The translations under genes were made by a program, and so were the position numbers. Source: Actinomycetota bacterium (lineage in GTDB: Bacteria; Actinomycetota; UBA4738; HRBIN12). From it: a DNA stretch of 64,000 bases. The notes under the pieces were generated by a model, which worked only from the letters and a program-made list of their open reading frames with translations, searched no databases and had not been told where the DNA came from. Every line of letters starts with the position of its first letter. Position 1 is the stretch's first letter. Positions 1-64,000 of the stretch are shown in pieces. The DNA is taken from contig BPGL01000002.1 of NCBI GenBank assembly GCA_026003015.1, forward strand, positions 310,001 through 374,000. Reading direction: 5' to 3'.

Positions 1-180
1 CTGCGGGCCGCGCACGTCCGCGCCGTCGCGCAGGGGCGGCGGGCGAGCGACGACGCCGCGCTCCTCGAGGCCGACCACGAGGTGCTCGCCGTGCCCGGCG
101 ACCCTGGGAACGTCAAGGTCACGACGCCGTGGGACCTCGTCCTCGCCGAGCGACGCGCTCGCGAGGAAGGGGGTGGGTGA
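1..180 (+). CDS. ispD: 2-C-methyl-D-erythritol 4-phosphate cytidylyltransferase, C-terminal fragment (truncated by window start)
   Basis: Frame 1 translation ends ...DHEVLAVPGDPGNVKVTTPWDLVLAERRAREEGGG*, the typical IspD C-terminus (NVKVTTPxDL), directly upstream of ispF. Confidence 0.8.
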   Translation: MRAAHVRAVAQGRRASDDAALLEADHEVLAVPGDPGNVKVTTPWDLVLAERRAREEGGG

Positions 181-685
181 GCGGGGTGGGTGCGTGAGTC
201 GAAGCAGGGACGTGGGTGCGTCACCGCGGGTGGGGCTCGGGGTCGACCTTCACCCCTGGGGGGCAGACGGCGAGCTCCGCCTCGGGGGGGTCGTCTTCCC
301 CGGCCTGCCGGCGCTTCGCGGACACTCCGACGGCGACGTCGTGTGCCACGCCGTGGCCGACGCGCTGCTCGGCGCCGCGGCGCTCGGCGACCTCGGCGAC
401 CACGCGCCCGAGACCGACCCCGCGTTCGCCGGGATCGCGGGCCCGGAGCTGCTCGGCCGGATCGTGGCGGTCGTCGCGCGGGCGGGGTTCCGACCCGGCG
501 GGTGCGACGCGACGGTGATCGCTGAGCGCCCGGCGATCGCGCCGCATCGGGAGGCGATCCGCACGAACCTAGCAGCGGTGCTCGACCTGCCGCTCGATCG
601 CGTATCGGTCAAGGCGACGCGGCCCGAGGGACTCGGGCTCACCGGGGAGGGCGTCGGGTGCCTCGCGGTCGTGGTGCTCGCCTGA
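173..685 (+). CDS. ispF: 2-C-methyl-D-erythritol 2,4-cyclodiphosphate synthase (start may be a GTG at 194)
   Basis: GVDLHPW, GHSDGDVVCHAVADALLGAAALGDLGDH and SVKATRPEGLGLTGEGVGCLAV are IspF signatures. Confidence 0.92.
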   Translation: MGERGGCVSRSRDVGASPRVGLGVDLHPWGADGELRLGGVVFPGLPALRGHSDGDVVCHAVADALLGAAALGDLGDHAPETDPAFAGIAGPELLGRIVAVVARAGFRPGGCDATVIAERPAIAPHREAIRTNLAAVLDLPLDRVSVKATRPEGLGLTGEGVGCLAVVVLA

Positions 686-1419
686 GCCCCGGCGAGGAGG
701 TCGTCGCCGGGCGTCGGGCCGCGCTCGAGGCCGTGCGGGCGGGTCTCGCCCGCGCGGTGCTGCTCGACGCGCGGGCGCGGGCGACGCCGGGGCTGCGCTC
801 GCTCGAGGAGGCCGCTCGGCGCGCCGGGGTGGAGCTCCAGCGGGCCCCGCGCAGCGAGCTCGACCGGCTCGCCGAGGACCACCGCGGGGTGGTCGCGGTG
901 CTCGCCGGCGGCGCGCCGACCCTGGCGGAGCGCGACCTCGCGACGCTCGCGCTTGCCGACGACGCGCTCGCCGTCGTCCTGGACGGGATCGAGGACCCGC
1001 AGAACCTCGGGGCGGCGGCGCGCGTCGCCGAGGTGGCCGGCGCAGCGCTGCTCGTGACCCGTCGGCGCCGCGCCGCGCCGGTCTCCGCGGCGGCGATCCG
1101 GGCTTCCGCGGGGGCGCTCCTGCACCTTCCGCACCTTCGGGCGGCCAACGTCGCCCGCGCGATCGAACGCCTGCAGGCCGTGGGGTTCACCGTCGTCGGG
1201 CTCGCCGGCGAGGCGGATCGGACCGTCTACGACGAGCCCGCGCCGCCGGGTCGACTCGCGATCGTCGTGGGAGCGGAGGGAGCCGGGCTGTCTCGGCTCG
1301 TGCGGGAGCGTTGCGACCTGCTCGTCTCCCTGCCGATGCGCGGGAAGGTGGGCTCGCTCAACGCCGCGACCGCGCTGGCGGCGGCGCTGTACGCCTACGC
1401 GCTGCCGCGTTCCGGATGA
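658..1419 (+). CDS. rlmB: TrmH/SpoU-family 23S rRNA 2'-O-ribose methyltransferase
   Basis: LDGIEDPQNLGAAARVAEVAGA, VVGAEGAGLSRLVRERCDLLVSLPMRGKVGSLNAATALAAALYA are SpoU/RlmB motifs; GTG start overlaps ispF. Confidence 0.9.
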   Translation: MPRGRGARLSPGEEVVAGRRAALEAVRAGLARAVLLDARARATPGLRSLEEAARRAGVELQRAPRSELDRLAEDHRGVVAVLAGGAPTLAERDLATLALADDALAVVLDGIEDPQNLGAAARVAEVAGAALLVTRRRRAAPVSAAAIRASAGALLHLPHLRAANVARAIERLQAVGFTVVGLAGEADRTVYDEPAPPGRLAIVVGAEGAGLSRLVRERCDLLVSLPMRGKVGSLNAATALAAALYAYALPRSG

Positions 1420-1433
1420 GGGAGGATCGAGCG

Positions 1434-1946
1434 ATGGACCGGGAACCCACGAAGCGCCCGGCGGAGGGAGCCGCCGCCCGCCCCGAGGACCGGCCGATCG
1501 ACCCCGACGCGGTCGCCCGGCTCGAGCGGCTGCCCGCGCCCGGTGGCGCGTCGCCGCGGCCGCTCCTGGCTCGGCCGGCGGCGCGCAGCCCCCTGGTCAC
1601 GACCGCCGGGGCGGTGCTCGTCGTGGTCGGCCTGTTCGTCGGGGTCGTCGCGGTCGCGGCCGTGCGGCCGAGCGACGGTCTGGATCTGCTGGGCGTGCGG
1701 CTGTCGGGTCCGGCGGCCGCGGGAGCCTTCCTCGGTGTCGCGGCCGTCGAGGCGACGGTCGGCGCCCTCGTGCTCGCTCGCCGGCCCCTCGGGCGCCCCC
1801 TCGGGTTCGCCGTCGGCCTCCTCGGCCTCGTCGTCGGGCTCTCGCAGCTGCCCTCCTCGGGGGTGAACGGGATCCCGACCGTGGGGCTCGCCGTGTTCAT
1901 CCTCTACGCGCTCGGGATCGGCGGCGCGGAGTTCCGCCGGCGGTAG
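1434..1946 (+). CDS. Hypothetical membrane protein
   Basis: MDREPTKRP... with three or four hydrophobic segments; start set at the ATG after rlmB. Confidence 0.6.
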   Translation: MDREPTKRPAEGAAARPEDRPIDPDAVARLERLPAPGGASPRPLLARPAARSPLVTTAGAVLVVVGLFVGVVAVAAVRPSDGLDLLGVRLSGPAAAGAFLGVAAVEATVGALVLARRPLGRPLGFAVGLLGLVVGLSQLPSSGVNGIPTVGLAVFILYALGIGGAEFRRR

Positions 1947-1956
1947 ACTCGCCGCG

Positions 1957-2030
1957 GCCGGCGTGGCGCAGCCCGGTAGCGCAACCGACTTGTAATCGGT
2001 AGGTCGTCGGTTCGAATCCGACCGCCGGCT
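1957..2030 (+). tRNA. tRNA-Thr (anticodon TGT)
   Basis: GCCGGCG/CGCCGGC acceptor stem, GCGC-AGCCCGGTA-GCGC D-arm, ACCGA-CTTGTAA-TCGGT anticodon arm, GTCGG-TTCGAAT-CCGAC T-arm; CCA not encoded. Confidence 0.95.
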
Positions 2031-2099
2031 CCCGGCGAGCGGCCTGCCAGGGGCGCCGGGCCCCGTCGGCCGACGGGCGCCGGCCGGTAGGATGGGCCC

Positions 2100-2636
2100 G
2101 TGAACCTCGGAGCCTGGCGGGTCGTGATCGTCGTCGCGCTCGTCGTGGTGGGCGCGGCCGTGCTCGCGAACGGCTTCGGCGAGGGCCCCGCCGCGGCGTT
2201 GCCGACCGACTCGCCCGGCCAGACCCAAAGCCCGAGCCCGACCGGTGCCCCGACCCCGCCCTCGAGCCCCGAGACCACCCCGGAGCCCAACACGTCGGGG
2301 ATCGTCGTGAAGGTCTTCAACGGCACGGCCGTGACCGGGCTCGCCGGGATCGTGCAGCAGGAGCTCGTGAACGAGGGCCAGGTCGCCCCGGAGGAGCCGG
2401 CCGACGCGCCCGCGAAGCCCGCCCCGAAGACGATCGTGTACTTCCGGGGCGGGGCCGAGGCCGACCAGAACCGCGCCGACGCGACCTACCTGGCCGAGAC
2501 CTACCTCGAGCCGGTCCTCGGCAAGACGCCGAGGGTCGACGAGCTGTCGGCGGTCTACGAGGACCTCGTGGGTCGCCGGATCGCGGTCGTCGTCCTCCTC
2601 GGCGAGGACTACGCGCGCGCCGCCGAGACGGGCTAG
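2100..2636 (+). CDS. LytR C-terminal domain-containing protein
   Basis: Single N-terminal TM segment, P/S/T-rich linker, then VVKVFNGTAVTGLAGIVQQELVNEG... typical of LytR_C. Confidence 0.75.
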   Translation: MNLGAWRVVIVVALVVVGAAVLANGFGEGPAAALPTDSPGQTQSPSPTGAPTPPSSPETTPEPNTSGIVVKVFNGTAVTGLAGIVQQELVNEGQVAPEEPADAPAKPAPKTIVYFRGGAEADQNRADATYLAETYLEPVLGKTPRVDELSAVYEDLVGRRIAVVVLLGEDYARAAETG

Positions 2637-3004
2637 CGCGAGCCGGCGAGGAGTCCGGCGAGCGCGGCGTTCAGCACCGCTGGCTCGATCGGCTTCGTGA
2701 GGAACCGGCGCGCCCCGGCCTCGGTCGCCTGCGTCTCGTCCTCGGGCAGCGCACGCGCGGTGAGGACCAGGACCGGCACGTCGCGCGTGCGGTCGTCGCG
2801 CCCGAGCGCCTCCAAGACCCCGTAGCCGTCGAGCACCGGCATCATCAGGTCGAGCACGATCGCGTCGGGGCGCTGTCGCTGCGCCATCGCCACCCCGCGC
2901 AGGCCGTCGTCGGCGACGAGGACCTCGTGGCCGGCCTGCTCGAGGCTCAGCCGAAGCATCCAGCGCACGTCCGGTTCGTCGTCGATCACGAGGACCCGTG
3001 CCAT
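2633..3004 (-). CDS. Stand-alone response-regulator receiver domain protein
   Basis: VLVIDDEPDVRWMLRLSLEQAGHEV, DAIVLDLMMPVLDGYGVLEAL, VLVLTARA, FLTKPIEP. Confidence 0.93.
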   Translation of the reverse strand: MARVLVIDDEPDVRWMLRLSLEQAGHEVLVADDGLRGVAMAQRQRPDAIVLDLMMPVLDGYGVLEALGRDDRTRDVPVLVLTARALPEDETQATEAGARRFLTKPIEPAVLNAALAGLLAGSR

Positions 3005-3131
3005 CCCGCCGCTTCGTCCTCCTTCCGGCCTACGGGGCGGCTCCCCCGTCCGGCCCTTCCCGTTCTAGGTGTCGGCAACCCGGACCGTCACGTGATACCG
3101 GGAACCGGGTACATCGACGCCCGCCGGCCCG

Positions 3132-3160
3132 TTGACGGGGGAGGGACCCCCACCTACGCT
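3132..3160 (+). promoter_or_regulatory. Putative sigma-70-type promoter of the Rrf2 gene
   Basis: TTGACG-N17-TACGCT, about 19 nt upstream of the ATG at 3179. Confidence 0.5.
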
Positions 3161-3178
3161 GGCCGAAGGAGGACGCGG

Positions 3179-3649
3179 ATGCTGAAGGTCTCGCAACGGC
3201 TCGAGTACGCGATGCGCGCGATGATCGAGCTCGCCGAACGCCGGGACCGGGCGGCCCTCACGCCGGCGCGGGAGATCGCCGAGCGCCAGCAGATCCCGGT
3301 GCGGTTCCTCGAACAGCAGCTCGGAGCGCTGTCGAAGGCGGGGCTCGTCGAGAGCTTCCGCGGCGCCGGCGGGGGGTGCCGGCTCGCGCGCGACCCCTCG
3401 GCGATCACCGTCGCCGACATCGCCGAGGCCATCGAGGAGCCGATGTACCCGATGTTCTGCCTGGAGCCGACCGACCACACGTGCTTCCAGGACTCGCGCT
3501 GCGGGCTCCAGGGGTTCTGGGGCGACGTCGCCCGGGCGGTGCAGCGGGTGTTCGCCGAGACGACGGTGGCGGACCTCGTGGTCCGCCACCGCAAGCTCGC
3601 GCCGGGGCGCGTCCTCGTCCGTCCCGAGGAGCTCGTCAGCCGCCGGTAG
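3179..3649 (+). CDS. Rrf2-family transcriptional regulator with three clustered Cys
   Basis: MLKVSQRLEYAMRAMIELAER..., IPVRFLEQQLGALSKAGLVESFRGAGGGCRLAR; CLEPTDHTCFQDSRC cysteine cluster. Confidence 0.9.
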   Translation: MLKVSQRLEYAMRAMIELAERRDRAALTPAREIAERQQIPVRFLEQQLGALSKAGLVESFRGAGGGCRLARDPSAITVADIAEAIEEPMYPMFCLEPTDHTCFQDSRCGLQGFWGDVARAVQRVFAETTVADLVVRHRKLAPGRVLVRPEELVSRR

Positions 3650-3667
3650 ACCGCTCGGGGCGTCGTC

Positions 3668-3841
3668 TCAGCCCGTCCACCCCATCGCCTTGGCGGCGTC
3701 CAGGCCGAGGATCTTCGTGAGCTTCGTCCCGCACACCGGACAGGACCCCTGCATCGCCGGCCGTCCGTTCTTCAGCGTGACGAGCGATCCCTGGAACTCG
3801 CGCTTCGCGCGGCACTTCATGCAGTACGCCTCATCGGCCAT
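3668..3841 (-). CDS. Small zinc-ribbon-like protein (DUF5679-like)
   Basis: MADEAYCMKCRAKREFQGSLVTLKNGRPAMQGSCPVCGTKLTKILG; two CxxC pairs. Confidence 0.8.
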   Translation of the reverse strand: MADEAYCMKCRAKREFQGSLVTLKNGRPAMQGSCPVCGTKLTKILGLDAAKAMGWTG

Positions 3842-4037
3842 CGATCGCCTCCCTTCCCCTCGCGCCCGCCCGGTCGAGCGGCCTCGGGGCGCTTCGTCGG
3901 GCCCTAGCCTGGGGCCGTCGAGGAGGGCTTGCAAGCACCCGGGGCCGGGGGGTTGTTCGAGCGAGAACCTCCAGGCTGCTCCTGGGGGCGAGCTCCCGTA
4001 CGATGCTGCCCACCGATCCGGGAGGGTGCGAGCAGCC

Positions 4038-6017
<1,980 letters not shown>

Positions 6018-6021
<4 letters not shown>

Positions 6022-6422
6022 ACGGGCTGGTCGGGCGACACCGGGACCTGGTCGCCGGCGCCCGCGTCTCGCACCTGGCGACGGTCGGCGCCGACGGCGC
6101 ACCCCACGTGGTGCCGGTCTGCCACGTCCTCGACGGCGACCGGCTGGTGTTCGCCACCGACCGGACGACGCGCAAGGTCGCGAACCTGCTCGCGAACCCG
6201 CGCGCGGCGGTGTGCTCGGACGTCTACAGCGAGGACTGGGCCTCGGGGCTCGCCCAGGTGATCGTGCAGGGACGGGCCCGGGTGATCGACGAAGGGCCCG
6301 AGTGGGACCGAGGTCGGGCGCTGCTGTACGAGAAGTACCCGCAGTACCCCGTCGAGGCTCCGATCGAGGCCGGCAGGTCGGTGATCGTCGAGGTCGTGAT
6401 CGAGCGGGTCGCCGTCGCCTGA
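6018..6422 (+). CDS. PPOX-class (pyridoxamine 5'-phosphate oxidase-like) probable F420-dependent oxidoreductase
   Basis: GTG start overlaps acs stop; ARVSHLATVGADGAPHVVPVCHVLDGDRLVFATDRTTRKVANLLANPRAAV. Confidence 0.82.
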
Positions 6423-6459
6423 GGCCGGGCGCGTCTCGGGGCCCGTCCGACGACGGGGC

Positions 6460-8307
6460 TCAGGGCAGGTGTCGACGGAAGAAGTCGACCACGAGCTCGA
6501 CGTGGCGAACGGTCTCCTCGATGGACAGGGCGTGGTGTCCACCGGGGTAGGTGTGGAGCTCGACCTCACGCCCACGAAGCCGCAGCGCGTGCGCGTAGAC
6601 CATGACCTGTCCGAGCGGGCACCGGCTGTCGTGCTCGCCCGCGATGATCAGGACGGGCGCCCGCACGCGGTCGACGTAGGTCATCGGGTTGCGCTCCGCG
6701 TACAGCTCCGGCAGGTCCATCGGCGTGCCGCCGACCACGGCCACGTCCCAGGCCTGCAGGGCCGGCGCCGACTCGTAGTGGGCCGCGACGAGGTCGCCGA
6801 CGGGGATCCCGGCGACCACCGCCCGCCAACGCTGCGGGTGCAAGCCCGCGTTCAGCGCAGCGAGGTAGCCGCCCCAGGACCAGCCCTCGAGGAAGACACG
6901 GTTGGGGTCGGTGGTTCCCTCGGCGATCAGGTGGTCGAGCGCCGCGTTCACGTCCTCCGACTCGGGGAAGCCGATGTCGCCCTGCAGCGCGTCGCGGAAC
7001 GCCGTCCCGTAGCCCGAGGAGCCCCGGTAGTTCACGAGGGCCACCGCGAAGCCGTGGTCGACGTAGGCCTGGACCGTCGGGTCGTAGGCGTCGGTGTGGT
7101 GCCAGTTCGGCCCCCCATGGATCGACAGGATCGTCGGGAACGGTGGCCGGCCCTCGGGCTCCACGACGAACCCCTGGATCCGGAGTCCGGCCGGACCGGT
7201 GAACCAGAAGGGACGGAACGGCCGCCCGGGGGGGCGGTCGGGCCCGTCGAGGCGGGCCACCTCGCGCCCGGAGCCGACCTCGACGATCCGGGGCGGCTCG
7301 ACCGAGCTCTCGACCTGGGCCCACACGGCGCCGTCGGGCCGGATCCACGTCGCCGACACCGTGCCGCCGGCGGGACGGACCGTGTCGAGCGCGCCGGTGC
7401 CCAGTTCGTAGCGGAGCAGCTCGTCGACGCCCTCGTGTGCGTGGCGCAGGAGCAGGGCCTCGGCTCCCGGGTACCAGCCCTCGGGGAAGACGCAGCCGGG
7501 CAGGTCGAGGTCGAGGTCGGCCCGGGTTCCGGCGACCGGGTCCCAGACGAAGGGCCGTTCGATCCCGCCGCGGTCCGACCAGCCGACGAGCCGCTGGTCC
7601 CCTGGCACCGGCGACCAGTGCTCGGGGCTCATGCGGGCGCCGTCGTCGAGCTCGGCGACCGGCTCACCGGTCCGCGCGTCGAGCACCCGCAGCGCCTGAC
7701 GCTCGATGTCGCCCCGCTCGGCGTGACGGATGCACACGAGCCGACCGTCGGCCGACAGCCCGCCTCGGCCCTGGGGCCACTCGGCCCCGACCCCCGCGGG
7801 CCGTTCGTGCCGGTACAGGCACCGCGCCGGCTCGCCGTCGTGCCCGACGTACACGCGGTAGTCCTCGTCGGTGACGATCCCGATCGCGACGGCGCCGGGG
7901 ACGAGCGAGATCCCTGAGACCCACCCGTCGGGGAGCCCGGCCGCGAGCGGCTCCGGGTCGCCGCCCGCGAACGGCGTCGCCATCCAGCGCCCGCGCTCGT
8001 CGCCGGTGGCGTCCCACCACCAGACCACGCGCTCGCCGTCGGGCGTGAGGTGCACCTCCTCGGCCCCCACGCCCAGGGTCGAGACCTGTCGGCGGCGCCC
8101 GGTCGAGGGATCCCACGACCAGGCCCGCCAGCTGCCGGACTCGTTCGTGACGGCGGCCCAGCGGTCGGGGGCGGCCGCGGCGAAGGTGAACGCAGCGATC
8201 TGTGGGGCGGTGAACCGCAGCCGCCAGTCGGCGGTCGGTCTCGGCGCCGGCTCGGGCCCGGTGGGCGCGGGCCCGGGCGACGCGGCGCTCGTCTCCTCGG
8301 GGTCCAC
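6460..8307 (-). CDS. S9-family peptidase (prolyl oligopeptidase / acylaminoacyl peptidase)
   Basis: C-terminal alpha/beta hydrolase: TILSIHGGPNWH, VNYRGSSGYGTAFRD, FLEGWSWGGYLAALNAG, GEHDSRCPLGQ, GGHHALS. Confidence 0.9.
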   Translation of the reverse strand: MDPEETSAASPGPAPTGPEPAPRPTADWRLRFTAPQIAAFTFAAAAPDRWAAVTNESGSWRAWSWDPSTGRRRQVSTLGVGAEEVHLTPDGERVVWWWDATGDERGRWMATPFAGGDPEPLAAGLPDGWVSGISLVPGAVAIGIVTDEDYRVYVGHDGEPARCLYRHERPAGVGAEWPQGRGGLSADGRLVCIRHAERGDIERQALRVLDARTGEPVAELDDGARMSPEHWSPVPGDQRLVGWSDRGGIERPFVWDPVAGTRADLDLDLPGCVFPEGWYPGAEALLLRHAHEGVDELLRYELGTGALDTVRPAGGTVSATWIRPDGAVWAQVESSVEPPRIVEVGSGREVARLDGPDRPPGRPFRPFWFTGPAGLRIQGFVVEPEGRPPFPTILSIHGGPNWHHTDAYDPTVQAYVDHGFAVALVNYRGSSGYGTAFRDALQGDIGFPESEDVNAALDHLIAEGTTDPNRVFLEGWSWGGYLAALNAGLHPQRWRAVVAGIPVGDLVAAHYESAPALQAWDVAVVGGTPMDLPELYAERNPMTYVDRVRAPVLIIAGEHDSRCPLGQVMVYAHALRLRGREVELHTYPGGHHALSIEETVRHVELVVDFFRRHLP

Positions 8308-8363
8308 CTCGTCCTCCCTGGCTCGGGCCTGGCTCGGAGCCGGGCAAGCCTACCGTGCCCAGC

Positions 8364-8393
8364 TTGCCACCGCGGGGGCCCGTTCCCTAGAAT
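8364..8393 (+). promoter_or_regulatory. Putative sigma-70-type promoter of groEL
   Basis: TTGCCA-N18-TAGAAT immediately upstream of CIRCE. Confidence 0.5.
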
Positions 8394-8395
8394 CG

Positions 8396-10081
<1,686 letters not shown>

Positions 10082-10102
10082 TCCAGCTCGACCGCGATCG
10101 GA

Positions 10103-10130
10103 CCGGGCGGGGGCCGGCGCCCCCGCCCGG
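10103..10130 (+). terminator. Hairpin downstream of groEL (terminator candidate, no U-tract)
   Basis: CCGGGCGGGGGC-CGGC-GCCCCCGCCCGG, perfect 12-bp stem. Confidence 0.6.
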
Positions 10131-10195
10131 TGCACGTCACACGATCGCAACACGCATCGGCGAACCGCGAGGGCGGCGGGGCCGAACGCACGGGC

Positions 10196-10211
10196 GAGAG
10201 AGCCCTCTCTC
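10196..10211. repeat. Short inverted repeat GAGAGAG-CC-CTCTCTC
   Basis: Perfect 7-bp arms read directly. Confidence 0.5.
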
Positions 10212-10220
10212 TCCGACCGA

Positions 10221-10248
10221 GCGCCCCGGGCGCCCGCGCCCGGGGCGC
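10221..10248. repeat. Inverted repeat / hairpin
   Basis: GCGCCCCGGGCGC-CC-GCGCCCGGGGCGC, perfect 13-bp arms. Confidence 0.55.
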
Positions 10249-10326
10249 CCCCCCTCGATCGCGCCGGGGCGGGCTTGGGGCCGCGTGCTGCCGCCGACGT
10301 CGCTTCCCGTGGCAGGATGGAGCGCC

Positions 10327-10722
10327 GTGAGGGGCACGCACGAGGAGCGGGTGAGGATCCGCTGGCGCGACGTGGACGCCTACGGCCACGTCAACAACGC
10401 CGTGTACCTCACCTACCTCGAGGAGGCTCGCGACGCCTGGGTCCGCGCGGTCCTGGGGGCGGCGTTCGACTTCGTGATCGTGCGGATCGTGATCGACTTC
10501 CGCAGCGAGCTGACGCTCGAGGATCGAGAGGTCGTGGTGCGATGCGTCGGGCGGGGCTACGGTCGCTCGAGCGTCCTCACGCACGAGCGCGTGCTCGCCG
10601 CCGACGGGCGTCTCGCGGCGGAGGCCGAGAGCGTGATCGTGGCCCACGATCCGATCGGACGACGCGCGCGGGCGCTCACGGCCGACGAGCGCACGCGGCT
10701 CGACGCGGTGCTCGAAGGCTAA
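10327..10722 (+). CDS. Acyl-CoA thioesterase family protein (hot-dog fold, 4HBT-like)
   Basis: VRIRWRDVDAYGHVNNAVYLTYLEEARDAWV. Confidence 0.88.
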   Translation: MRGTHEERVRIRWRDVDAYGHVNNAVYLTYLEEARDAWVRAVLGAAFDFVIVRIVIDFRSELTLEDREVVVRCVGRGYGRSSVLTHERVLAADGRLAAEAESVIVAHDPIGRRARALTADERTRLDAVLEG

Positions 10723-11988
10723 CGGGTGATCCGCCGGCCGAAGACGAAGTGGTCGCGGGTACCAGCCGGTGCCGACCCACATCAGGGTGACGCCCGCGGG
10801 CGTGTTCGACGAGTCCAGCGCCCAGCCGTTGCCGACGTAGACATCGACGTGGTCGACGACCCCGTCGCGGTTGCCGTCGTAGAACATCAGGTCACCGGGG
10901 CGCAGCTCGTCGTAGCGCAGGCGCTCCCTCGCCGCCGCCGCCATCAGCGCTGAGGTCCGTTCCGCCAGGGGCCAGCCGGCGTACGGACGGGGGGGTGCGA
11001 CCCGCCAGGCGTCGCCCTCGTTGCGGCGGAGCACCCACCAGGTGAACCCGGAGCAGTCGAACCCGGGGATCGTCTGGCCGCCGAGCGCCGCCGGCGCGGG
11101 GCGCTTGAACCCCCACTCGCCCCCCCACACGTACGGGTACCCGGCGAACCGAGCGCCCCACCGGACGAGCTCGAGGCGCGCGTCGCTCATCCGGGGCAGC
11201 ACGACCTCGGCGTACTGGTCGGCGAGCGCCTGGATCCGCCAGGGCGAGCGCAGGGCGATCTCGGCCGCGACCCACAGCGAGTACGCGACCTGGATCCGAG
11301 GCATCGGCGTCCAGGGGTGGACGTCGTGCAGGGCTGAGGAGCTGGGGTAGCGAAGACCGAGGCGCATCCCCAGGACCCGAACGCCGAAGGATGCCGGGAC
11401 GGGGACGCGCCGACCGTCCGCGGTGCTGATCCGCTGCAGGGCGTCGACCGCCGGGCCGAGCCCGAGGGCGAGGACGAGCCCGCGGTGCACCTGCGTCATC
11501 GTGACCGGTTCGGCCGGGGCGAACCCCCCTCCGGGGGCGCGGGTCATCCATCCCCGTCCCACGGCGATCGCCGCGAACCGCCAGCCCGGGGCGTCCTGCG
11601 GCAGGTCGGGGAACGTGATCGTGGGGTCGGGCACCGCGTCCCGCGCGAAGGCGCGGACGAGGGCCCGCGCGAACAGGCGCCGGGTCTCCAGCCGGTCCGG
11701 GCCGAACATCGGCGTGCCGTCCTCGAGCGGCGCGACGTCGTCCATCCAGTCGTTCATCGCGGCGACGTACTCGATCGCCGTGCGCGCCCACGCGTGCTCC
11801 GAGGTCACGTCGCCCCAAGGGGTCCGGGCCGAGGCGAGCGTCCGGCTCGCCGGCCGGGACGGGCGCGGCCCACTGCCGGCCTCCCCCTGGGGCTCGGCGG
11901 CCCACGCCGGTCCCACGGCGAGGGCGAGCGCCGTCACGAGCGCGACGGCCGCGATCGGGATGCGATGCCAGGCTCCCCCCAGACCCAT
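10719..11988 (-). CDS. Secreted NlpC/P60 family protein (one probable frameshift near the C-terminus)
   Basis: N-terminal signal peptide; YPYVWGGEWGF...GFDCSGFTWWVLRR...LRPGDLMFYDGNRDGVVDHVDVYVGNGWALDSS. Removing one C near 10758 gives ...VGTGWYRDHFVFGRRITR* ending at 10719; length 1270 = 3n+1. Confidence 0.8.
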
Positions 11989-12058
11989 GCCTCAAGGGTC
12001 GGCAGCACGGACGCCGTTCTTGACCGCAAGGACGCGTCGCGCCGCCGGGGCGCGCGGC

Positions 12059-12574
12059 TCAGCGGGCCCGTGGGCCGCTGGCGCGGACCTCCTCGACCGC
12101 GCGCAGGGCCGCGCGCAGGTCGGCGAGCCACTCGTCCTGGCGCTCGGCGACCAGGGCCACGCACCAGGCCAGGGCGTGCGAGCGGCTGCGCGCAACCCCG
12201 GCGTCGACGAGCGTGTCGAGCACGCGCCGTTCGGGCATCCGCAGGCGCGTCATCGTGGGCACCGACAGGGTGGTGAACAGGACCCGTCGTCCGGCGCAGG
12301 TCACACCCCAGCTCACCGCACGACCGAACCGCCGCTCGGCCTGCTGGGCGATCCGGATCCTCCGGGCGCGGGTGTCGTCTCGGAAGCCCTGCACCCGCGC
12401 CTCGATCGCGACCGCGCGCGCCTCGTCGGTCGCGTCGGCGCCGAGCTCGGGCTCGGGGAGGGGGCCGACGACGAGGATCTCGTCGCGGTCGGCCTCGATC
12501 TCGGGGGGACCGGTGAACCAGTCGTCGGGGAGCCGTCCTGCGAACCACCCTCGGATCTGCTCGAGCTCATTCAT
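12059..12574 (-). CDS. Conserved actinobacterial hypothetical protein with RHH-like C-terminal segment
   Basis: GWFAGRLPDDWFTGPPEIEADRDEILVVG...LSVPTMTRLRMPERRVLDTLVDAGVARSRSHALAWCVALVAERQDEWL. Confidence 0.75.
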   Translation of the reverse strand: MNELEQIRGWFAGRLPDDWFTGPPEIEADRDEILVVGPLPEPELGADATDEARAVAIEARVQGFRDDTRARRIRIAQQAERRFGRAVSWGVTCAGRRVLFTTLSVPTMTRLRMPERRVLDTLVDAGVARSRSHALAWCVALVAERQDEWLADLRAALRAVEEVRASGPRAR

Positions 12575-12589
12575 GTAACGGAGATTACA
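12574..12589. promoter_or_regulatory. Candidate operator dyad at the start codon of the 12059-12574 gene
   Basis: TGTAA-CGGAGA-TTACA perfect 5-bp arms; abuts the ATG of the minus-strand gene. Confidence 0.45.
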
Positions 12590-12655
12590 ACATTACTCCG
12601 CCGTCCTCAACCCGGGGCCGGCCCGCGATCGACGGACCGTGTACCCTCCGCCCGC

Positions 12656-13942
12656 ATGAGCCGGTCCGACGAGGGTGCCGTCGTGGCCGACGGGCCCGGC
12701 GATCGCGAGATCGCCGAGGCGATCGGGGCGCAGGAGGCCTGGATGACCGACCTGCTCGTGCGCCTCGTCGAGGCCGACACGACGCTCGGCAACGAGGAGG
12801 CCGGGCAGGCGATCGTGCGGGCCGCCCTCGCCGAGCTCGGTCTGGAGCCGGTCGACGTACCGATGGACGCCGAGGTGCTTCGGGCCCACCCGGTCGCGTC
12901 GCCGTTCGACTGGGACCCCTCGGGCGAGCGCAACGTCGTGGCCGCCTGGTCCGCGCCGACCCGAGGCGACGGGCGCTCGCTGATCCTCAACGGCCACGTC
13001 GACGTCGTGAGCCCCGAGCCTCGGTCCCGCTGGGCCCACGATCCGTTCCGAGCTCACGTGCAGGACGGGTGGCTCACCGGCCGAGGCGCCGCCGACACGA
13101 AGGGCGGGCTCGCGGCCATCCTCGGCGCCGTCCGAGGACTGCGCTCCCTGGGGGTCGCCCCCTCCGCGCCGCTGCAGATCCACGCGGTCGTCGAGGAGGA
13201 GATCACCGGCAACGGCGCCCTCGCCTGCCTGCTCGCAGGGCACCGCGCCGAGGCCGCCGTGGTCGTCGAGCCGTTCGGCGACGCGATCACGACCTCCCAG
13301 GTCGGCGTGCTGTGGTTCCGGGTGCGGATCACCGGCGACGCCGGCCATGCCGCGGTCCCCCCTGCGGGCGGTAACGCGATCGAGCGGAGCCTCGAGCTGG
13401 TCCGGGCGCTGCGCGCGCTTGAGGCGGAGCTGAACGCCGACCCGCCGCCTCCCTACGACGTCTACGAGCACCCGATCGCGCTGAACGTCGGTGCGATCCG
13501 CGGCGGCGACTGGCCCTCCACGGTTCCGGGCGCCTGCGAGACCGACTACCGCATCGCGCTGTACCCCGGGATGCGGGTGGCGGACCTGCGGGAGCGGATC
13601 GAGGCGATCGTGGCGGGAGCGCTCGGCCCGGCCCCCGCGCACCCGCCCGAGGTCCTCTACCGGGGCTTCGCCTGCGAGGGCTACGCGATCGAGCCCGACC
13701 ACGCGCTCGTGACGACCCTTGCCGACGCCTTCGCCCGTCTGGCCGGCGCTCCGCCGGCCCGGATCGCGACGACGGGGACGACCGACGCGCGCGTGTACGG
13801 GGAGATGGGTGTGCCGGCCGTGTGCTTCGGGCCGCTCGGGGAGCGAGCCCACGGGGTGGGGGAACGCGTGTGGCTCCCGTCGGTCGTTCGGACCGCCCAA
13901 GTGCTCGGCCTCTTCGTCCGCGACTGGTGCGGCCTGGCCTGA
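12656..13942 (+). CDS. M20-family metallopeptidase (ArgE/DapE/ACY1-like)
   Basis: LILNGHVDVV, GRGAADTKGGLAAILGAV, VVEEEITGNGALACLL; typical M20 metal-binding motifs. Confidence 0.9.
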   Translation: MSRSDEGAVVADGPGDREIAEAIGAQEAWMTDLLVRLVEADTTLGNEEAGQAIVRAALAELGLEPVDVPMDAEVLRAHPVASPFDWDPSGERNVVAAWSAPTRGDGRSLILNGHVDVVSPEPRSRWAHDPFRAHVQDGWLTGRGAADTKGGLAAILGAVRGLRSLGVAPSAPLQIHAVVEEEITGNGALACLLAGHRAEAAVVVEPFGDAITTSQVGVLWFRVRITGDAGHAAVPPAGGNAIERSLELVRALRALEAELNADPPPPYDVYEHPIALNVGAIRGGDWPSTVPGACETDYRIALYPGMRVADLRERIEAIVAGALGPAPAHPPEVLYRGFACEGYAIEPDHALVTTLADAFARLAGAPPARIATTGTTDARVYGEMGVPAVCFGPLGERAHGVGERVWLPSVVRTAQVLGLFVRDWCGLA

Positions 13943-13979
13943 AGGGCTCGCTTGCGCGAGCGGCGGCCCAGGGCGCAGG

Positions 13980-15488
13980 ATGAACGACGTCGAGCAGGGA
14001 CGTCGAGGAGACCCCGAGCCGAGGATGAGCGTCGTTCGGACGAAGCCGTTGCGGGGCATCCCGGAGATCCGGCGGTACTTCCGCACGAACGAGACCCCCG
14101 TGTACTTCGTCTCGGCGACCGCCTTCAACCTGCTGGGGATCGACCGGTGGGTGCGGAACTTCCGGTTCGTGAACTACTTCGACTCCTTCGACGGCTGGCA
14201 CCCGAACGTGCTCGTCCCGAAGGAGCGGTCGCCCCGCACCTTCTCCTCGATCGAGGAGATCTGCAACCACCTGCTCGCCCACAAGGAGGTCCAGGACGAG
14301 ATCCGGGCGCGCGGACCCGGGTACGCGGTGTTCCTGATGTTCGACGAGGAGACGGAGGCGCTCGCCGAGGAGCTCGGGCTGCGCGTCGCGTTCCCGCCGG
14401 CGTCGCTGCGCCACCGGCTCGATTCGAAGCTCGAGACGACGCGGCTCGCAGAGGAGGCCGGCGTGCCGAGCGTGCCCAACGTCCTCGGGCGCGCCACGAG
14501 CTACCGGGAACTCCTCGAGCTCGCACGCAGCGCCGACCTGGGAGAGAACCTCGTCGTGCAGACGGCCTACGGTGATTCCGGCCAGACGACGTACTTCATC
14601 GCCAGCCCGGACGACTGGCGGGCGGTCGAGCGCAAGATCGCCGACCAGGATCTGAAGGTGATGCGGCGGATCGAGCCGCGGGAGCTCGCGATCGAGGGCG
14701 TGATCACGCGCCACGGAACGCTCGTCGGTCCGCTCATGGCCGAGCTCACCGGGTTTCCGGAGCTCACCCCCTACGACGGTGGGTGGTGCGGCAACGACGT
14801 GTCCCCGGAGGTGCTCACCGAGCGACAGCGGCGGCTCGCCCGCGAGCGGACGATCGCGATGGGGGAGCGCCTGCGCGCCGAGGGCTACCGAGGGTACTTC
14901 GAGCTCGATCTCCTCCTGGACGCCCGCACGGGTGAGCTGTGGCTCGGCGAGCTCAACCCCCGCGTGACGGGGGCATCGTCGATCACGAACGTCACCGCGG
15001 TGGCCTACGGCGACATGCCGCTGTTCCTGTTCCACCTGATCGAGTTCATGGACGTGGACTTCGAGATCGACGTCGACGAGCTGAACGAGCGCTGGGCGCA
15101 GGTGACCGACCTCGATGAGTGGACCCAGCTGATCCTCAAGCAGACCGAGGACGTCACGGAGCTGATCACCGACGCGCCGATCTCGGGGATCTGGCGGATG
15201 GACCCTGACGGCGCGCTCGCCTTCGCGCGGCGCGAGACCGACTGGCACACGGTGGTCGACGCCTCAGAGGCCTTCTTCCTGCGGATCGCAGGGCCCGGCC
15301 ACTACCGCTACCCGGGCGCTGACCTGGGGATCCTCGTGACGCGCGGACGGTTCATGGACGAGGACCACGAGCTGCTCGATCGCGCTCGGGCGTGGATCGC
15401 GGGGATCAAGGCCGGGTTCCGATCGGTCGCCCCGGAGCGAACGCCGCCCCTCCGGCAGTTCGAGCCGTTCGGCTTCAAGATGCTGTGA
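13980..15488 (+). CDS. ATP-grasp domain protein (carboxylate-amine ligase / biotin-carboxylase-like)
   Basis: SLRHRLDSKLETTRLAEEAGVPSVPNVLG, LVVQTAYGDSGQTTYF, GYFELDLLLDARTGELWLGELNPRVTGASSITN. Confidence 0.83.
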   Translation: MNDVEQGRRGDPEPRMSVVRTKPLRGIPEIRRYFRTNETPVYFVSATAFNLLGIDRWVRNFRFVNYFDSFDGWHPNVLVPKERSPRTFSSIEEICNHLLAHKEVQDEIRARGPGYAVFLMFDEETEALAEELGLRVAFPPASLRHRLDSKLETTRLAEEAGVPSVPNVLGRATSYRELLELARSADLGENLVVQTAYGDSGQTTYFIASPDDWRAVERKIADQDLKVMRRIEPRELAIEGVITRHGTLVGPLMAELTGFPELTPYDGGWCGNDVSPEVLTERQRRLARERTIAMGERLRAEGYRGYFELDLLLDARTGELWLGELNPRVTGASSITNVTAVAYGDMPLFLFHLIEFMDVDFEIDVDELNERWAQVTDLDEWTQLILKQTEDVTELITDAPISGIWRMDPDGALAFARRETDWHTVVDASEAFFLRIAGPGHYRYPGADLGILVTRGRFMDEDHELLDRARAWIAGIKAGFRSVAPERTPPLRQFEPFGFKML

Positions 15489-15513
15489 GGTCGGGCGGGT
15501 AAGGTGGAGCGCC

Positions 15514-16527
15514 ATGCGGATGGTGCCGTTCACGTTCCGCGCCATCGAGGAGCTCGAGCTCGGGCCGCTGTGGGCGTCGGTCTTCCGGGAACGGTGGCCG
15601 CGGTACCGCGCGTGGTTCCTGCGGGAGGGTGAGGCGGCACGGGCCTCGTACGCGACGAGCGTGCGCATGCTCCGGACCCACATGCCGGAGCTCGTGCCCG
15701 CCTACGAGCGCGTCGTCGAGCTCGCGGGCGGCGGGGACCTCGCGGCCCGGATGCTCTCCGGCTACCGCCCCCCTCCGTACCTCGCGGCCTGCTCCCAGGC
15801 GGCGTGGACCCGCGCGGGGGGGCCGATCCTCGCCCGCAACTACGACTACGCGCCCTCGCGCTTCGAGGGGCTGATCTGGTCCACGCGGATGCTCGAGCGT
15901 CGGGTGATCGGCACGAGCGACTGCCTGTGGGGCCTGCTCGACGGGATGAACGACGCGGGCCTCGCCGTGTCGCTGACGTTCGGGGGGCGTCGGGTCCTCG
16001 GCGACGGGTTCGGGATCCCGATCGTCGTCCGCTACCTGTTGGAGACCTGCGCGACGGTCGGGGAGGCTCGCTCGGTGCTCCTGCGGCTCCCGTACGCCCT
16101 GGCCTACAACCTCACGATCCTGGACGCGGAGGGCCGGTACGTTACCGCCTACCTCGCGCCCGATCGCGAGCCGATCATGCGACCGTTCCCGGTCGCGACG
16201 AACCACCAAGGGATCGTCGAGTGGCCGGAGCAGGCGCGGGCCACCCGAACGATCGAGCGGGAGCAGCGCTTGGTCGAGCTGTTGGAGGACGAGCGCACCG
16301 ATGCGGAGCGCTTCGTCGGCGCCTTCCTGCGGGCACCGGTGTTCTCGACGGCCTACGCCCACGGCTTTGGGACGCTGTACACGGCCGTGTACCGGGTTGC
16401 CGAGCGCGCGGTCGAATACCGGTGGCCGACCTCCAGCTGGCGTCAGGCCTTCGGCGCGTTCACGCCCGGCGAACACATGGAGGTGCTGGCCGAGCCGTCC
16501 TTCGCGGCGGCGGAGGCCACCGCCTGA
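15514..16527 (+). CDS. C45-family autoproteolytic acyltransferase/hydrolase (AAT-like, Ntn fold)
   Basis: Candidate nucleophile Cys in LAACSQAAWTRAGGPILARNYDY; GMNDAGLAVSLTFGGR; LPYALAYNLTILDAEG; VATNHQGIVEWPE. Confidence 0.8.
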   Translation: MRMVPFTFRAIEELELGPLWASVFRERWPRYRAWFLREGEAARASYATSVRMLRTHMPELVPAYERVVELAGGGDLAARMLSGYRPPPYLAACSQAAWTRAGGPILARNYDYAPSRFEGLIWSTRMLERRVIGTSDCLWGLLDGMNDAGLAVSLTFGGRRVLGDGFGIPIVVRYLLETCATVGEARSVLLRLPYALAYNLTILDAEGRYVTAYLAPDREPIMRPFPVATNHQGIVEWPEQARATRTIEREQRLVELLEDERTDAERFVGAFLRAPVFSTAYAHGFGTLYTAVYRVAERAVEYRWPTSSWRQAFGAFTPGEHMEVLAEPSFAAAEATA

Positions 16528-16931
16528 TGCGCACCGAGGTCTGGCGCGTGCGCACGGAGGACCGCGTGGTGACCGACCTCACCGACCGCGTCAGGGCCTT
16601 CGCGCGCGAGGCCGGAGGCGACGGCCTGGTGCACGTCTTCGCACCGCACGCGACGGCCGGCCTCGCGCTGATCGAGACCGGGTCGGGCACCGAGGTCGAT
16701 CTCGCCGACCTGCTCGAGCGGCTGCTGCCGCGGGAGGACATCTACGTGCACCGGCACGGCTCGCCGGGCCACGGCGGGGACCACCTGCTGCCCGCGATCG
16801 TCGGCCCCTCGCTCGTGCTTCCCGTCGTCGGCGGCCGCGTCGAGCTCGGCACCTGGCAGTCGGTGGTCCTCGTCGACCCGAACCGCGACAACCCGGAGCG
16901 GACGGTCCGGCTGAGCTTCCTGGCGGGCTGA
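16527..16931 (+). CDS. YjbQ/UPF0047 family protein
   Basis: VHVFAPHATAGLALIETGSGTEVDLADLLERLLP, LPVVGGRVELGTWQSVVLVDPNRDNPERTVRLSFL; ATGA overlap with upstream gene. Confidence 0.88.
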   Translation: MRTEVWRVRTEDRVVTDLTDRVRAFAREAGGDGLVHVFAPHATAGLALIETGSGTEVDLADLLERLLPREDIYVHRHGSPGHGGDHLLPAIVGPSLVLPVVGGRVELGTWQSVVLVDPNRDNPERTVRLSFLAG

Positions 16932-16965
16932 ACCCCCCGGCGGGGCCGCCGCATCGCGTCGGGCC

Positions 16966-17379
16966 TCAGAGGTACTGCCCGGGGGCCGGTTCGCGCCCGG
17001 GCGCCGAGGCGACCGCCTGGACGTCGCGCTCGCGAAGCAGGACGTATTCCTCGCCGTCGAGGTCGACCTCGAGGCCGGCCTGGGGCAGGAACAGCACGCG
17101 GTCGCCGACCTTGGCCACGCGGACGTCGGGCCCGACGAGGTGCACGTCGGCCCACGTGAGGCGCTTGGGGGCGGACGCGGCGGTCGCGGGGATCAGCAGA
17201 CCGCCGCTCGTTCGCCGCTCCCCGTTCTCGGGGACGCGCACGACGAGTCGGTCGGCGGTGAGCCGGATCTCCGTCGGCGCAGGGCCGGGCCGGGTCGTGG
17301 GGGCACCCGCCGTCGGGGCGGGCGCCGGCGCCCCGTCGCTCGGCGTCTCGGCACTGTCGACAGCCTCCGGGGTGGCCAT
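16966..17379 (-). CDS. GroES-like co-chaperonin with Ala/Pro-rich N-terminal extension
   Basis: RLVVRVPENGERRTSGGLLIPATAAS...VGDRVLFLPQAGLEVDLDGEEYVLLRERDVQAV. Confidence 0.85.
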   Translation of the reverse strand: MATPEAVDSAETPSDGAPAPAPTAGAPTTRPGPAPTEIRLTADRLVVRVPENGERRTSGGLLIPATAASAPKRLTWADVHLVGPDVRVAKVGDRVLFLPQAGLEVDLDGEEYVLLRERDVQAVASAPGREPAPGQYL

Positions 17380-17410
17380 ACCGGCAGTCTAGCGAGCCTC
17401 ACCCGCTACG

Positions 17411-18283
17411 ATGAGCGGCCGGATGGAAGCCCGGGTCCTGCTGCGGGAAGCGATCGAGCGGCTCAAGGCCTCCCCTGCGATCGATCATTGGCAGCGTGGT
17501 CGGGAGCGGATCGAGGCCGAGGAGCTCCTCGCCCACGTGCTCGGCGAAGACCCGGACCCGCGCCAGCGGGTCGCCCCTCGGGCGGCGGCGCGGTTCCGCG
17601 CGCTCGTGGCGCGGCGGGCGCGCGGCGAGCCGCTCCCGTACATCAAGGGGTGGACGGAGTTCCGCGGTCTCGAGCTTCGCGTGCGTCCGGGCGTGTTCGT
17701 GCCCCGCGACTCCTCGGAGTTCCTCGCCGAGCAGGCGATCCGACGGCTGCGCGCGCGGCGCGCGCCGGTGCTCGTGGACCTCGCGACGGGGATCGGCACG
17801 ATCGCCCTGGCCGTCGCGAAGGCGGTACCGAGGGCGAGCGTGTGGGGCGCCGACGTCTCGGCGGAGGCGATCGCGCAGGCGCGTCGCAACGCGCGCCGGC
17901 TCGGCCTGCGTGCGCGCTTCGTCGTCGGCGACCTGTTCTCGCCGCTGCCCCGTCGGCTCCTCGGCGGCGTCGACGTGATCACGATCCATCCGCCCTACGT
18001 CGCGGCACACGAGCTGGCCGACCTGCCCGAGGAGATCCGAGCCTGGGAGCCCGAGCACACCCTCACCGACCACAGCGCCGACGGTCTCGGGATCGTCTCG
18101 CGGACCGTCCGTGAGGCGCCCGCGTGGCTGCGGCCGAACGGCTGGCTCCTGATGGAGGCCGACCCGGACCGGGCGCGGGACCTCAGGCGGGTCATGGTGC
18201 GGGGCGGGTTCCGCGACGTGCGCAGCACGAAGGGGGGAGCGCTTCCGATCACGCGGGTCGTGGTCGGGCGGCGGCCCGTGTGA
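17411..18283 (+). CDS. HemK/PrmC-like class I methyltransferase with HPPY in place of NPPY
   Basis: EAEELLAHVLGEDP, RRARGEPLPYIKGWTEFRGLELRVRPGVFVPRDSSEFL, LVDLATGIGTIALAVAKAVP, VDVITIHPPYV. Confidence 0.85.
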   Translation: MSGRMEARVLLREAIERLKASPAIDHWQRGRERIEAEELLAHVLGEDPDPRQRVAPRAAARFRALVARRARGEPLPYIKGWTEFRGLELRVRPGVFVPRDSSEFLAEQAIRRLRARRAPVLVDLATGIGTIALAVAKAVPRASVWGADVSAEAIAQARRNARRLGLRARFVVGDLFSPLPRRLLGGVDVITIHPPYVAAHELADLPEEIRAWEPEHTLTDHSADGLGIVSRTVREAPAWLRPNGWLLMEADPDRARDLRRVMVRGGFRDVRSTKGGALPITRVVVGRRPV

Positions 18284-20310
18284 GCGAGGTCCGTCCCTAC
18301 GGCTCCTGGTCCTCCCCGATCTCCGCCGCGATGACCGCGGCGGCCGGGGTCGGCCTCGGTCAGGTGACGGTCGTCGGGGAGGTCGCCTGGTGGGTGGAGC
18401 GTCGTCCGAGCGAGGCCGGCCGTCAGGTCCTCGTCCGCGGAGGTCCGCACGAGGCGCCGCGGGACGTCACACCCCCGGGCTTCGACGTGCGCACGCGCGT
18501 CCACGAGTACGGAGGCGGCGACTACTGCCTGGACGGCGAGGTCGCGATCTGCTCGCGCAAGGAGGACCAGCGCCTGTACCGGATCGCGCCCGGGGCCGAG
18601 CCGGTCCCGATCACCCCCGAGGTCGACGGGCGCGACCGCTTCGCCGACGGGCGCGTGTGGCGGGGCTGGTGGATCGGCGTGCGGGAGCGGCACGAGGGAT
18701 CGACGGCCGCGGAGGTCGCCAACGAGCTCGTGGCGGTCCCGCTGGACGGGTCGGCGCCGCCGCGCACCATCGCCTCCGGTCGCGACTTCTACGCGGCGCC
18801 CCGGCCGAGCCCCGACGGCTCCCGGCTGGCCTTCCTCGCGTGGGACCTGCCCGCGATGCCCTGGGGCGGATGCGAGCTGCTCGTCGCGCCGCTCGGCCCC
18901 GACGCCTCGCTGGGGGAGCCGGCGCTCGTCGCGGGCCGAAGCAGCGTGGAGTCGATCTGGCAGCCCACGTGGTCCCCCGCCGGCGACCTGCTGTTCGCCA
19001 GCGATCGGAGCGGCTGGTGGAACCTGGAGCGCGTGGCCGAGGGGCGTCCGGGCGGGGAGCGCGCCGTGCTGCACGCGGCCGAGGCGGAGTTCGGCTACCC
19101 GATGTGGGCGCTCGGGGAGAGGTCGTTCGCGGTGCTCGACGACGGCCGCGTGGCCTGTTGCTACGACCGCGACGGGCGTACCCACGTGGCGATCCTCGAC
19201 CCGGGCTCCGGGGAGCTGCTCGACCTCGACCTTCCCCACGACGCCCTCGGCTGGGGGCCCTCGCTGGACGCCGACGGGTCCGCGGTCGTCTTCGTGGCCG
19301 GCTCCGCGACGATCCCCGAGCAGCTCGTCTGGCTCGACCTGCACGCCCGCTCGATCGACGTCGTGCGCGAGAGCCTCGAGGTACCGGTCGACCCGGCCCT
19401 GTGCTCGACCCCCGAGCCGATCGCGTTTCCGACCGAGGGCGGGCGGACCGCCTACGGCCTGTACTACCCGCCGACGAACCCCGGGTTCGTCGCTCCCTCC
19501 GGCGAGCGCCCGCCGCTCGTCGTGCGGATCCACGGTGGCCCGACCTCGGCGGCCACGCGGCTGTTCGACCTGGGCGTCCAGTACCTCACCTCGCGGGGGT
19601 TCGCCGTCGTCGACGTGAACTACGGGGGCTCGACCGGCTACGGGCGTGCCTACCGCGATCGACTCCGGGGCGCCTGGGGTGTCGTGGACGTCGAGGACGC
19701 CGTGCACGCCGCCCGCTTCCTCGTGGACCGCGGTCTCGCCGACCCGACCCGGATCGTGATCCGGGGCGGGAGCGCCGGCGGCTACACGACGCTGCAGGCG
19801 CTCGTGTCGACGGACGTGTTCGCCGCCGGCACGTCGCTGTACGGGATCTGCGACCTCGAGCCGCTCGCGACCGGCGACACCCACAAGTTCGAGTCGCACT
19901 ACCTCGAGTCGCTCGTCGGACCCTGGCCCGAGGCCGCCGAGCGCTATCGGGAGCGCAGCCCGATCCATCACCTCGATCGGTTGCGCACGCCGCTGCTCGT
20001 GCTCCACGGCGCCGAGGATCGGGTCGTGCCGCCGTCGCAGGCCGAACGGATCGTCGAAGCGCTGCGCGCCGCCAAGGTCCCGCACGCCTACCTGCTGTTC
20101 GACGGCGAGGACCACGGGTTCCGCCGCGCGGACACGATCGCTCGGGCGCGGGAGGCGGAGCTCGCGTTCTACGCCGCGGTGCTGGGGATCGACCTCGCCG
20201 ATCCCCCGTCGGCGCTTCGGATCGAGGGCCTCGGGCCGAAGGTCCGCGTCGATCCGGGACGGTCGGCCCCCGAGGCCGGGTCGGAGGCGATGGGAGGGTC
20301 GGGTCCGTGA
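18280..20310 (+). CDS. S9-family peptidase (dipeptidyl aminopeptidase/acylaminoacyl peptidase-like)
   Basis: GTG start overlapping upstream stop; VRIHGGPTSAATRLFDLGVQYLTSRGFAVVDVNYGGSTGYGRAYRDRL, IRGGSAGGYTTLQAL, HGAEDRVVPPSQ, DGEDHGFRR. Confidence 0.92.
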   Translation: MSEVRPYGSWSSPISAAMTAAAGVGLGQVTVVGEVAWWVERRPSEAGRQVLVRGGPHEAPRDVTPPGFDVRTRVHEYGGGDYCLDGEVAICSRKEDQRLYRIAPGAEPVPITPEVDGRDRFADGRVWRGWWIGVRERHEGSTAAEVANELVAVPLDGSAPPRTIASGRDFYAAPRPSPDGSRLAFLAWDLPAMPWGGCELLVAPLGPDASLGEPALVAGRSSVESIWQPTWSPAGDLLFASDRSGWWNLERVAEGRPGGERAVLHAAEAEFGYPMWALGERSFAVLDDGRVACCYDRDGRTHVAILDPGSGELLDLDLPHDALGWGPSLDADGSAVVFVAGSATIPEQLVWLDLHARSIDVVRESLEVPVDPALCSTPEPIAFPTEGGRTAYGLYYPPTNPGFVAPSGERPPLVVRIHGGPTSAATRLFDLGVQYLTSRGFAVVDVNYGGSTGYGRAYRDRLRGAWGVVDVEDAVHAARFLVDRGLADPTRIVIRGGSAGGYTTLQALVSTDVFAAGTSLYGICDLEPLATGDTHKFESHYLESLVGPWPEAAERYRERSPIHHLDRLRTPLLVLHGAEDRVVPPSQAERIVEALRAAKVPHAYLLFDGEDHGFRRADTIARAREAELAFYAAVLGIDLADPPSALRIEGLGPKVRVDPGRSAPEAGSEAMGGSGP

Positions 20311-20918
20311 GCGGGAAGCGGGCGCCCCGTCGCAGCCGGTCCGCGCGGAGCACGACGGCCACGTGGGCGTGGATCGGCGGCGGCGTGGTCGTGGCCGTGA
20401 TCGTCGCGATGCTGGCGGCCGGCGGCCGGGGCGGCGGGTTCGAGCCGTCGCCGCCGGGAAGCGTCACGATCGATCAAGCGCGCGAGGGGCCGCTCGCCGC
20501 CGGCGAGGTCGTTCCCGCCTTCAGCGCCCCCGCGATCGATGGCTCGACCGTCCGATGGACCGGGCGTCCCGAGCGCCCGACGGTCCTGGCGGTGTGGGCG
20601 TCGTGGTGCCCCCACTGCCAGGCGGAGCTTCCGCGCTTGGCGGCCGCCCTCGACCGCCACCCCGGTGTGGACCTCGTGACGGTCGTCACCGCCATCGGGC
20701 AGCGCCCCGGCCCGACGCCGCCGGAGTACCTGGCCTCCGAGGGGCTGTCCTTCCCGGTGGCGGTCGACGACGCGAGCGGCACGCTGGCGCGCGGTCTCGG
20801 CGTGCAGGGCTTCCCCACGGTCTACTACGTGGGCGCGGACGGTCGCGTCGTCGGGGTGACCGTGGGGGAGGTCGACGCGGCCCAGCTGGAGGCGATACTC
20901 GAGGCGCTCGAGGCCTGA
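20307..20918 (+). CDS. TlpA-like membrane-anchored thioredoxin-family protein
   Basis: N-terminal TM segment; TVLAVWASWCPHCQAELPRL (CPHC motif); GVQGFPTVYYV. Confidence 0.88.
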   Translation: MSGKRAPRRSRSARSTTATWAWIGGGVVVAVIVAMLAAGGRGGGFEPSPPGSVTIDQAREGPLAAGEVVPAFSAPAIDGSTVRWTGRPERPTVLAVWASWCPHCQAELPRLAAALDRHPGVDLVTVVTAIGQRPGPTPPEYLASEGLSFPVAVDDASGTLARGLGVQGFPTVYYVGADGRVVGVTVGEVDAAQLEAILEALEA

Positions 20919-20928
20919 GGGGGGGTCC

Positions 20929-20959
20929 GCGGGGGGCCGGGGTATCCCCGGCCCCCCGC
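20929..20959 (+). terminator. Strong GC hairpin, terminator candidate
   Basis: GCGGGGGGCCGGGG-TAT-CCCCGGCCCCCCGC, perfect 14-bp stem, 11 nt after the TlpA stop. Confidence 0.7.
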
Positions 20960-21056
20960 GCCGGAGAGGGGGCGCGGCCTCTCGGCGACCCCATGCTCGC
21001 GCGCGCGGGTGAACGCGGCGTGACGGCGGTGCGGCGGGTGCGGGAACCTCCTGCGC

Positions 21057-22061
<1,005 letters not shown>

Positions 22062-22139
22062 CGGCTCCAGCCTATCCCCGATGTCTGCGGAGCGCGCGGT
22101 CGCGGGAAGGCCGAGACGGGGGCTGCGCCGGCGCGGTGC

Positions 22140-22379
22140 TCAGGGGCGCTCCAGCAGCCCCCGCAGCTCGCCCACGGCCGCGCGGATCGCTGCGGCGCGG
22201 TCGCCGCCCGAGGCAACGGTGGCGTGGACGCGCATCCCGAGCAGGAACGTCGCCAGCGGCGTGGCCTTCCGCTCCACCGCGTGGGCGACCTCGCGCGCGA
22301 CCTCGAGCAGCTCGTCCGTCTCCTGCGGGCTCAGCGGCTCGGCGCCGAAGGCGGAGGCGACCTCCTCGATCCAGCCCAT
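22140..22379 (-). CDS. Small protein, DUF6457-like
   Basis: MGWIEEVASAFGAEPLSPQETDELLEVAREVAHAVERKATPLATFLLGMRV; next to Moco genes. Confidence 0.7.
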   Translation of the reverse strand: MGWIEEVASAFGAEPLSPQETDELLEVAREVAHAVERKATPLATFLLGMRVHATVASGGDRAAAIRAAVGELRGLLERP

Positions 22380-22459
22380 CGATCCCTCCTCGATCGTTCG
22401 CCACAGCGTAGCCGAGCGGGGGCCACCGGGGTCGCGACCCTGGTATGCATGAGGGCGCG

Positions 22460-22948
22460 ATGCACGTGCTGGTGCTGTACGAGACGCGACGGGGGTTCAC
22501 CCTCACGGTCGCGCGTCGGATCCGCGACGAGATCCGGGCCCGCGGGCACCTGGCGACCGCCTCGCCGATCCGCGGCGTGGACGCCGGCACGGTCGCGGCG
22601 GCCGACGCGCTGATCGTCGGGAGCTGGACGCGGGGCTACATCCTCGTCCGCGTCGGGCCTGCGGCGGGGGCGATCGAGGGGATCGAGGCGCTTCCGCCGC
22701 TCGAAGGCCGGCCGTCGGCGGTCTTCTGCACCTGCGACGTCGCGCCCCTGGGGACCCTCGACGAGCTCGCCCGGCGGCTCGAGCGGGCCGGCGCCCGGGT
22801 GCTCGTCGCGCACGCCTTCCGGCGTCGCCGGAGCCTCGCCCAGGTGCCGGCCTACGTGGACCTGTGCTTGGCCGAGTTCGAGCGCGCGCTCGCGGCCGGT
22901 GATCGGCCCGCCGCCGCCCCCGTGGAGCCCGTGCTCCCGGGACGATGA
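22460..22948 (+). CDS. Flavodoxin family protein
   Basis: MHVLVLYETRRGFTLTVARRIRDEI..., ALIVGSWTRGYILVRVGPA, FCTCDV. Confidence 0.8.
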   Translation: MHVLVLYETRRGFTLTVARRIRDEIRARGHLATASPIRGVDAGTVAAADALIVGSWTRGYILVRVGPAAGAIEGIEALPPLEGRPSAVFCTCDVAPLGTLDELARRLERAGARVLVAHAFRRRRSLAQVPAYVDLCLAEFERALAAGDRPAAAPVEPVLPGR

Positions 22949-24228
22949 CGGGCGCGGGCGGTCGCGCGGCGGTGCTCACGGTCTCCGACGGGGTTGCCGA
23001 GGGTTCGCGCGAGGACGCCTCCGGCGCGGCGGCGGAGGCGCGCCTGCGCGAGGCGGGCTTCGAGGTGGTCGACCGGATGGTCGTTCCCGACGAGCTGCCC
23101 GCGATCCGGTCGCGGTTGGAGGAGCTCGCGGCCGACCACGAGCTCGTCGTGACGACGGGCGGGACGGGCTTCGGGCCCCGCGACGTGACGCCGGAGGCGA
23201 CCCGGGCGGTCCTGGACCGCGAGGCACCCGGTCTGGGCGAGCTGATGCGGGCCGTGGGCCTGCGCTCGACCCCGATGGCGGCGCTGTCGCGCGCGGTCGC
23301 CGGCACGCGCGGCTCTTCGTTGATCGTGAACCTTCCGGGGAGCCCGGCGGGGGTCCTCGAGTCCCTCGACGCCCTGCTGCCGCTGCTCCCCCACGCCCTG
23401 GAGCTCCTCGCCGGCGCCCGCGGGCCGCACCCGACGGGGCACGCCGACGCCGGGGTGCCGAGCGCGCCGCCGGCCGGCCGCGTGGCGCTCCGCCGCGACG
23501 GCGCCGACGCGACGCCGGCGCCGCGTGTGGAGGCCACCGCCGTGCGGATCGTCGGCTCCCCTCCCTGCCGCGTGGGGATGCGCCTCGTGATCGAGCCGGG
23601 GGGCGGCGCCGAGGGGACGTTGGGCTGCTCGGAGTTCGATGCCGCCGCCGTGCAGGCGGCGCCGGCCGTGCTCGCGACGGGCGAGCCGTCGACGCGTCGA
23701 CTCCACCACGACCTCGGGGAGGTCGAGGTGCTGCTTCGGCCGGATCCGGCGCCGACGCGGCTCGTCGCGGTGTCGGCGACCGACGTCGCCCGGGCGCTGC
23801 GACGGATCATGGCGATCCTGGGCGCCGTGACGGTGATCGTGGAGCCGCGATCGGAGCGGCTGCGGGCGGAGGACCGTGAGGCCCTCGGCGGGGCCGTGGC
23901 GGACCTGGGGGAGCTCGACGTCGAGGGGTTCCCCGGGCGGGTCGACGTGGTCGCCACGGACCACGACGCACCCGGCCTCGTCGACCTGCTGGCCCGCGCC
24001 CTCGTGCTGCCGGTCCGTTTCGTCGGCGTCGTCGGCTCGCGCCGTCACGTCGCGCCGTTCCTCGAGGAGCTCGCGCGGCGCGGCGTCGCGGAGGAGGACC
24101 TGCGGCGGGTCCGCTCACCCCTCGGCCTCGACCTCGGCGGTCGGCGGCCGGAGGAGATCGCGCTGTCGATCGCGGCGGGGCTCGTCGCCAACGCCCACGG
24201 ACGTCCCGGTGGGTGGCTGGACCGATGA
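22945..24228 (+). CDS. MogA/MoaB-like domain fused to XdhC/CoxI-type domain
   Basis: N-terminus: VLTVSDGVAEGSREDASG, VVTTGGTGFGPRDVTPEAT, IVNLPGSPAGVLESLDALLPLLPHALELL. C-terminus: GSPPCRVGMRLVIEPGGGAEGTLGCSEFD, GEVEVLL, DVVATDHDAPGL, FVGVVGSRRHVAPFLEELARRGV, PLGLDLGGRRPEEIALSIAAGLVA. Confidence 0.85.
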   Translation: MTGAGGRAAVLTVSDGVAEGSREDASGAAAEARLREAGFEVVDRMVVPDELPAIRSRLEELAADHELVVTTGGTGFGPRDVTPEATRAVLDREAPGLGELMRAVGLRSTPMAALSRAVAGTRGSSLIVNLPGSPAGVLESLDALLPLLPHALELLAGARGPHPTGHADAGVPSAPPAGRVALRRDGADATPAPRVEATAVRIVGSPPCRVGMRLVIEPGGGAEGTLGCSEFDAAAVQAAPAVLATGEPSTRRLHHDLGEVEVLLRPDPAPTRLVAVSATDVARALRRIMAILGAVTVIVEPRSERLRAEDREALGGAVADLGELDVEGFPGRVDVVATDHDAPGLVDLLARALVLPVRFVGVVGSRRHVAPFLEELARRGVAEEDLRRVRSPLGLDLGGRRPEEIALSIAAGLVANAHGRPGGWLDR

Positions 24229-25010
24229 GCTCGCGCCACGTTCGGCGCAACCGCGAGCACTGGGAGCGCGAGAGCCCCGCGTACCAGGAACGCAACCGAG
24301 AGCAGCTGAACCGCTTCGACCGGCTCGGCTGGGGCGTGTGGGACATCCCGGAGGACGAACTCGACGTGCTCGGCGACGTCGCGGGGCTCGACGTGCTCGA
24401 GTACGGCTGCGGCGCCTGCCAGTCCGGGATCCGCGTGGCGATGCGGGGTGCCCGCGTCGTCGGCCTCGACGTCAGCGCGACACAGTTGCGCGCTGGGCTC
24501 GTCGCGATGGAGGCCGCGGGCGTGCGGGTGTCGGTCGTGCAGGCCGACGGCGAGCGGATCCCTTTCCGGGACGAGAGCTTCGACCTCGTGTTCTGCGACC
24601 ACGGGGCGATGAGCTTCGCCGATCCGCGGGTGTGCGTGCCGGAGGTCGCGCGGGTCCTGCGCCCGGGCGGCCTGTTCGCTTTCGCGATGCTCACGCCGTG
24701 GGCCTGGGTCGCGTCGGGGGAGGGCGACGCGGTCGGGTGGGAGTTCCGCATGCCCTACTTCGGGCTGCACGCGATCGACATCGACGATCCGAGCTGGCGC
24801 ACCACCGAGTTCCAGCTGACCTACGGAGACTGGATCCGGCTGTTCCGCGCCAACGGGTTCGTCGTCGAGGACCTGCTGGAGCTTCGTCCCCGCCCCGGTG
24901 CGGTCTCGACCTACGTCGGTCCCGAGGAGCTCCCGTGGGCGCTCGACTATCCCTACGACCACATCTGGAAGGTTCGGAAGGTCGGCGCCGATGCGCCACC
25001 GGCGCGCTGA
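24225..25010 (+). CDS. Class I SAM-dependent methyltransferase
   Basis: LDVLEYGCGACQSGIRVAMRGARVVGLDVSATQL, FDLVFCDHGAMSFADP. Confidence 0.9.
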   Translation: MSSRHVRRNREHWERESPAYQERNREQLNRFDRLGWGVWDIPEDELDVLGDVAGLDVLEYGCGACQSGIRVAMRGARVVGLDVSATQLRAGLVAMEAAGVRVSVVQADGERIPFRDESFDLVFCDHGAMSFADPRVCVPEVARVLRPGGLFAFAMLTPWAWVASGEGDAVGWEFRMPYFGLHAIDIDDPSWRTTEFQLTYGDWIRLFRANGFVVEDLLELRPRPGAVSTYVGPEELPWALDYPYDHIWKVRKVGADAPPAR

Positions 25011-26277
25011 GCGCCTCGGCGCGCTCGTCCTCGTCCTCGCGGTGCTTTCGGGCTGCGACCGGCAGCCGCCCGCGCGCGCCGACGCGCCGAACGTGATCCT
25101 CGTCGTGACCGACGATCAGTCCCTCGGCTCGCTCGCCGGGCGACCGATCGCGATGCCGTGGCTCGCCGATCGGCTCCGCGAACCCGGCTGGACGACCTTC
25201 ACGAACGCGATCGTCACGACCCCGATGTGCTGCCCGTCGCGGGCGTCGATCCTCACGGGGCGCTACGCGCGCACGACCGGCGTGCGGACGAACACGGACG
25301 GTGAGGCGCTCGACGAGTCCGACACCCTCGCCGTGTGGCTGCACGACGCCGGGTACCGGACGGCGATGATCGGCAAGTACCTGAACGGCTACCCCTGGGA
25401 TCGCGGTCCGTACGTGCCGCCGGGCTGGGACCGGTGGTTCGCGAAGCTCAACCTCACGCAGGCCACGACCTACTTCGGCTACGAGGTCGTGGACGACGGG
25501 GAGCGACTGACGATCGGACGCGAGCCGGCGGACTACGCGACCGACCGGCTGGCGGCCGAGGCGCTCGCGTTCGTCCGCTCGACGCCGCTCGATCGGCCGT
25601 TCTTCCTCTACCTCGCGTTCTCAGCCCCGCACTTCCCCTGGACACCGGCCCCCCGCCACGAGGGCCTCGTCGAACGCTTCCGGGCGCGGGCGCCGGCGCT
25701 TCCGCCCGAGGCCGCTGCCGAGCGCGTGGCCCTGCGGCCGGTGGACGAGGCGCTCGCCGCGCTGTGGGCGGCCGTGGCCGACCGCGGCCAGCTCGACCGG
25801 ACCGTCGTGCTGCTGATCTCGGACAACGGGTACGCCTACGGGGAGCACGGGGCGGTCGGCAAGGGGTGCCCGTGGCGGGCCTGTCTGGAGGTGCCGTTCG
25901 TCGCCTACGTGCCGGACACCGCCGGCGGCGCGAGCGACGTCTTGGCGGCCAACATCGACGTCGCGCCCACGATCCTCGAGCTCGCCGGCCTGCCGCCGCG
26001 CCCCGGGGACGGTGTGAGCCTCGCGCCGGTGCTGCGCGGCGGTCCCGAGCCGAGCCGCCGCGGCGTGCTGATCGAGTGGGCCGGTCCCTCGCCGCCGGGC
26101 TGGGTCGGGGTGCGTCTCGCCCACACCGTCTACGTCCGCTGGGACGACGGCCGACGGACGCTGTTCCGCCTCGACCGCGATCCGCAGGAGCGGCGGAACC
26201 TCGCGTTCGATCCGCGCGCCGCACGGTTGGTCGCCCGCGCTGAGGCGGTGCTCGCGGCCGTGGGTGGCCCCGGCTAG
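24991..26277 (+). CDS. Sulfatase (Cys-type), predicted lipoprotein
   Basis: Lipobox LSGC; PNVILVVTDDQS; MCCPSRASILTGRY (CxPxR sulfatase motif); MIGKYLNG; FSAPHFPW. Confidence 0.92.
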   Translation: MRHRRAERLGALVLVLAVLSGCDRQPPARADAPNVILVVTDDQSLGSLAGRPIAMPWLADRLREPGWTTFTNAIVTTPMCCPSRASILTGRYARTTGVRTNTDGEALDESDTLAVWLHDAGYRTAMIGKYLNGYPWDRGPYVPPGWDRWFAKLNLTQATTYFGYEVVDDGERLTIGREPADYATDRLAAEALAFVRSTPLDRPFFLYLAFSAPHFPWTPAPRHEGLVERFRARAPALPPEAAAERVALRPVDEALAALWAAVADRGQLDRTVVLLISDNGYAYGEHGAVGKGCPWRACLEVPFVAYVPDTAGGASDVLAANIDVAPTILELAGLPPRPGDGVSLAPVLRGGPEPSRRGVLIEWAGPSPPGWVGVRLAHTVYVRWDDGRRTLFRLDRDPQERRNLAFDPRAARLVARAEAVLAAVGGPG

Positions 26278-26286
26278 ACTCGCGTC

Positions 26287-27807
26287 GTGTCCCGGTCCCC
26301 AGGGCCCGTCCTGCGGCCCGTCCGGCGCCGGCCCACCCGACAGCAGGTGGCGCGCCGGCGGATGGGACTCGCCCTCCTCGTCGTCGCGAGCGTCGTCGCG
26401 ATCTGGGCGCTGTGGCCGGACGCGGGCGGCTCCGGTACCCAGGCCGGCGGCCAGACGCCCCGTGACCGGGGTGGCCAGGGGGGCACGCCGGGCTCGCAGG
26501 ACGGCCACGACGGCGGCGAGATCGTCCCCGGCCAGACCCCGATCAAGCACGTCGTCTTCCTGATCAAGGAGAACCGCTCGTTCGACCACTACTTCGGCCG
26601 GTATCCAGGAGCGGACGGGGCGACCGAGGGAGGGACGCTCATCTGCGACGCGCAGGGATGCCGGGACGGGCCCACGGTGCCGCTCAAGCCCGCGCCCTAC
26701 ATCATGCCCCACGACCTCTCGCACGGGTTCGCCTCGGGCCTGTACGCGATCAACGGCGGCAAGATGAACGGCTTCAACATCATCGTCGGTGGCGACGACC
26801 TGACCGGCTACGTCCAACACTCCCGCAAGACGCTGCCCGCGTACTGGGCCTACGCCGACCGGTTCGTGCTCGCCGATCGCTTCTTCACCTCGATGTTCGG
26901 GCCAACGTTCCCCGAGCACCTGTACACGGTGGCGGCGCAGAGCTACGGCATCATCGACAACAAGACGAACGCCGACACGACCGGGAACTACTGCGACGAT
27001 CCGAACGAGTACACGAAGCGGTTCCCGACCGAGGATCTGACGAAGCGGGACGTGCGCCAGATCATGCGGCTGGAGCGCGAGATCACCAAGGAGATCCCCG
27101 ACCAGCTCTATCGGATCTCCCAGTACTGGGAGACGACCCGGACCTGCATCGACATCCCCGTCCTGCCGGACCTGCTCGAGGAAGCGGGGGTCCGCTGGAA
27201 GTACTACGCGAACCCCGACGTCTGGATGAACGCGCTGCAGGCGATCGACCACATCCGCAACGGTCCGCTGTGGCGCAAGGTCCAGCCGCCGGAGCGCTTC
27301 ATCGACGACGTCGAGCGGGGTCGGCTCCCCGAGGTCTCGTGGTTGATCCCCCCCGAGGGGCTGAACGAGCACCCCGGTGCCGGGACCAACGTGTGCAAGG
27401 GCGAGAACTGGACGGTCGAGCAGATCAACGCGATCATGGCCTCGAAGTACTGGCCGACGACGGCGATCGTGATCGTCTGGGACGACTTCGGCGGCTTCTA
27501 CGATCACGTGCCGCCCCCGCACTACGACATCATGGGGCTGGGCCCACGGACCCCTGCGCTCATCATCTCTCCGTGGACGCGCCGCGGCGACAACCCCGAC
27601 GGTGGGTACATCGACTCGACCGAGTACGAGTTCTCCTCCGTCCTTCGCTTCATCGAGGAGCTGCACGGCCTCGAGCCGATGACCGACCGCGACGCCCGAG
27701 CGGACCCCCTGAGCGGCGCGTTCGACTTCACCCAGGAGCCGCGGCTCGACCCGCTGATCATCGAGCCGCGCGACGACTGCGACGAGGCCGCGGCCGCTCA
27801 ACGGTGA
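26287..27807 (+). CDS. Phospholipase C / acid-phosphatase-like phosphoesterase
   Basis: [30 protein letters not shown]..., [14 protein letters not shown]. Confidence 0.87.
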
Positions 27808-28520
27808 GCCGACGAGCGGCCCTGGCGGCGCTGCTGGCCGCACCGTTCCTCGTCGCCGCCACGGACCCGCGGGGGGACGTCGGGCCCTGCACGCGCGGGC
27901 GCGCCGGCACGCGGGACGCACGGATCGACGTCGTCGACGCCCGTGGCGAGATCGTGGAGCGGGGGACCGCGCTGCGGTTCACGGTGGTGTTCGCGTCGCC
28001 TCCCGAGATCCCCGACCGCGAGGGGCGGCCCTTCCGGGTCGACGTGGTCCTGCGCGACCCCGAGCTGCCGACCGTGAGCTTCCGCTACTACCGCGACCTG
28101 AACCGGATCGTGCGCTTCGACGCGGTCTCCGACCCGCTGGTGCAGATCGTCCTGTTGCCAGAGCGCGGTGCGAACGTGTTCGTCGGAGCGACGCTCATCG
28201 GCGACACCCTCACGATGACGCTCCCGGGTCGTCTCGTGGCGCGCGATCTCGACGTCGAGGGGCTCGGTCTCGAACGGCTGCGCTGGGGGCTGATCGTGCG
28301 CGACGAGGCCGACTGCGATCTGCTCGGGGGCGGTCGCCCGAGCCGGCGCCTCGTCGAGGCGTCGGCCCCAGCGCCGACCCCCCGGCCGTCGCCGCTGGCC
28401 ACGGGCGCGCCGTCGTCGAGCGTGGTTCCCGTGGCCGTCGCGGTCGCAGGGCTGGCCGCTGCGTGGGCGGTCGGCGTCCTGCTTCGCCGTCGCGCCGGGG
28501 CCGGACGGCCTCGGCGCTGA
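27804..28520 (+). CDS. Hypothetical exported/membrane protein
   Basis: GTG overlaps upstream stop; N-terminal signal-like segment and C-terminal TM helix. Confidence 0.65.
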
Positions 28521-28544
28521 CCGAGCGACCCCGTGGGAGGGCGC

Positions 28545-29993
28545 CTAGGTGCCGACCTCGATCCCCTGCTCCTCGGCGAGGTCGGCGAGCAGCCGGTCGA
28601 GGTCTTCGTCGAAGCGCCGGCGCCACCACGCCCGGCCCTCTTCGGGAAGCGTCGAGATCGGGTCGTAGTAGTGGTAGCGGCGCGTGAGGGCCTCGGGGTC
28701 GTCGGCCTCGATCCCGGTCCGGTAGTTCTTGCGCCAGTAGGAGATCCCGCGGACCCGGTCGTAGTCCTCGACCATATGGACCCAACGCTTCCCGACGAAG
28801 GGCACGTCGCACACGATCCTGGGGGTCGCGAAGCCCGGCATGTAGCCCAGCAGCCCGAACTGGAGCTCCTGGGCCTCCCACACCGCGATCCGCCAGTGCT
28901 CGGCGTTCGGGATCATGTCGCACATGTAGAAGTAGTACGGCAGGATCCGTCCGTGGTCGATGAGGGTGAAGCAGAGCTCGAGCAGGTCCTCGAGCGTGGT
29001 GTTCACGCCCCTCAGGAGCACCCCTTGGTTCCGGACGTCGCGGAAGCCCGCGTCGAGCACCATCTGCGCGGCGTCGCGCACGAGGGGGGTGACCTGGTTC
29101 GCGTGGTTGATGTGCGTGTGGACGGCGATGTCGACGCCGCGTTCGCGGGCGCGCGCCCCCATCCGCTCGAAGGCCGCGCGGACCTCGTCCTGGAGGAAGT
29201 GCTGCGGGATGCCCATCAGGCCCTTCGTCGCGAGCCGGATGTCGCGGATGTTCTCGATGTCCAGCAGCTTCATGACGAAGTCCTCGAGCCGCTTGATCGG
29301 CACGTTGGCCATGTCGCCGCCGGACACGACCACGTCGCGAACCTGCGGCGTGCGCCGCAGGTAGTCGAGCATCAGCTCCCAGCGCTCGTTCTGCTTGACC
29401 TCGAACCGGTACTTCAGGACCTGCGCGGTGTCGTTGCCGACGAGGTCCATCCGCGTGCAGTGCCCGCAGTACTGCGGGCACGTCGGGATGAGCTCCGCCA
29501 ACACCTTCGTGGGGTAGCGGTGCGTGAGCCCCTCCACGGCCCACATGTCCGCCTCGTGCAGGGAGTCCCGTGAGCTCAACGGGTGGCTCGGCCAGTCGGG
29601 GTCGCGCTCGGACAGCGCCGGCGCCATGTAGCGACGGACGGGGTCGGTGCGCAGGTTCCGCTCGTCCATCGTGTTGATCATCTGGGGCGGGATCAGCATC
29701 GACATCGTCGCCCGCTCCTGCTGGTCCCGCCGGATGTCCTCCAGCAGTTCGTCGTCGAGGAACGGCCCCAGCGCCTCCTTGAACTCCTTGAGGTTCTTCA
29801 CGGTGTGCGCCCGCTGCCATTGGGCCGAGCGCCACTGCTCCGGGGTCACGTCGCGGTAGCCGGGCAGGCGGCGCCAGTCGGGCTCCACGAAGTCCCGCTG
29901 CAGCGGGTAGCGGAAGGGCTGGTCGGCGGGCCGCGCGTGCGGCTCGCGGTGACGGGGTCGCTCGCCCCCGATCGGACGCTCGTCTGCGTTCAC
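28545..29993 (-). CDS. kamA: KamA-family radical SAM protein (lysine 2,3-aminomutase-like)
   Basis: HRYPTKVLAELIPTCPQYCGHCTRMDLVG (CxxxCxxC), VRDVVVSGGDMANVP, IAVHTHINHANQVTPLVRDAAQMVLDAGFRDVRNQGVLLRGVN, PYYFYMCDMIP. Confidence 0.85.
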   Translation of the reverse strand: MNADERPIGGERPRHREPHARPADQPFRYPLQRDFVEPDWRRLPGYRDVTPEQWRSAQWQRAHTVKNLKEFKEALGPFLDDELLEDIRRDQQERATMSMLIPPQMINTMDERNLRTDPVRRYMAPALSERDPDWPSHPLSSRDSLHEADMWAVEGLTHRYPTKVLAELIPTCPQYCGHCTRMDLVGNDTAQVLKYRFEVKQNERWELMLDYLRRTPQVRDVVVSGGDMANVPIKRLEDFVMKLLDIENIRDIRLATKGLMGIPQHFLQDEVRAAFERMGARARERGVDIAVHTHINHANQVTPLVRDAAQMVLDAGFRDVRNQGVLLRGVNTTLEDLLELCFTLIDHGRILPYYFYMCDMIPNAEHWRIAVWEAQELQFGLLGYMPGFATPRIVCDVPFVGKRWVHMVEDYDRVRGISYWRKNYRTGIEADDPEALTRRYHYYDPISTLPEEGRAWWRRRFDEDLDRLLADLAEEQGIEVGT

Positions 29994-30098
29994 GGCCGTA
30001 TCCCCCCGATCGGTCCGGAGTAACCCTAGGATACCCGAACGTCATCCGGCAAGACTAGGAGAAGGCCGAAGGATATCCGGACGGCGCGCCGATCGGAG

Positions 30099-30365
30099 CT
30101 ACCGGCGCCCGCGGCTCTGGCCGCCGCGCGGGCGGCGCTCCACGCGGGTCTCGGCCACCGCCCGCGGGAGGCGGGCCGAGCGCGGCGGGTGGCCGGTGCG
30201 CTCGAGGCGGACCCGGATGAAGTCCGTCTCCTGGGTCCGCTCGACCTCCCGCCAGCCGTTCGCGAGCAGGTGCTTGAGGCGCGCCTGGGCGGTCCGCCGG
30301 AGCTTGTCGGTGCCCGGCACCCGTACCCACAGCCGCTCGTGCAGGACTTCCTTGTAGTCGGCCAT
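30099..30365 (-). CDS. DUF5703-like small protein
   Basis: MADYKEVLHERLWVRVPGTDKLRRTAQARLKHLLANGWREVERTQETDFIRVRLERTG. Confidence 0.7.
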   Translation of the reverse strand: MADYKEVLHERLWVRVPGTDKLRRTAQARLKHLLANGWREVERTQETDFIRVRLERTGHPPRSARLPRAVAETRVERRPRGGQSRGRR

Positions 30366-30429
30366 CGGTCGGCAAGGGTAGCAGGCGCGTCTACAGGGCC
30401 TCCGGAGGGGTGCCGATGTCTACCGCGAG

Positions 30430-32709
30430 ATGGGGGTTCCCGAGCAACGGCCCGACGAGGGGCGTGCGGCCCTCGACGCCGCCGTGGCCCGGTGCTGCGA
30501 GGCGCTGGGCTCCGAGGGGTGGGAGGAGGAGCTGGCCGAGGTGCTGCGACGGCTGGGCGAGGCCGTCGGCGCCGGGCGCGCCCACGTCTTCCAGAACGTC
30601 CGAGACGCCCAGGGGCGGCTGTGGATGGACAAGGTCGCCTGGTGGCGGACATCCGACGCGCCGGCGCGCCTCGGACACGACGAGACCCACCTGCACCCCT
30701 ACTTCCCCGACTTCGCGCGCTGGATCGACGTCCTCGGCCACGGCGGGGTCGTCGCCCATGCGATCGACGACCTGCCCGCGTCCGAGCGCCAGGCGCTCGC
30801 TCGCGACGGCGCCTGCTCCGTGCTCGCCGTCCCGGTCGTGTGCGGCGACGGCTGGTGGGGGTTCGTCGGCCTCGACGACTGCCGCGAGCCACGCCGATGG
30901 GAGGACGAGGTCGTCGAGGCGACGCGCGCGGTCGCGCTCGCACTGGGTGCCGCGCTGCAGCGTGAGCGGCGGCGAGAGGAGCTCCTGCTGTTCGAGGACC
31001 GCTACCGGATGATGGTGGAGCGCGGTCCGGCGGTGACCTACATCGATGCGGTCGACGACGCGGCCTCGACGATCTACATCAGCCCTCAGGTCGAAGAGCT
31101 GCTCGGGTTCAGCCCGCGGGAATGGCTCGAGGACCCCGAGCTGTGGCCGCGGATCCTGCACCCCGACGACCGAGCGCGCGCGCTGGCGGAGAACGAGCGC
31201 CACAACGAGACGGGGGAGCGTTTCCGGCTCGAGTACCGGATGTTCGCCAAGGACGGGCGGGTCGTCTGGGTGCACGACGAGGCCACGATCGTGCGCGACG
31301 AGCGCGGCGTCCCCCGCTACAGCCACGGCGTGATGATGGACATCACGGAACGCAAGCGCACCGAGGAGCAGGTGGCCTTCCGGGCCTACCACGACGAGCT
31401 CACCGGTCTTCCGACGCGAGCGATGTTCGAGGAGCTGCTCGAGCTGGCGGTCTCGCGCGCCCGCCGGCACGACGGCGCCGTCGCGGTGCTGTGCGTCGAC
31501 GTCGACGACTTCCGACTCGTGAACGACTCCCTCGGCCACGACGCCGGCGACGCGCTCCTGCAGATGGTCGCCGAGCGGCTCCGGGAGGCGACCCGCGAGA
31601 CGGACCTCGTCGCCCGTCACGCCGGCGACCGGTTCCTCCTCCTGCTCGCCGACCTGGACCTCGGCGAGACGGGGGAGACGGCGGCGATCCGTGCGGAGTC
31701 GGTCGCGCAGCGGATCCGCGACTCGCTCGGCACGCCGTTCGTGATCGCGGGCACGGAGCTGTACGTGCAGGTGAGCATCGGGATCAGCGTCTTCCCCACC
31801 GACGCGGTGGACGCCGCGACCCTGCAGCGCAACGCCGAGGCGGCGATGTTCGAGGCGAAGAAGGGCGGCGCGGGCGGCTACGTGATGTCGGCGCTCGGCG
31901 CCTACGACTCGGCGGCCAAGCTGCAGTTCGTCACCCGCCTCCGCAAGGCGGTCGAGTCCCAGCGCTGGGCCCTGCACTACCAGCCGGTGATCGACCTGGA
32001 GCGCGGCCGGATGGTGGGCGTCGAGGCGCTGATCCGCTGGATCGAGCCCGACGGCACCGTCGTTCCGCCGAACGAGTTCATCCCGCTGGCCGAGGAGCTC
32101 GGGCTCATCGAGGCGATCGGGGAGTGGGTCGTGCGCGAGCTCGTCCACCAGGTCCGCGCGTGGCAGGAGCTCGATATCGACCTCGAGGTCGGGTTCAACC
32201 TGTCGCCGCGGCAGTTCTGGCAGCCCGATCTGTCGCAGCGGATCGTCGAGCAGATCCGGGCCGGCGGGATCGATCCCGGGCGCATCATGGTCGAGGTGAC
32301 GGAGTCCTCCGCGATGCTCGACCCCGACCGCGCGCAGGGGATCCTCGAGGAACTGCACGCGGCCGGCCTGCAGATCGCGGTCGACGACTTCGGGACCGGG
32401 TACTCGTCGCTCTCGCGGTTGCGCGCGATGCCGGTGAGGGTCCTCAAGATCGATCGCTCGTTCGTCGCCGACGTCCACCGCGACCGGCAGGCGTCGGCGA
32501 TCGTCACGGCGTTCCTGGAGCTCGCGAGGGGGTTGGGGATGACGACCCTCGCGGAGGGGATCGAGACGCCCGAGGAGCTCGCCTTCCTGCGCGAGCACGG
32601 GTGCGAGCTCGGCCAGGGCTACCTGTTCTCGAAGCCGGTCCCGCCCGAGGAGATCATCTCCTACGTGTTCGGCGGGATCCCCGGGGTCGCGGCCCTCAGG
32701 AGCGCGTGA
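30430..32709 (+). CDS. GAF-PAS-GGDEF(degenerate)-EAL signalling protein
   Basis: PAS region (YIDAVDDAASTIYISPQVEELLGFSPREWLEDPELWPRILHPDDRAR); AFRAYHDELTGLPTRAMFEELL; VARHAGDRFLLLLAD where GGDEF is expected; VGVEALIRW, DDFGTGYSSLSRL. Confidence 0.93.
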   Translation: MGVPEQRPDEGRAALDAAVARCCEALGSEGWEEELAEVLRRLGEAVGAGRAHVFQNVRDAQGRLWMDKVAWWRTSDAPARLGHDETHLHPYFPDFARWIDVLGHGGVVAHAIDDLPASERQALARDGACSVLAVPVVCGDGWWGFVGLDDCREPRRWEDEVVEATRAVALALGAALQRERRREELLLFEDRYRMMVERGPAVTYIDAVDDAASTIYISPQVEELLGFSPREWLEDPELWPRILHPDDRARALAENERHNETGERFRLEYRMFAKDGRVVWVHDEATIVRDERGVPRYSHGVMMDITERKRTEEQVAFRAYHDELTGLPTRAMFEELLELAVSRARRHDGAVAVLCVDVDDFRLVNDSLGHDAGDALLQMVAERLREATRETDLVARHAGDRFLLLLADLDLGETGETAAIRAESVAQRIRDSLGTPFVIAGTELYVQVSIGISVFPTDAVDAATLQRNAEAAMFEAKKGGAGGYVMSALGAYDSAAKLQFVTRLRKAVESQRWALHYQPVIDLERGRMVGVEALIRWIEPDGTVVPPNEFIPLAEELGLIEAIGEWVVRELVHQVRAWQELDIDLEVGFNLSPRQFWQPDLSQRIVEQIRAGGIDPGRIMVEVTESSAMLDPDRAQGILEELHAAGLQIAVDDFGTGYSSLSRLRAMPVRVLKIDRSFVADVHRDRQASAIVTAFLELARGLGMTTLAEGIETPEELAFLREHGCELGQGYLFSKPVPPEEIISYVFGGIPGVAALRSA

Positions 32710-34543
32710 GCGCGCCGACGAGCTCGCGCGCGGCGTTCGCGATCGAGGCCGCGTCGATCCCGGCCCAGGCGCGGAGCTCGGCGGGGGTGCCCGAGCCGGG
32801 CATCGACGACACCCCGAGGCTGCGGACGCGGCCGGTGAGCGGGCCGGTGGCGGCGAGCGCCTCGAGGACGGCGCCGCCGACCCCGCCCTCGATGCGGTGG
32901 TCCTCCGCCACGACGATCGCCCCCGTCTCCTCCAGGGCGGTCCGGAGCGCGGCGGCGTCGATCGGCTTCACGCTGTAGCAGTCGAGCACGCGCGCGTCGA
33001 TCCCGTCCGCGGCGAGCAGCCCGCGCGCCGCGAGGCACTCGTGGACCGTGATCCCGGCGCCGACGAGCGTGACGTCGGTTCCGTCGGCGAGCCGCTTCGA
33101 GCCGCCGATCGGGAAGGACTCCTCGGGGCCGTACAGGATCGGGGTCGCCTCGCGCGTGGTCCGCAGGTAGGCGATCCCCTCGAGATCGAGCATCGCCGCG
33201 GTGAGGGCGGCGGTCGAGGTCGCGTCCGCGGGGTACAGGACGGTGGTGCCGTCGATCGCGCGGAAGGCGGCGAGGTCCTCCAGCGCCATCTGCGACGGTC
33301 CGTCCTCCCCGATGGAGACGCCGGCGTGGGAGCCGCATAGCCGGAGCCTGGCCCGGCTCACCGCGCCCATCCGGATCTGGTCGTAGGCGCGGGTGAGGAA
33401 GGCGCCGAAGGTGGCCGCCACCGGCGTGAACCCGAAGGCCTGTAGTCCGGTCGCGACGCCGACCATGCACTGCTCGGCGATGTACAGCTCGAGGAACCGC
33501 TCGGGCGCGACCTTCTCGACATCCTCGGTGTGCGTCGAGTTCGAGACCTCCGCGTCGAGCACGACGAGATCCGAACGTCCCTCCGCGAGCCAGGCGAGGG
33601 TCTCGCCGAACGCCTTGCGCGTGGCCGTCGGCCCGCTCCAGGCGGGAGCCGGGCGCGACGGCGAGCCGGGGCGCTCGAGCCCGGGAGCGGGCGGCGGCGA
33701 GGGAGGGGTCACGCGCAGGTTCCGCTCGCCACCGAGCTCCGCGATCGCCCTCGAGGCGTCCTCCGCTGGCACGGCCTTGCCGTGCCAGCCCTCCCGGTCG
33801 GCGAGGAACGACACACCGTGGCCCTTGTGCGTCCGCGCGACGATCATCGTCGGTCGCGCGTCGGCGGCGGCGTCGCGGAAGGCGCGGTCGATCGCCGCGA
33901 CGTCGTGGCCGTCGATGGCGACCGCCGACCAGCCGTAGGCCCGAGCCCGCCGGAGGAAGACCTCGGCGTCCCAGCCGTGCATCGTGGGGCCGCGCTGACC
34001 GAGGCGGTTGAGGTCGACGATGGCCACGAGGTTGCCCGCCTGGTGGAACGCGGCCGCCTCGACCGCCTCCCAGACCGATCCTTCGGCGAGCTCGGAGTCC
34101 CCGAGCAGCACCCAGACGGTCCCCGGCGCCCCGGCGAGGCGCTTGCCGAGCGCGAGCCCGAGCCCGACGGCGAGCCCCTGGCCGAGCGAGCCGGTCGCCA
34201 CGTCGATCCAGGGGAGCTCGGGGAGGGGCACGGGGTGGCCCTGCAGCGGGGAGCCGAACCGTCGCAGGCGCAGGAGCTGCGCGTCGTCGATCGCCCCGAT
34301 GGCCTTGAGCATCGCGTACAGGGCCGGGGCGGCGTGGCCCTTGGACAGGACGAACCGGTCGGCGCCGGGCGCTCGCGGCTCGTCGACGTCCGTCCGAAGG
34401 TGGTCGGCGGCGAGCACCGCGAGTAGGTGTGCGCACGACATCGAGGAGGTCGGGTGCCCGCTGCCGGCCGCGGTCGTCGCGCGGATGCTGTCGACCGCGA
34501 TCTGGGCGGCCAGGTCGTTCCACAGGTGCCGGCGATCGTCCAC
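32696..34543 (-). CDS. tkt: Transketolase
   Basis: ATTAAGSGHPTSSMSCAHLLAVL, DRFVLSKGHAAPALYAMLK, VATGSLGQGLAVGLGLALG, ARTHKGHGVSFLAD, FFEDGPSQ-equivalent SIGEDGPSQMALEDLAAFRAIDGT. Confidence 0.93.
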   Translation of the reverse strand: MDDRRHLWNDLAAQIAVDSIRATTAAGSGHPTSSMSCAHLLAVLAADHLRTDVDEPRAPGADRFVLSKGHAAPALYAMLKAIGAIDDAQLLRLRRFGSPLQGHPVPLPELPWIDVATGSLGQGLAVGLGLALGKRLAGAPGTVWVLLGDSELAEGSVWEAVEAAAFHQAGNLVAIVDLNRLGQRGPTMHGWDAEVFLRRARAYGWSAVAIDGHDVAAIDRAFRDAAADARPTMIVARTHKGHGVSFLADREGWHGKAVPAEDASRAIAELGGERNLRVTPPSPPPAPGLERPGSPSRPAPAWSGPTATRKAFGETLAWLAEGRSDLVVLDAEVSNSTHTEDVEKVAPERFLELYIAEQCMVGVATGLQAFGFTPVAATFGAFLTRAYDQIRMGAVSRARLRLCGSHAGVSIGEDGPSQMALEDLAAFRAIDGTTVLYPADATSTAALTAAMLDLEGIAYLRTTREATPILYGPEESFPIGGSKRLADGTDVTLVGAGITVHECLAARGLLAADGIDARVLDCYSVKPIDAAALRTALEETGAIVVAEDHRIEGGVGGAVLEALAATGPLTGRVRSLGVSSMPGSGTPAELRAWAGIDAASIANAARELVGALTRS

Positions 34544-34638
34544 GGCTGACCGGTCCCCTCCTCCGCTCGTGCGAGCCGCAAGCCTACCCGCCGGCGGGAG
34601 GAACGGAGCTGCGGGGGGCTGCGGTAGCCTCGCGCCTC

Positions 34639-35613
34639 ATGGACGGACCCCCGACCTCACGGGTCCCCCTCGGCGTCGCCTCCGCGACCGGTCGGCGTCC
34701 CGTGCTCCTCGGGCTCGCCGGCGACAGCGCCTCGGGCAAGACCACGTTGTCCCGCGGGATCGAGTACGTCCTGGGCGTCGAGCGCGTCGCTCGGATCTGC
34801 ACGGACGACTACCACCGCTACGACCGCGCGACCCGAGCGGCGATCGGCGTGACGCCCCTGGCTCCGGAGGCGAACCGGATGGACTTGGCCGCCGAGCACC
34901 TCCGCGCGCTCGCGCGCGGGCAGGCCGTGACGAAGCCGACCTACGACCACCACACGGGCACGTTCGGACCAGACGAGACGGTGGAGCCCGGCGAGATCGT
35001 GATCGTCGAAGGCCTCGTCCCCCTGGCCGAGCGGATCACCCGCGACGTGATCGACGTGGGGGTCTTCCTCGACCCCGAGGAGGAGCTCCGCCGCCGCTGG
35101 AAGCTCGAGCGGGACGTGTTCGAGCGCGGCTACCAGCCGCGCCAGGTGGTCGAGGAGCTGCGCCGCCGGGAACCGGACGCCCGGCGCTACGTCCGACCCC
35201 AGCGCGAGCTCGCCGACGTCGTGGTGCGCTTCCACCGACGCGACGGAAGCGACGACGAGCGCCTGTCCGCCATCCTGACGGTCCGCCCGACGCTTCCGTA
35301 TCCGGCGTTGCGCGAGGTCCTGGGCTCGTTCCGCGCACGCGGCGTCGAGCCGGTCCGATGGTCGACGCGCACCGACCGACGGGGACCGATGAGCGTCCTG
35401 GCGATCGACGGCGCCTGCCCGCCCGACCTCGGCGCCGAGCTCGAGGAGGCCCTGTGGTCCTCGCTGCGGGCCGATGCCCGTCTGCAGCGGGACCGCCTCG
35501 GGATCGTGCGCCAGCCCGGTCGCCCCCCGGTGCGCAGCGAAGCCCTCGCGCTCGCCCAGCTCCTGATCGTCGCCCACGTCGCCGGGGCGTTCGACGGGGC
35601 CTTCGAGCTGTAG
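34639..35613 (+). CDS. Phosphoribulokinase/uridine-kinase family protein (PRK-like)
   Basis: GLAGDSASGKTTLSRGIEYVLG, ICTDDYHRYDR, KPTYDHHTGTFGPDETVEPGEIVIVEGLVPL, RRRWKLERDVFERGY. Confidence 0.82.
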   Translation: MDGPPTSRVPLGVASATGRRPVLLGLAGDSASGKTTLSRGIEYVLGVERVARICTDDYHRYDRATRAAIGVTPLAPEANRMDLAAEHLRALARGQAVTKPTYDHHTGTFGPDETVEPGEIVIVEGLVPLAERITRDVIDVGVFLDPEEELRRRWKLERDVFERGYQPRQVVEELRRREPDARRYVRPQRELADVVVRFHRRDGSDDERLSAILTVRPTLPYPALREVLGSFRARGVEPVRWSTRTDRRGPMSVLAIDGACPPDLGAELEEALWSSLRADARLQRDRLGIVRQPGRPPVRSEALALAQLLIVAHVAGAFDGAFEL

Positions 35614-35633
35614 GAGGTGTAGCCTCGTCGCCA

Positions 35634-36821
35634 GTGACGACGTTCCGCGAGCTCGGGGTCTCCGAGCCGGTGGTGCGCGCCCTGGCCGAGCGGGGGATCG
35701 AGCGGGCCTTCCCGATCCAGGTGATGGTCTGGGAGGACGCCCGCGCCGGTCGCGACACCCTCGCGCGCTCCCGGACCGGCTCGGGCAAGACGCTCGGCTT
35801 CGCCGTGCCGATCGTCGAGCGCCTGGACCCCGAGGCTCGACCCCTCCCGGCCGCGCTGGTGCTCGTGCCCACCCGCGAGCTCGCCCGCCAGGTGGCGGGC
35901 GAGACCGAGGACATCGCGGCGGCCAGGGGGCTGCGCACGAAGGTCGTCTACGGGGGGACCCGGGTGCGTGAGCAGGGACGGGGGCTCGACGAGGCGCACG
36001 TGTTGATCGCCACCCCGGGGCGGCTCCAGGACCTCCTCGAGCGCGCTCTCGTCCGGCTCGACGGCGTTCGGATCCTCGTGCTCGACGAGGCCGATCGGAT
36101 GCTCGACATGGGGTTCCAGCCGCAGGTGGATCGGATCGTTCGGCGGCTTCCGCGGGAGCGACAGACGATGTTCTTCTCCGCGACGCTCGACGGCGCGGTC
36201 AAACGGATCGCCGAGGCCTACACCCGCGACCCCGTGCGCCACGAGGTCGTCGGCGAAGGCCCGACGGTCGAGGAGGCCGAGCACCGCTTCCTCCCGGTGG
36301 ACGCCCACGAGAAGGTGGCGACGCTCGCGCGCCTCGCCGAGGCGGAGCCGGGCCTGACGCTCGTGTTCGTCAACACGAAGCGCGCGGTGGACGAGCTCGC
36401 TCGCAAGCTCCGTGCGCGCGGCGTGCGGGTGGCGACGCTGCACGGCGACATGACGCAGGAGGCGCGGGAGAAGGCTCTTCGCCGCTTCGAGGCCGGCCAC
36501 GTCGGTGTGCTCGTGGCGACCGACGTCGCCGCCCGAGGGCTCGACCTCGACGACGTCTCCCTGGTCGTGAACTACGATCCCCCGTCCGACGACAAGGGCT
36601 ACGTGCACCGGGTCGGACGGACCGCCCGGGCCGGGCGCAGCGGTACGAGCATCACGTTCGTCACGCCGGGGGAACAGGGAGACGTGTCGCGCATGGCGGC
36701 CCGGCTCGATCTCCACGAGGAGTTCGAGCAAGAGGGGATGAAGGTCGCCCCGCCGCGGATCGTGTTCAGCGGGAGCGTCCGGGGCCGTCGCAGCGGCCTG
36801 CGCCCCCGCCGTCCGCGCTGA
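35634..36821 (+). CDS. DEAD-box RNA helicase
   Basis: ARSRTGSGKTLGFAVPIVERL, LVPTRELARQVA, ATPGRLQDLLE, VLDEADRMLDMGF, FFSATL, ATDVAARGLDLDDVSLVVNYDPPSDDKGYVHRVGRTARAG. Confidence 0.95.
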   Translation: MTTFRELGVSEPVVRALAERGIERAFPIQVMVWEDARAGRDTLARSRTGSGKTLGFAVPIVERLDPEARPLPAALVLVPTRELARQVAGETEDIAAARGLRTKVVYGGTRVREQGRGLDEAHVLIATPGRLQDLLERALVRLDGVRILVLDEADRMLDMGFQPQVDRIVRRLPRERQTMFFSATLDGAVKRIAEAYTRDPVRHEVVGEGPTVEEAEHRFLPVDAHEKVATLARLAEAEPGLTLVFVNTKRAVDELARKLRARGVRVATLHGDMTQEAREKALRRFEAGHVGVLVATDVAARGLDLDDVSLVVNYDPPSDDKGYVHRVGRTARAGRSGTSITFVTPGEQGDVSRMAARLDLHEEFEQEGMKVAPPRIVFSGSVRGRRSGLRPRRPR

Positions 36822-36823
36822 CG

Positions 36824-39121
36824 CTAGCCGGCGAGGCCGCCGGGGAGCACCCGCATCCCGGACCGCCGTACGAGCGCGAGGATCTCGTGGGCCGGCACGG
36901 GGCGCGAGAAGACGTACCCCTGCCCCAGCGGGCATCCTCGATCGGCGAGGAACCGCCACTCCTCGAGCGTCTCGATCCCTTCGGCGAGGGCCTGCATCCC
37001 GAGGTTCTGCGCGAGCGCGATGATCGCGGAGACCATGCTCGCGCTCTGTCGATCGGTGTGGACCTCGCGGATGAACGCGCGGTCGATCTTGAGCACGTCG
37101 ACCGGCATGTGTCGCAGCCTCGCGAGGGAGGAGTAGCCGGTTCCGAAGTCGTCGATCGCCAGGCGGAAGCCGCGACCGTGCAGGTCGCGGAGGATCTCGA
37201 GGGTCCGATCGGGATCGGTCATCGCCGTCGACTCCGTGATCTCGACCGTCACCCGCGAGGGGTCCATGCCGCCGGCGCGCAGGGTCGTCACCAGCCGCTC
37301 GGCGAGGTCCTCCTGCCACAGCTGTCGGGGCGACAGGTTGAAGCCCACGTCGAGCGTGAGCCCCTCGTCTCGCCAGCTCGCGTCCTGCCGGGAGATCTCC
37401 TCGACCACCCAGTCGCCGATCGCCTCGATCAGCCCCATCTCCTCAGCCAGCGGGATGAACTCCCCCGGTGGAACGAGCCCGCCGCCGGGCTCCGGCCACC
37501 GGATGAGGGCTTCGACCCCGACCATCCGTCCGTCGGCCAGATCGACGATCGGCTGGTAGTGCAGCATCCAGGCGCGCTGCTCGACGGCCTTGCGCAGGCG
37601 CGTCGACAGGGACAGCTTCGTGAGCGCGTCCTGCTCGTCGGCGCGGTGCAGCACGTAGGCGCCGGGACCCGCCCGCTTCGCGCGATAGGCTGCCGTGTCG
37701 GCGTTCTTCAGCAGGCTCGCCGCGTCCTGCGCGTCGTTCGGGAACACGCTGATGCCGATCGAGGCGGTGACGTACAGCTCGTGTCCGTCGATGAGGAACG
37801 GTGCCTCGAGCGCCCGCTGGACCCTGTCGGCCACCGATCCCGCCACGATCGTTGCTCCGTCGCCCTCGGCCAGCGGGCTGGATCGCTCGAGGTCGGCGAG
37901 CAGCAGGAGGAACTCGTCACCCCCCTGCCGGGCGACGAGGTCGGTCTCGCGGGTCGCCTCCTGGAGGCGATCGGCGAGCTGGACGAGGAGGGCGTCGCCG
38001 GCTTCGTGCCCGAGGGAGTCGTTCACGAGCTTGAAGTTGTCCAGGTCGACGTACAGGACGGCCACGCCGAGGTCGTGCCGGCGCGCGCGCGCCAGCGCCC
38101 GCTCCAGGAGGTCGTCGAACATCGCCTTGTTCGGCAGCTCGGTGAGGCTGTCGTGGTAGGCGAGGAAGGCCGCCTGCTCCTCGGCCTCCTTGCGTTCGGT
38201 GATGTCGAGCATCACGCCCTGGATCAGGCCTGGGCGTCCGTCCGATCCGGGGAGCACGACCGCGCTGTCGCGGAACCACACGACCCGGCCGTCGCGGGCG
38301 ATCAGCCGGTACTCGTAGGAGAAGGGCCGGCCGGCCTCGCGTCCGCGCACGTAGGTCTGAAGGGCCCGCTCGCGGTCGTCGGGGTGGAGCATCCGCGCCC
38401 ACAGGTCCGGATCGTCGATGTACTCCTGCGGCGTGACCCCGAGGATCCGCTCGATCTGCGGGCTGACGAAGATCGTGGCCATCGACTCGTCGGCGAGATC
38501 GACGTACACGATGGCCGGGAGGTCCTCGACCAGGGCCCGGTAGCGCTGCTCGGCTTCGTGCAGGCGCTGCTCCGTCTCCTTGAGATCGGTGACGTCGAAC
38601 ATCACGCCCTGCCAACAGCGAGGCCGACCGCGGTCGTCGCGCATCAACACGGCGTGGTCGCGGATCCACACGATCCGTCCGTCGGGGCGCACGAGCCGGT
38701 ACTCCGACACGAACGGCTCGCCCGTCTCCTGAGCCCGTCGGCTCTCCGCGAGGACGCGCTCGCGGTCGTCGGGATGGACCATGGACGCCCACCCCTCGCG
38801 GTCCGAACGCCAACGCTCCGGCGGGACCCCGAGGATCGCCTCGACCTGCGGGCTCGTGTACAGGTTCGTCTGGACGTCGTCCGCCGCGTCGACGTAGACG
38901 ATGCCCGGCAGGTGCTCGACCAGCGCCGTGCCGGTGAGCTCCGGCAGGTGCTCCTCGAGGAGGTGGTTGCGGTCGGAGGTCATGGGGTTCGGCCGGGTAC
39001 CGGATCCGCGGTACGTTGGAGGAATCGGACGCCTCGGAGTCCCGCTTGAGCGGCGCCGCAAGGGTTGTCGCGATCGCCGACCTCCGACGGACGCCGTCGG
39101 GGGGACCCCCATCGGGCGCAA
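36824..39121 (-). CDS. Double-PAS-GGDEF-EAL signalling protein (probable start at MTSDRNHLLEEH)
   Basis: Two PAS-like repeats (IVYVDAADDVQTNLYTSPQVEAILGV / IVYVDLADESMATIFVSPQIERILGV), VARQGGDEFLLLLAD, VGVEALIRW, IDDFGTGYSSLARL. Confidence 0.93.
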   Translation of the reverse strand: MRPMGVPPTASVGGRRSRQPLRRRSSGTPRRPIPPTYRGSGTRPNPMTSDRNHLLEEHLPELTGTALVEHLPGIVYVDAADDVQTNLYTSPQVEAILGVPPERWRSDREGWASMVHPDDRERVLAESRRAQETGEPFVSEYRLVRPDGRIVWIRDHAVLMRDDRGRPRCWQGVMFDVTDLKETEQRLHEAEQRYRALVEDLPAIVYVDLADESMATIFVSPQIERILGVTPQEYIDDPDLWARMLHPDDRERALQTYVRGREAGRPFSYEYRLIARDGRVVWFRDSAVVLPGSDGRPGLIQGVMLDITERKEAEEQAAFLAYHDSLTELPNKAMFDDLLERALARARRHDLGVAVLYVDLDNFKLVNDSLGHEAGDALLVQLADRLQEATRETDLVARQGGDEFLLLLADLERSSPLAEGDGATIVAGSVADRVQRALEAPFLIDGHELYVTASIGISVFPNDAQDAASLLKNADTAAYRAKRAGPGAYVLHRADEQDALTKLSLSTRLRKAVEQRAWMLHYQPIVDLADGRMVGVEALIRWPEPGGGLVPPGEFIPLAEEMGLIEAIGDWVVEEISRQDASWRDEGLTLDVGFNLSPRQLWQEDLAERLVTTLRAGGMDPSRVTVEITESTAMTDPDRTLEILRDLHGRGFRLAIDDFGTGYSSLARLRHMPVDVLKIDRAFIREVHTDRQSASMVSAIIALAQNLGMQALAEGIETLEEWRFLADRGCPLGQGYVFSRPVPAHEILALVRRSGMRVLPGGLAG

Positions 39122-39154
39122 CCCCCGAGGTCTGCGGGGGCGCCGAGCCGGCCC

Positions 39155-40015
39155 CTAGCAGCCCGACTCGTCGGGCAGCAGCGGTCGGATCTCGATCGAG
39201 TACCGCTTGCCGTCGTGGACCCAGGGGGTGAGCTGGTTCGTCGATCCCGCGACCTCGCGGAGCCGCGCCCAGTCCTCGCCCTCGACGACGAGGCAGCGCG
39301 AGGCGCCGCCGACCTCGCGGCCGGCGCCCCCGAGATCGATCGCGAGCGGCCAGTCGACCGGGCGCTGGGGAAGCTGGGGGTCGGGGCGGTAGGGGGCGAC
39401 GAGCAGGCGAGCGGCCTCGCCGAGGTAGAGGCGCTCGTCTCCGACGGAGCCCTGTGGCAGCCAGGACAGATCCGTCAGGTGGGCGGCGAGGCGCGCGAGG
39501 CGACGCCGCAGCTCGCGTTGCGCGTCGGTGAGCCCGGGGGCGTCGTCGACGTCGAGCGCGTACACGCGCGCCACGGTGGTCCGTCCCTTTGCCGAGAGGG
39601 TGAAGACCGCCGTCGGGAGATCGGTCACGCTCGGCCGGCCGACGTCCTCGACGCCGAGGTCTCGTTCGCCGAGCCCGGCCTCCAGCGCCCGGCGGAGCAG
39701 GGCTTGGACGCCGTCCTCCCCGACCTCGCGCACGATGATCGCCGGCAGCGACGGCGCCGGGTAGATCATGATCTGCACGCCCGGGGTGACGACCGTCCCG
39801 TCGCCGTACAGCACGAACGACGGCGGCGAGGTGAACGCGTGGTCGGCCGGGACGTACCCGCCCTCGAAGGCCAACCGGAGCACGACGTCGCGCGACCCGG
39901 TCGGGTGATCGATGCGGTCGCCGGAGGCCGTCTCCCGATCCCCCGGAGCCGCTGCGTCGGCGCAGGCCCCGGCCACGAGGGCCATGACGAGCGCCGCTGC
40001 GATCCAGGTCCTCAT
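39155..40015 (-). CDS. Hypothetical lipoprotein
   Basis: MRTWIAAALVMALVAGACADAAAPG lipobox; no recognised domain. Confidence 0.65.
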   Translation of the reverse strand: MRTWIAAALVMALVAGACADAAAPGDRETASGDRIDHPTGSRDVVLRLAFEGGYVPADHAFTSPPSFVLYGDGTVVTPGVQIMIYPAPSLPAIIVREVGEDGVQALLRRALEAGLGERDLGVEDVGRPSVTDLPTAVFTLSAKGRTTVARVYALDVDDAPGLTDAQRELRRRLARLAAHLTDLSWLPQGSVGDERLYLGEAARLLVAPYRPDPQLPQRPVDWPLAIDLGGAGREVGGASRCLVVEGEDWARLREVAGSTNQLTPWVHDGKRYSIEIRPLLPDESGC

Positions 40016-40737
40016 CTCGTGGCGTTGGACGTCCCGACGTCCCGCTCGGGTTCCCGGCTCCTGCCGGCCAGGGTCCGGATCGCCTCGATCATCAGGTCGA
40101 GCCCGAAGTCGAACCGTTCGTCGGGGTCGTCGGCGTCAAGGTAGGACAGCGCCTCGAGGACCTGCGGGAAGGCGTCGGGCGGCAGGTCGTGGCCGGTCGC
40201 CCCCCCGCCGCCCTCGGCGGCCGAGATCCTGCCCGTCTCGAGCACCACCGAGCCCATGACGTAGCTCCCGATCACGTGGAAGGCCCGCGCCGCATCGGGT
40301 GGCGACAGCCCCATCCGGCGCAGCGTCCACAGCGCCACCTCGACCGGTCGCAGCAAGGCCGCCGACCGCGCGGACCGGCCGCGGCGGGCGAGCAGCTCCA
40401 CGACGGCGGGGTGGGCTCGGAGGGTGCGGCGCCACGCGTGGGCGACCGCGCGCCCGTAGGCGGCCAGGTCCTCGCTGCTCGGCCCCGGCTCGGCAGGGAA
40501 CGGGAAGCCGCGCATCACGTGATCGACGACCCCGTCCAGCAGGTCGTCCTTGTCCCGGACGTGGTGGTACAGCGACATCGCCTCGACGCCGACCGCGCGC
40601 CCGACCCGGCGCATCGTGACCGCGGCCAGCCCCTCCTCGTCCATGAGCCGAACGGCGGCCTCGACGATCCGCTCGCGGGTGAGGGGGGCTCGCGCGCCGG
40701 GGCCCCCGGCGGCCGTGTGGGTCGGGTCCTCGGTCAT
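40012..40737 (-). CDS. TetR-family transcriptional regulator (tetracycline-repressor-type C-terminus)
   Basis: LTRERIVEAAVRLMDEEGLAAVTMRRVGRAVGVEAMSLYHHVRDKDDLLDGVVDHV. Confidence 0.9.
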   Translation of the reverse strand: MTEDPTHTAAGGPGARAPLTRERIVEAAVRLMDEEGLAAVTMRRVGRAVGVEAMSLYHHVRDKDDLLDGVVDHVMRGFPFPAEPGPSSEDLAAYGRAVAHAWRRTLRAHPAVVELLARRGRSARSAALLRPVEVALWTLRRMGLSPPDAARAFHVIGSYVMGSVVLETGRISAAEGGGGATGHDLPPDAFPQVLEALSYLDADDPDERFDFGLDLMIEAIRTLAGRSREPERDVGTSNATR

Positions 40738-40756
40738 CTCGGTCTCGCTTGCAAGG

Positions 40757-40786
40757 TTGACGCTCGGTGCGGCGCCCACCTACGCT
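40757..40786 (+). promoter_or_regulatory. Putative promoter of the MMPL gene
   Basis: TTGACG-N18-TACGCT in the TetR/MMPL divergent intergenic region. Confidence 0.45.
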
Positions 40787-40799
40787 GCCGCCCGTACAG

Positions 40800-40811
40800 T
40801 GTAAGCGTACA
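40800..40811. promoter_or_regulatory. Candidate TetR operator
   Basis: TGTAAGCGTACA quasi-palindrome (TGTA-N4-TACA) between divergent tetR and MMPL genes. Confidence 0.45.
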
Positions 40812-40874
40812 GCGTACGTCCCGGGCGCGGGGACGGGCCACGGCGACGGGCGATGGCGGGGGAAGAGGCGACGG

Positions 40875-43237
40875 ATGCGGATCGACACGGCCAGGCTCGC
40901 CCGCGCGAGCAGCCGGCACCCCTGGCGCGTGCTCGCTGTGTGGCTGCTGGTCGTCGCGGCGATGGCGGGTGCTTCGCAGCGGTGGCTCGCAGGGGCGCTC
41001 ACGACCGACATCGACTTCACGAACGAGCCCGAGTCCCGCCGGGCGATGCGCCTGGTCGAGGAACGGGTGACCGGCGAGCAGCCCGACACCGAGTTCGCGA
41101 TCGTCCGCAGCTCGGCGCTCCGGGTCGACGACCCCGCCTTCGAGGCCTACGTCCGCCGGGTGCAGGCGGCGATCGCCGGGCTCGGCCCCTCGGTGGTCGC
41201 GGCGCCCGCCGAGGAGGGGGTCGCGGCGCCCGCCGCGAGCGGATCGGGGGGCCTCGTGTCGGTCTACGATCTGCGCGCCGCCGCCGAGCGCGCGTCCGAT
41301 CCGGCGGAGCGCGCTGCGCTGCGCGAGCGGGCCGACGCCCTGGTCTCGGCGGACGGCCGCGGGACGCTGATCGCGGTCCCGATCGTCGACACCGAGCTCG
41401 ACACCGTGGAGCGTCTGCGCGCGACGCTCGAGCGGGAGCGCGAGGAGGGGTTCGAACTCCTGCTCGCAGGCCCCGCGACCCTGAACGCCGACACGACCGA
41501 GGTCGCCGAGGAGGACCTGCGTCGAGGTGAGGCGATCGGCCTGGTCGCGGCGCTGCTCGTCCTCGTCGTGGTCTTCGGGGCGCTGCTCGCCGCGGTGCTC
41601 CCGATCTCGATCGCGTTCGCGGCGATCCCGGTCGCGTTCGGAGGGGTCGCGCTGCTCGCCCGGGCGTTCGGCCTGGAGTTCTCGATCTTCACGACGAACA
41701 TGGCCTCGATGATCGGGTTGGCCGTCGGGATCGACTACTCGCTGTTCATCGTCGCCCGCTACCGGGAGGAACGCCGAGGCGGCGCCGAGCCGCTGAGCGC
41801 GATCGAGATCGCGGGCGCGACGGCGAGCCGCGCGGTGTTCTTCAGCGGGCTCACGGTGGTGCTCGCCCTGCTGGGGATGTTCATCATGCCGACGACGATC
41901 TTCCGTTCGATGGCCACGGGGGCGATCCTCGTCGTGCTCGCCTCGGTGGCCGCGTCGCTCACGCTGCTGCCCGCGCTGCTCGGCCTGCTGCGGGACCGGA
42001 TCGACCTGCCGAGGCTCCGGCGAGCGGGGCGCCCCGGGCGCGGCCCGGACCCCGCAGGGGGCTTCTGGGACCGCTGGACCGGCGTCGTGATGCGTGCTCC
42101 CGTCGTGAGCCTGCTGGCGGCGGTCGCGGTGCTCGGCGGCCTGGGGGTCGTGTACTCGACGATCGAGAAGGGGACGACGCAGACCGCCGCGAGCCTGCCG
42201 GACGAGGTCGAGTCCAAGCGGGCGTTCCTCGTGCTCGTTCAGGACTTCGCGGCCGGCGGGCAGGCCGACCCCGTGTGGGTCTACGTCGAGGGGGACCTCG
42301 GTACGCCCGAGCTCGACCGCGCGATCGCGACGCTACGCGCGGCGATCGCCCAGGACGGGGCGTTCGCGCCGCAGGTCCAGGTGATCCCGTCCTCGCTCGG
42401 CGATCCGCGGGCCCTCGTCGTGCAGGCGATCCCGTCTGGCGACGCGTTCGGACGGGCGTCGTTCTCGGCGATCGACCGGCTCCGTACCGAGACGGTTCCG
42501 AGGGCGTTCGCCGGGACGGACGCCACCGTCCTCGTCGGGGGGATGCCGGCGATCTTCGCCGACTTCGTCCGCCAGACCGACGATTACCAGCCGGTCGTCC
42601 TCGCGTTCGTCCTCGGCCTGTCGTTCCTGCTGCTGATGACGGTCTTCCGGTCGATCGTGGTGCCGCTCAAGGCCGTCGCGATGAACCTCCTGTCGGTCGC
42701 GGCGGCCTACGGCGCGATCGTCCTCGTGTTCCAGCACGGCGTCGGGATCGAGCTGTTCGATGCGCTCGGGTTCCGATTCCAGCAGGTCGAGGCGATCGAG
42801 GCGTGGCTCCCGCTGCTGCTGTTCTCCGTGCTGTTCGGACTGTCGATGGACTACCACGTCTTCCTGCTCTCGCGGATCCGGGAGGCCTACGATCGGACCG
42901 GCGACAACGCGGCGTCGGTCGCCTACGGCCTGCGGACGACCGGCAGCATCATCACGGGCGCCGCGCTCATCATGGTTGCCGTGTTCACCGCGTTCGCCGC
43001 CGGGCGTCTCGTGCCGCTGCAGCAGATGGGGTTCGGGCTCGCGGTCGCCGTGTTCATGGACGCGACGATCGTGCGCTCGGTGCTCGTGCCGGCGAGCATG
43101 AAGCTGCTGGGTGATCGAACTGGTACCTGCCGTCGTGGCTCCGGTGGCTGCCGGCGGTGGCCGTCGAAGGACACGGGGCCGCGGATGAGGGGGCGGGCGC
43201 GCGCTCGGCCCTGGCCGGAGCGACGCGCGAGCCCTGA
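40875..43237 (+). CDS. MMPL-family transporter (one probable single-base deletion near the C-terminus)
   Basis: MASMIGLAVGIDYSLFIVARYREER, LFGLSMDYHVFLLSRIREAYDRTGDN; frame lost at about 43117 (GATCGAACTGG); restoring one G gives LLGDRNWYLPSWLRWLPAV...*; length 2363 = 3n+2. Confidence 0.88.
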
Positions 43238-43273
43238 CGAGACCGGCCGCTCCCCGGTAGGGTTCGGGCCGCC

Positions 43274-44182
43274 ATGGCATCCGATCACGACCGACTCCGC
43301 GCACGGCTCGGGCCCGTCGGGGTCTGGACGTTCGCCTTCGACGCCATGGTGTGGAGGGAGGTCGCCGAGGCCGCGCGCGCGATCGAGGCCCTCGGCTTCG
43401 CGGCGCTGTGGGTTCCCGAAGGAGGCGGCTCTCGCGACATCACGTCCCACCTCGCGCTGTTGCTCGGAGCGACCGACCGCATCGCGGTCAGCTCGGGTGT
43501 GGCGAACCTGACGTCGCGGGAGCCCGAGGTGCTGGCGCGGGCCGGGGTGACCCTCGCCGATGCGTTCGGGGAACGGGTCGTGCTGGGGATCGGCGTCGGC
43601 CACCAGTACACGACCGCGCGCCGCGGGCGCGACTGGGACCGACCCCTCGAGCGCGTCCGCGCGTACCTGGACCGGATGGATGAGGCCGACCAGATCCCGG
43701 CCCCGGCCGGGCGCCCGCCCAGGATCCTCGCCGCCCTCGGCGACGGGATGCTGCGCCTGGCGGCCGAGCGCTCCCTGGGGGCGCACACCTACTTCGTCCC
43801 CGTGGAGCACACCGCCCGTGCTCGCGAGGTCGTCGGGCCCGAGCCGGTCCTCGCGGTCGAGCAGACCGTCGTGCTCGAACGCGATCCGTCGGCCGCGCGC
43901 GCGATCGCCCGTGCCTGGATCGCCGACTACATCGAGCTTCCGAACTACGCGCGGAACTGGCGTCGGCTCGGGTACCCGGAGGACGACCTCGCCGGGGGCG
44001 GCAGCGACCGCCTCGTGGACGCGGCCGTCGCCTGGGGCGACGTGACGCGGATCGCCGAGCGCGTCCGGGCGCACCGGCAGGCAGGGGCCGATCACGTCTG
44101 CGTGCAGGTCATCACGGGGCGGGACGGGGACGCGGCGCTCCCGGCCCTCCGGGAGCTCGCCCCGGCGCTCCTGGACGACTGA
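43274..44182 (+). CDS. LLM-class F420-dependent oxidoreductase
   Basis: FGFAALWVPEG-type segment, LGIGVGHQYTTARRGRDWDRPLERVRAYLDRMDEAD, RILAALGDGMLRLAAERSLGAHTYFVPVEHT. Confidence 0.88.
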   Translation: MASDHDRLRARLGPVGVWTFAFDAMVWREVAEAARAIEALGFAALWVPEGGGSRDITSHLALLLGATDRIAVSSGVANLTSREPEVLARAGVTLADAFGERVVLGIGVGHQYTTARRGRDWDRPLERVRAYLDRMDEADQIPAPAGRPPRILAALGDGMLRLAAERSLGAHTYFVPVEHTARAREVVGPEPVLAVEQTVVLERDPSAARAIARAWIADYIELPNYARNWRRLGYPEDDLAGGGSDRLVDAAVAWGDVTRIAERVRAHRQAGADHVCVQVITGRDGDAALPALRELAPALLDD

Positions 44183-44232
44183 GCGGCTCCTGCGGCGATC
44201 CGGGCGCGGCGAGGTCTGAGACGATCGGGGGC

Positions 44233-44632
44233 GTGCTCACCGACCGGTCCCGGGCAGCTCGGACGGCGCTCGCAGCCGACCTGCTCGCCCTCGCGCTCTT
44301 CGTCGTGGTCGGGATGCGCTCGCACCGGACCGCCGCGGCGCTCGTCGTCTTCGTCCGCACCGCGGCGCCGCTCGCGCTCGCCTGGCTCGCGACCGCCGCC
44401 CTGGTCCGCACCTACCGGCCGCCGCGCCTTGCGCGGCTCGTCGTGACCTGGATCGTCGCCGTGCCGCTCGGCGTGCTTGCCCGAGCGGCGATCACCGGCG
44501 GTCCGACGGGTCAGGCCTTGGCGACCTTCATCGGCGTCGCCCTGGTGTTCACGCTGCTGTTCCTGGGCGTCGGAAGGCTCGCGCTCGCGGTGGGGGTCCG
44601 CCCTCGTGCCCGGCTGGACGCGGCCTCAGTAG
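44233..44632 (+). CDS. DUF3054-like membrane protein (3' end uncertain)
   Basis: MLTDRSRAARTALAADLLALALFVVVGMRSH...ALAWLATAALVRTYRPP; no in-frame stop before 45777, but a +1-frame TAG lies at 44630 after a G run. Confidence 0.5.
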
Positions 44633-44853
44633 CGGTCGTCGACGGGCGGCGGGAGGTCGCGCTCGTCGCGGCGTCCGACGAGGTCGCGGGTCACGCGACG
44701 GACCTGCCAGCGCAGCGCGTACCACCCCACCACCGCGAGCACCGAGACGGTGAGGAGCACCGTCAGCACCAGGAAGACGGTTGCCTTCAGCACGGCGCCG
44801 AGGACGCCGAACGCCGCGGCGAGGATCAGCAGGACGAGGATCAGCAGGCCCAT
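44626..44853 (-). CDS. Small membrane protein
   Basis: MGLLILVLLILAAAFGVLGAVLKATVFLVLTVLLTVSVLAVVGWYALRWQVRRVTRDL. Confidence 0.7.
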   Translation of the reverse strand: MGLLILVLLILAAAFGVLGAVLKATVFLVLTVLLTVSVLAVVGWYALRWQVRRVTRDLVGRRDERDLPPPVDDRY

Positions 44854-44923
44854 CGCCTCCACACTACCGACCGGGCGGGGAAGCGGCGAGTCAGGGCGTC
44901 GGACCCGCGGCATACTTGCGGCC

Positions 44924-45772
44924 GTGGCTTTCCGGTCGCCGCTGGCACCCGACGCCAACGCCGGCGCCGTCGCGATCGTCACCGGGGGCGGGACCGGGAT
45001 CGGACGCGCGACCGCGCACGAGCTCGCCCGCACCGGCGCCGCCGTGGCGATCTGCGGACGGCGGCCCGAGCCCCTCGAGACGGTGCGGACCGACCTCGAG
45101 GCCGCGGGCCGCGAGGTCCTCGCGATGCCCTGCGACGTGCGCGAGCCCGACCAGGTCGAGGCCTTCCTCGACGCCGTCGACGAACGGTTCGGCCGGGTCG
45201 ACGTCCTCGTGAACAACGCCGGCGGCCAGTTCGCCGCCCCCTTGGAGCAGATCGCGCTCAAGGGCCTGCGGGCGGTCCAGCGTCTGAACCTCGACGCGCC
45301 CTGGGAGCTCACGCGGCAGGTCGCCCTGCGCTGGATGATCCCGGCGCGACGGGGGTTCGTCTGCTTCCTCGGGTTCAGCCCGCGGCGCGGGGTCCCCTCG
45401 ATGATCCACAGCTCGACGGCCCGGGCGGCCCTGGAGAACCTCGCGGCCGGGATCGCCCTCGAGTGGTCGCGCTACGGCATCCGCGCGGTCTGCGTGGCCT
45501 GCGGCCTGATCCGCACCGAGGGGCTGCTCGACTACGGCGGCGAGGAGCTCGTCGAGACGTGGGCGCGCTCGGTCCCCCTGCGCCGACCGGGCCTGCCGGA
45601 GGAGGTCGCCTCGACGATCGCCTTCCTCGCCTCGCCGGGCGCGTCCTACATCACCGGCACGACGATCGTCGTGGACGGCGGCGCCGACGCCTGGGGCCTG
45701 GGGGTCGAGCCGCCGGTCGTCGAGCCGTCCGCGTCCGGCCTTCCGCCCGTCGGGCCCGGAGGGTTAGAGTGA
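44924..45772 (+). CDS. SDR-family oxidoreductase
   Basis: AIVTGGGTGIGRATAHELARTGAAVAICGRR, VDVLVNNAGGQF, ALEWSRYGIRAVCVACGLI, YITGTTIVVDGG. Confidence 0.9.
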   Translation: MAFRSPLAPDANAGAVAIVTGGGTGIGRATAHELARTGAAVAICGRRPEPLETVRTDLEAAGREVLAMPCDVREPDQVEAFLDAVDERFGRVDVLVNNAGGQFAAPLEQIALKGLRAVQRLNLDAPWELTRQVALRWMIPARRGFVCFLGFSPRRGVPSMIHSSTARAALENLAAGIALEWSRYGIRAVCVACGLIRTEGLLDYGGEELVETWARSVPLRRPGLPEEVASTIAFLASPGASYITGTTIVVDGGADAWGLGVEPPVVEPSASGLPPVGPGGLE

Positions 45773-45800
45773 GGTAGTGCCCGCGGGAAGGAGAGCGGCC

Positions 45801-46084
45801 ATGTACGGGACCGTCGCGCGCACCAGGGTTCGTCCCGAGAACCGGGGACGCCCTGCGTACGGTGTTGGCCGCGCAGGCCTACGATCAGGTAGAGGGGTTC
45901 CGGCACTCCTACGTGCTCTGGGAGGACGGGACGGACGTGATGTGGCTCGTCGCGGTCTTCGCCGATCGCGAGAGCTACGAGCGCAACGCCAGCGATCCGG
46001 CCCAGCACGCGCGCTACCTCGAGTACCGGGCTCTGATGGAGGAAGAGCCGGGCGTGGCACGACGGGCCGATCGAATCCCTATGA
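45801..46084 (+). pseudogene. Small ABM-like (antibiotic-biosynthesis-monooxygenase-like) protein with two apparent +1 insertions
   Basis: MYGTVARTRVRPENR|DALRTVLAAQAYDQVEGFRHSYVLWEDGTDVMWLVAVFADRESYERNASDPAQHARYLEYRALMEEEP|AWHDGPIESL*; removing two bases gives 94 codons. Confidence 0.6.
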
Positions 46085-46161
46085 GCGGTCCGGCGGCGCC
46101 CGGCGGGTGACGGCGGACCGATAGGCTGACCGGACACGAGGCACGGATCGAGGGAGGGACG

Positions 46162-47619
46162 ATGGCCGACGCCCTGCAGAACTACATCGACGGCAAGTGG
46201 GTCGATGCGCAGGACGGCGAGCGCTTCGACGTCTACAACCCGGCCACCGGGGAGGTCATCGCGACGGCGCCCCACTCGAAGGAGGCCGACGTCGCAGCGG
46301 CGGTCGCCGCCGCACGAAGGACGTTCGACGAGGGCACGTGGTGGCCGAGCACCCCCGCCCGCGAGCGCGGGCCGGATCCTCCTTCGGGCGGGCCGAGATC
46401 GTGCGGCGGGAGCACGAGCGCCTGGCGCGGCTCGAGTCGCTCGACAGCGGCAAGCCGATCGGCGAGGCCCGAGACGACATCGCCGAGGTCGCCTTCATGT
46501 TCGAGTACTACGGCGGTTGGGGCGACGAAGATCGCGGGCGAGTCCCAGCACCTGGACCGCGAGGCGATGTTCATGGTGTGGAAGGAGCCGGTGGGCGTCG
46601 CGGGCCGGCATCACGCCGTGGAACTACCCGATGATGATGGCGGTGCAGAAGGTGGCCCCCGCGATCGCTGCAGGATGCACCTTCATCCTGAAGCCACCGG
46701 AGCAGACGCCGCTCACCTGCCTGGAGCTCCCGAAGATCCTGGAGGAGGCCGGGCTGCCCACCGGCGTCCTCCACGTGGTCACGGGGTTCGGCGAGACGGA
46801 GCGGGCGCGCCGCTGTGCTCGCACCCCGGGGTGGACAAGATCGCCTTCACCGGGTCGAAGGAGGTCGGCAAGATCATCATGCGGACCGGCGCCGACACCC
46901 TGAAGCGCGTCACGCTCGAGCTCGGTGGCAAGTCGCCGAACATCGTGTTCTCCGACGCGGACTTCGAGGCCGCCGTCGAGGGTTCGTGCAACGGCGTCTT
47001 CTGGAACCAGGGCGAGATCTGCTCGGCGGGGACGCGGGTGTTCGTCGAGCGCCGCATCTACGACGAGGCCCTCGAAGCGTTCGTGGAGCGTGCTTCGTCG
47101 GTTCGCCTCGGCGATCCGGCCTCGGAGGACACGACGATGGGCCCGCTCGTGTCCAAGGAACAGCAGGATCGGGTCCGCCGGTACATCGAGATCGGCGAGC
47201 GGGAGGCGCGGCTCGCGGGCCAGGGGAAGACGCCGGAGGACCCGAGGCTCGCGGGCGGCTACTTCGTGCCGCCGACGATCTTCGCCGACGTGGACAACAC
47301 CGCCACGATCGCGCGCGAGGAGATCTTCGGGCCGGTGATGTCGGTGATCCCGTTCGAGACGCCCGACGACGTGCTCGCGATGTCCAACGACACGGAGTAC
47401 GGGCTGGCGGCGGCGATCTGGACGCGGGACGTGAAGAAGGCGATGCGGGCCGCCCAGGCGTTGCGCGCTGGGATCGTGTGGATCAACGACACGCAGCCGG
47501 CCCCGACCGAGATGCCCTGGGGTGGCTACAAGCAGTCGGGGGTCGGCCGGGAGCTCGGTCGCGCGGGCCTCGAGGACTACCTCGAGGAGAAGGCCGTCTA
47601 CCTCAACCTCGGCGACTGA
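46162..47619 (+). pseudogene. Aldehyde dehydrogenase (betaine-aldehyde-dehydrogenase-like) with several frameshifts between about 46370 and 46830
   Basis: [33 protein letters not shown]; fragments [37 protein letters not shown] and [15 protein letters not shown]; then in frame [47 protein letters not shown]. Confidence 0.88.
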
Positions 47620-48825
47620 CGGTCCCGCGGCCCTCCCCGGTGCGCGCGGGGGTGGCGAGCAGGCCGGCGGCGACGATGCCGACGGTCGAGGCGACGATCA
47701 CGGCCATGGCGGTTCGCAGGTCGAAGGACTCGGCGAGCCAGCCGAAGATCGGCGGGCTCCAGACGAAGCCCGAGTAGCCGAGGGTCGTCACGGCCGCGAT
47801 GGCGTTCGCCTGATCTCGGGGGGCGGTCGTCCCGATGAGCCCGAAGCCGGCGGGCGCCGCGGCCGAGATCGCGAAGGCCCATCAGCAGGAACGCCATGCC
47901 GACGACGAGGGCGCTCGAGGTCGCGGTCGCGGCCGTGCCCGCGAGCGCCGCGCCGACCCCCGCCGCGAGGATCGTCGCCCGCGGCCCGAAGCCGAACAGC
48001 ACCCGACCGGCGAACAGCCGTCCCAGGCACAGCGACGCGGAGAACGCCCCGAAGGCCAGAGCCGCCCCGCCGGCGCTGGCGCCGAGCTCGTCCTGGAGGT
48101 ACAGCCCGGACCAGGTGTCCATCGAGCCCTCGACGAGGAAGGCGAACAGCACGACGATCCCGGCGACCCACAGGCCCGGGTAGCGGCGGAACGCCGACAG
48201 CGAGATCCGGGCGGCCTCCTGTGCCTCGGCGCCGGGCTCGGGGCTGCCCCGGCGCGCGTTCCAGGCGGCGGTCGCGACCAGGGCCAGGGCCGCGAAGAGG
48301 AACCCCGACTGGAAGCCCAGCCCGAGCGCGGCGACGACGGCGCCGGCGAGGGCGCCCGAGACCCCCGCCGGCCGCGTAGCTCGCGTGCAGCCACTGGAGC
48401 ACCGGTCGACCGGTCGCCGACTCGAGGCGCTGCGCGTCGACGTTCAAGAAGACGTCGATCAGCCCGTTGCCCGCTCCGACGACGACGAAGGCGAGCCACA
48501 GGCCGCCCGCCGGGGCCATCGCCATCCCGACCGAGCCCGCCGCGAGGGTCGCGAGGGAGGCCGGGACCACCGCGCCGAGCCGCAGGCGCGCCAGGCGCGG
48601 CGTGGCGGTCACCATCGTGACCACGGCGGTCATCGACAGGAGGGCGAGCAGCGCTCCGTTCTGTCCGTACGACAGGTTCCGCTCCGCGTTGAGGTCGGCG
48701 ATGACGATCACCCAGACCCCCCAGAACTGGCCGAAGGCCCAGTAGCCGGCCAGCAGCGCCCGGGTCCGCCTCGCCGCGTCGGGCTCGGGCCGTGCGGGCG
48801 CTCGCGCGTTGGCGGCGGGGTCCAT
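47603..48825 (-). pseudogene. MFS transporter with two apparent single-base insertions
   Basis: LLAGYWAFGQFWGVWVIVIADLNAERNLSYGQNGALLALLSMTAVVTMVTATPRLARLRLG, LQWLHASYAAGG|, WSGLYLQDELGASAGGAALAFGAFSASLCLGRLFAG, GMAFLLMG|FAISAAAPAGFGLIG; length 1223 = 3n+2. Confidence 0.8.
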
Positions 48826-48915
48826 GGCCGTCCATCTTGCCATGCGCCGCCGCGGATCCGGGAACCCGGCGCGCCTTGACCGGCTCGCGGCCGAGCGCGG
48901 TAGACTCCGGTCCCG

Positions 48916-50034
48916 ATGGCCGGTGGAGAGGTCCAGCTCGTCGATCTCGTGAAGCGTTTCGGCGACTTCACCGCGGTCGATGGGATCAACCTGCGGGTGC
49001 CTCCGGGCGAGTTCTTCTCCCTGCTCGGCCCCTCCGGATGCGGGAAGACGACGACGCTGCGGATGATCGCCGGCTTCGAGCGGCCGACCGAGGGGCAGAT
49101 CCTCCTCGACGGCGTCGATATGGCCGGGACCCCTCCCCACAAGCGGAACGTCAACACCGTCTTCCAGAACTACGCCTTGTTCCCGCACCTGACGGTTGAG
49201 AAGAACGTGGCCTTCGGGCTCAAGTACCAGCACCTCTCGAAGGCCGAGCAGGCCCGCCGGGTCGGGCGAGCCCTCGAGCTCGTGCGCCTGACGGGTTTCG
49301 AGAAGCGGCGTCCGAACCAGCTGTCCGGCGGTCAGCAGCAGCGGGTCGCGCTGGCCCGAGCGTTGATCCTCAACCCGGCCGTGCTGCTGCTCGACGAGCC
49401 GCTCGGAGCGCTCGACGCGAAGCTGCGCAAGGCCCTGCAGATCGAGCTCAAGACGATCCAGGAGGAGGTTGGGATCACCTTCATCTACGTGACCCACGAC
49501 CAGGAAGAGGCCCTGACGATGTCCGACCGGATCGCGGTGATGTCGAACGGCCGCGTCGAGCAGGTCGGCCCGCCGAAGGAGGTCTACGAGGAGCCCGCGA
49601 CCGCCTACGTCGCCGACTTCCTCGGCGTGTCGAACCTGATGAACGCGACGGCCGAGGGTCCGGCGCCGGGGGGGTGCCGCGTCCGCCACGGCGACTTCGA
49701 GCTCGTCGCCGGCCAGGGTGAGGAGGACGCGCGCGGCCCCGTGAAGCTCTGCATCCGCCCCGAGCGGGTGGAGCTCGAGCCGGGCGACGCGACCGGGCCC
49801 AACCGGATCCCCGGGATGGTCGAGCGGGTCGTCTACGTGGGGTCGGTCCTGCACGTGCTCGTGAACCTCGCTCCCGGCGACAAGATCCAGGTCTGGATCC
49901 AGAACGAGGGGCAGGGGGCGACCTGGGCGCAGGGGAGCCCGGTCAAGGTGCACTTCCCCGTGGCGTCGCTGCGGGTGCTTCCCGAGGGGGAGATCTCCGA
50001 GGAGGGGTTCGCCGCCGCCGCGGCCGCCCGCTGA
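48916..50034 (+). CDS. potA: Spermidine/putrescine-type ABC transporter ATP-binding protein
   Basis: LLGPSGCGKTTTLRMIAGFERPTEG, NQLSGGQQQRVALARAL, LLDEPLGALDAKLRK, C-terminal TOBE-like region. Confidence 0.9.
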   Translation: MAGGEVQLVDLVKRFGDFTAVDGINLRVPPGEFFSLLGPSGCGKTTTLRMIAGFERPTEGQILLDGVDMAGTPPHKRNVNTVFQNYALFPHLTVEKNVAFGLKYQHLSKAEQARRVGRALELVRLTGFEKRRPNQLSGGQQQRVALARALILNPAVLLLDEPLGALDAKLRKALQIELKTIQEEVGITFIYVTHDQEEALTMSDRIAVMSNGRVEQVGPPKEVYEEPATAYVADFLGVSNLMNATAEGPAPGGCRVRHGDFELVAGQGEEDARGPVKLCIRPERVELEPGDATGPNRIPGMVERVVYVGSVLHVLVNLAPGDKIQVWIQNEGQGATWAQGSPVKVHFPVASLRVLPEGEISEEGFAAAAAAR

Positions 50035-50048
50035 GGGGCGTCGAGGCG

Positions 50049-50990
50049 TCAGATCTCGAGGCGCGCGAAGTCCTCCACCGCCGAGCGCGTCTCACCCTCG
50101 TGGCGACGGATCGCCACGCGCTGGACGAGCACCGCGAGGGTGATCGCCAGCAGCGAGCCGACCATCATCAGCGTCGCGATCGCGTTCAGGCCCGGGTTCC
50201 CGGCGTTGCGGGCCGCCGAGTAGATCTTGATCGGGATCGTCGTGCAGTTCTCGATGCACAGGAACGCGCTGATCACGAAGTCGTCGATGGAGATCGCGAA
50301 GGCGATGAAGGCGCCGGCGAACACCGCCGGGAGCAACAGCGGGAGCAGCACCCTGCGGATGGCCTCGGCCGAGGACGCGCCCAGGTCCATCGCCGCCTCC
50401 TCGTACTCCTTGCCGATCGCGAACAGCCGTCCCCGGGTCACGATCACGACGTAGGACAGCGTGAACGTGATGTGCCCGACGATCATCGCGGGCAGGCCGA
50501 GCGGGATGAACTCGTAGAGGTTGACGAAGATCAGGAACAACGACACGCCCATCACGATCTCGGGGGTGACGAGGGGGAACAGCATCAGGAAGTTCGCCGC
50601 GCCCGAGCCTCGACCGCGCCATCGCGCGAGGCCGAGCGCGAGCCCGACGCCGAGCAGCGTGGCGACCGGGACCGTCACGGCGGCGATCTTCAGGCTGTTC
50701 TCCAGCGAGAACCACAGCGATGGGTCGTACTCCCGGGAGCCGGGCACGAAGATGCCCTGGTACCACTGGAGGGAGAAGCCCTGGAACGTGCTCCGGGACC
50801 GCCCGTCGTTGAACGAGAACTGCACCGCGATCAAGACGGGGACGATCGTCCAGGCGATGTACAGCCAGGTCCACACGACGAGGAAGCGGGGCCGCCCCCA
50901 AGGGTTCGTGAACCATCGGCGCCACCAGGCGCTGCGCGGCACCGGCGCGGTACGGGCGATCGGCGGTGCGGCCTCGGTGATCGCGCTCAC
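50049..50990 (-). CDS. potC: PotC-type ABC transporter permease
   Basis: EEAAMDLGASSAEAIRRVLLPLLLPAVFAGAFIAFAISIDDFVISAFL. Confidence 0.87.
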   Translation of the reverse strand: MSAITEAAPPIARTAPVPRSAWWRRWFTNPWGRPRFLVVWTWLYIAWTIVPVLIAVQFSFNDGRSRSTFQGFSLQWYQGIFVPGSREYDPSLWFSLENSLKIAAVTVPVATLLGVGLALGLARWRGRGSGAANFLMLFPLVTPEIVMGVSLFLIFVNLYEFIPLGLPAMIVGHITFTLSYVVIVTRGRLFAIGKEYEEAAMDLGASSAEAIRRVLLPLLLPAVFAGAFIAFAISIDDFVISAFLCIENCTTIPIKIYSAARNAGNPGLNAIATLMMVGSLLAITLAVLVQRVAIRRHEGETRSAVEDFARLEI

Positions 50991-51922
50991 GCCCGCGCCT
51001 CCTTGGCCGCTCGAGCGACGCTCACGAGGTAGTAGATCATGAGGACGCCGACGAACACCGAAAGCAGGAACGTGAGCGAGGCGCCGCTCGGGGCCTGCCC
51101 GGCCTGGTGGATGCGCGACTCGATCGCGTTGCCGATCATCGTGACGCTCGGCGAGCCCGACATCAGCGTGGGCGTGTAGTAGTCGCCGAACATCGGCAGC
51201 GTGATGATGACCGAGCCGGCGAGGATGCCCTGCTTGGACAGCGGCAGCGTCACGCGCCAGAACGTGCTCCGAGGGCTCGCGCCCATGTCACGTGCGGCCT
51301 CCAGCTGGGATCGGTCGATCCGGTCGAGCGCGGCGTACAGCGGGAGCACGAAGAACGGGATGTAGCCGTAGACGAGCCCGAGGATCACCGTGATCGGCGC
51401 GGCTCGGCCGGCGAACCAGTTGATCGGCTCCTCCACGCCCGGCAGGAGCATGAACAGCCGGCTCACGATCCCCGGGGAGCCGGGGTCGTTCGTGAGCAGG
51501 TTCACCCAGGCGAGCATCCGCATCAGGTAGCTCATCCAAAACGGGGCGATCATCAGGGTGAGCAGGAGGACCTTCCAGCGCCCCGCGTGGCGCGCGATGT
51601 AGTAGGCGACCGGGTAGCCGATCAGGACGCACAGCGACACGGACGTCACGACGTAGACGATCGTGCGGAGGAACTGGCCTCGAAGGGGGGTCGGCGCCGT
51701 GAGCTCGCGCAGGACCTGCACCATCCATCCGCGGTCCCACTCCAGCGGGTTCCACGCCGGCAGCGGGCCCGCGAAGATCGGGTCGAGCCGCCCGAACGCC
51801 GTGGCGACGATCGCGTAGAAGGGCGTGAGGAACAGCAGCACGAGCCACGCGAGCCCGGGGGCCGCGAAGGCAGGCCAGTACCAGCGCTTCTGGCCGACGA
51901 TGTCGCCGGTCGGTGTGGGCAT
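50987..51922 (-). CDS. potB: PotB-type ABC transporter permease
   Basis: LIGYPVAYYIARHAGRWK, EAARDMGASPRSTFWRVTLPLSKQGILAGSVI. Confidence 0.87.
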   Translation of the reverse strand: MPTPTGDIVGQKRWYWPAFAAPGLAWLVLLFLTPFYAIVATAFGRLDPIFAGPLPAWNPLEWDRGWMVQVLRELTAPTPLRGQFLRTIVYVVTSVSLCVLIGYPVAYYIARHAGRWKVLLLTLMIAPFWMSYLMRMLAWVNLLTNDPGSPGIVSRLFMLLPGVEEPINWFAGRAAPITVILGLVYGYIPFFVLPLYAALDRIDRSQLEAARDMGASPRSTFWRVTLPLSKQGILAGSVIITLPMFGDYYTPTLMSGSPSVTMIGNAIESRIHQAGQAPSGASLTFLLSVFVGVLMIYYLVSVARAAKEARA

Positions 51923-51937
51923 GGACCTCGTCCGAGC

Positions 51938-53275
51938 TTAGCCGGCCTTCACCTCGGCGAACGCGTTCTGGTACAGCGTGTCGACCTGGACCGGCAGCCC
52001 GATCGCGCGCTTGCCGATCTCGAAGTCCTCCTGCGTCACGATCGTCGAACGCAGGTTGTCCCACCGGCCCCGGTACTCCCAGCTGAACCAGCCCTCGAGA
52101 CCGGGGTAGCCCTCGTCGAAGATCGTCTCGGGCTCGACGACGTTGAACGGCACCTGGTAGCCGACCCAGGTCCAGTTCTTGATCCCCTCGAACTCGTCGA
52201 GCATGAAGTTCAGGAACAGGTGCGCGAGGACCGGGTTCTTCGCGCTCGTCGGGATGGCCATCGTGTCGTTCCCGATCGTGCCCCCGAACCCGTCGCGGGC
52301 CGGCCAGGTGTAGCGCAGCAGGGCCGACTCCTCCTTGCTCCCCACGTACCAGGGACCCGCCTGGATGTCGCCCGACCAGGACTGGTGCAGCCCGAACTTC
52401 CCCTCGGGGATCCCGGCGTAGGCACCGTCGATCGTGTAGCGGACGTCCATCGTGTCGTTGAGCTCGAGGAGCCGCTGCTTGGCCGCCTCGATGACCGCCG
52501 GGTCGGACGTGTTGACGTCCGTCGCCTCCCCGAGGTCGACGAGCATCCCGAGGGCGAGGGCCTCGCGGTAGTCGTCGTAGACCCCGGTGATCCCCTTGAA
52601 GTCGGTGTCCCACAGGATCTGCCAGGAGTTGTCGTAGGCCGTGGGCAGGTCCTCCGGCTCGTAGGGGACGAGATCGGTCCGCCAGGCGATCCCCGTGTGG
52701 TAGATCGTGTACGGCACGGTGTACTGGGCGCCTTGGTCGTAGAACGGGTCCTGCAGCGCCGGCCACACGTTCTTCATGTTCGGGATGTAGTCGTGGTTCA
52801 GCGGCTGGAGGAGCTTGGCCGCAACGAGCTTGGGCACGACGTCGATCGTCGGGAAGAAGACGTCGAACTCGACCTGGCCCGTCTGGATCTTCTGGATCGC
52901 CTCCTCCATGTTGTAGAAGGTCTCGTAGCGCCACTCGACGTCGTACTTCTTCGAGAAGTCGTCAAGGACCTTCTTCCAGATGTACTGCTCCCAGTTGTAG
53001 ATCACCAGGGGCCCGGCCTCGGGCTCGAGGTCCGACGCGATGGGCGGCACGTCCTCCCAGGTCTGCAGGCGCACCGGGTTCTCGGGGGTTCCGAACAGCG
53101 GCCCCTCGGGCTGTCCGGTGTCGGTGGCGGTCCCGCCGCCGCCCCCCTGCTCGCTCGCACAGGCGGCCAGGATCGCGGCCGTGCTCGGGAGCGCAACACC
53201 CGTCGCCAGGGACCGCCGGAGGAAGTCCCGGCGCGTCAGCCGACGGTGGTTCGGGTCCCGTGGGTGGAAGACCAT
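51938..53275 (-). CDS. PotD-type extracellular solute-binding protein (Tat lipoprotein)
   Basis: RRDFLRRSLATGVALPSTAAILAAC (Tat motif plus lipobox); GPLVIYNWEQYIWKKVLDDFSKKYDVEWRYETFYNMEEAIQKIQTGQVEFDVFFP. Confidence 0.88.
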   Translation of the reverse strand: MVFHPRDPNHRRLTRRDFLRRSLATGVALPSTAAILAACASEQGGGGGTATDTGQPEGPLFGTPENPVRLQTWEDVPPIASDLEPEAGPLVIYNWEQYIWKKVLDDFSKKYDVEWRYETFYNMEEAIQKIQTGQVEFDVFFPTIDVVPKLVAAKLLQPLNHDYIPNMKNVWPALQDPFYDQGAQYTVPYTIYHTGIAWRTDLVPYEPEDLPTAYDNSWQILWDTDFKGITGVYDDYREALALGMLVDLGEATDVNTSDPAVIEAAKQRLLELNDTMDVRYTIDGAYAGIPEGKFGLHQSWSGDIQAGPWYVGSKEESALLRYTWPARDGFGGTIGNDTMAIPTSAKNPVLAHLFLNFMLDEFEGIKNWTWVGYQVPFNVVEPETIFDEGYPGLEGWFSWEYRGRWDNLRSTIVTQEDFEIGKRAIGLPVQVDTLYQNAFAEVKAG

Positions 53276-53307
53276 GGCGTGCCCCTCCTTCAGCGTTGCG
53301 GCCCCTT

Positions 53308-53331
53308 CGGTTTGAACGGTCGAACAAACCG
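53308..53331. promoter_or_regulatory. Candidate operator dyad upstream of the potD-like gene
   Basis: CGGTTTG-AACGGTCGAA-CAAACCG, perfect 7-bp arms, 33 nt upstream of the minus-strand start. Confidence 0.45.
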
Positions 53332-53499
53332 ACGCGCTTGCCTACCATAGCCCGTCGGGACTACGCAAGGTAGTCGGCGAGCAACCGGCCCCTCACCAGG
53401 TCATACGCCCGAGCCCGACCCGAGGATCGGGCTCGCCCTGGCCCGTCGTTGCTAGCATCCGGCCGCCCGCGACCACGGCGCGACCACGGGGAGGCATGG

Positions 53500-54324
53500 A
53501 TGTCCGACAACGACGCGGTGCTCGTCACCGAGGACCTCGGCCCGGTGCGACGGCTGACGCTGAACCGTCCGAAGGCCCTCAACGCGCTGAACCACGAGCT
53601 GCTCGAGGCGCTCGACGAGGCCGTCGCGGCCGCAGCGGCCGACGACGCCGTCCGCGTGGTCGTCCTGCGGGGGGCGGGACGGGCCTTCTGCGCCGGCTAC
53701 GACCTCAACGAGGACGCCGCGGGCGAGCCGCTCGACGCGGCCGGGTGGCACGAGGCCCTGCGCGTGGACACCGAGCGGATGCTCGCGCTGTGGGGCTGTC
53801 CGAAGCCCGTGATCGCGAGCGTACACTCCTACTGCCTGGCGGGGGGCACCGATCTGATGCTGGCCTGCGATCTCGCGGTGGCCGCCGACGACGCCTACTT
53901 CGGGTACGTGGACATCCGGTTCGGCTCGGGGGTCGTGTCGATGTTCCTCCCCTGGGTCGTGGGCGCGCGCACGGCCAAGGAGCTGCTGTTCACCGGCGAG
54001 GACCGGATCCCCGCCGCCGAGGCCCTGCGGATCGGGCTCGTGAACCGGGTCGTGCCCCGAGACCGGCTGGACGAGGCCACGCTCGAGCTCGCCGAGGCGA
54101 TCGCGAAGAACGAGCCCTTCGTCGTGCAGATGACGAAGCGCGCGGTGAACCGGGCGTGGGAGGTCGCCGGGTTCCGGGAGGCGATGGCGGCCAACGTCGA
54201 GCTGGACGCCTTGATCGAGGCCGCGAACCTGCCGTCGCGCGAGGAGTTCCGCAGGATCACGCAAGAGCAGGGGCTCAAGGCGGCGATCGCGTGGCGGGAC
54301 GCGCGGTTCCGCGGAGATGCGTGA
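53500..54324 (+). CDS. Enoyl-CoA hydratase/isomerase family protein
   Basis: VRRLTLNRPKALNALNHELLEALDEAV, VVLRGAGRAFCAGYDL, KPVIASVHSYCLAGGTDLMLACDLAVA. Confidence 0.92.
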   Translation: MSDNDAVLVTEDLGPVRRLTLNRPKALNALNHELLEALDEAVAAAAADDAVRVVVLRGAGRAFCAGYDLNEDAAGEPLDAAGWHEALRVDTERMLALWGCPKPVIASVHSYCLAGGTDLMLACDLAVAADDAYFGYVDIRFGSGVVSMFLPWVVGARTAKELLFTGEDRIPAAEALRIGLVNRVVPRDRLDEATLELAEAIAKNEPFVVQMTKRAVNRAWEVAGFREAMAANVELDALIEAANLPSREEFRRITQEQGLKAAIAWRDARFRGDA

Positions 54325-56418
54325 TGGCCTGGGACCTTCGGCCGCTGCTGGCTCCGCGATCGATCGCGATCGTCGGGGCATCCGAGTCCCCCGACTCCTG
54401 GGCGCCAGAGATCGAGCGTTCCCTGCGACATCTCGGCTACGACGGTGAGCTGTACCCGGTCAACCCGAAGTACGAGCGGGTGTGGGGCCGGCCCTGCCTC
54501 GCGTCGATCGAGGAGCTCCCGCGGGGGGTCGACCTCGTGGTGTTCGTCGTGCCGGCGCGGGTCGTCGTCGGGATGATCGACGCCTGCGCCCGTCGGCGGG
54601 TCCGCGGGATCATGGTCGTGAGCAGCGGGTTCGCCGAGGCCGGGGAGGAGGGCCGGGCGCTCGAGGCCGAGCTCACGAAGGCCGCTCGTCGGGCCCGGAT
54701 CCCCCTGCTCGGGCCGAACGTCGAGGGATTCATCAACTACGTTGACCATGTTGCCCCGTACGGGACGACCCCGCCGGCCGAGCCGATCGTCGGGCCCATC
54801 AGCGTGATCTCTCAGTCCGGGACGGTCGCATGGACGATGAACCAGATGGCGAGCGACCGTGCGGTCGGGCTGAGGATCATCCTGGGGGTCGGCAACGAGG
54901 CGGTGCTGGGCCTGGGGGACCTCTTCTCGTGGGCGGCGACCGACCCGCACACCGAGGTCGTCGCCTCCTACCTCGAGACGGTGCGTGACGTCGAGGGGCT
55001 CGGCGCTGGCCTCGACGCGTTGCGGGCGGCCGGCAAGCCGGTGCTGATCTGCGCGCCGCCGGGGCGCAGCGACGCGGCGCGCCGCTCGATCGTCGCGCAC
55101 ACGGGGGCGCTCGCGGGCCCGACGGGGCTGCGCGACGCCTGGCTGCGTGGCCGGGGAGCGGTGCTGGTGGACGACCCCGTGACCCTGTTCGAGGCCGCGC
55201 TGCTCGTGTCGTATCGCCGACGGGTCCGCACCGACGGCGTGGCCGCGGCCCTGCAGTCGGGCGGGGCGTGCACGCTGTTCGCGGAGGCCGCCGGCGCCCA
55301 GGGGCTACGGCTGCCGGCGTTCTCCTCGCGCACGAAGGCCAAGCTCCGCCGGACCCTGCCCTCCTTCGCCTCGCAGAACAACCCGCTCGACGTCACGGGC
55401 CAGGCCGCCGTCGAGACCGACATGTTCGTGGGGGCGCTCGAGGCGATCGCGCAGGATCCGGCGGTCGGGGTGCTCGCCTTCGACGCGTTCCCGCCGCGGC
55501 TGCCCGGCGAGACCCCCTGGGCCGAGCCCGTGCTCCGGCGGGCCCTCGAGCTGCAGCGACGCACCGGGGGTGGTGGTGGCGAGCGTCTCGATGAGCCCGC
55601 TCGCCTACGGCCCGGAGGCCCGGGCGTTCGTCCGCCGCTGGCGACTGCCGTTCCTCCAGGGGCACCGGGCCGCCGCCGGCGCGATCGGCGCGCTCATCGA
55701 CGTGTCGCGCGCGCGGGCTGCCGTGGCCCGAGAGCGCCCGCCGCACCCCGCGCGGTCGACGGCCCGCCGTTCGCTCCGGGGCGCCGCCGGCCCGATCGAC
55801 GAGCGTCGCGCCGCCCAGCTGCTCGAGCGCTACGGCGTGCGCCGACCGCGGGAGGCGGTCGCCGAGACGCCCGAGGCGGCGTCGCGCATCGCGCAGCGGC
55901 TGGGGTTCCCGGTCGTGGTGAAGGCGCTCGCGCCGGAGCTTCCGCACAAGGCCAAGATCGGGGGCGTGCGGGTCGGGATCCGCAGCGCCCAGGAGACGGC
56001 GGCCGCGGCCGCCGAGGTCCTCGCCGCGGCTCGGAACGCGGGCGCCCGCGCTCCGCGGGTGCTGGTCCAAGAGCAGGTCGACGGGCACGAGGTCCTCGTC
56101 GGCGCCGTCGTCGACGAACGCTTCGGCGCCTGCGTGACGATCCGCCCGGGCGGCGCGCTCGCCGAGGCCGGCGAGGCGGCGTTCGTCGCGTGTCCGCTGT
56201 CGCGGGCGCAGGCGCTTGCGTTCGTGGAGGCCCAGGCCGAGCGGGCCGGCCTCGACCCGCGCCGCCACGACCTCAGGGCCGTCGCCCGCGCGGTCGAGGC
56301 CGTCGGCCGGTGCGCCCACGACCTGCGCGACCGGCTCGCCTCGCTCGAGGCCAACCCGCTCGTCGTGGGACGCCGAGGGGCGATCGCGGTCGACGCCCTC
56401 GCCGAAGCGCGCCCGTGA
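54324..56418 (+). CDS. ADP-forming acyl-CoA synthetase-like protein (CoA-binding plus ATP-grasp), one apparent insertion at about 55565
   Basis: LLAPRSIAIVGASESPDSW, ISVISQSGTVAWTMNQMASDRAVGLRIILGVGNEA; C-terminal ATP-grasp GFPVVVKALAPELPHKAKIGGVRVGI; frame lost at CACCGGGGGTGG; length 2095 = 3n+1. Confidence 0.88.
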
Positions 56419-57281
56419 TCTACGGGCTGCTCGCGGCCGTCGGCTGGGGGCTCGCCGACTACTCGGGCGCGATCGCCGGGCGGCGGATCGGCAGCGTCCC
56501 CGCCGTGGTCCTCGGCCAGGTGTTGTCGGCCGCGTTCATGACGGCGCTCGTCGTGGCCACGAGCGGCGACGTCGGCACCGTCGCGCCCTGGCTCGAGCTC
56601 GTGGCGGCGAACGGCATCGTGACCGCGACGGCCTACGCCACCCACTACCGAGCGTTGCAGCTCGGCCCTGTGGCGGTGGTCTCACCGATCGGGGGAACCT
56701 ACGCCCTGCCCGCGATCGTCCTGGCGGTCGTCGTGCTGGGCGAGCGGCCCTCGGGGCTCGCGCTCGTCGGCGCGGTGGTGACCGTGACGGGGGTCGTCCT
56801 CACCTCCACGAACCTGCGGGCCCTGCGGGCGGGCCTGCGCGGCCACGCGCCGGGGCTGTGGTGGGCGATCGTGTCGGCGCTCGGCTTCGGTGTGGCCGCG
56901 TTCCTGCTCGGGGTCGCGGCGAGGGAACTTGGATGGGTCGTGGGGCTGTGGGCGTCCCGCTCCGCGCAGGTCCTCGCCTACGTGCCCCTCGTCCTGGTGC
57001 GCCGACGGGAGTTCGTGGCGCTCCGCGGCCGACCGGAGGTCGGGGCGGGGATCGCCGTGGCCCTGGCGGCCGGCGCGGCCGACGTCCTCGGCGTCACGAC
57101 CTACTCGATCGGCTCCGAGCTCGGCTTCATCTCGATCGTCGTGGCCGCGAGCGCGATCTTCCCCGCGATCGCGGTGGGCCTGTCGATCGTGTTCCTGCGC
57201 GAGCGTCTCGTCCCCAACCAGTGGCTCGGCGTGGCGCTCGTGCTCTCGGGCCTGGTCCTGCTCGGCCTCGGAAGCCGGTGA
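56415..57281 (+). CDS. DMT-superfamily (EamA-like) transporter
   Basis: Ten hydrophobic segments; LLAAVGWGLADYSGAIAGRRIG, VSPIGGTYALPAIVLAVVVLGERPSGLALVGAVVTVTGVVLTS. Confidence 0.87.
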   Translation: MIYGLLAAVGWGLADYSGAIAGRRIGSVPAVVLGQVLSAAFMTALVVATSGDVGTVAPWLELVAANGIVTATAYATHYRALQLGPVAVVSPIGGTYALPAIVLAVVVLGERPSGLALVGAVVTVTGVVLTSTNLRALRAGLRGHAPGLWWAIVSALGFGVAAFLLGVAARELGWVVGLWASRSAQVLAYVPLVLVRRREFVALRGRPEVGAGIAVALAAGAADVLGVTTYSIGSELGFISIVVAASAIFPAIAVGLSIVFLRERLVPNQWLGVALVLSGLVLLGLGSR

Positions 57282-57291
57282 GCCGCGCGGC

Positions 57292-58968
57292 TCAGGGCCC
57301 GGTGTCGGGCGATGGTCGGTGACGGTAGACGTCGAGGTGTTCCGGCGGCAGCGGTGTGTTCCCGAGGATCAGGTCCGCCGCCTTCTCGGCGACCATCATC
57401 ACCGGGGCGTAGATGTTCGCGTTCGTGATCGAGGGGAACACGGAGGCGTCGACCACGCGCAGGCCCTCGAGACCGTGGACCGCCATGGTGGTGGGATCGA
57501 CGACGCTCATCGGGTCCGTGCCCATCTTGCACGTGCAGGAGGGGTGCAGCGCCGTCTCGCCCTCCCGCCCCACCCACTCGAGGATCTGCTCGTCGGTCTC
57601 GACGCCGGGCCCCGGTGAAAGCTCTCCGCCGTTGAACGGGTCCATCGCCGGCTGGTTCAGGATGTGGCGGGCGACCCGGATCGCCTCGACCCACTCGCGG
57701 CGGTCCTGTTCGGTCGACAGGTAGTTGAACCGCAGGGCCGGCTTCGTGCGCGGGTCGGGGCTGCGGACCATCACGGAGCCACGGGCGTCGGAGTACATCG
57801 GGCCGACATGGACCTGGTAGCCGTGCCCCTGGGCCGGAGCGGAGCCGTCGTAGCGCACGGCGATCGGCAGGAAGTGGAACATCAGGTTCGGGTAGGCGAC
57901 CTCGTCGTTGCTGCGGACGAACCCTCCGGCCTCGAAGTGGTTCGTCGCTCCGGGCCCGTCGCGGAACACGAGCCAGCGGAACCCGACCCAGGGGCGACGC
58001 CGCCACGCGAGGTACGGGGCGACCGACACCGGCTGGGTGCAGGCGTACTGAACGTACACCTCGAGGTGGTCCTGGAGGTTGCTGCCGACGCCGGGCAGGT
58101 CGGCCACGACCTCGATCCCCAGCGACCGCAGGTGGTCGGCGGGCCCGACGCCGGAGACCTGCAGCACCTGGGGCGAGTTGATCGCGCCGCCGCACAAGAT
58201 CACCTCGCCGGCCCGTACGGTGCGTCGCCCGCGCCCGCGTCCCCAGGCGTGCTCGTAGTCCACCCCGACCGCCCGCGTTCCCTCAAACACGACGCGGTTC
58301 ACGAAGGCGCGGGTGCGGACCTCGAGGTTCGGCCGACGCTTCACCGGGTGCAGGTACGCGCGGGCGGCCGACAGCCGCCGTCCGCGGTGGATGTTCCGAT
58401 CGAACGGTGCGAACCCCTCCTGTTGGCGACCGTTCACGTCGTCGGTGAGGGGGTAGCCCGCTTGCTGCACCGCCTCGAAGAACGCCTGGAACAGCGGGTT
58501 CGTCGCCGGACCGCGCTCCAGCACGAGCGGTCCGTCATGGCCGCGGAACGGATCGTCGGCCGCGGCCGCCAGGCACGTCTCCATCCGCTTGAAGTACGGC
58601 AGGCAGTGCGCGTAGTCCCAGTCCTGCATGCCGGGGTTGGCCGCCCAGCGCTCGTAGTCCATCGGGTTGCCGCGCTGGAAGATCATCCCGTTGATGCTGC
58701 TGGACCCCCCGAGCACCTTGCCGCGGGCGTGGTAGATCCGCCGTCCGTGCATGTGGGGCTCGGGCTCGGACTCGTAGCGCCAGTCGTAGAAGCGGCTGCC
58801 GATCGGGAACGTGAGGGCCGCCGGCATGTGGATGAACACGTCCCAGGGGTAGTCCGGCCGACCGGCCTCCAGGACCAGCACCTTCGTGGAGGGATCGGCC
58901 GACAGCCGGTTCGCGAGCACGCTGCCGGCCGACCCGCCGCCCACGATCACGACGTCGTAGCGATCCAT
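57292..58968 (-). CDS. GMC-family FAD oxidoreductase (choline-dehydrogenase-like)
   Basis: [92 protein letters not shown]. Confidence 0.92.
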
Positions 58969-59012
58969 CCCCGTGGGAGTCTGCACGAGCGCGCCGCCGT
59001 GCGGGCGTCTAC

Positions 59013-59029
59013 GTTGCGAAGGGTGCAAC
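59013..59029. promoter_or_regulatory. Candidate operator dyad in the divergent GMC/ABC intergenic region
   Basis: GTTGC-GAAGGGT-GCAAC. Confidence 0.3.
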
Positions 59030-59047
59030 CGTTACCTTGCGTGAGCG

Positions 59048-60130
59048 GTGGTCGCGGCACGACCATCCTCGGGTCGAGTCGCCGTCAGGGTGCCGGGGGA
59101 GGTGCGCGTGGGAGATCCGACCGTGTCGTGTCGGAACCTGTGGAAGGTCTACGGGCCCCGACCCGAGCGCGTCGTCGGATCAGCGGAGGCCGACCTCCCG
59201 CGCGCGGAGCTGCTCGAGCGGACGGGCTGCGTCGTGGCGGTGCGCGACGTCTCGTTCGACGTGGCGCCGGGCGAGGTCTTCGTGGTGATGGGGCTGTCGG
59301 GCTCGGGCAAGTCCACGCTCGTGCGGATGATCAACCGGATCCACGAGCCCACCGCGGGGACGGTGCTGATCGACGGCGAGGACCTACGCGCCTGCGACGA
59401 GGAGCAACTCCGCGAGATCCGGCGGCGGAAGATCAGCATGGTCTTCCAGCACTTCGGACTCCTCCCACACCGCCGGATCGTCGACAACGTCGCCTTCGGC
59501 CTGGAGATCCAGGGCGTCGAGAAGGCCGACCGGCTCGCCATCGCCGAGCGGGTCCTCGAGAAGGTCGGTCTCGCCGGCTGGGGGAACGCCTATCCGGAGG
59601 AGCTCTCGGGTGGCATGCAGCAGCGGGTGGGCCTCGCGCGCGCCCTCGCGAACGACCCCGAGATCCTCCTGTTCGACGAGCCCTTCAGCGCTCTCGACCC
59701 GCTGATCCGCCGCGACATGCAAGACGAGGTCCTCTCGCTGCAGCGCGACCTGAAGAAGACGATGATCTTCATCACCCACGACCTCGCCGAAGCGCTCAAG
59801 CTCGGCGACCGGATCGCCATCATGAAGGACGGCCGGTTCGTGCAGGTGGGGACCCCCGAGGAGGTCGTGGCTCACCCGGCCGACGACTACGTGGCCGACT
59901 TCACGCGCGACGTGCCCCGCGCCCACGTGCTCACCGCCCGCGCGATCATGCGGCCGGTCAACGGCGAGGCCCCCCTCGATGGGCCGACCGTGCGGACCGA
60001 CACGCTCGTGCAGGCGTTGATCCCGATCGTCGCCGACGCCGACCGGACGATCCGGGTGGTCGACGACGACCGCGTCGTGGGCGTGGTGGATCGCACCGAC
60101 GTCATGCGGGCGCTCGTCGAGGAGGCCTGA
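59048..60130 (+). CDS. proV: ProV/OpuAA-type glycine betaine/proline ABC transporter ATP-binding protein (true start may be downstream)
   Basis: [69 protein letters not shown]-terminal CBS-like domain. Confidence 0.9.
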
Positions 60131-60131
60131 G

Positions 60132-62204
60132 GTGGCGGTCGCCGAGCGGGTCGCCCCCGCCGCGACGGCTCCCCCGCCCGCTGCGGTCCCCGAGCGGTCG
60201 CCGTGGCCGCGCCGTTTCGTCTGGGTCGCCGGGATCGCCGCACTCCTCGTGGTCGGCCTTCGCTTCGCTCCGGGCTTCCCAGACCGTTTCGTGCTCGGGG
60301 TCGGATCCGTCTTCGACGGGATCGACACGTGGGTGATCGACAACCAGCGCACGCACTGGCTGTTCACCGGCCTGCTGAACCCGCTGAAGGACGCGATCCA
60401 GGCGACCGTGGACGGCCTCGTGACCCTGCTGTCGAGGATGACCTGGGTCGGGCTCGTGACCACCGCCGGGGCGCTCGCCGGCCTCGTGGCGGGGTGGCGG
60501 ATGGGCCTGCTAGCCGCGGCCGGCGTGGCGAGCTTCGGGGTGCTCGGGGTTTGGGAGCGCAGCCTGCAGACCTTCGCGCTCGTCGCGATCTCGGTGGTCA
60601 TCTCGCTGGCGATCGGCGTGCCGCTGGGGATCTGGGCGGGCCGGCGCGCGGGTGTGGACCGAGCCCTGCGCCCCTTCCTCGACGCGATGCAGACGATCCC
60701 CGCGTACTCCTACCTCCTCCCGTTCGTCCTGTTCCTCGGCACCGGGTACCCGCCGGCGCTGGCGGCGACCGTCGTGTTCGCCCTGCCGCCCGCCGTGCGT
60801 CTGACGGCCCTGGGGGTGCGCTCCGTTCCGGCGACGACCCTGGAGGTCGCGACGTCGTTCGGGTCGACGTCGCGTCAGGTGCTGCGCAAGGTCCAGCTAC
60901 CGATGGCGACGCCGTCGATCATGCTGGGCGTGAACCAGACGATCATGATGGCGCTCGGCATGGTCGTGATCGCCGCGGTGGTCGCGGCCGAGGGGCTCGG
61001 GCGCGAGGTCCTCGACGCCCTGAAGCTCCTGCGCGTGGGCGCCGCGTTCAACGCGGGGCTCGCGATCGTGATCATGGCCATCGTCCTGGACCGCGTGACC
61101 ACGGCCTGGAGCTGCAGGGAGCGCGAGCGCCGTGGGCGGGCGACGCGGATCGCCGGGCGCACGGTGTCCAGACGGGCGCTCGTCGTGGCCGCGGTCGCGG
61201 CGAGCGCGATCGGCGTGCTCGTCGGACGTGAGGTGATCCGTCAGCAGGAGTGGCCCGAGTCTCTGACGTTCTCGGTGGCCGCGCCGGTCGATGCGATCGT
61301 CGAGTGGTCGCAGCGCAACCTCGGCGACGCCGCGGAGGCGATCGGGGCTGCGCTCACGGCAGGGCTGCTGGACCCGCTCCGCACGCTGCTCACCCGGGAG
61401 CCGTGGTGGGTGATCGCCGCGCTCGCGGCGCTGGCCGGATGGAAGGTGAAGGGGCCGCGCCTGGCCGTCTTCTCGTTCGTGTGCGTCTTCCTGCTCGGCG
61501 CGCTGGGGACCTGGAACCTGTCGATGCACACGCTGTCGATCGTGCTCGTCGCCGTGGTGCTGTCGCTCGTGGTCGCGATCCCGGTGGGGATCCTGGCCTC
61601 GCGCAGCGACGCCGTCGACCGAGCGATCAAACCGCTTCTCGACGCGATGCAGACCATGCCCGCCTTCGTCTACCTCGTGCCGGTGCTGCTGCTGTTCTCG
61701 ATCGGTACACCGGTGCCCGCGGTGATCGCGTCGGTCGTCTACGCGCTGCCGGTGGGGATCCGCCTGACGAACCTGGGGATCCGCCAGGTTCCCGCCACGA
61801 TCGTCGAGGCGGCCGAGGCCTACGGCGCCACATCGACGCAGCGCCTGCGCAAGGTAGAGCTTCCCCTCGCGCGGCCGTCGATCCTGCTCGGGGTGAACCA
61901 GACGATCATGATGGTGCTGTCGGTCGTGATCATCGGGGGCATGATCGGTGCCGGCGGCCTGGGCTTCGAGGCCCTGGTCGCCTTGTCGAAGAAGCGGATC
62001 GGCCAGGGCGTGGTGGTCGGTCTGTCGATCCTGCTGCTCGCGATCGTGCTCGACCGGATCACGCAGGCGATGGGCTCGGCTCCTCGATCGCTGCGAGGTC
62101 CGGTCGGCCTGTCGGGCATGGGCCGGTGGCCGAAGCTCCGGGCCATCCGGGGAAGCGTGTCGTCGGAGCGAACGGACGGAACGAACGGAAAGGGGGAGGC
62201 ATGA
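60132..62204 (+). CDS. proW: ProW-type permease with two fused permease domains
   Basis: Two homologous halves, each with PLLDAMQT(I/M)PA, VYALP-like, EVATSFGSTSRQVLRKVQLPMATPSIMLGVNQTIMMAL versus EAAEAYGATSTQRLRKVELPLARPSILLGVNQTIMMVL. Confidence 0.9.
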   Translation: MAVAERVAPAATAPPPAAVPERSPWPRRFVWVAGIAALLVVGLRFAPGFPDRFVLGVGSVFDGIDTWVIDNQRTHWLFTGLLNPLKDAIQATVDGLVTLLSRMTWVGLVTTAGALAGLVAGWRMGLLAAAGVASFGVLGVWERSLQTFALVAISVVISLAIGVPLGIWAGRRAGVDRALRPFLDAMQTIPAYSYLLPFVLFLGTGYPPALAATVVFALPPAVRLTALGVRSVPATTLEVATSFGSTSRQVLRKVQLPMATPSIMLGVNQTIMMALGMVVIAAVVAAEGLGREVLDALKLLRVGAAFNAGLAIVIMAIVLDRVTTAWSCRERERRGRATRIAGRTVSRRALVVAAVAASAIGVLVGREVIRQQEWPESLTFSVAAPVDAIVEWSQRNLGDAAEAIGAALTAGLLDPLRTLLTREPWWVIAALAALAGWKVKGPRLAVFSFVCVFLLGALGTWNLSMHTLSIVLVAVVLSLVVAIPVGILASRSDAVDRAIKPLLDAMQTMPAFVYLVPVLLLFSIGTPVPAVIASVVYALPVGIRLTNLGIRQVPATIVEAAEAYGATSTQRLRKVELPLARPSILLGVNQTIMMVLSVVIIGGMIGAGGLGFEALVALSKKRIGQGVVVGLSILLLAIVLDRITQAMGSAPRSLRGPVGLSGMGRWPKLRAIRGSVSSERTDGTNGKGEA

Positions 62205-63181
62205 AGCACGCGCGATGGGTCGCGCTCGCCGCGGTCCTCGTCCTCGGGCTCGCCGCGTGCGGCGACGTCCAGGAAGAGGGCGCCGAGCCGACGGGCGCCG
62301 GCGGCGGCGCCACCGACGTGGCACAGTGCGGCAGCGAGCCCATCCGGCTCGCCGTGAACCCGTGGACGGGGGCCGCCGTGAACGCATGGGTCGCCAAGAC
62401 GATCATGGAGCAGGAGATGGGCTGCACGGTCGAGCTCGTCGACATGGACGAGTTCGCGCAGTTCCCGGCCCTTGCGGCCGGAGACGTCGATGCGACCCTC
62501 GAGGTCTGGCCCTCGGGTCATGCGAAGGACTACAAGCAGTACATCGAGGGCGGCAAGGGCGTGATCGACGGGGGCGAGCTCGGCGTGGTCGGCAACATCG
62601 GCTGGTTCACACCGACCTACGTCGTCGAGGAGCACCCCGAGGTCGCCTCCTGGGAGGGCCTGAAGGGCAACGAGGACGTCTTCGACAACAAGTTCCTCGG
62701 CGCCGATCCCACGTTCACGATCTACGACGAGGAGATCATCGAGAACCTCGGCCTCGACCTCGAGGTCACCTACAGCGGATCGGAGGCGGCCTCGCTCGCC
62801 GCGCTCGACAAGGCCTACGAGGCGCGTGAGCCGATCCTGATGTACTTCTGGAGCCCGCACTGGGCGCAGGCGAAGTACGACCTCACCGAGGTCCAGCTGC
62901 CCGAGTACGACGAGCAGTGCGCGGAGGCGGCTGCGACCAAGGACGGCGAGGGCTACGACTGCGACTACGCCCCCGACGTCTTGTACAAGGCCTTCAGCGA
63001 CCAGCTCGAGACGAAGGACCCGGCTGCGTTCGCGTTCCTGTCCAACATGCGCTACACGAACGAGGACCAGAACGAGATCGCGCTGGCCGTCGACGACGGC
63101 GGACAGTCGCTCGAGGAGGCGGCCCAGGCCTGGGTCGACGCGAACCGCGACGTGTGGGAGGCCTGGCTCCCGAAGGCCTGA
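62201..63181 (+). CDS. proX: ProX/OpuAC-type glycine betaine ABC transporter substrate-binding lipoprotein
   Basis: LGLAACGD lipobox; IRLAVNPWTGAAVNAWVAKTIMEQEMGCTVELVDMDEFAQFPALAAGDVDATLEVWPSGH. Confidence 0.9.
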   Translation: MKHARWVALAAVLVLGLAACGDVQEEGAEPTGAGGGATDVAQCGSEPIRLAVNPWTGAAVNAWVAKTIMEQEMGCTVELVDMDEFAQFPALAAGDVDATLEVWPSGHAKDYKQYIEGGKGVIDGGELGVVGNIGWFTPTYVVEEHPEVASWEGLKGNEDVFDNKFLGADPTFTIYDEEIIENLGLDLEVTYSGSEAASLAALDKAYEAREPILMYFWSPHWAQAKYDLTEVQLPEYDEQCAEAAATKDGEGYDCDYAPDVLYKAFSDQLETKDPAAFAFLSNMRYTNEDQNEIALAVDDGGQSLEEAAQAWVDANRDVWEAWLPKA

Positions 63182-63200
63182 CCGACGCGGTGCCCGAGGT

Positions 63201-63225
63201 CGGGGCGGCCCGGTGGGCCGCCCCG
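63201..63225. repeat. Intergenic GC hairpin between proX and aldehyde dehydrogenase
   Basis: CGGGGCGGCCC-GGT-GGGCCGCCCCG, perfect 11-bp stem. Confidence 0.6.
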
Positions 63226-63263
63226 GCCGTCCCCGTCCGGCCGTCCTCAGGAAGGGCACGGCG

Positions 63264-64000
63264 ATGAGCGAGCACGTACGGATGTGGATCGGTGGCTCGT
63301 GGGTCGACGCCGAGAGCGGCGCGACCTTCGAGGCGACGAGCCCGTCGTCCGGCGAGGTGATCGGCACGGTGCCCGAGGGCGACCGCGCCGACGCCCGGCG
63401 AGCGATCGAGGCCGCAGCGCGGGCTCAGCCCGGCTGGGCGGCCCGGTCGGCGTTCGATCGGGCGGGTGTCCTGCGCAGGGTCGCGGAGGTGATCGACGGC
63501 CGTCGGGACATGCTCGCCGACGCGCTCTCGCTCGATCAGGGCAAGCCCCGGCGCGCCGAGGCGCTCGACGAGGTCGAGGAGCTGATCGCCTACATGGAGA
63601 TGGCGGCCGCGGACGCGACGCGCGCCGAGGGGCTCCTTCCCCCGTCGGTCGACCCCGCCAAGCGGGTGCTCCTGCAGCGGGTGCCGCGCGGCGTGGTCGC
63701 GGTGATCAGTCCCTGGAACTGGCCGTACACGATGCCCGCCGAGCTCCTCGCGCCGGCGATCGCCTACGGCAACGCGGTCGTCTGGGTTCCGGCCCCCACG
63801 ACCTCGATCTGCGCCGTCCGGCTCGCGGAGTGCCTGGAGGCCGCCGACCTTCCGCCGGGGGTCGTGAACCTCGTGACCGGCCCGGGCCCGGTCGTCGGCG
63901 ACGAGATCGCCGCGAACCCGGGTACGCAGGCCGTCGGGTTCATCGGCTCGATCGCGACCGGGCACACGGTCGCGGCGCGGGCCGCGGGCAAGGAGCTCCT
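63264..64000 (+). CDS. Aldehyde dehydrogenase (betaine-aldehyde-dehydrogenase-like), truncated by window end
   Basis: MWIGGSWVDAESGATFEATSPSSGEVIGTVPEGDRADARRAIEAAARAQPGW, VPRGVVAVISPWNWPYTMPAELLAPAIAYGNAVVW. Confidence 0.88.
   Translation, partial: MSEHVRMWIGGSWVDAESGATFEATSPSSGEVIGTVPEGDRADARRAIEAAARAQPGWAARSAFDRAGVLRRVAEVIDGRRDMLADALSLDQGKPRRAEALDEVEELIAYMEMAAADATRAEGLLPPSVDPAKRVLLQRVPRGVVAVISPWNWPYTMPAELLAPAIAYGNAVVWVPAPTTSICAVRLAECLEAADLPPGVVNLVTGPGPVVGDEIAANPGTQAVGFIGSIATGHTVAARAAGKEL

Follow-up and report, generated by a model that had tools for sequence, protein, structure and literature searches.

The Puu pathway of polyamine catabolism relies on a glutamate-putrescine ligase (PuuA), a gamma-Glu-GABA hydrolase (PuuD) and a GABA transaminase (PuuE). 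PuuA folds like glutamine synthetase, and PuuD like class I amidotransferases. In the Ebony/Tan pair, the conjugating enzyme Ebony is NRPS-like. Its counterpart Tan is a carcinine hydrolase (PMC4694695). The locus described here, which pairs an ATP-grasp ligase with a C45 protein, lies in the window, that is, the whole 64-kb stretch of actinobacterial DNA that was analysed, and has the following features.

12059 to 12574, minus strand: AbmR-type ATP-binding transcription factor (NF058631), divergent, at the left edge of the insertion site
12583 to 12596, no strand: GATTACAACATTAC repeat in the intergenic region between AbmR and the operon, candidate AbmR operator
12656 to 13942, plus strand: M20 metallo-hydrolase of the ArgE/DapE deacylase family, 428 aa, PRK06837 match
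13980 to 15488, plus strand: ATP-grasp ligase, core gene 1, 502 aa, NCBIfam PRK06524, named 'biotin carboxylase'
14949 to 14963, plus strand: codons for E324-R328, the E-L-N-P-R motif that is the ligase's predicted metal/ATP site
15514 to 16527, plus strand: C45 (PF03417) self-processing Ntn hydrolase/acyltransferase, core gene 2, 337 aa
15790 to 15792, plus strand: Cys93 codon of C45, predicted nucleophile, with predicted self-cleavage between residues 92 and 93
16527 to 16931, plus strand: YjbQ/UPF0047, resident neighbour outside the module, 134 aa

As the earlier note had described, the four open reading frames (M20, ATP-grasp, C45 and YjbQ) all lie on the plus strand, with intergenic gaps of 37 bp and 25 bp; the four-base ATGA overlap it gave for C45 and YjbQ is actually a single shared base in TGATG, the stop TGA occupying 16525-16527 and the ATG starting at 16527. 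Gene order is conserved in relatives of the same family, at protein identities of 73-78% for ATP-grasp and 67-77% for C45, and the ATP-grasp/C45 pair is found repeatedly in two phyla; the operon is therefore no chance run of open reading frames.

Linkage of the two core genes was examined in alpha- and gammaproteobacterial loci chosen by the ligase family alone, irrespective of C45. A C45 gene lies within about 6 kb of the ligase in 9/9 alphaproteobacterial and 8/8 gammaproteobacterial loci (17/17), where the usual cassette comprises C-N hydrolase, Orn/Lys/Arg-type decarboxylase, ATP-grasp and C45. Two genomes with two ligase copies (G409 and G217) carry a separate C45 for each copy. Furthermore, the distance matrices of ligase and C45 correlate with an r of 0.86 over 28 loci and of 0.64 over 15 less redundant loci, the latter with 0/5000 permutations. 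In one survey, C45 was missing from 12 of 29 ligase loci, some loci lying at contig ends. One version of the cassette is carried on Rhizobium leguminosarum symbiosis plasmids and adjoins nifHDKEN in two strains. The linkage is firm, and the co-localisation that had been expected within Actinomycetota is conserved far outside this phylum. Assignment of the ATP-grasp protein to a known unrelated pathway, which would have spoken against the proposal, was not found either: neither family has a characterised pathway, and the open-access literature searched on the ligase family, on C45 with biotin carboxylase and on the nif-adjacent cluster yielded no characterisation.

The genes that accompany the pair in other lineages provide clues to the substrate. 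An Orn/Lys/Arg-type decarboxylase adjoins the ligase in 7/9 alphaproteobacterial loci and is in the cluster in 6/8 gammaproteobacterial loci, and its PLP lysine is preserved in all 21 aligned copies. GABA transaminase scores above cut-off in L093, L130 and L144 and is annotated in L060, and succinate-semialdehyde dehydrogenase (SSADH) scores above cut-off in L145. The Shinella pair is surrounded by genes for 2-ketoarginine decarboxylase, an agmatinase family member, an ornithine-racemase-like protein and D-amino-acid dehydrogenase. In some loci, a class C serine hydrolase related to 6-aminohexanoate-dimer hydrolase (E 7.5e-57) substitutes for C45 or joins the cluster; further hydrolases near the pair elsewhere are an AS amidase and a C-N hydrolase. 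The PDB entry closest to a neighbouring ABC binding protein is 4eq7, called polyamine-binding, and this protein also matches a GABA sensor scaffold. The earlier note did not name these recurrent partners (C-N hydrolase, decarboxylase, AS amidase, GABA transaminase and the nylon-dimer-type serine hydrolase), which give the pathway a direction, and an arginine/ornithine/GABA substrate class may tentatively be assigned from these sequences.

Some specific assignments of partner genes were tried and rejected. The C-N hydrolase reaches 75 bits as carbamoylputrescine amidase (cut-off 410), the AS amidase matches NylA no better than GatA and urethanases, and the saccharopine-dehydrogenase-like gene of L093, considered as homospermidine synthase, has plain saccharopine dehydrogenases as its best PDB matches, with carboxyspermidine dehydrogenase fourth. 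A Puu-like route depends on an amine oxidase, for which a candidate (DadA-like) occurs only in Shinella-type loci. The genome of the window has no Orn/Lys/Arg-type decarboxylase; its GABA transaminase is encoded on another contig, with none at the window locus. The partner genes come mostly from other lineages and may not reflect the reaction in the actinobacterium of the window.

Our preferred, though tentative, reading is that the ATP-grasp and C45 proteins form a Puu-like amide make-and-break module, in which an amine from arginine or ornithine is led toward GABA. The ligase would consume ATP in joining a carboxylate and an amine, and C45 would mature via a cut before Cys93 and then hydrolyse the amide using this residue. 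The amine side would most likely be a di- or omega-amino compound. In fuller versions, the decarboxylase would supply the amine, additional amidases would work on related amides, and the product would be drawn off by GABA transaminase. The window version has no decarboxylase but an additional M20 amidohydrolase, and it sits between the resident AbmR and YjbQ genes. What the analysis establishes is the linkage of the genes, the limits of the module, the catalytic residues and the predicted folds. A Puu-like order of steps, drawn by analogy, is rather unlikely. Somewhat more doubtful is an undescribed, widely exchanged arginine/ornithine to GABA route (decarboxylase, ATP-grasp ligase, C45 and C-N hydrolase) that would stand in for gamma-glutamylation by means of non-homologous enzymes, perhaps with another protecting acid, and that rhizobia may keep beside nifHDKEN for amine/GABA exchange between bacteroid and plant. 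As for the make-and-break amide pathway of the earlier note, its core stands as the most economical reading of two co-localised, uncharacterised families, and its four-gene scope falls, with M20 optional and YjbQ outside.

The pair could instead run a conjugation-deconjugation cycle for amine transport, detoxification or storage, like that of Drosophila Ebony and Tan and with no catabolic direction. Tan frees histamine from carcinine, an Ebony-made conjugate (PMC4694695). Such a cycle would suit the dipeptide-type, polyamine-type and TRAP transporters that flank several loci, as well as the window version with its ligase and hydrolases only, but in several lineages GABA transaminase, SSADH and 2-ketoarginine decarboxylase are clustered with the pair and argue against it, and we regard it as improbable.

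The C45 protein scores 177 bits against C45_proenzyme (cut-off 85) and 104 bits against PF03417 (cut-off 23.2). The nucleophile proposed earlier in LAACSQAAW is Cys93, which is invariant in 28 homologues; R108, N109, D111, D143, N146, N230 and R249 are also invariant in 28 paired C45 homologues. The residues that define C45 membership, a Cys after the propeptide together with a catalytic Arg/Asp/Asn/Arg set, are present as C93, R108, D111, N146, N230 and R249. Among solved structures, isopenicillin N acyltransferase (2x1c) best resembles the predicted C45 model, at a TM of about 0.7. This closest solved fold lends some weight to a small biosynthetic pathway, in which the ligase would make an amide and C45 would carry out acyl transfer in the manner of isopenicillin N acyltransferase, to give a small amide metabolite. 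ATP-grasp enzymes in an NRPS-independent route to the amide inhibitor E-64 (PMC12568646) point the same way, as do the RiPP genes and homoserine-lactone synthase near one Rhizobium cluster. However, the pair is accompanied elsewhere by degradative hydrolases, importers and transaminases, and no recurring exporter or acyl-CoA ligase was seen in the neighbourhoods compared, which makes biosynthesis unlikely. C45 probably performs hydrolysis and not acyl transfer, in keeping with the preferred make-and-break module.

The ligase scores 727 bits against the NCBIfam PRK06524 'biotin carboxylase' equivalog (cut-off 684), and profile searches with it hit biotin carboxylases and carbamoyl-phosphate synthetase. 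No Pfam family exceeds its cut-off, including Biotin_carb_N and Biotin_carb_C; only CPSase_L_D2 appears, below cut-off. Structure prediction, suggested earlier for placing the protein, gave an AlphaFold model (pTM 0.87) with the ATP-grasp fold, which comes structurally nearest to biotin carboxylases and PurK (TM 0.5-0.6); this predicted fold and the E-x-N metal motif place it in the ATP-grasp superfamily. The motif E324-x-N326-P-R328 is invariant or near-invariant among 30 homologues, with E324, N326 and R328 invariant. The matches and the NCBIfam name would fit a true carboxylase of the biotin carboxylase/PurK kind, but the invariant Gln194 aligns with the biotin carboxylase P-loop Lys, Ala332 (in PRISGAS) aligns with the catalytic Glu in RIQVEH, and the annotated neighbourhoods, where part of the genes are named, showed neither a biotin carrier nor a carboxyltransferase. 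Biotin carboxylase activity was rejected for these replaced residues and missing partner genes, and the carboxylase reading is very unlikely. The protein is probably an amide ligase. No relative of it was found among phage records.

The M20 protein belongs to the Peptidase_M20 family (PRK06837, 410 bits, cut-off 376), with 3pfo as the best-matching solved structure; this profile score and the metal-ligand motifs GHVDVV, ADTKGG, EEEITG and AHGVGE identify it as an ArgE/DapE-type deacylase. It is an optional third enzyme of the module. That all four genes form one functional system, as the earlier note had it, is hardly credible despite their tight same-strand spacing and the position of YjbQ next to C45 in most family members having the module, since M20 is missing from the locus in 3/7 close relatives (L069, L072 and L074) that all keep ATP-grasp and C45, YjbQ persists in five relatives (L161-L165) with no ATP-grasp, C45 or M20, and, in the other lineages where they were sought, neither M20 nor YjbQ accompanied the pair. 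In those five relatives YjbQ still stands between AbmR and GroES/PrmC, so it is a resident neighbour outside the module, and the module sits inside an AbmR-YjbQ-GroES-PrmC backbone. YjbQ presence is independent of the module. The profile score for YjbQ/UPF0047, a family of secondary thiamine-phosphate synthases, is marginal (68.9 bits, cut-off 67.75); as regards a possible thiamine link, neither ThiC nor ThiE was found above cut-off in the window's genome (90.5% complete). AbmR (NF058631, 248 bits, cut-off 160) occurs in 12/12 relatives inspected. The sequence ATTAC-N3-5-[AT]TTAC is present in 10/13 upstream regions, with close variants in the remaining three, and its strict form occurs once in the window; the GATTACAACATTAC / GATTACANNATTAC repeat is thus a candidate AbmR operator.

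What databases name biotin carboxylase looks like a family of amide ligases that pairs with C45 in two phyla. If the pathway holds, non-homologous enzymes would be seen to follow the protect-oxidise-release logic of polyamine catabolism, many annotations would be corrected, and genes lying next to nitrogenase genes on Rhizobium symbiosis plasmids would gain a testable function.

Among known systems, biotin carboxylase shares the ATP-grasp fold with the ligase, whose catalytic Lys and Glu are replaced and for which no carrier or carboxyltransferase was identified. NylB-type class C serine hydrolases and AS amidases occur at some loci, but as partners in other lineages, absent from the window, and the AS amidase likeness to NylA is unspecific. 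Isopenicillin N acyltransferase resembles C45 in fold, predicted self-cleavage before Cys and catalytic residues, whereas its identity to the window C45 is about 14% and no beta-lactam genes were seen. In Ebony/Tan, energy-dependent conjugation is likewise followed by release of the amine through a cysteine hydrolase; the module differs in being bacterial, with no evidence of beta-alanyl amides at it. The Puu pathway differs in that the ATP-grasp and C45 folds are not homologous to PuuA and PuuD and most module loci have no PuuB/PuuC-type pair, but it shares with the module the clustering of an ATP-dependent amide ligase with a cysteine-type amide hydrolase and, in several lineages, GABA transaminase and SSADH nearby.

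The ATP-grasp ligase and the C45 Ntn-hydrolase form a conserved pair, in which a catalytically plausible ATP-grasp enzyme accompanies a catalytically complete C45 enzyme, with a patchy distribution and defined module edges. The four genes of the operon and the gaps of 37 and 25 bp lie where the earlier note placed them, but the last junction, described there as an ATGA overlap, is TGATG with an overlap of one base. Profile searches assign the gene products as follows:

12059-12574, minus strand: AbmR, divergent transcription factor gene
12583-12596: GATTACAACATTAC, between AbmR and the operon, candidate AbmR operator
12656-13942, plus strand: M20 gene, product in the ArgE/DapE-type deacylase family PRK06837
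13980-15488, plus strand: ATP-grasp gene, product above the cut-off of PRK06524, a family named 'biotin carboxylase'
15514-16527, plus strand: C45 gene, product in the C45 proenzyme family
16527-16931, plus strand: YjbQ gene, marginal match

The ligase family is rare. Among Actinomycetota, with the window's own family included in the sample, 14 of 397 genomes have it; the counts are 8/289 for alphaproteobacterial and 8/274 for gammaproteobacterial genomes, and none of 14 control genomes has it. In the two proteobacterial samples, which were picked by the ligase alone, a C45 gene lies within about 6 kb of the ligase at all loci (9/9 and 8/8), mostly directly downstream; chance proximity is roughly 0.3% per locus, if a 4 Mb genome is taken to contain about one C45 gene. 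Two genomes, G409 and G217, carry two ligase paralogues, and C45 adjoins each copy. Furthermore, the two proteins show correlated evolutionary distances (r 0.86, 28 loci), also among 15 less redundant loci (r 0.64; 0 of 5000 permutations as high), a correlation to which shared species history can contribute. In a pattern-based sample, C45 was located on the contig, or on a longer contig of the same genome, for 17 of 29 ligase loci, and at several of the loci without it either the contig edge was reached or another amide hydrolase was near. Four g53 genomes bear the ligase; in the three inspected, its partner is a class C serine hydrolase that has a relative in the Rhizobium cluster, and the closest solved relatives of this hydrolase are 6-aminohexanoate-dimer hydrolases. 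The organism label of one locus (L038, CP059262.1), titled Exiguobacterium profundum, looks doubtful because both its ligase and its C45 protein look alphaproteobacterial.

Same-family relatives share the backbone order GroEL, NlpC/P60, AbmR, [module], YjbQ, GroES-like, PrmC, S9 peptidase and MoaA. In five relatives without the ATP-grasp gene (G002, G004, G007, G008 and G011), C45 and M20 are likewise absent from the locus and YjbQ is kept between AbmR and GroES/PrmC; in G007 (L163) the distance from AbmR to YjbQ is a mere 90 bp or so. Three relatives (L069, L072 and L074) keep ATP-grasp and C45 and miss M20, and locus L068 has the module with no YjbQ match. Since YjbQ persists without the module and M20 can be missing, the unit of gain or loss is the ATP-grasp/C45 pair, M20 being an optional addition, and it lies between AbmR and YjbQ. 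The YjbQ link, left unexplained in the earlier note, is thus that of a neighbour, which stays where the module is absent. YjbQ is a proposed secondary thiamine-phosphate synthase; the window's genome (2.2 Mb, four contigs, 90.5% complete) has a YjbQ, and neither ThiC nor ThiE was found in it above cut-off. In G011, G008 and G002 an unrelated ORF, some 200 residues long and seemingly membrane-associated by eye, occupies the AbmR-YjbQ gap:

L161, 7600-8530: unrelated ORF in the gap, relative without the module
L164, 6920-7790: unrelated ORF in the gap, relative without the module
L165, 7430-8150: unrelated ORF in the gap, relative without the module

Because another ORF fills the gap in these relatives, this may be a site of variable gene content. 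ATTAC-N3-5-[AT]TTAC repeats, a candidate AbmR operator judged from sequence, occur upstream of AbmR in 10/13 family members, and the remaining three have close variants; ATTAC-type repeats are also found there in relatives without the module. The window's GroEL gene (8457-10081) is split over three overlapping frames (8457-9224, 9085-9627 and 9584-10081), which would reflect either assembly frameshifts or a decayed gene; in relatives L069, L071 and L074 it is a single intact ORF of about 550 codons.

The commonest Pseudomonadota cassette comprises a C-N hydrolase, an Orn/Lys/Arg-type decarboxylase (PLP lysine kept in 21/21 aligned copies), ATP-grasp and C45, while in Neptunomonas, Amphritea and Marinomonas the set is AS amidase, C45 and ATP-grasp. 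In Shinella the pair lies within a block of agmatinase family, 5-guanidino-2-oxopentanoate decarboxylase, aldehyde dehydrogenase, D-amino-acid dehydrogenase and ornithine-racemase-like genes, and in Plasticicumulans a polyamine/GABA-type ABC transporter is immediately upstream. GABA transaminase is above cut-off at L093, L130 and L144 and annotated in Roseobacter, and SSADH was found at L145. Rhizobium leguminosarum symbiosis plasmids (L064, L065, L066 and L115) unite decarboxylase, ATP-grasp, C45, dipeptide-type ABC transporter, amidase, serine hydrolase and an RpiR gene, directly preceded by nifHDKEN in strains Vaf10 and OyaliB. A second OyaliB cassette has a truncated C45 beside an IS30 transposase (L063 13509-13760), and Sinorhizobium medicae and one S. 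meliloti plasmid (H25-H32) carry solely C-terminal ligase fragments; by their sequences, these are apparently decaying copies.

The predicted structure of the ligase (pTM 0.87) shows an ATP-grasp fold, and its nearest matches are biotin carboxylase and PurK (TM 0.5-0.6, identity 10-17%). Invariant Gln194 aligns with the P-loop Lys of biotin carboxylases and Ala332 with their catalytic Glu, and the metal/nucleotide motif retains E324, N326 and R328. The equivalog name 'biotin carboxylase' for NCBIfam NF005096 (PRK06524) is probably wrong; it is also found in public plasmid annotation. For the C45 model (pTM 0.89) the best structural match is isopenicillin N acyltransferase; Cys93, Arg108, Asp111, Asn146, Asn230 and Arg249 are invariant, and we take their roles from bile salt hydrolase and penicillin V acylase. 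Acyl transfer rather than hydrolysis is possible for this enzyme; we infer that the ligase forms an amide and the C45 enzyme cleaves one.

Both enzyme families are already known. Searches of an open-access library gave no study of the pair, of PRK06524 or of the cluster next to nif, a provisional result as most subscription papers lie outside that library. The window copy is a reduced version: its genome has no Orn/Lys/Arg-type decarboxylase, its GABA transaminase is located away from the locus, and its M20 hydrolase may substitute for the other amidases. The partner genes point to arginine, ornithine, diamine and GABA chemistry and thereby suggest, by analogy, the logic of the Puu pathway, in which an amine is first protected in amide form and released later; here the ligase would mask the amine and the C45 enzyme would afterwards free it.
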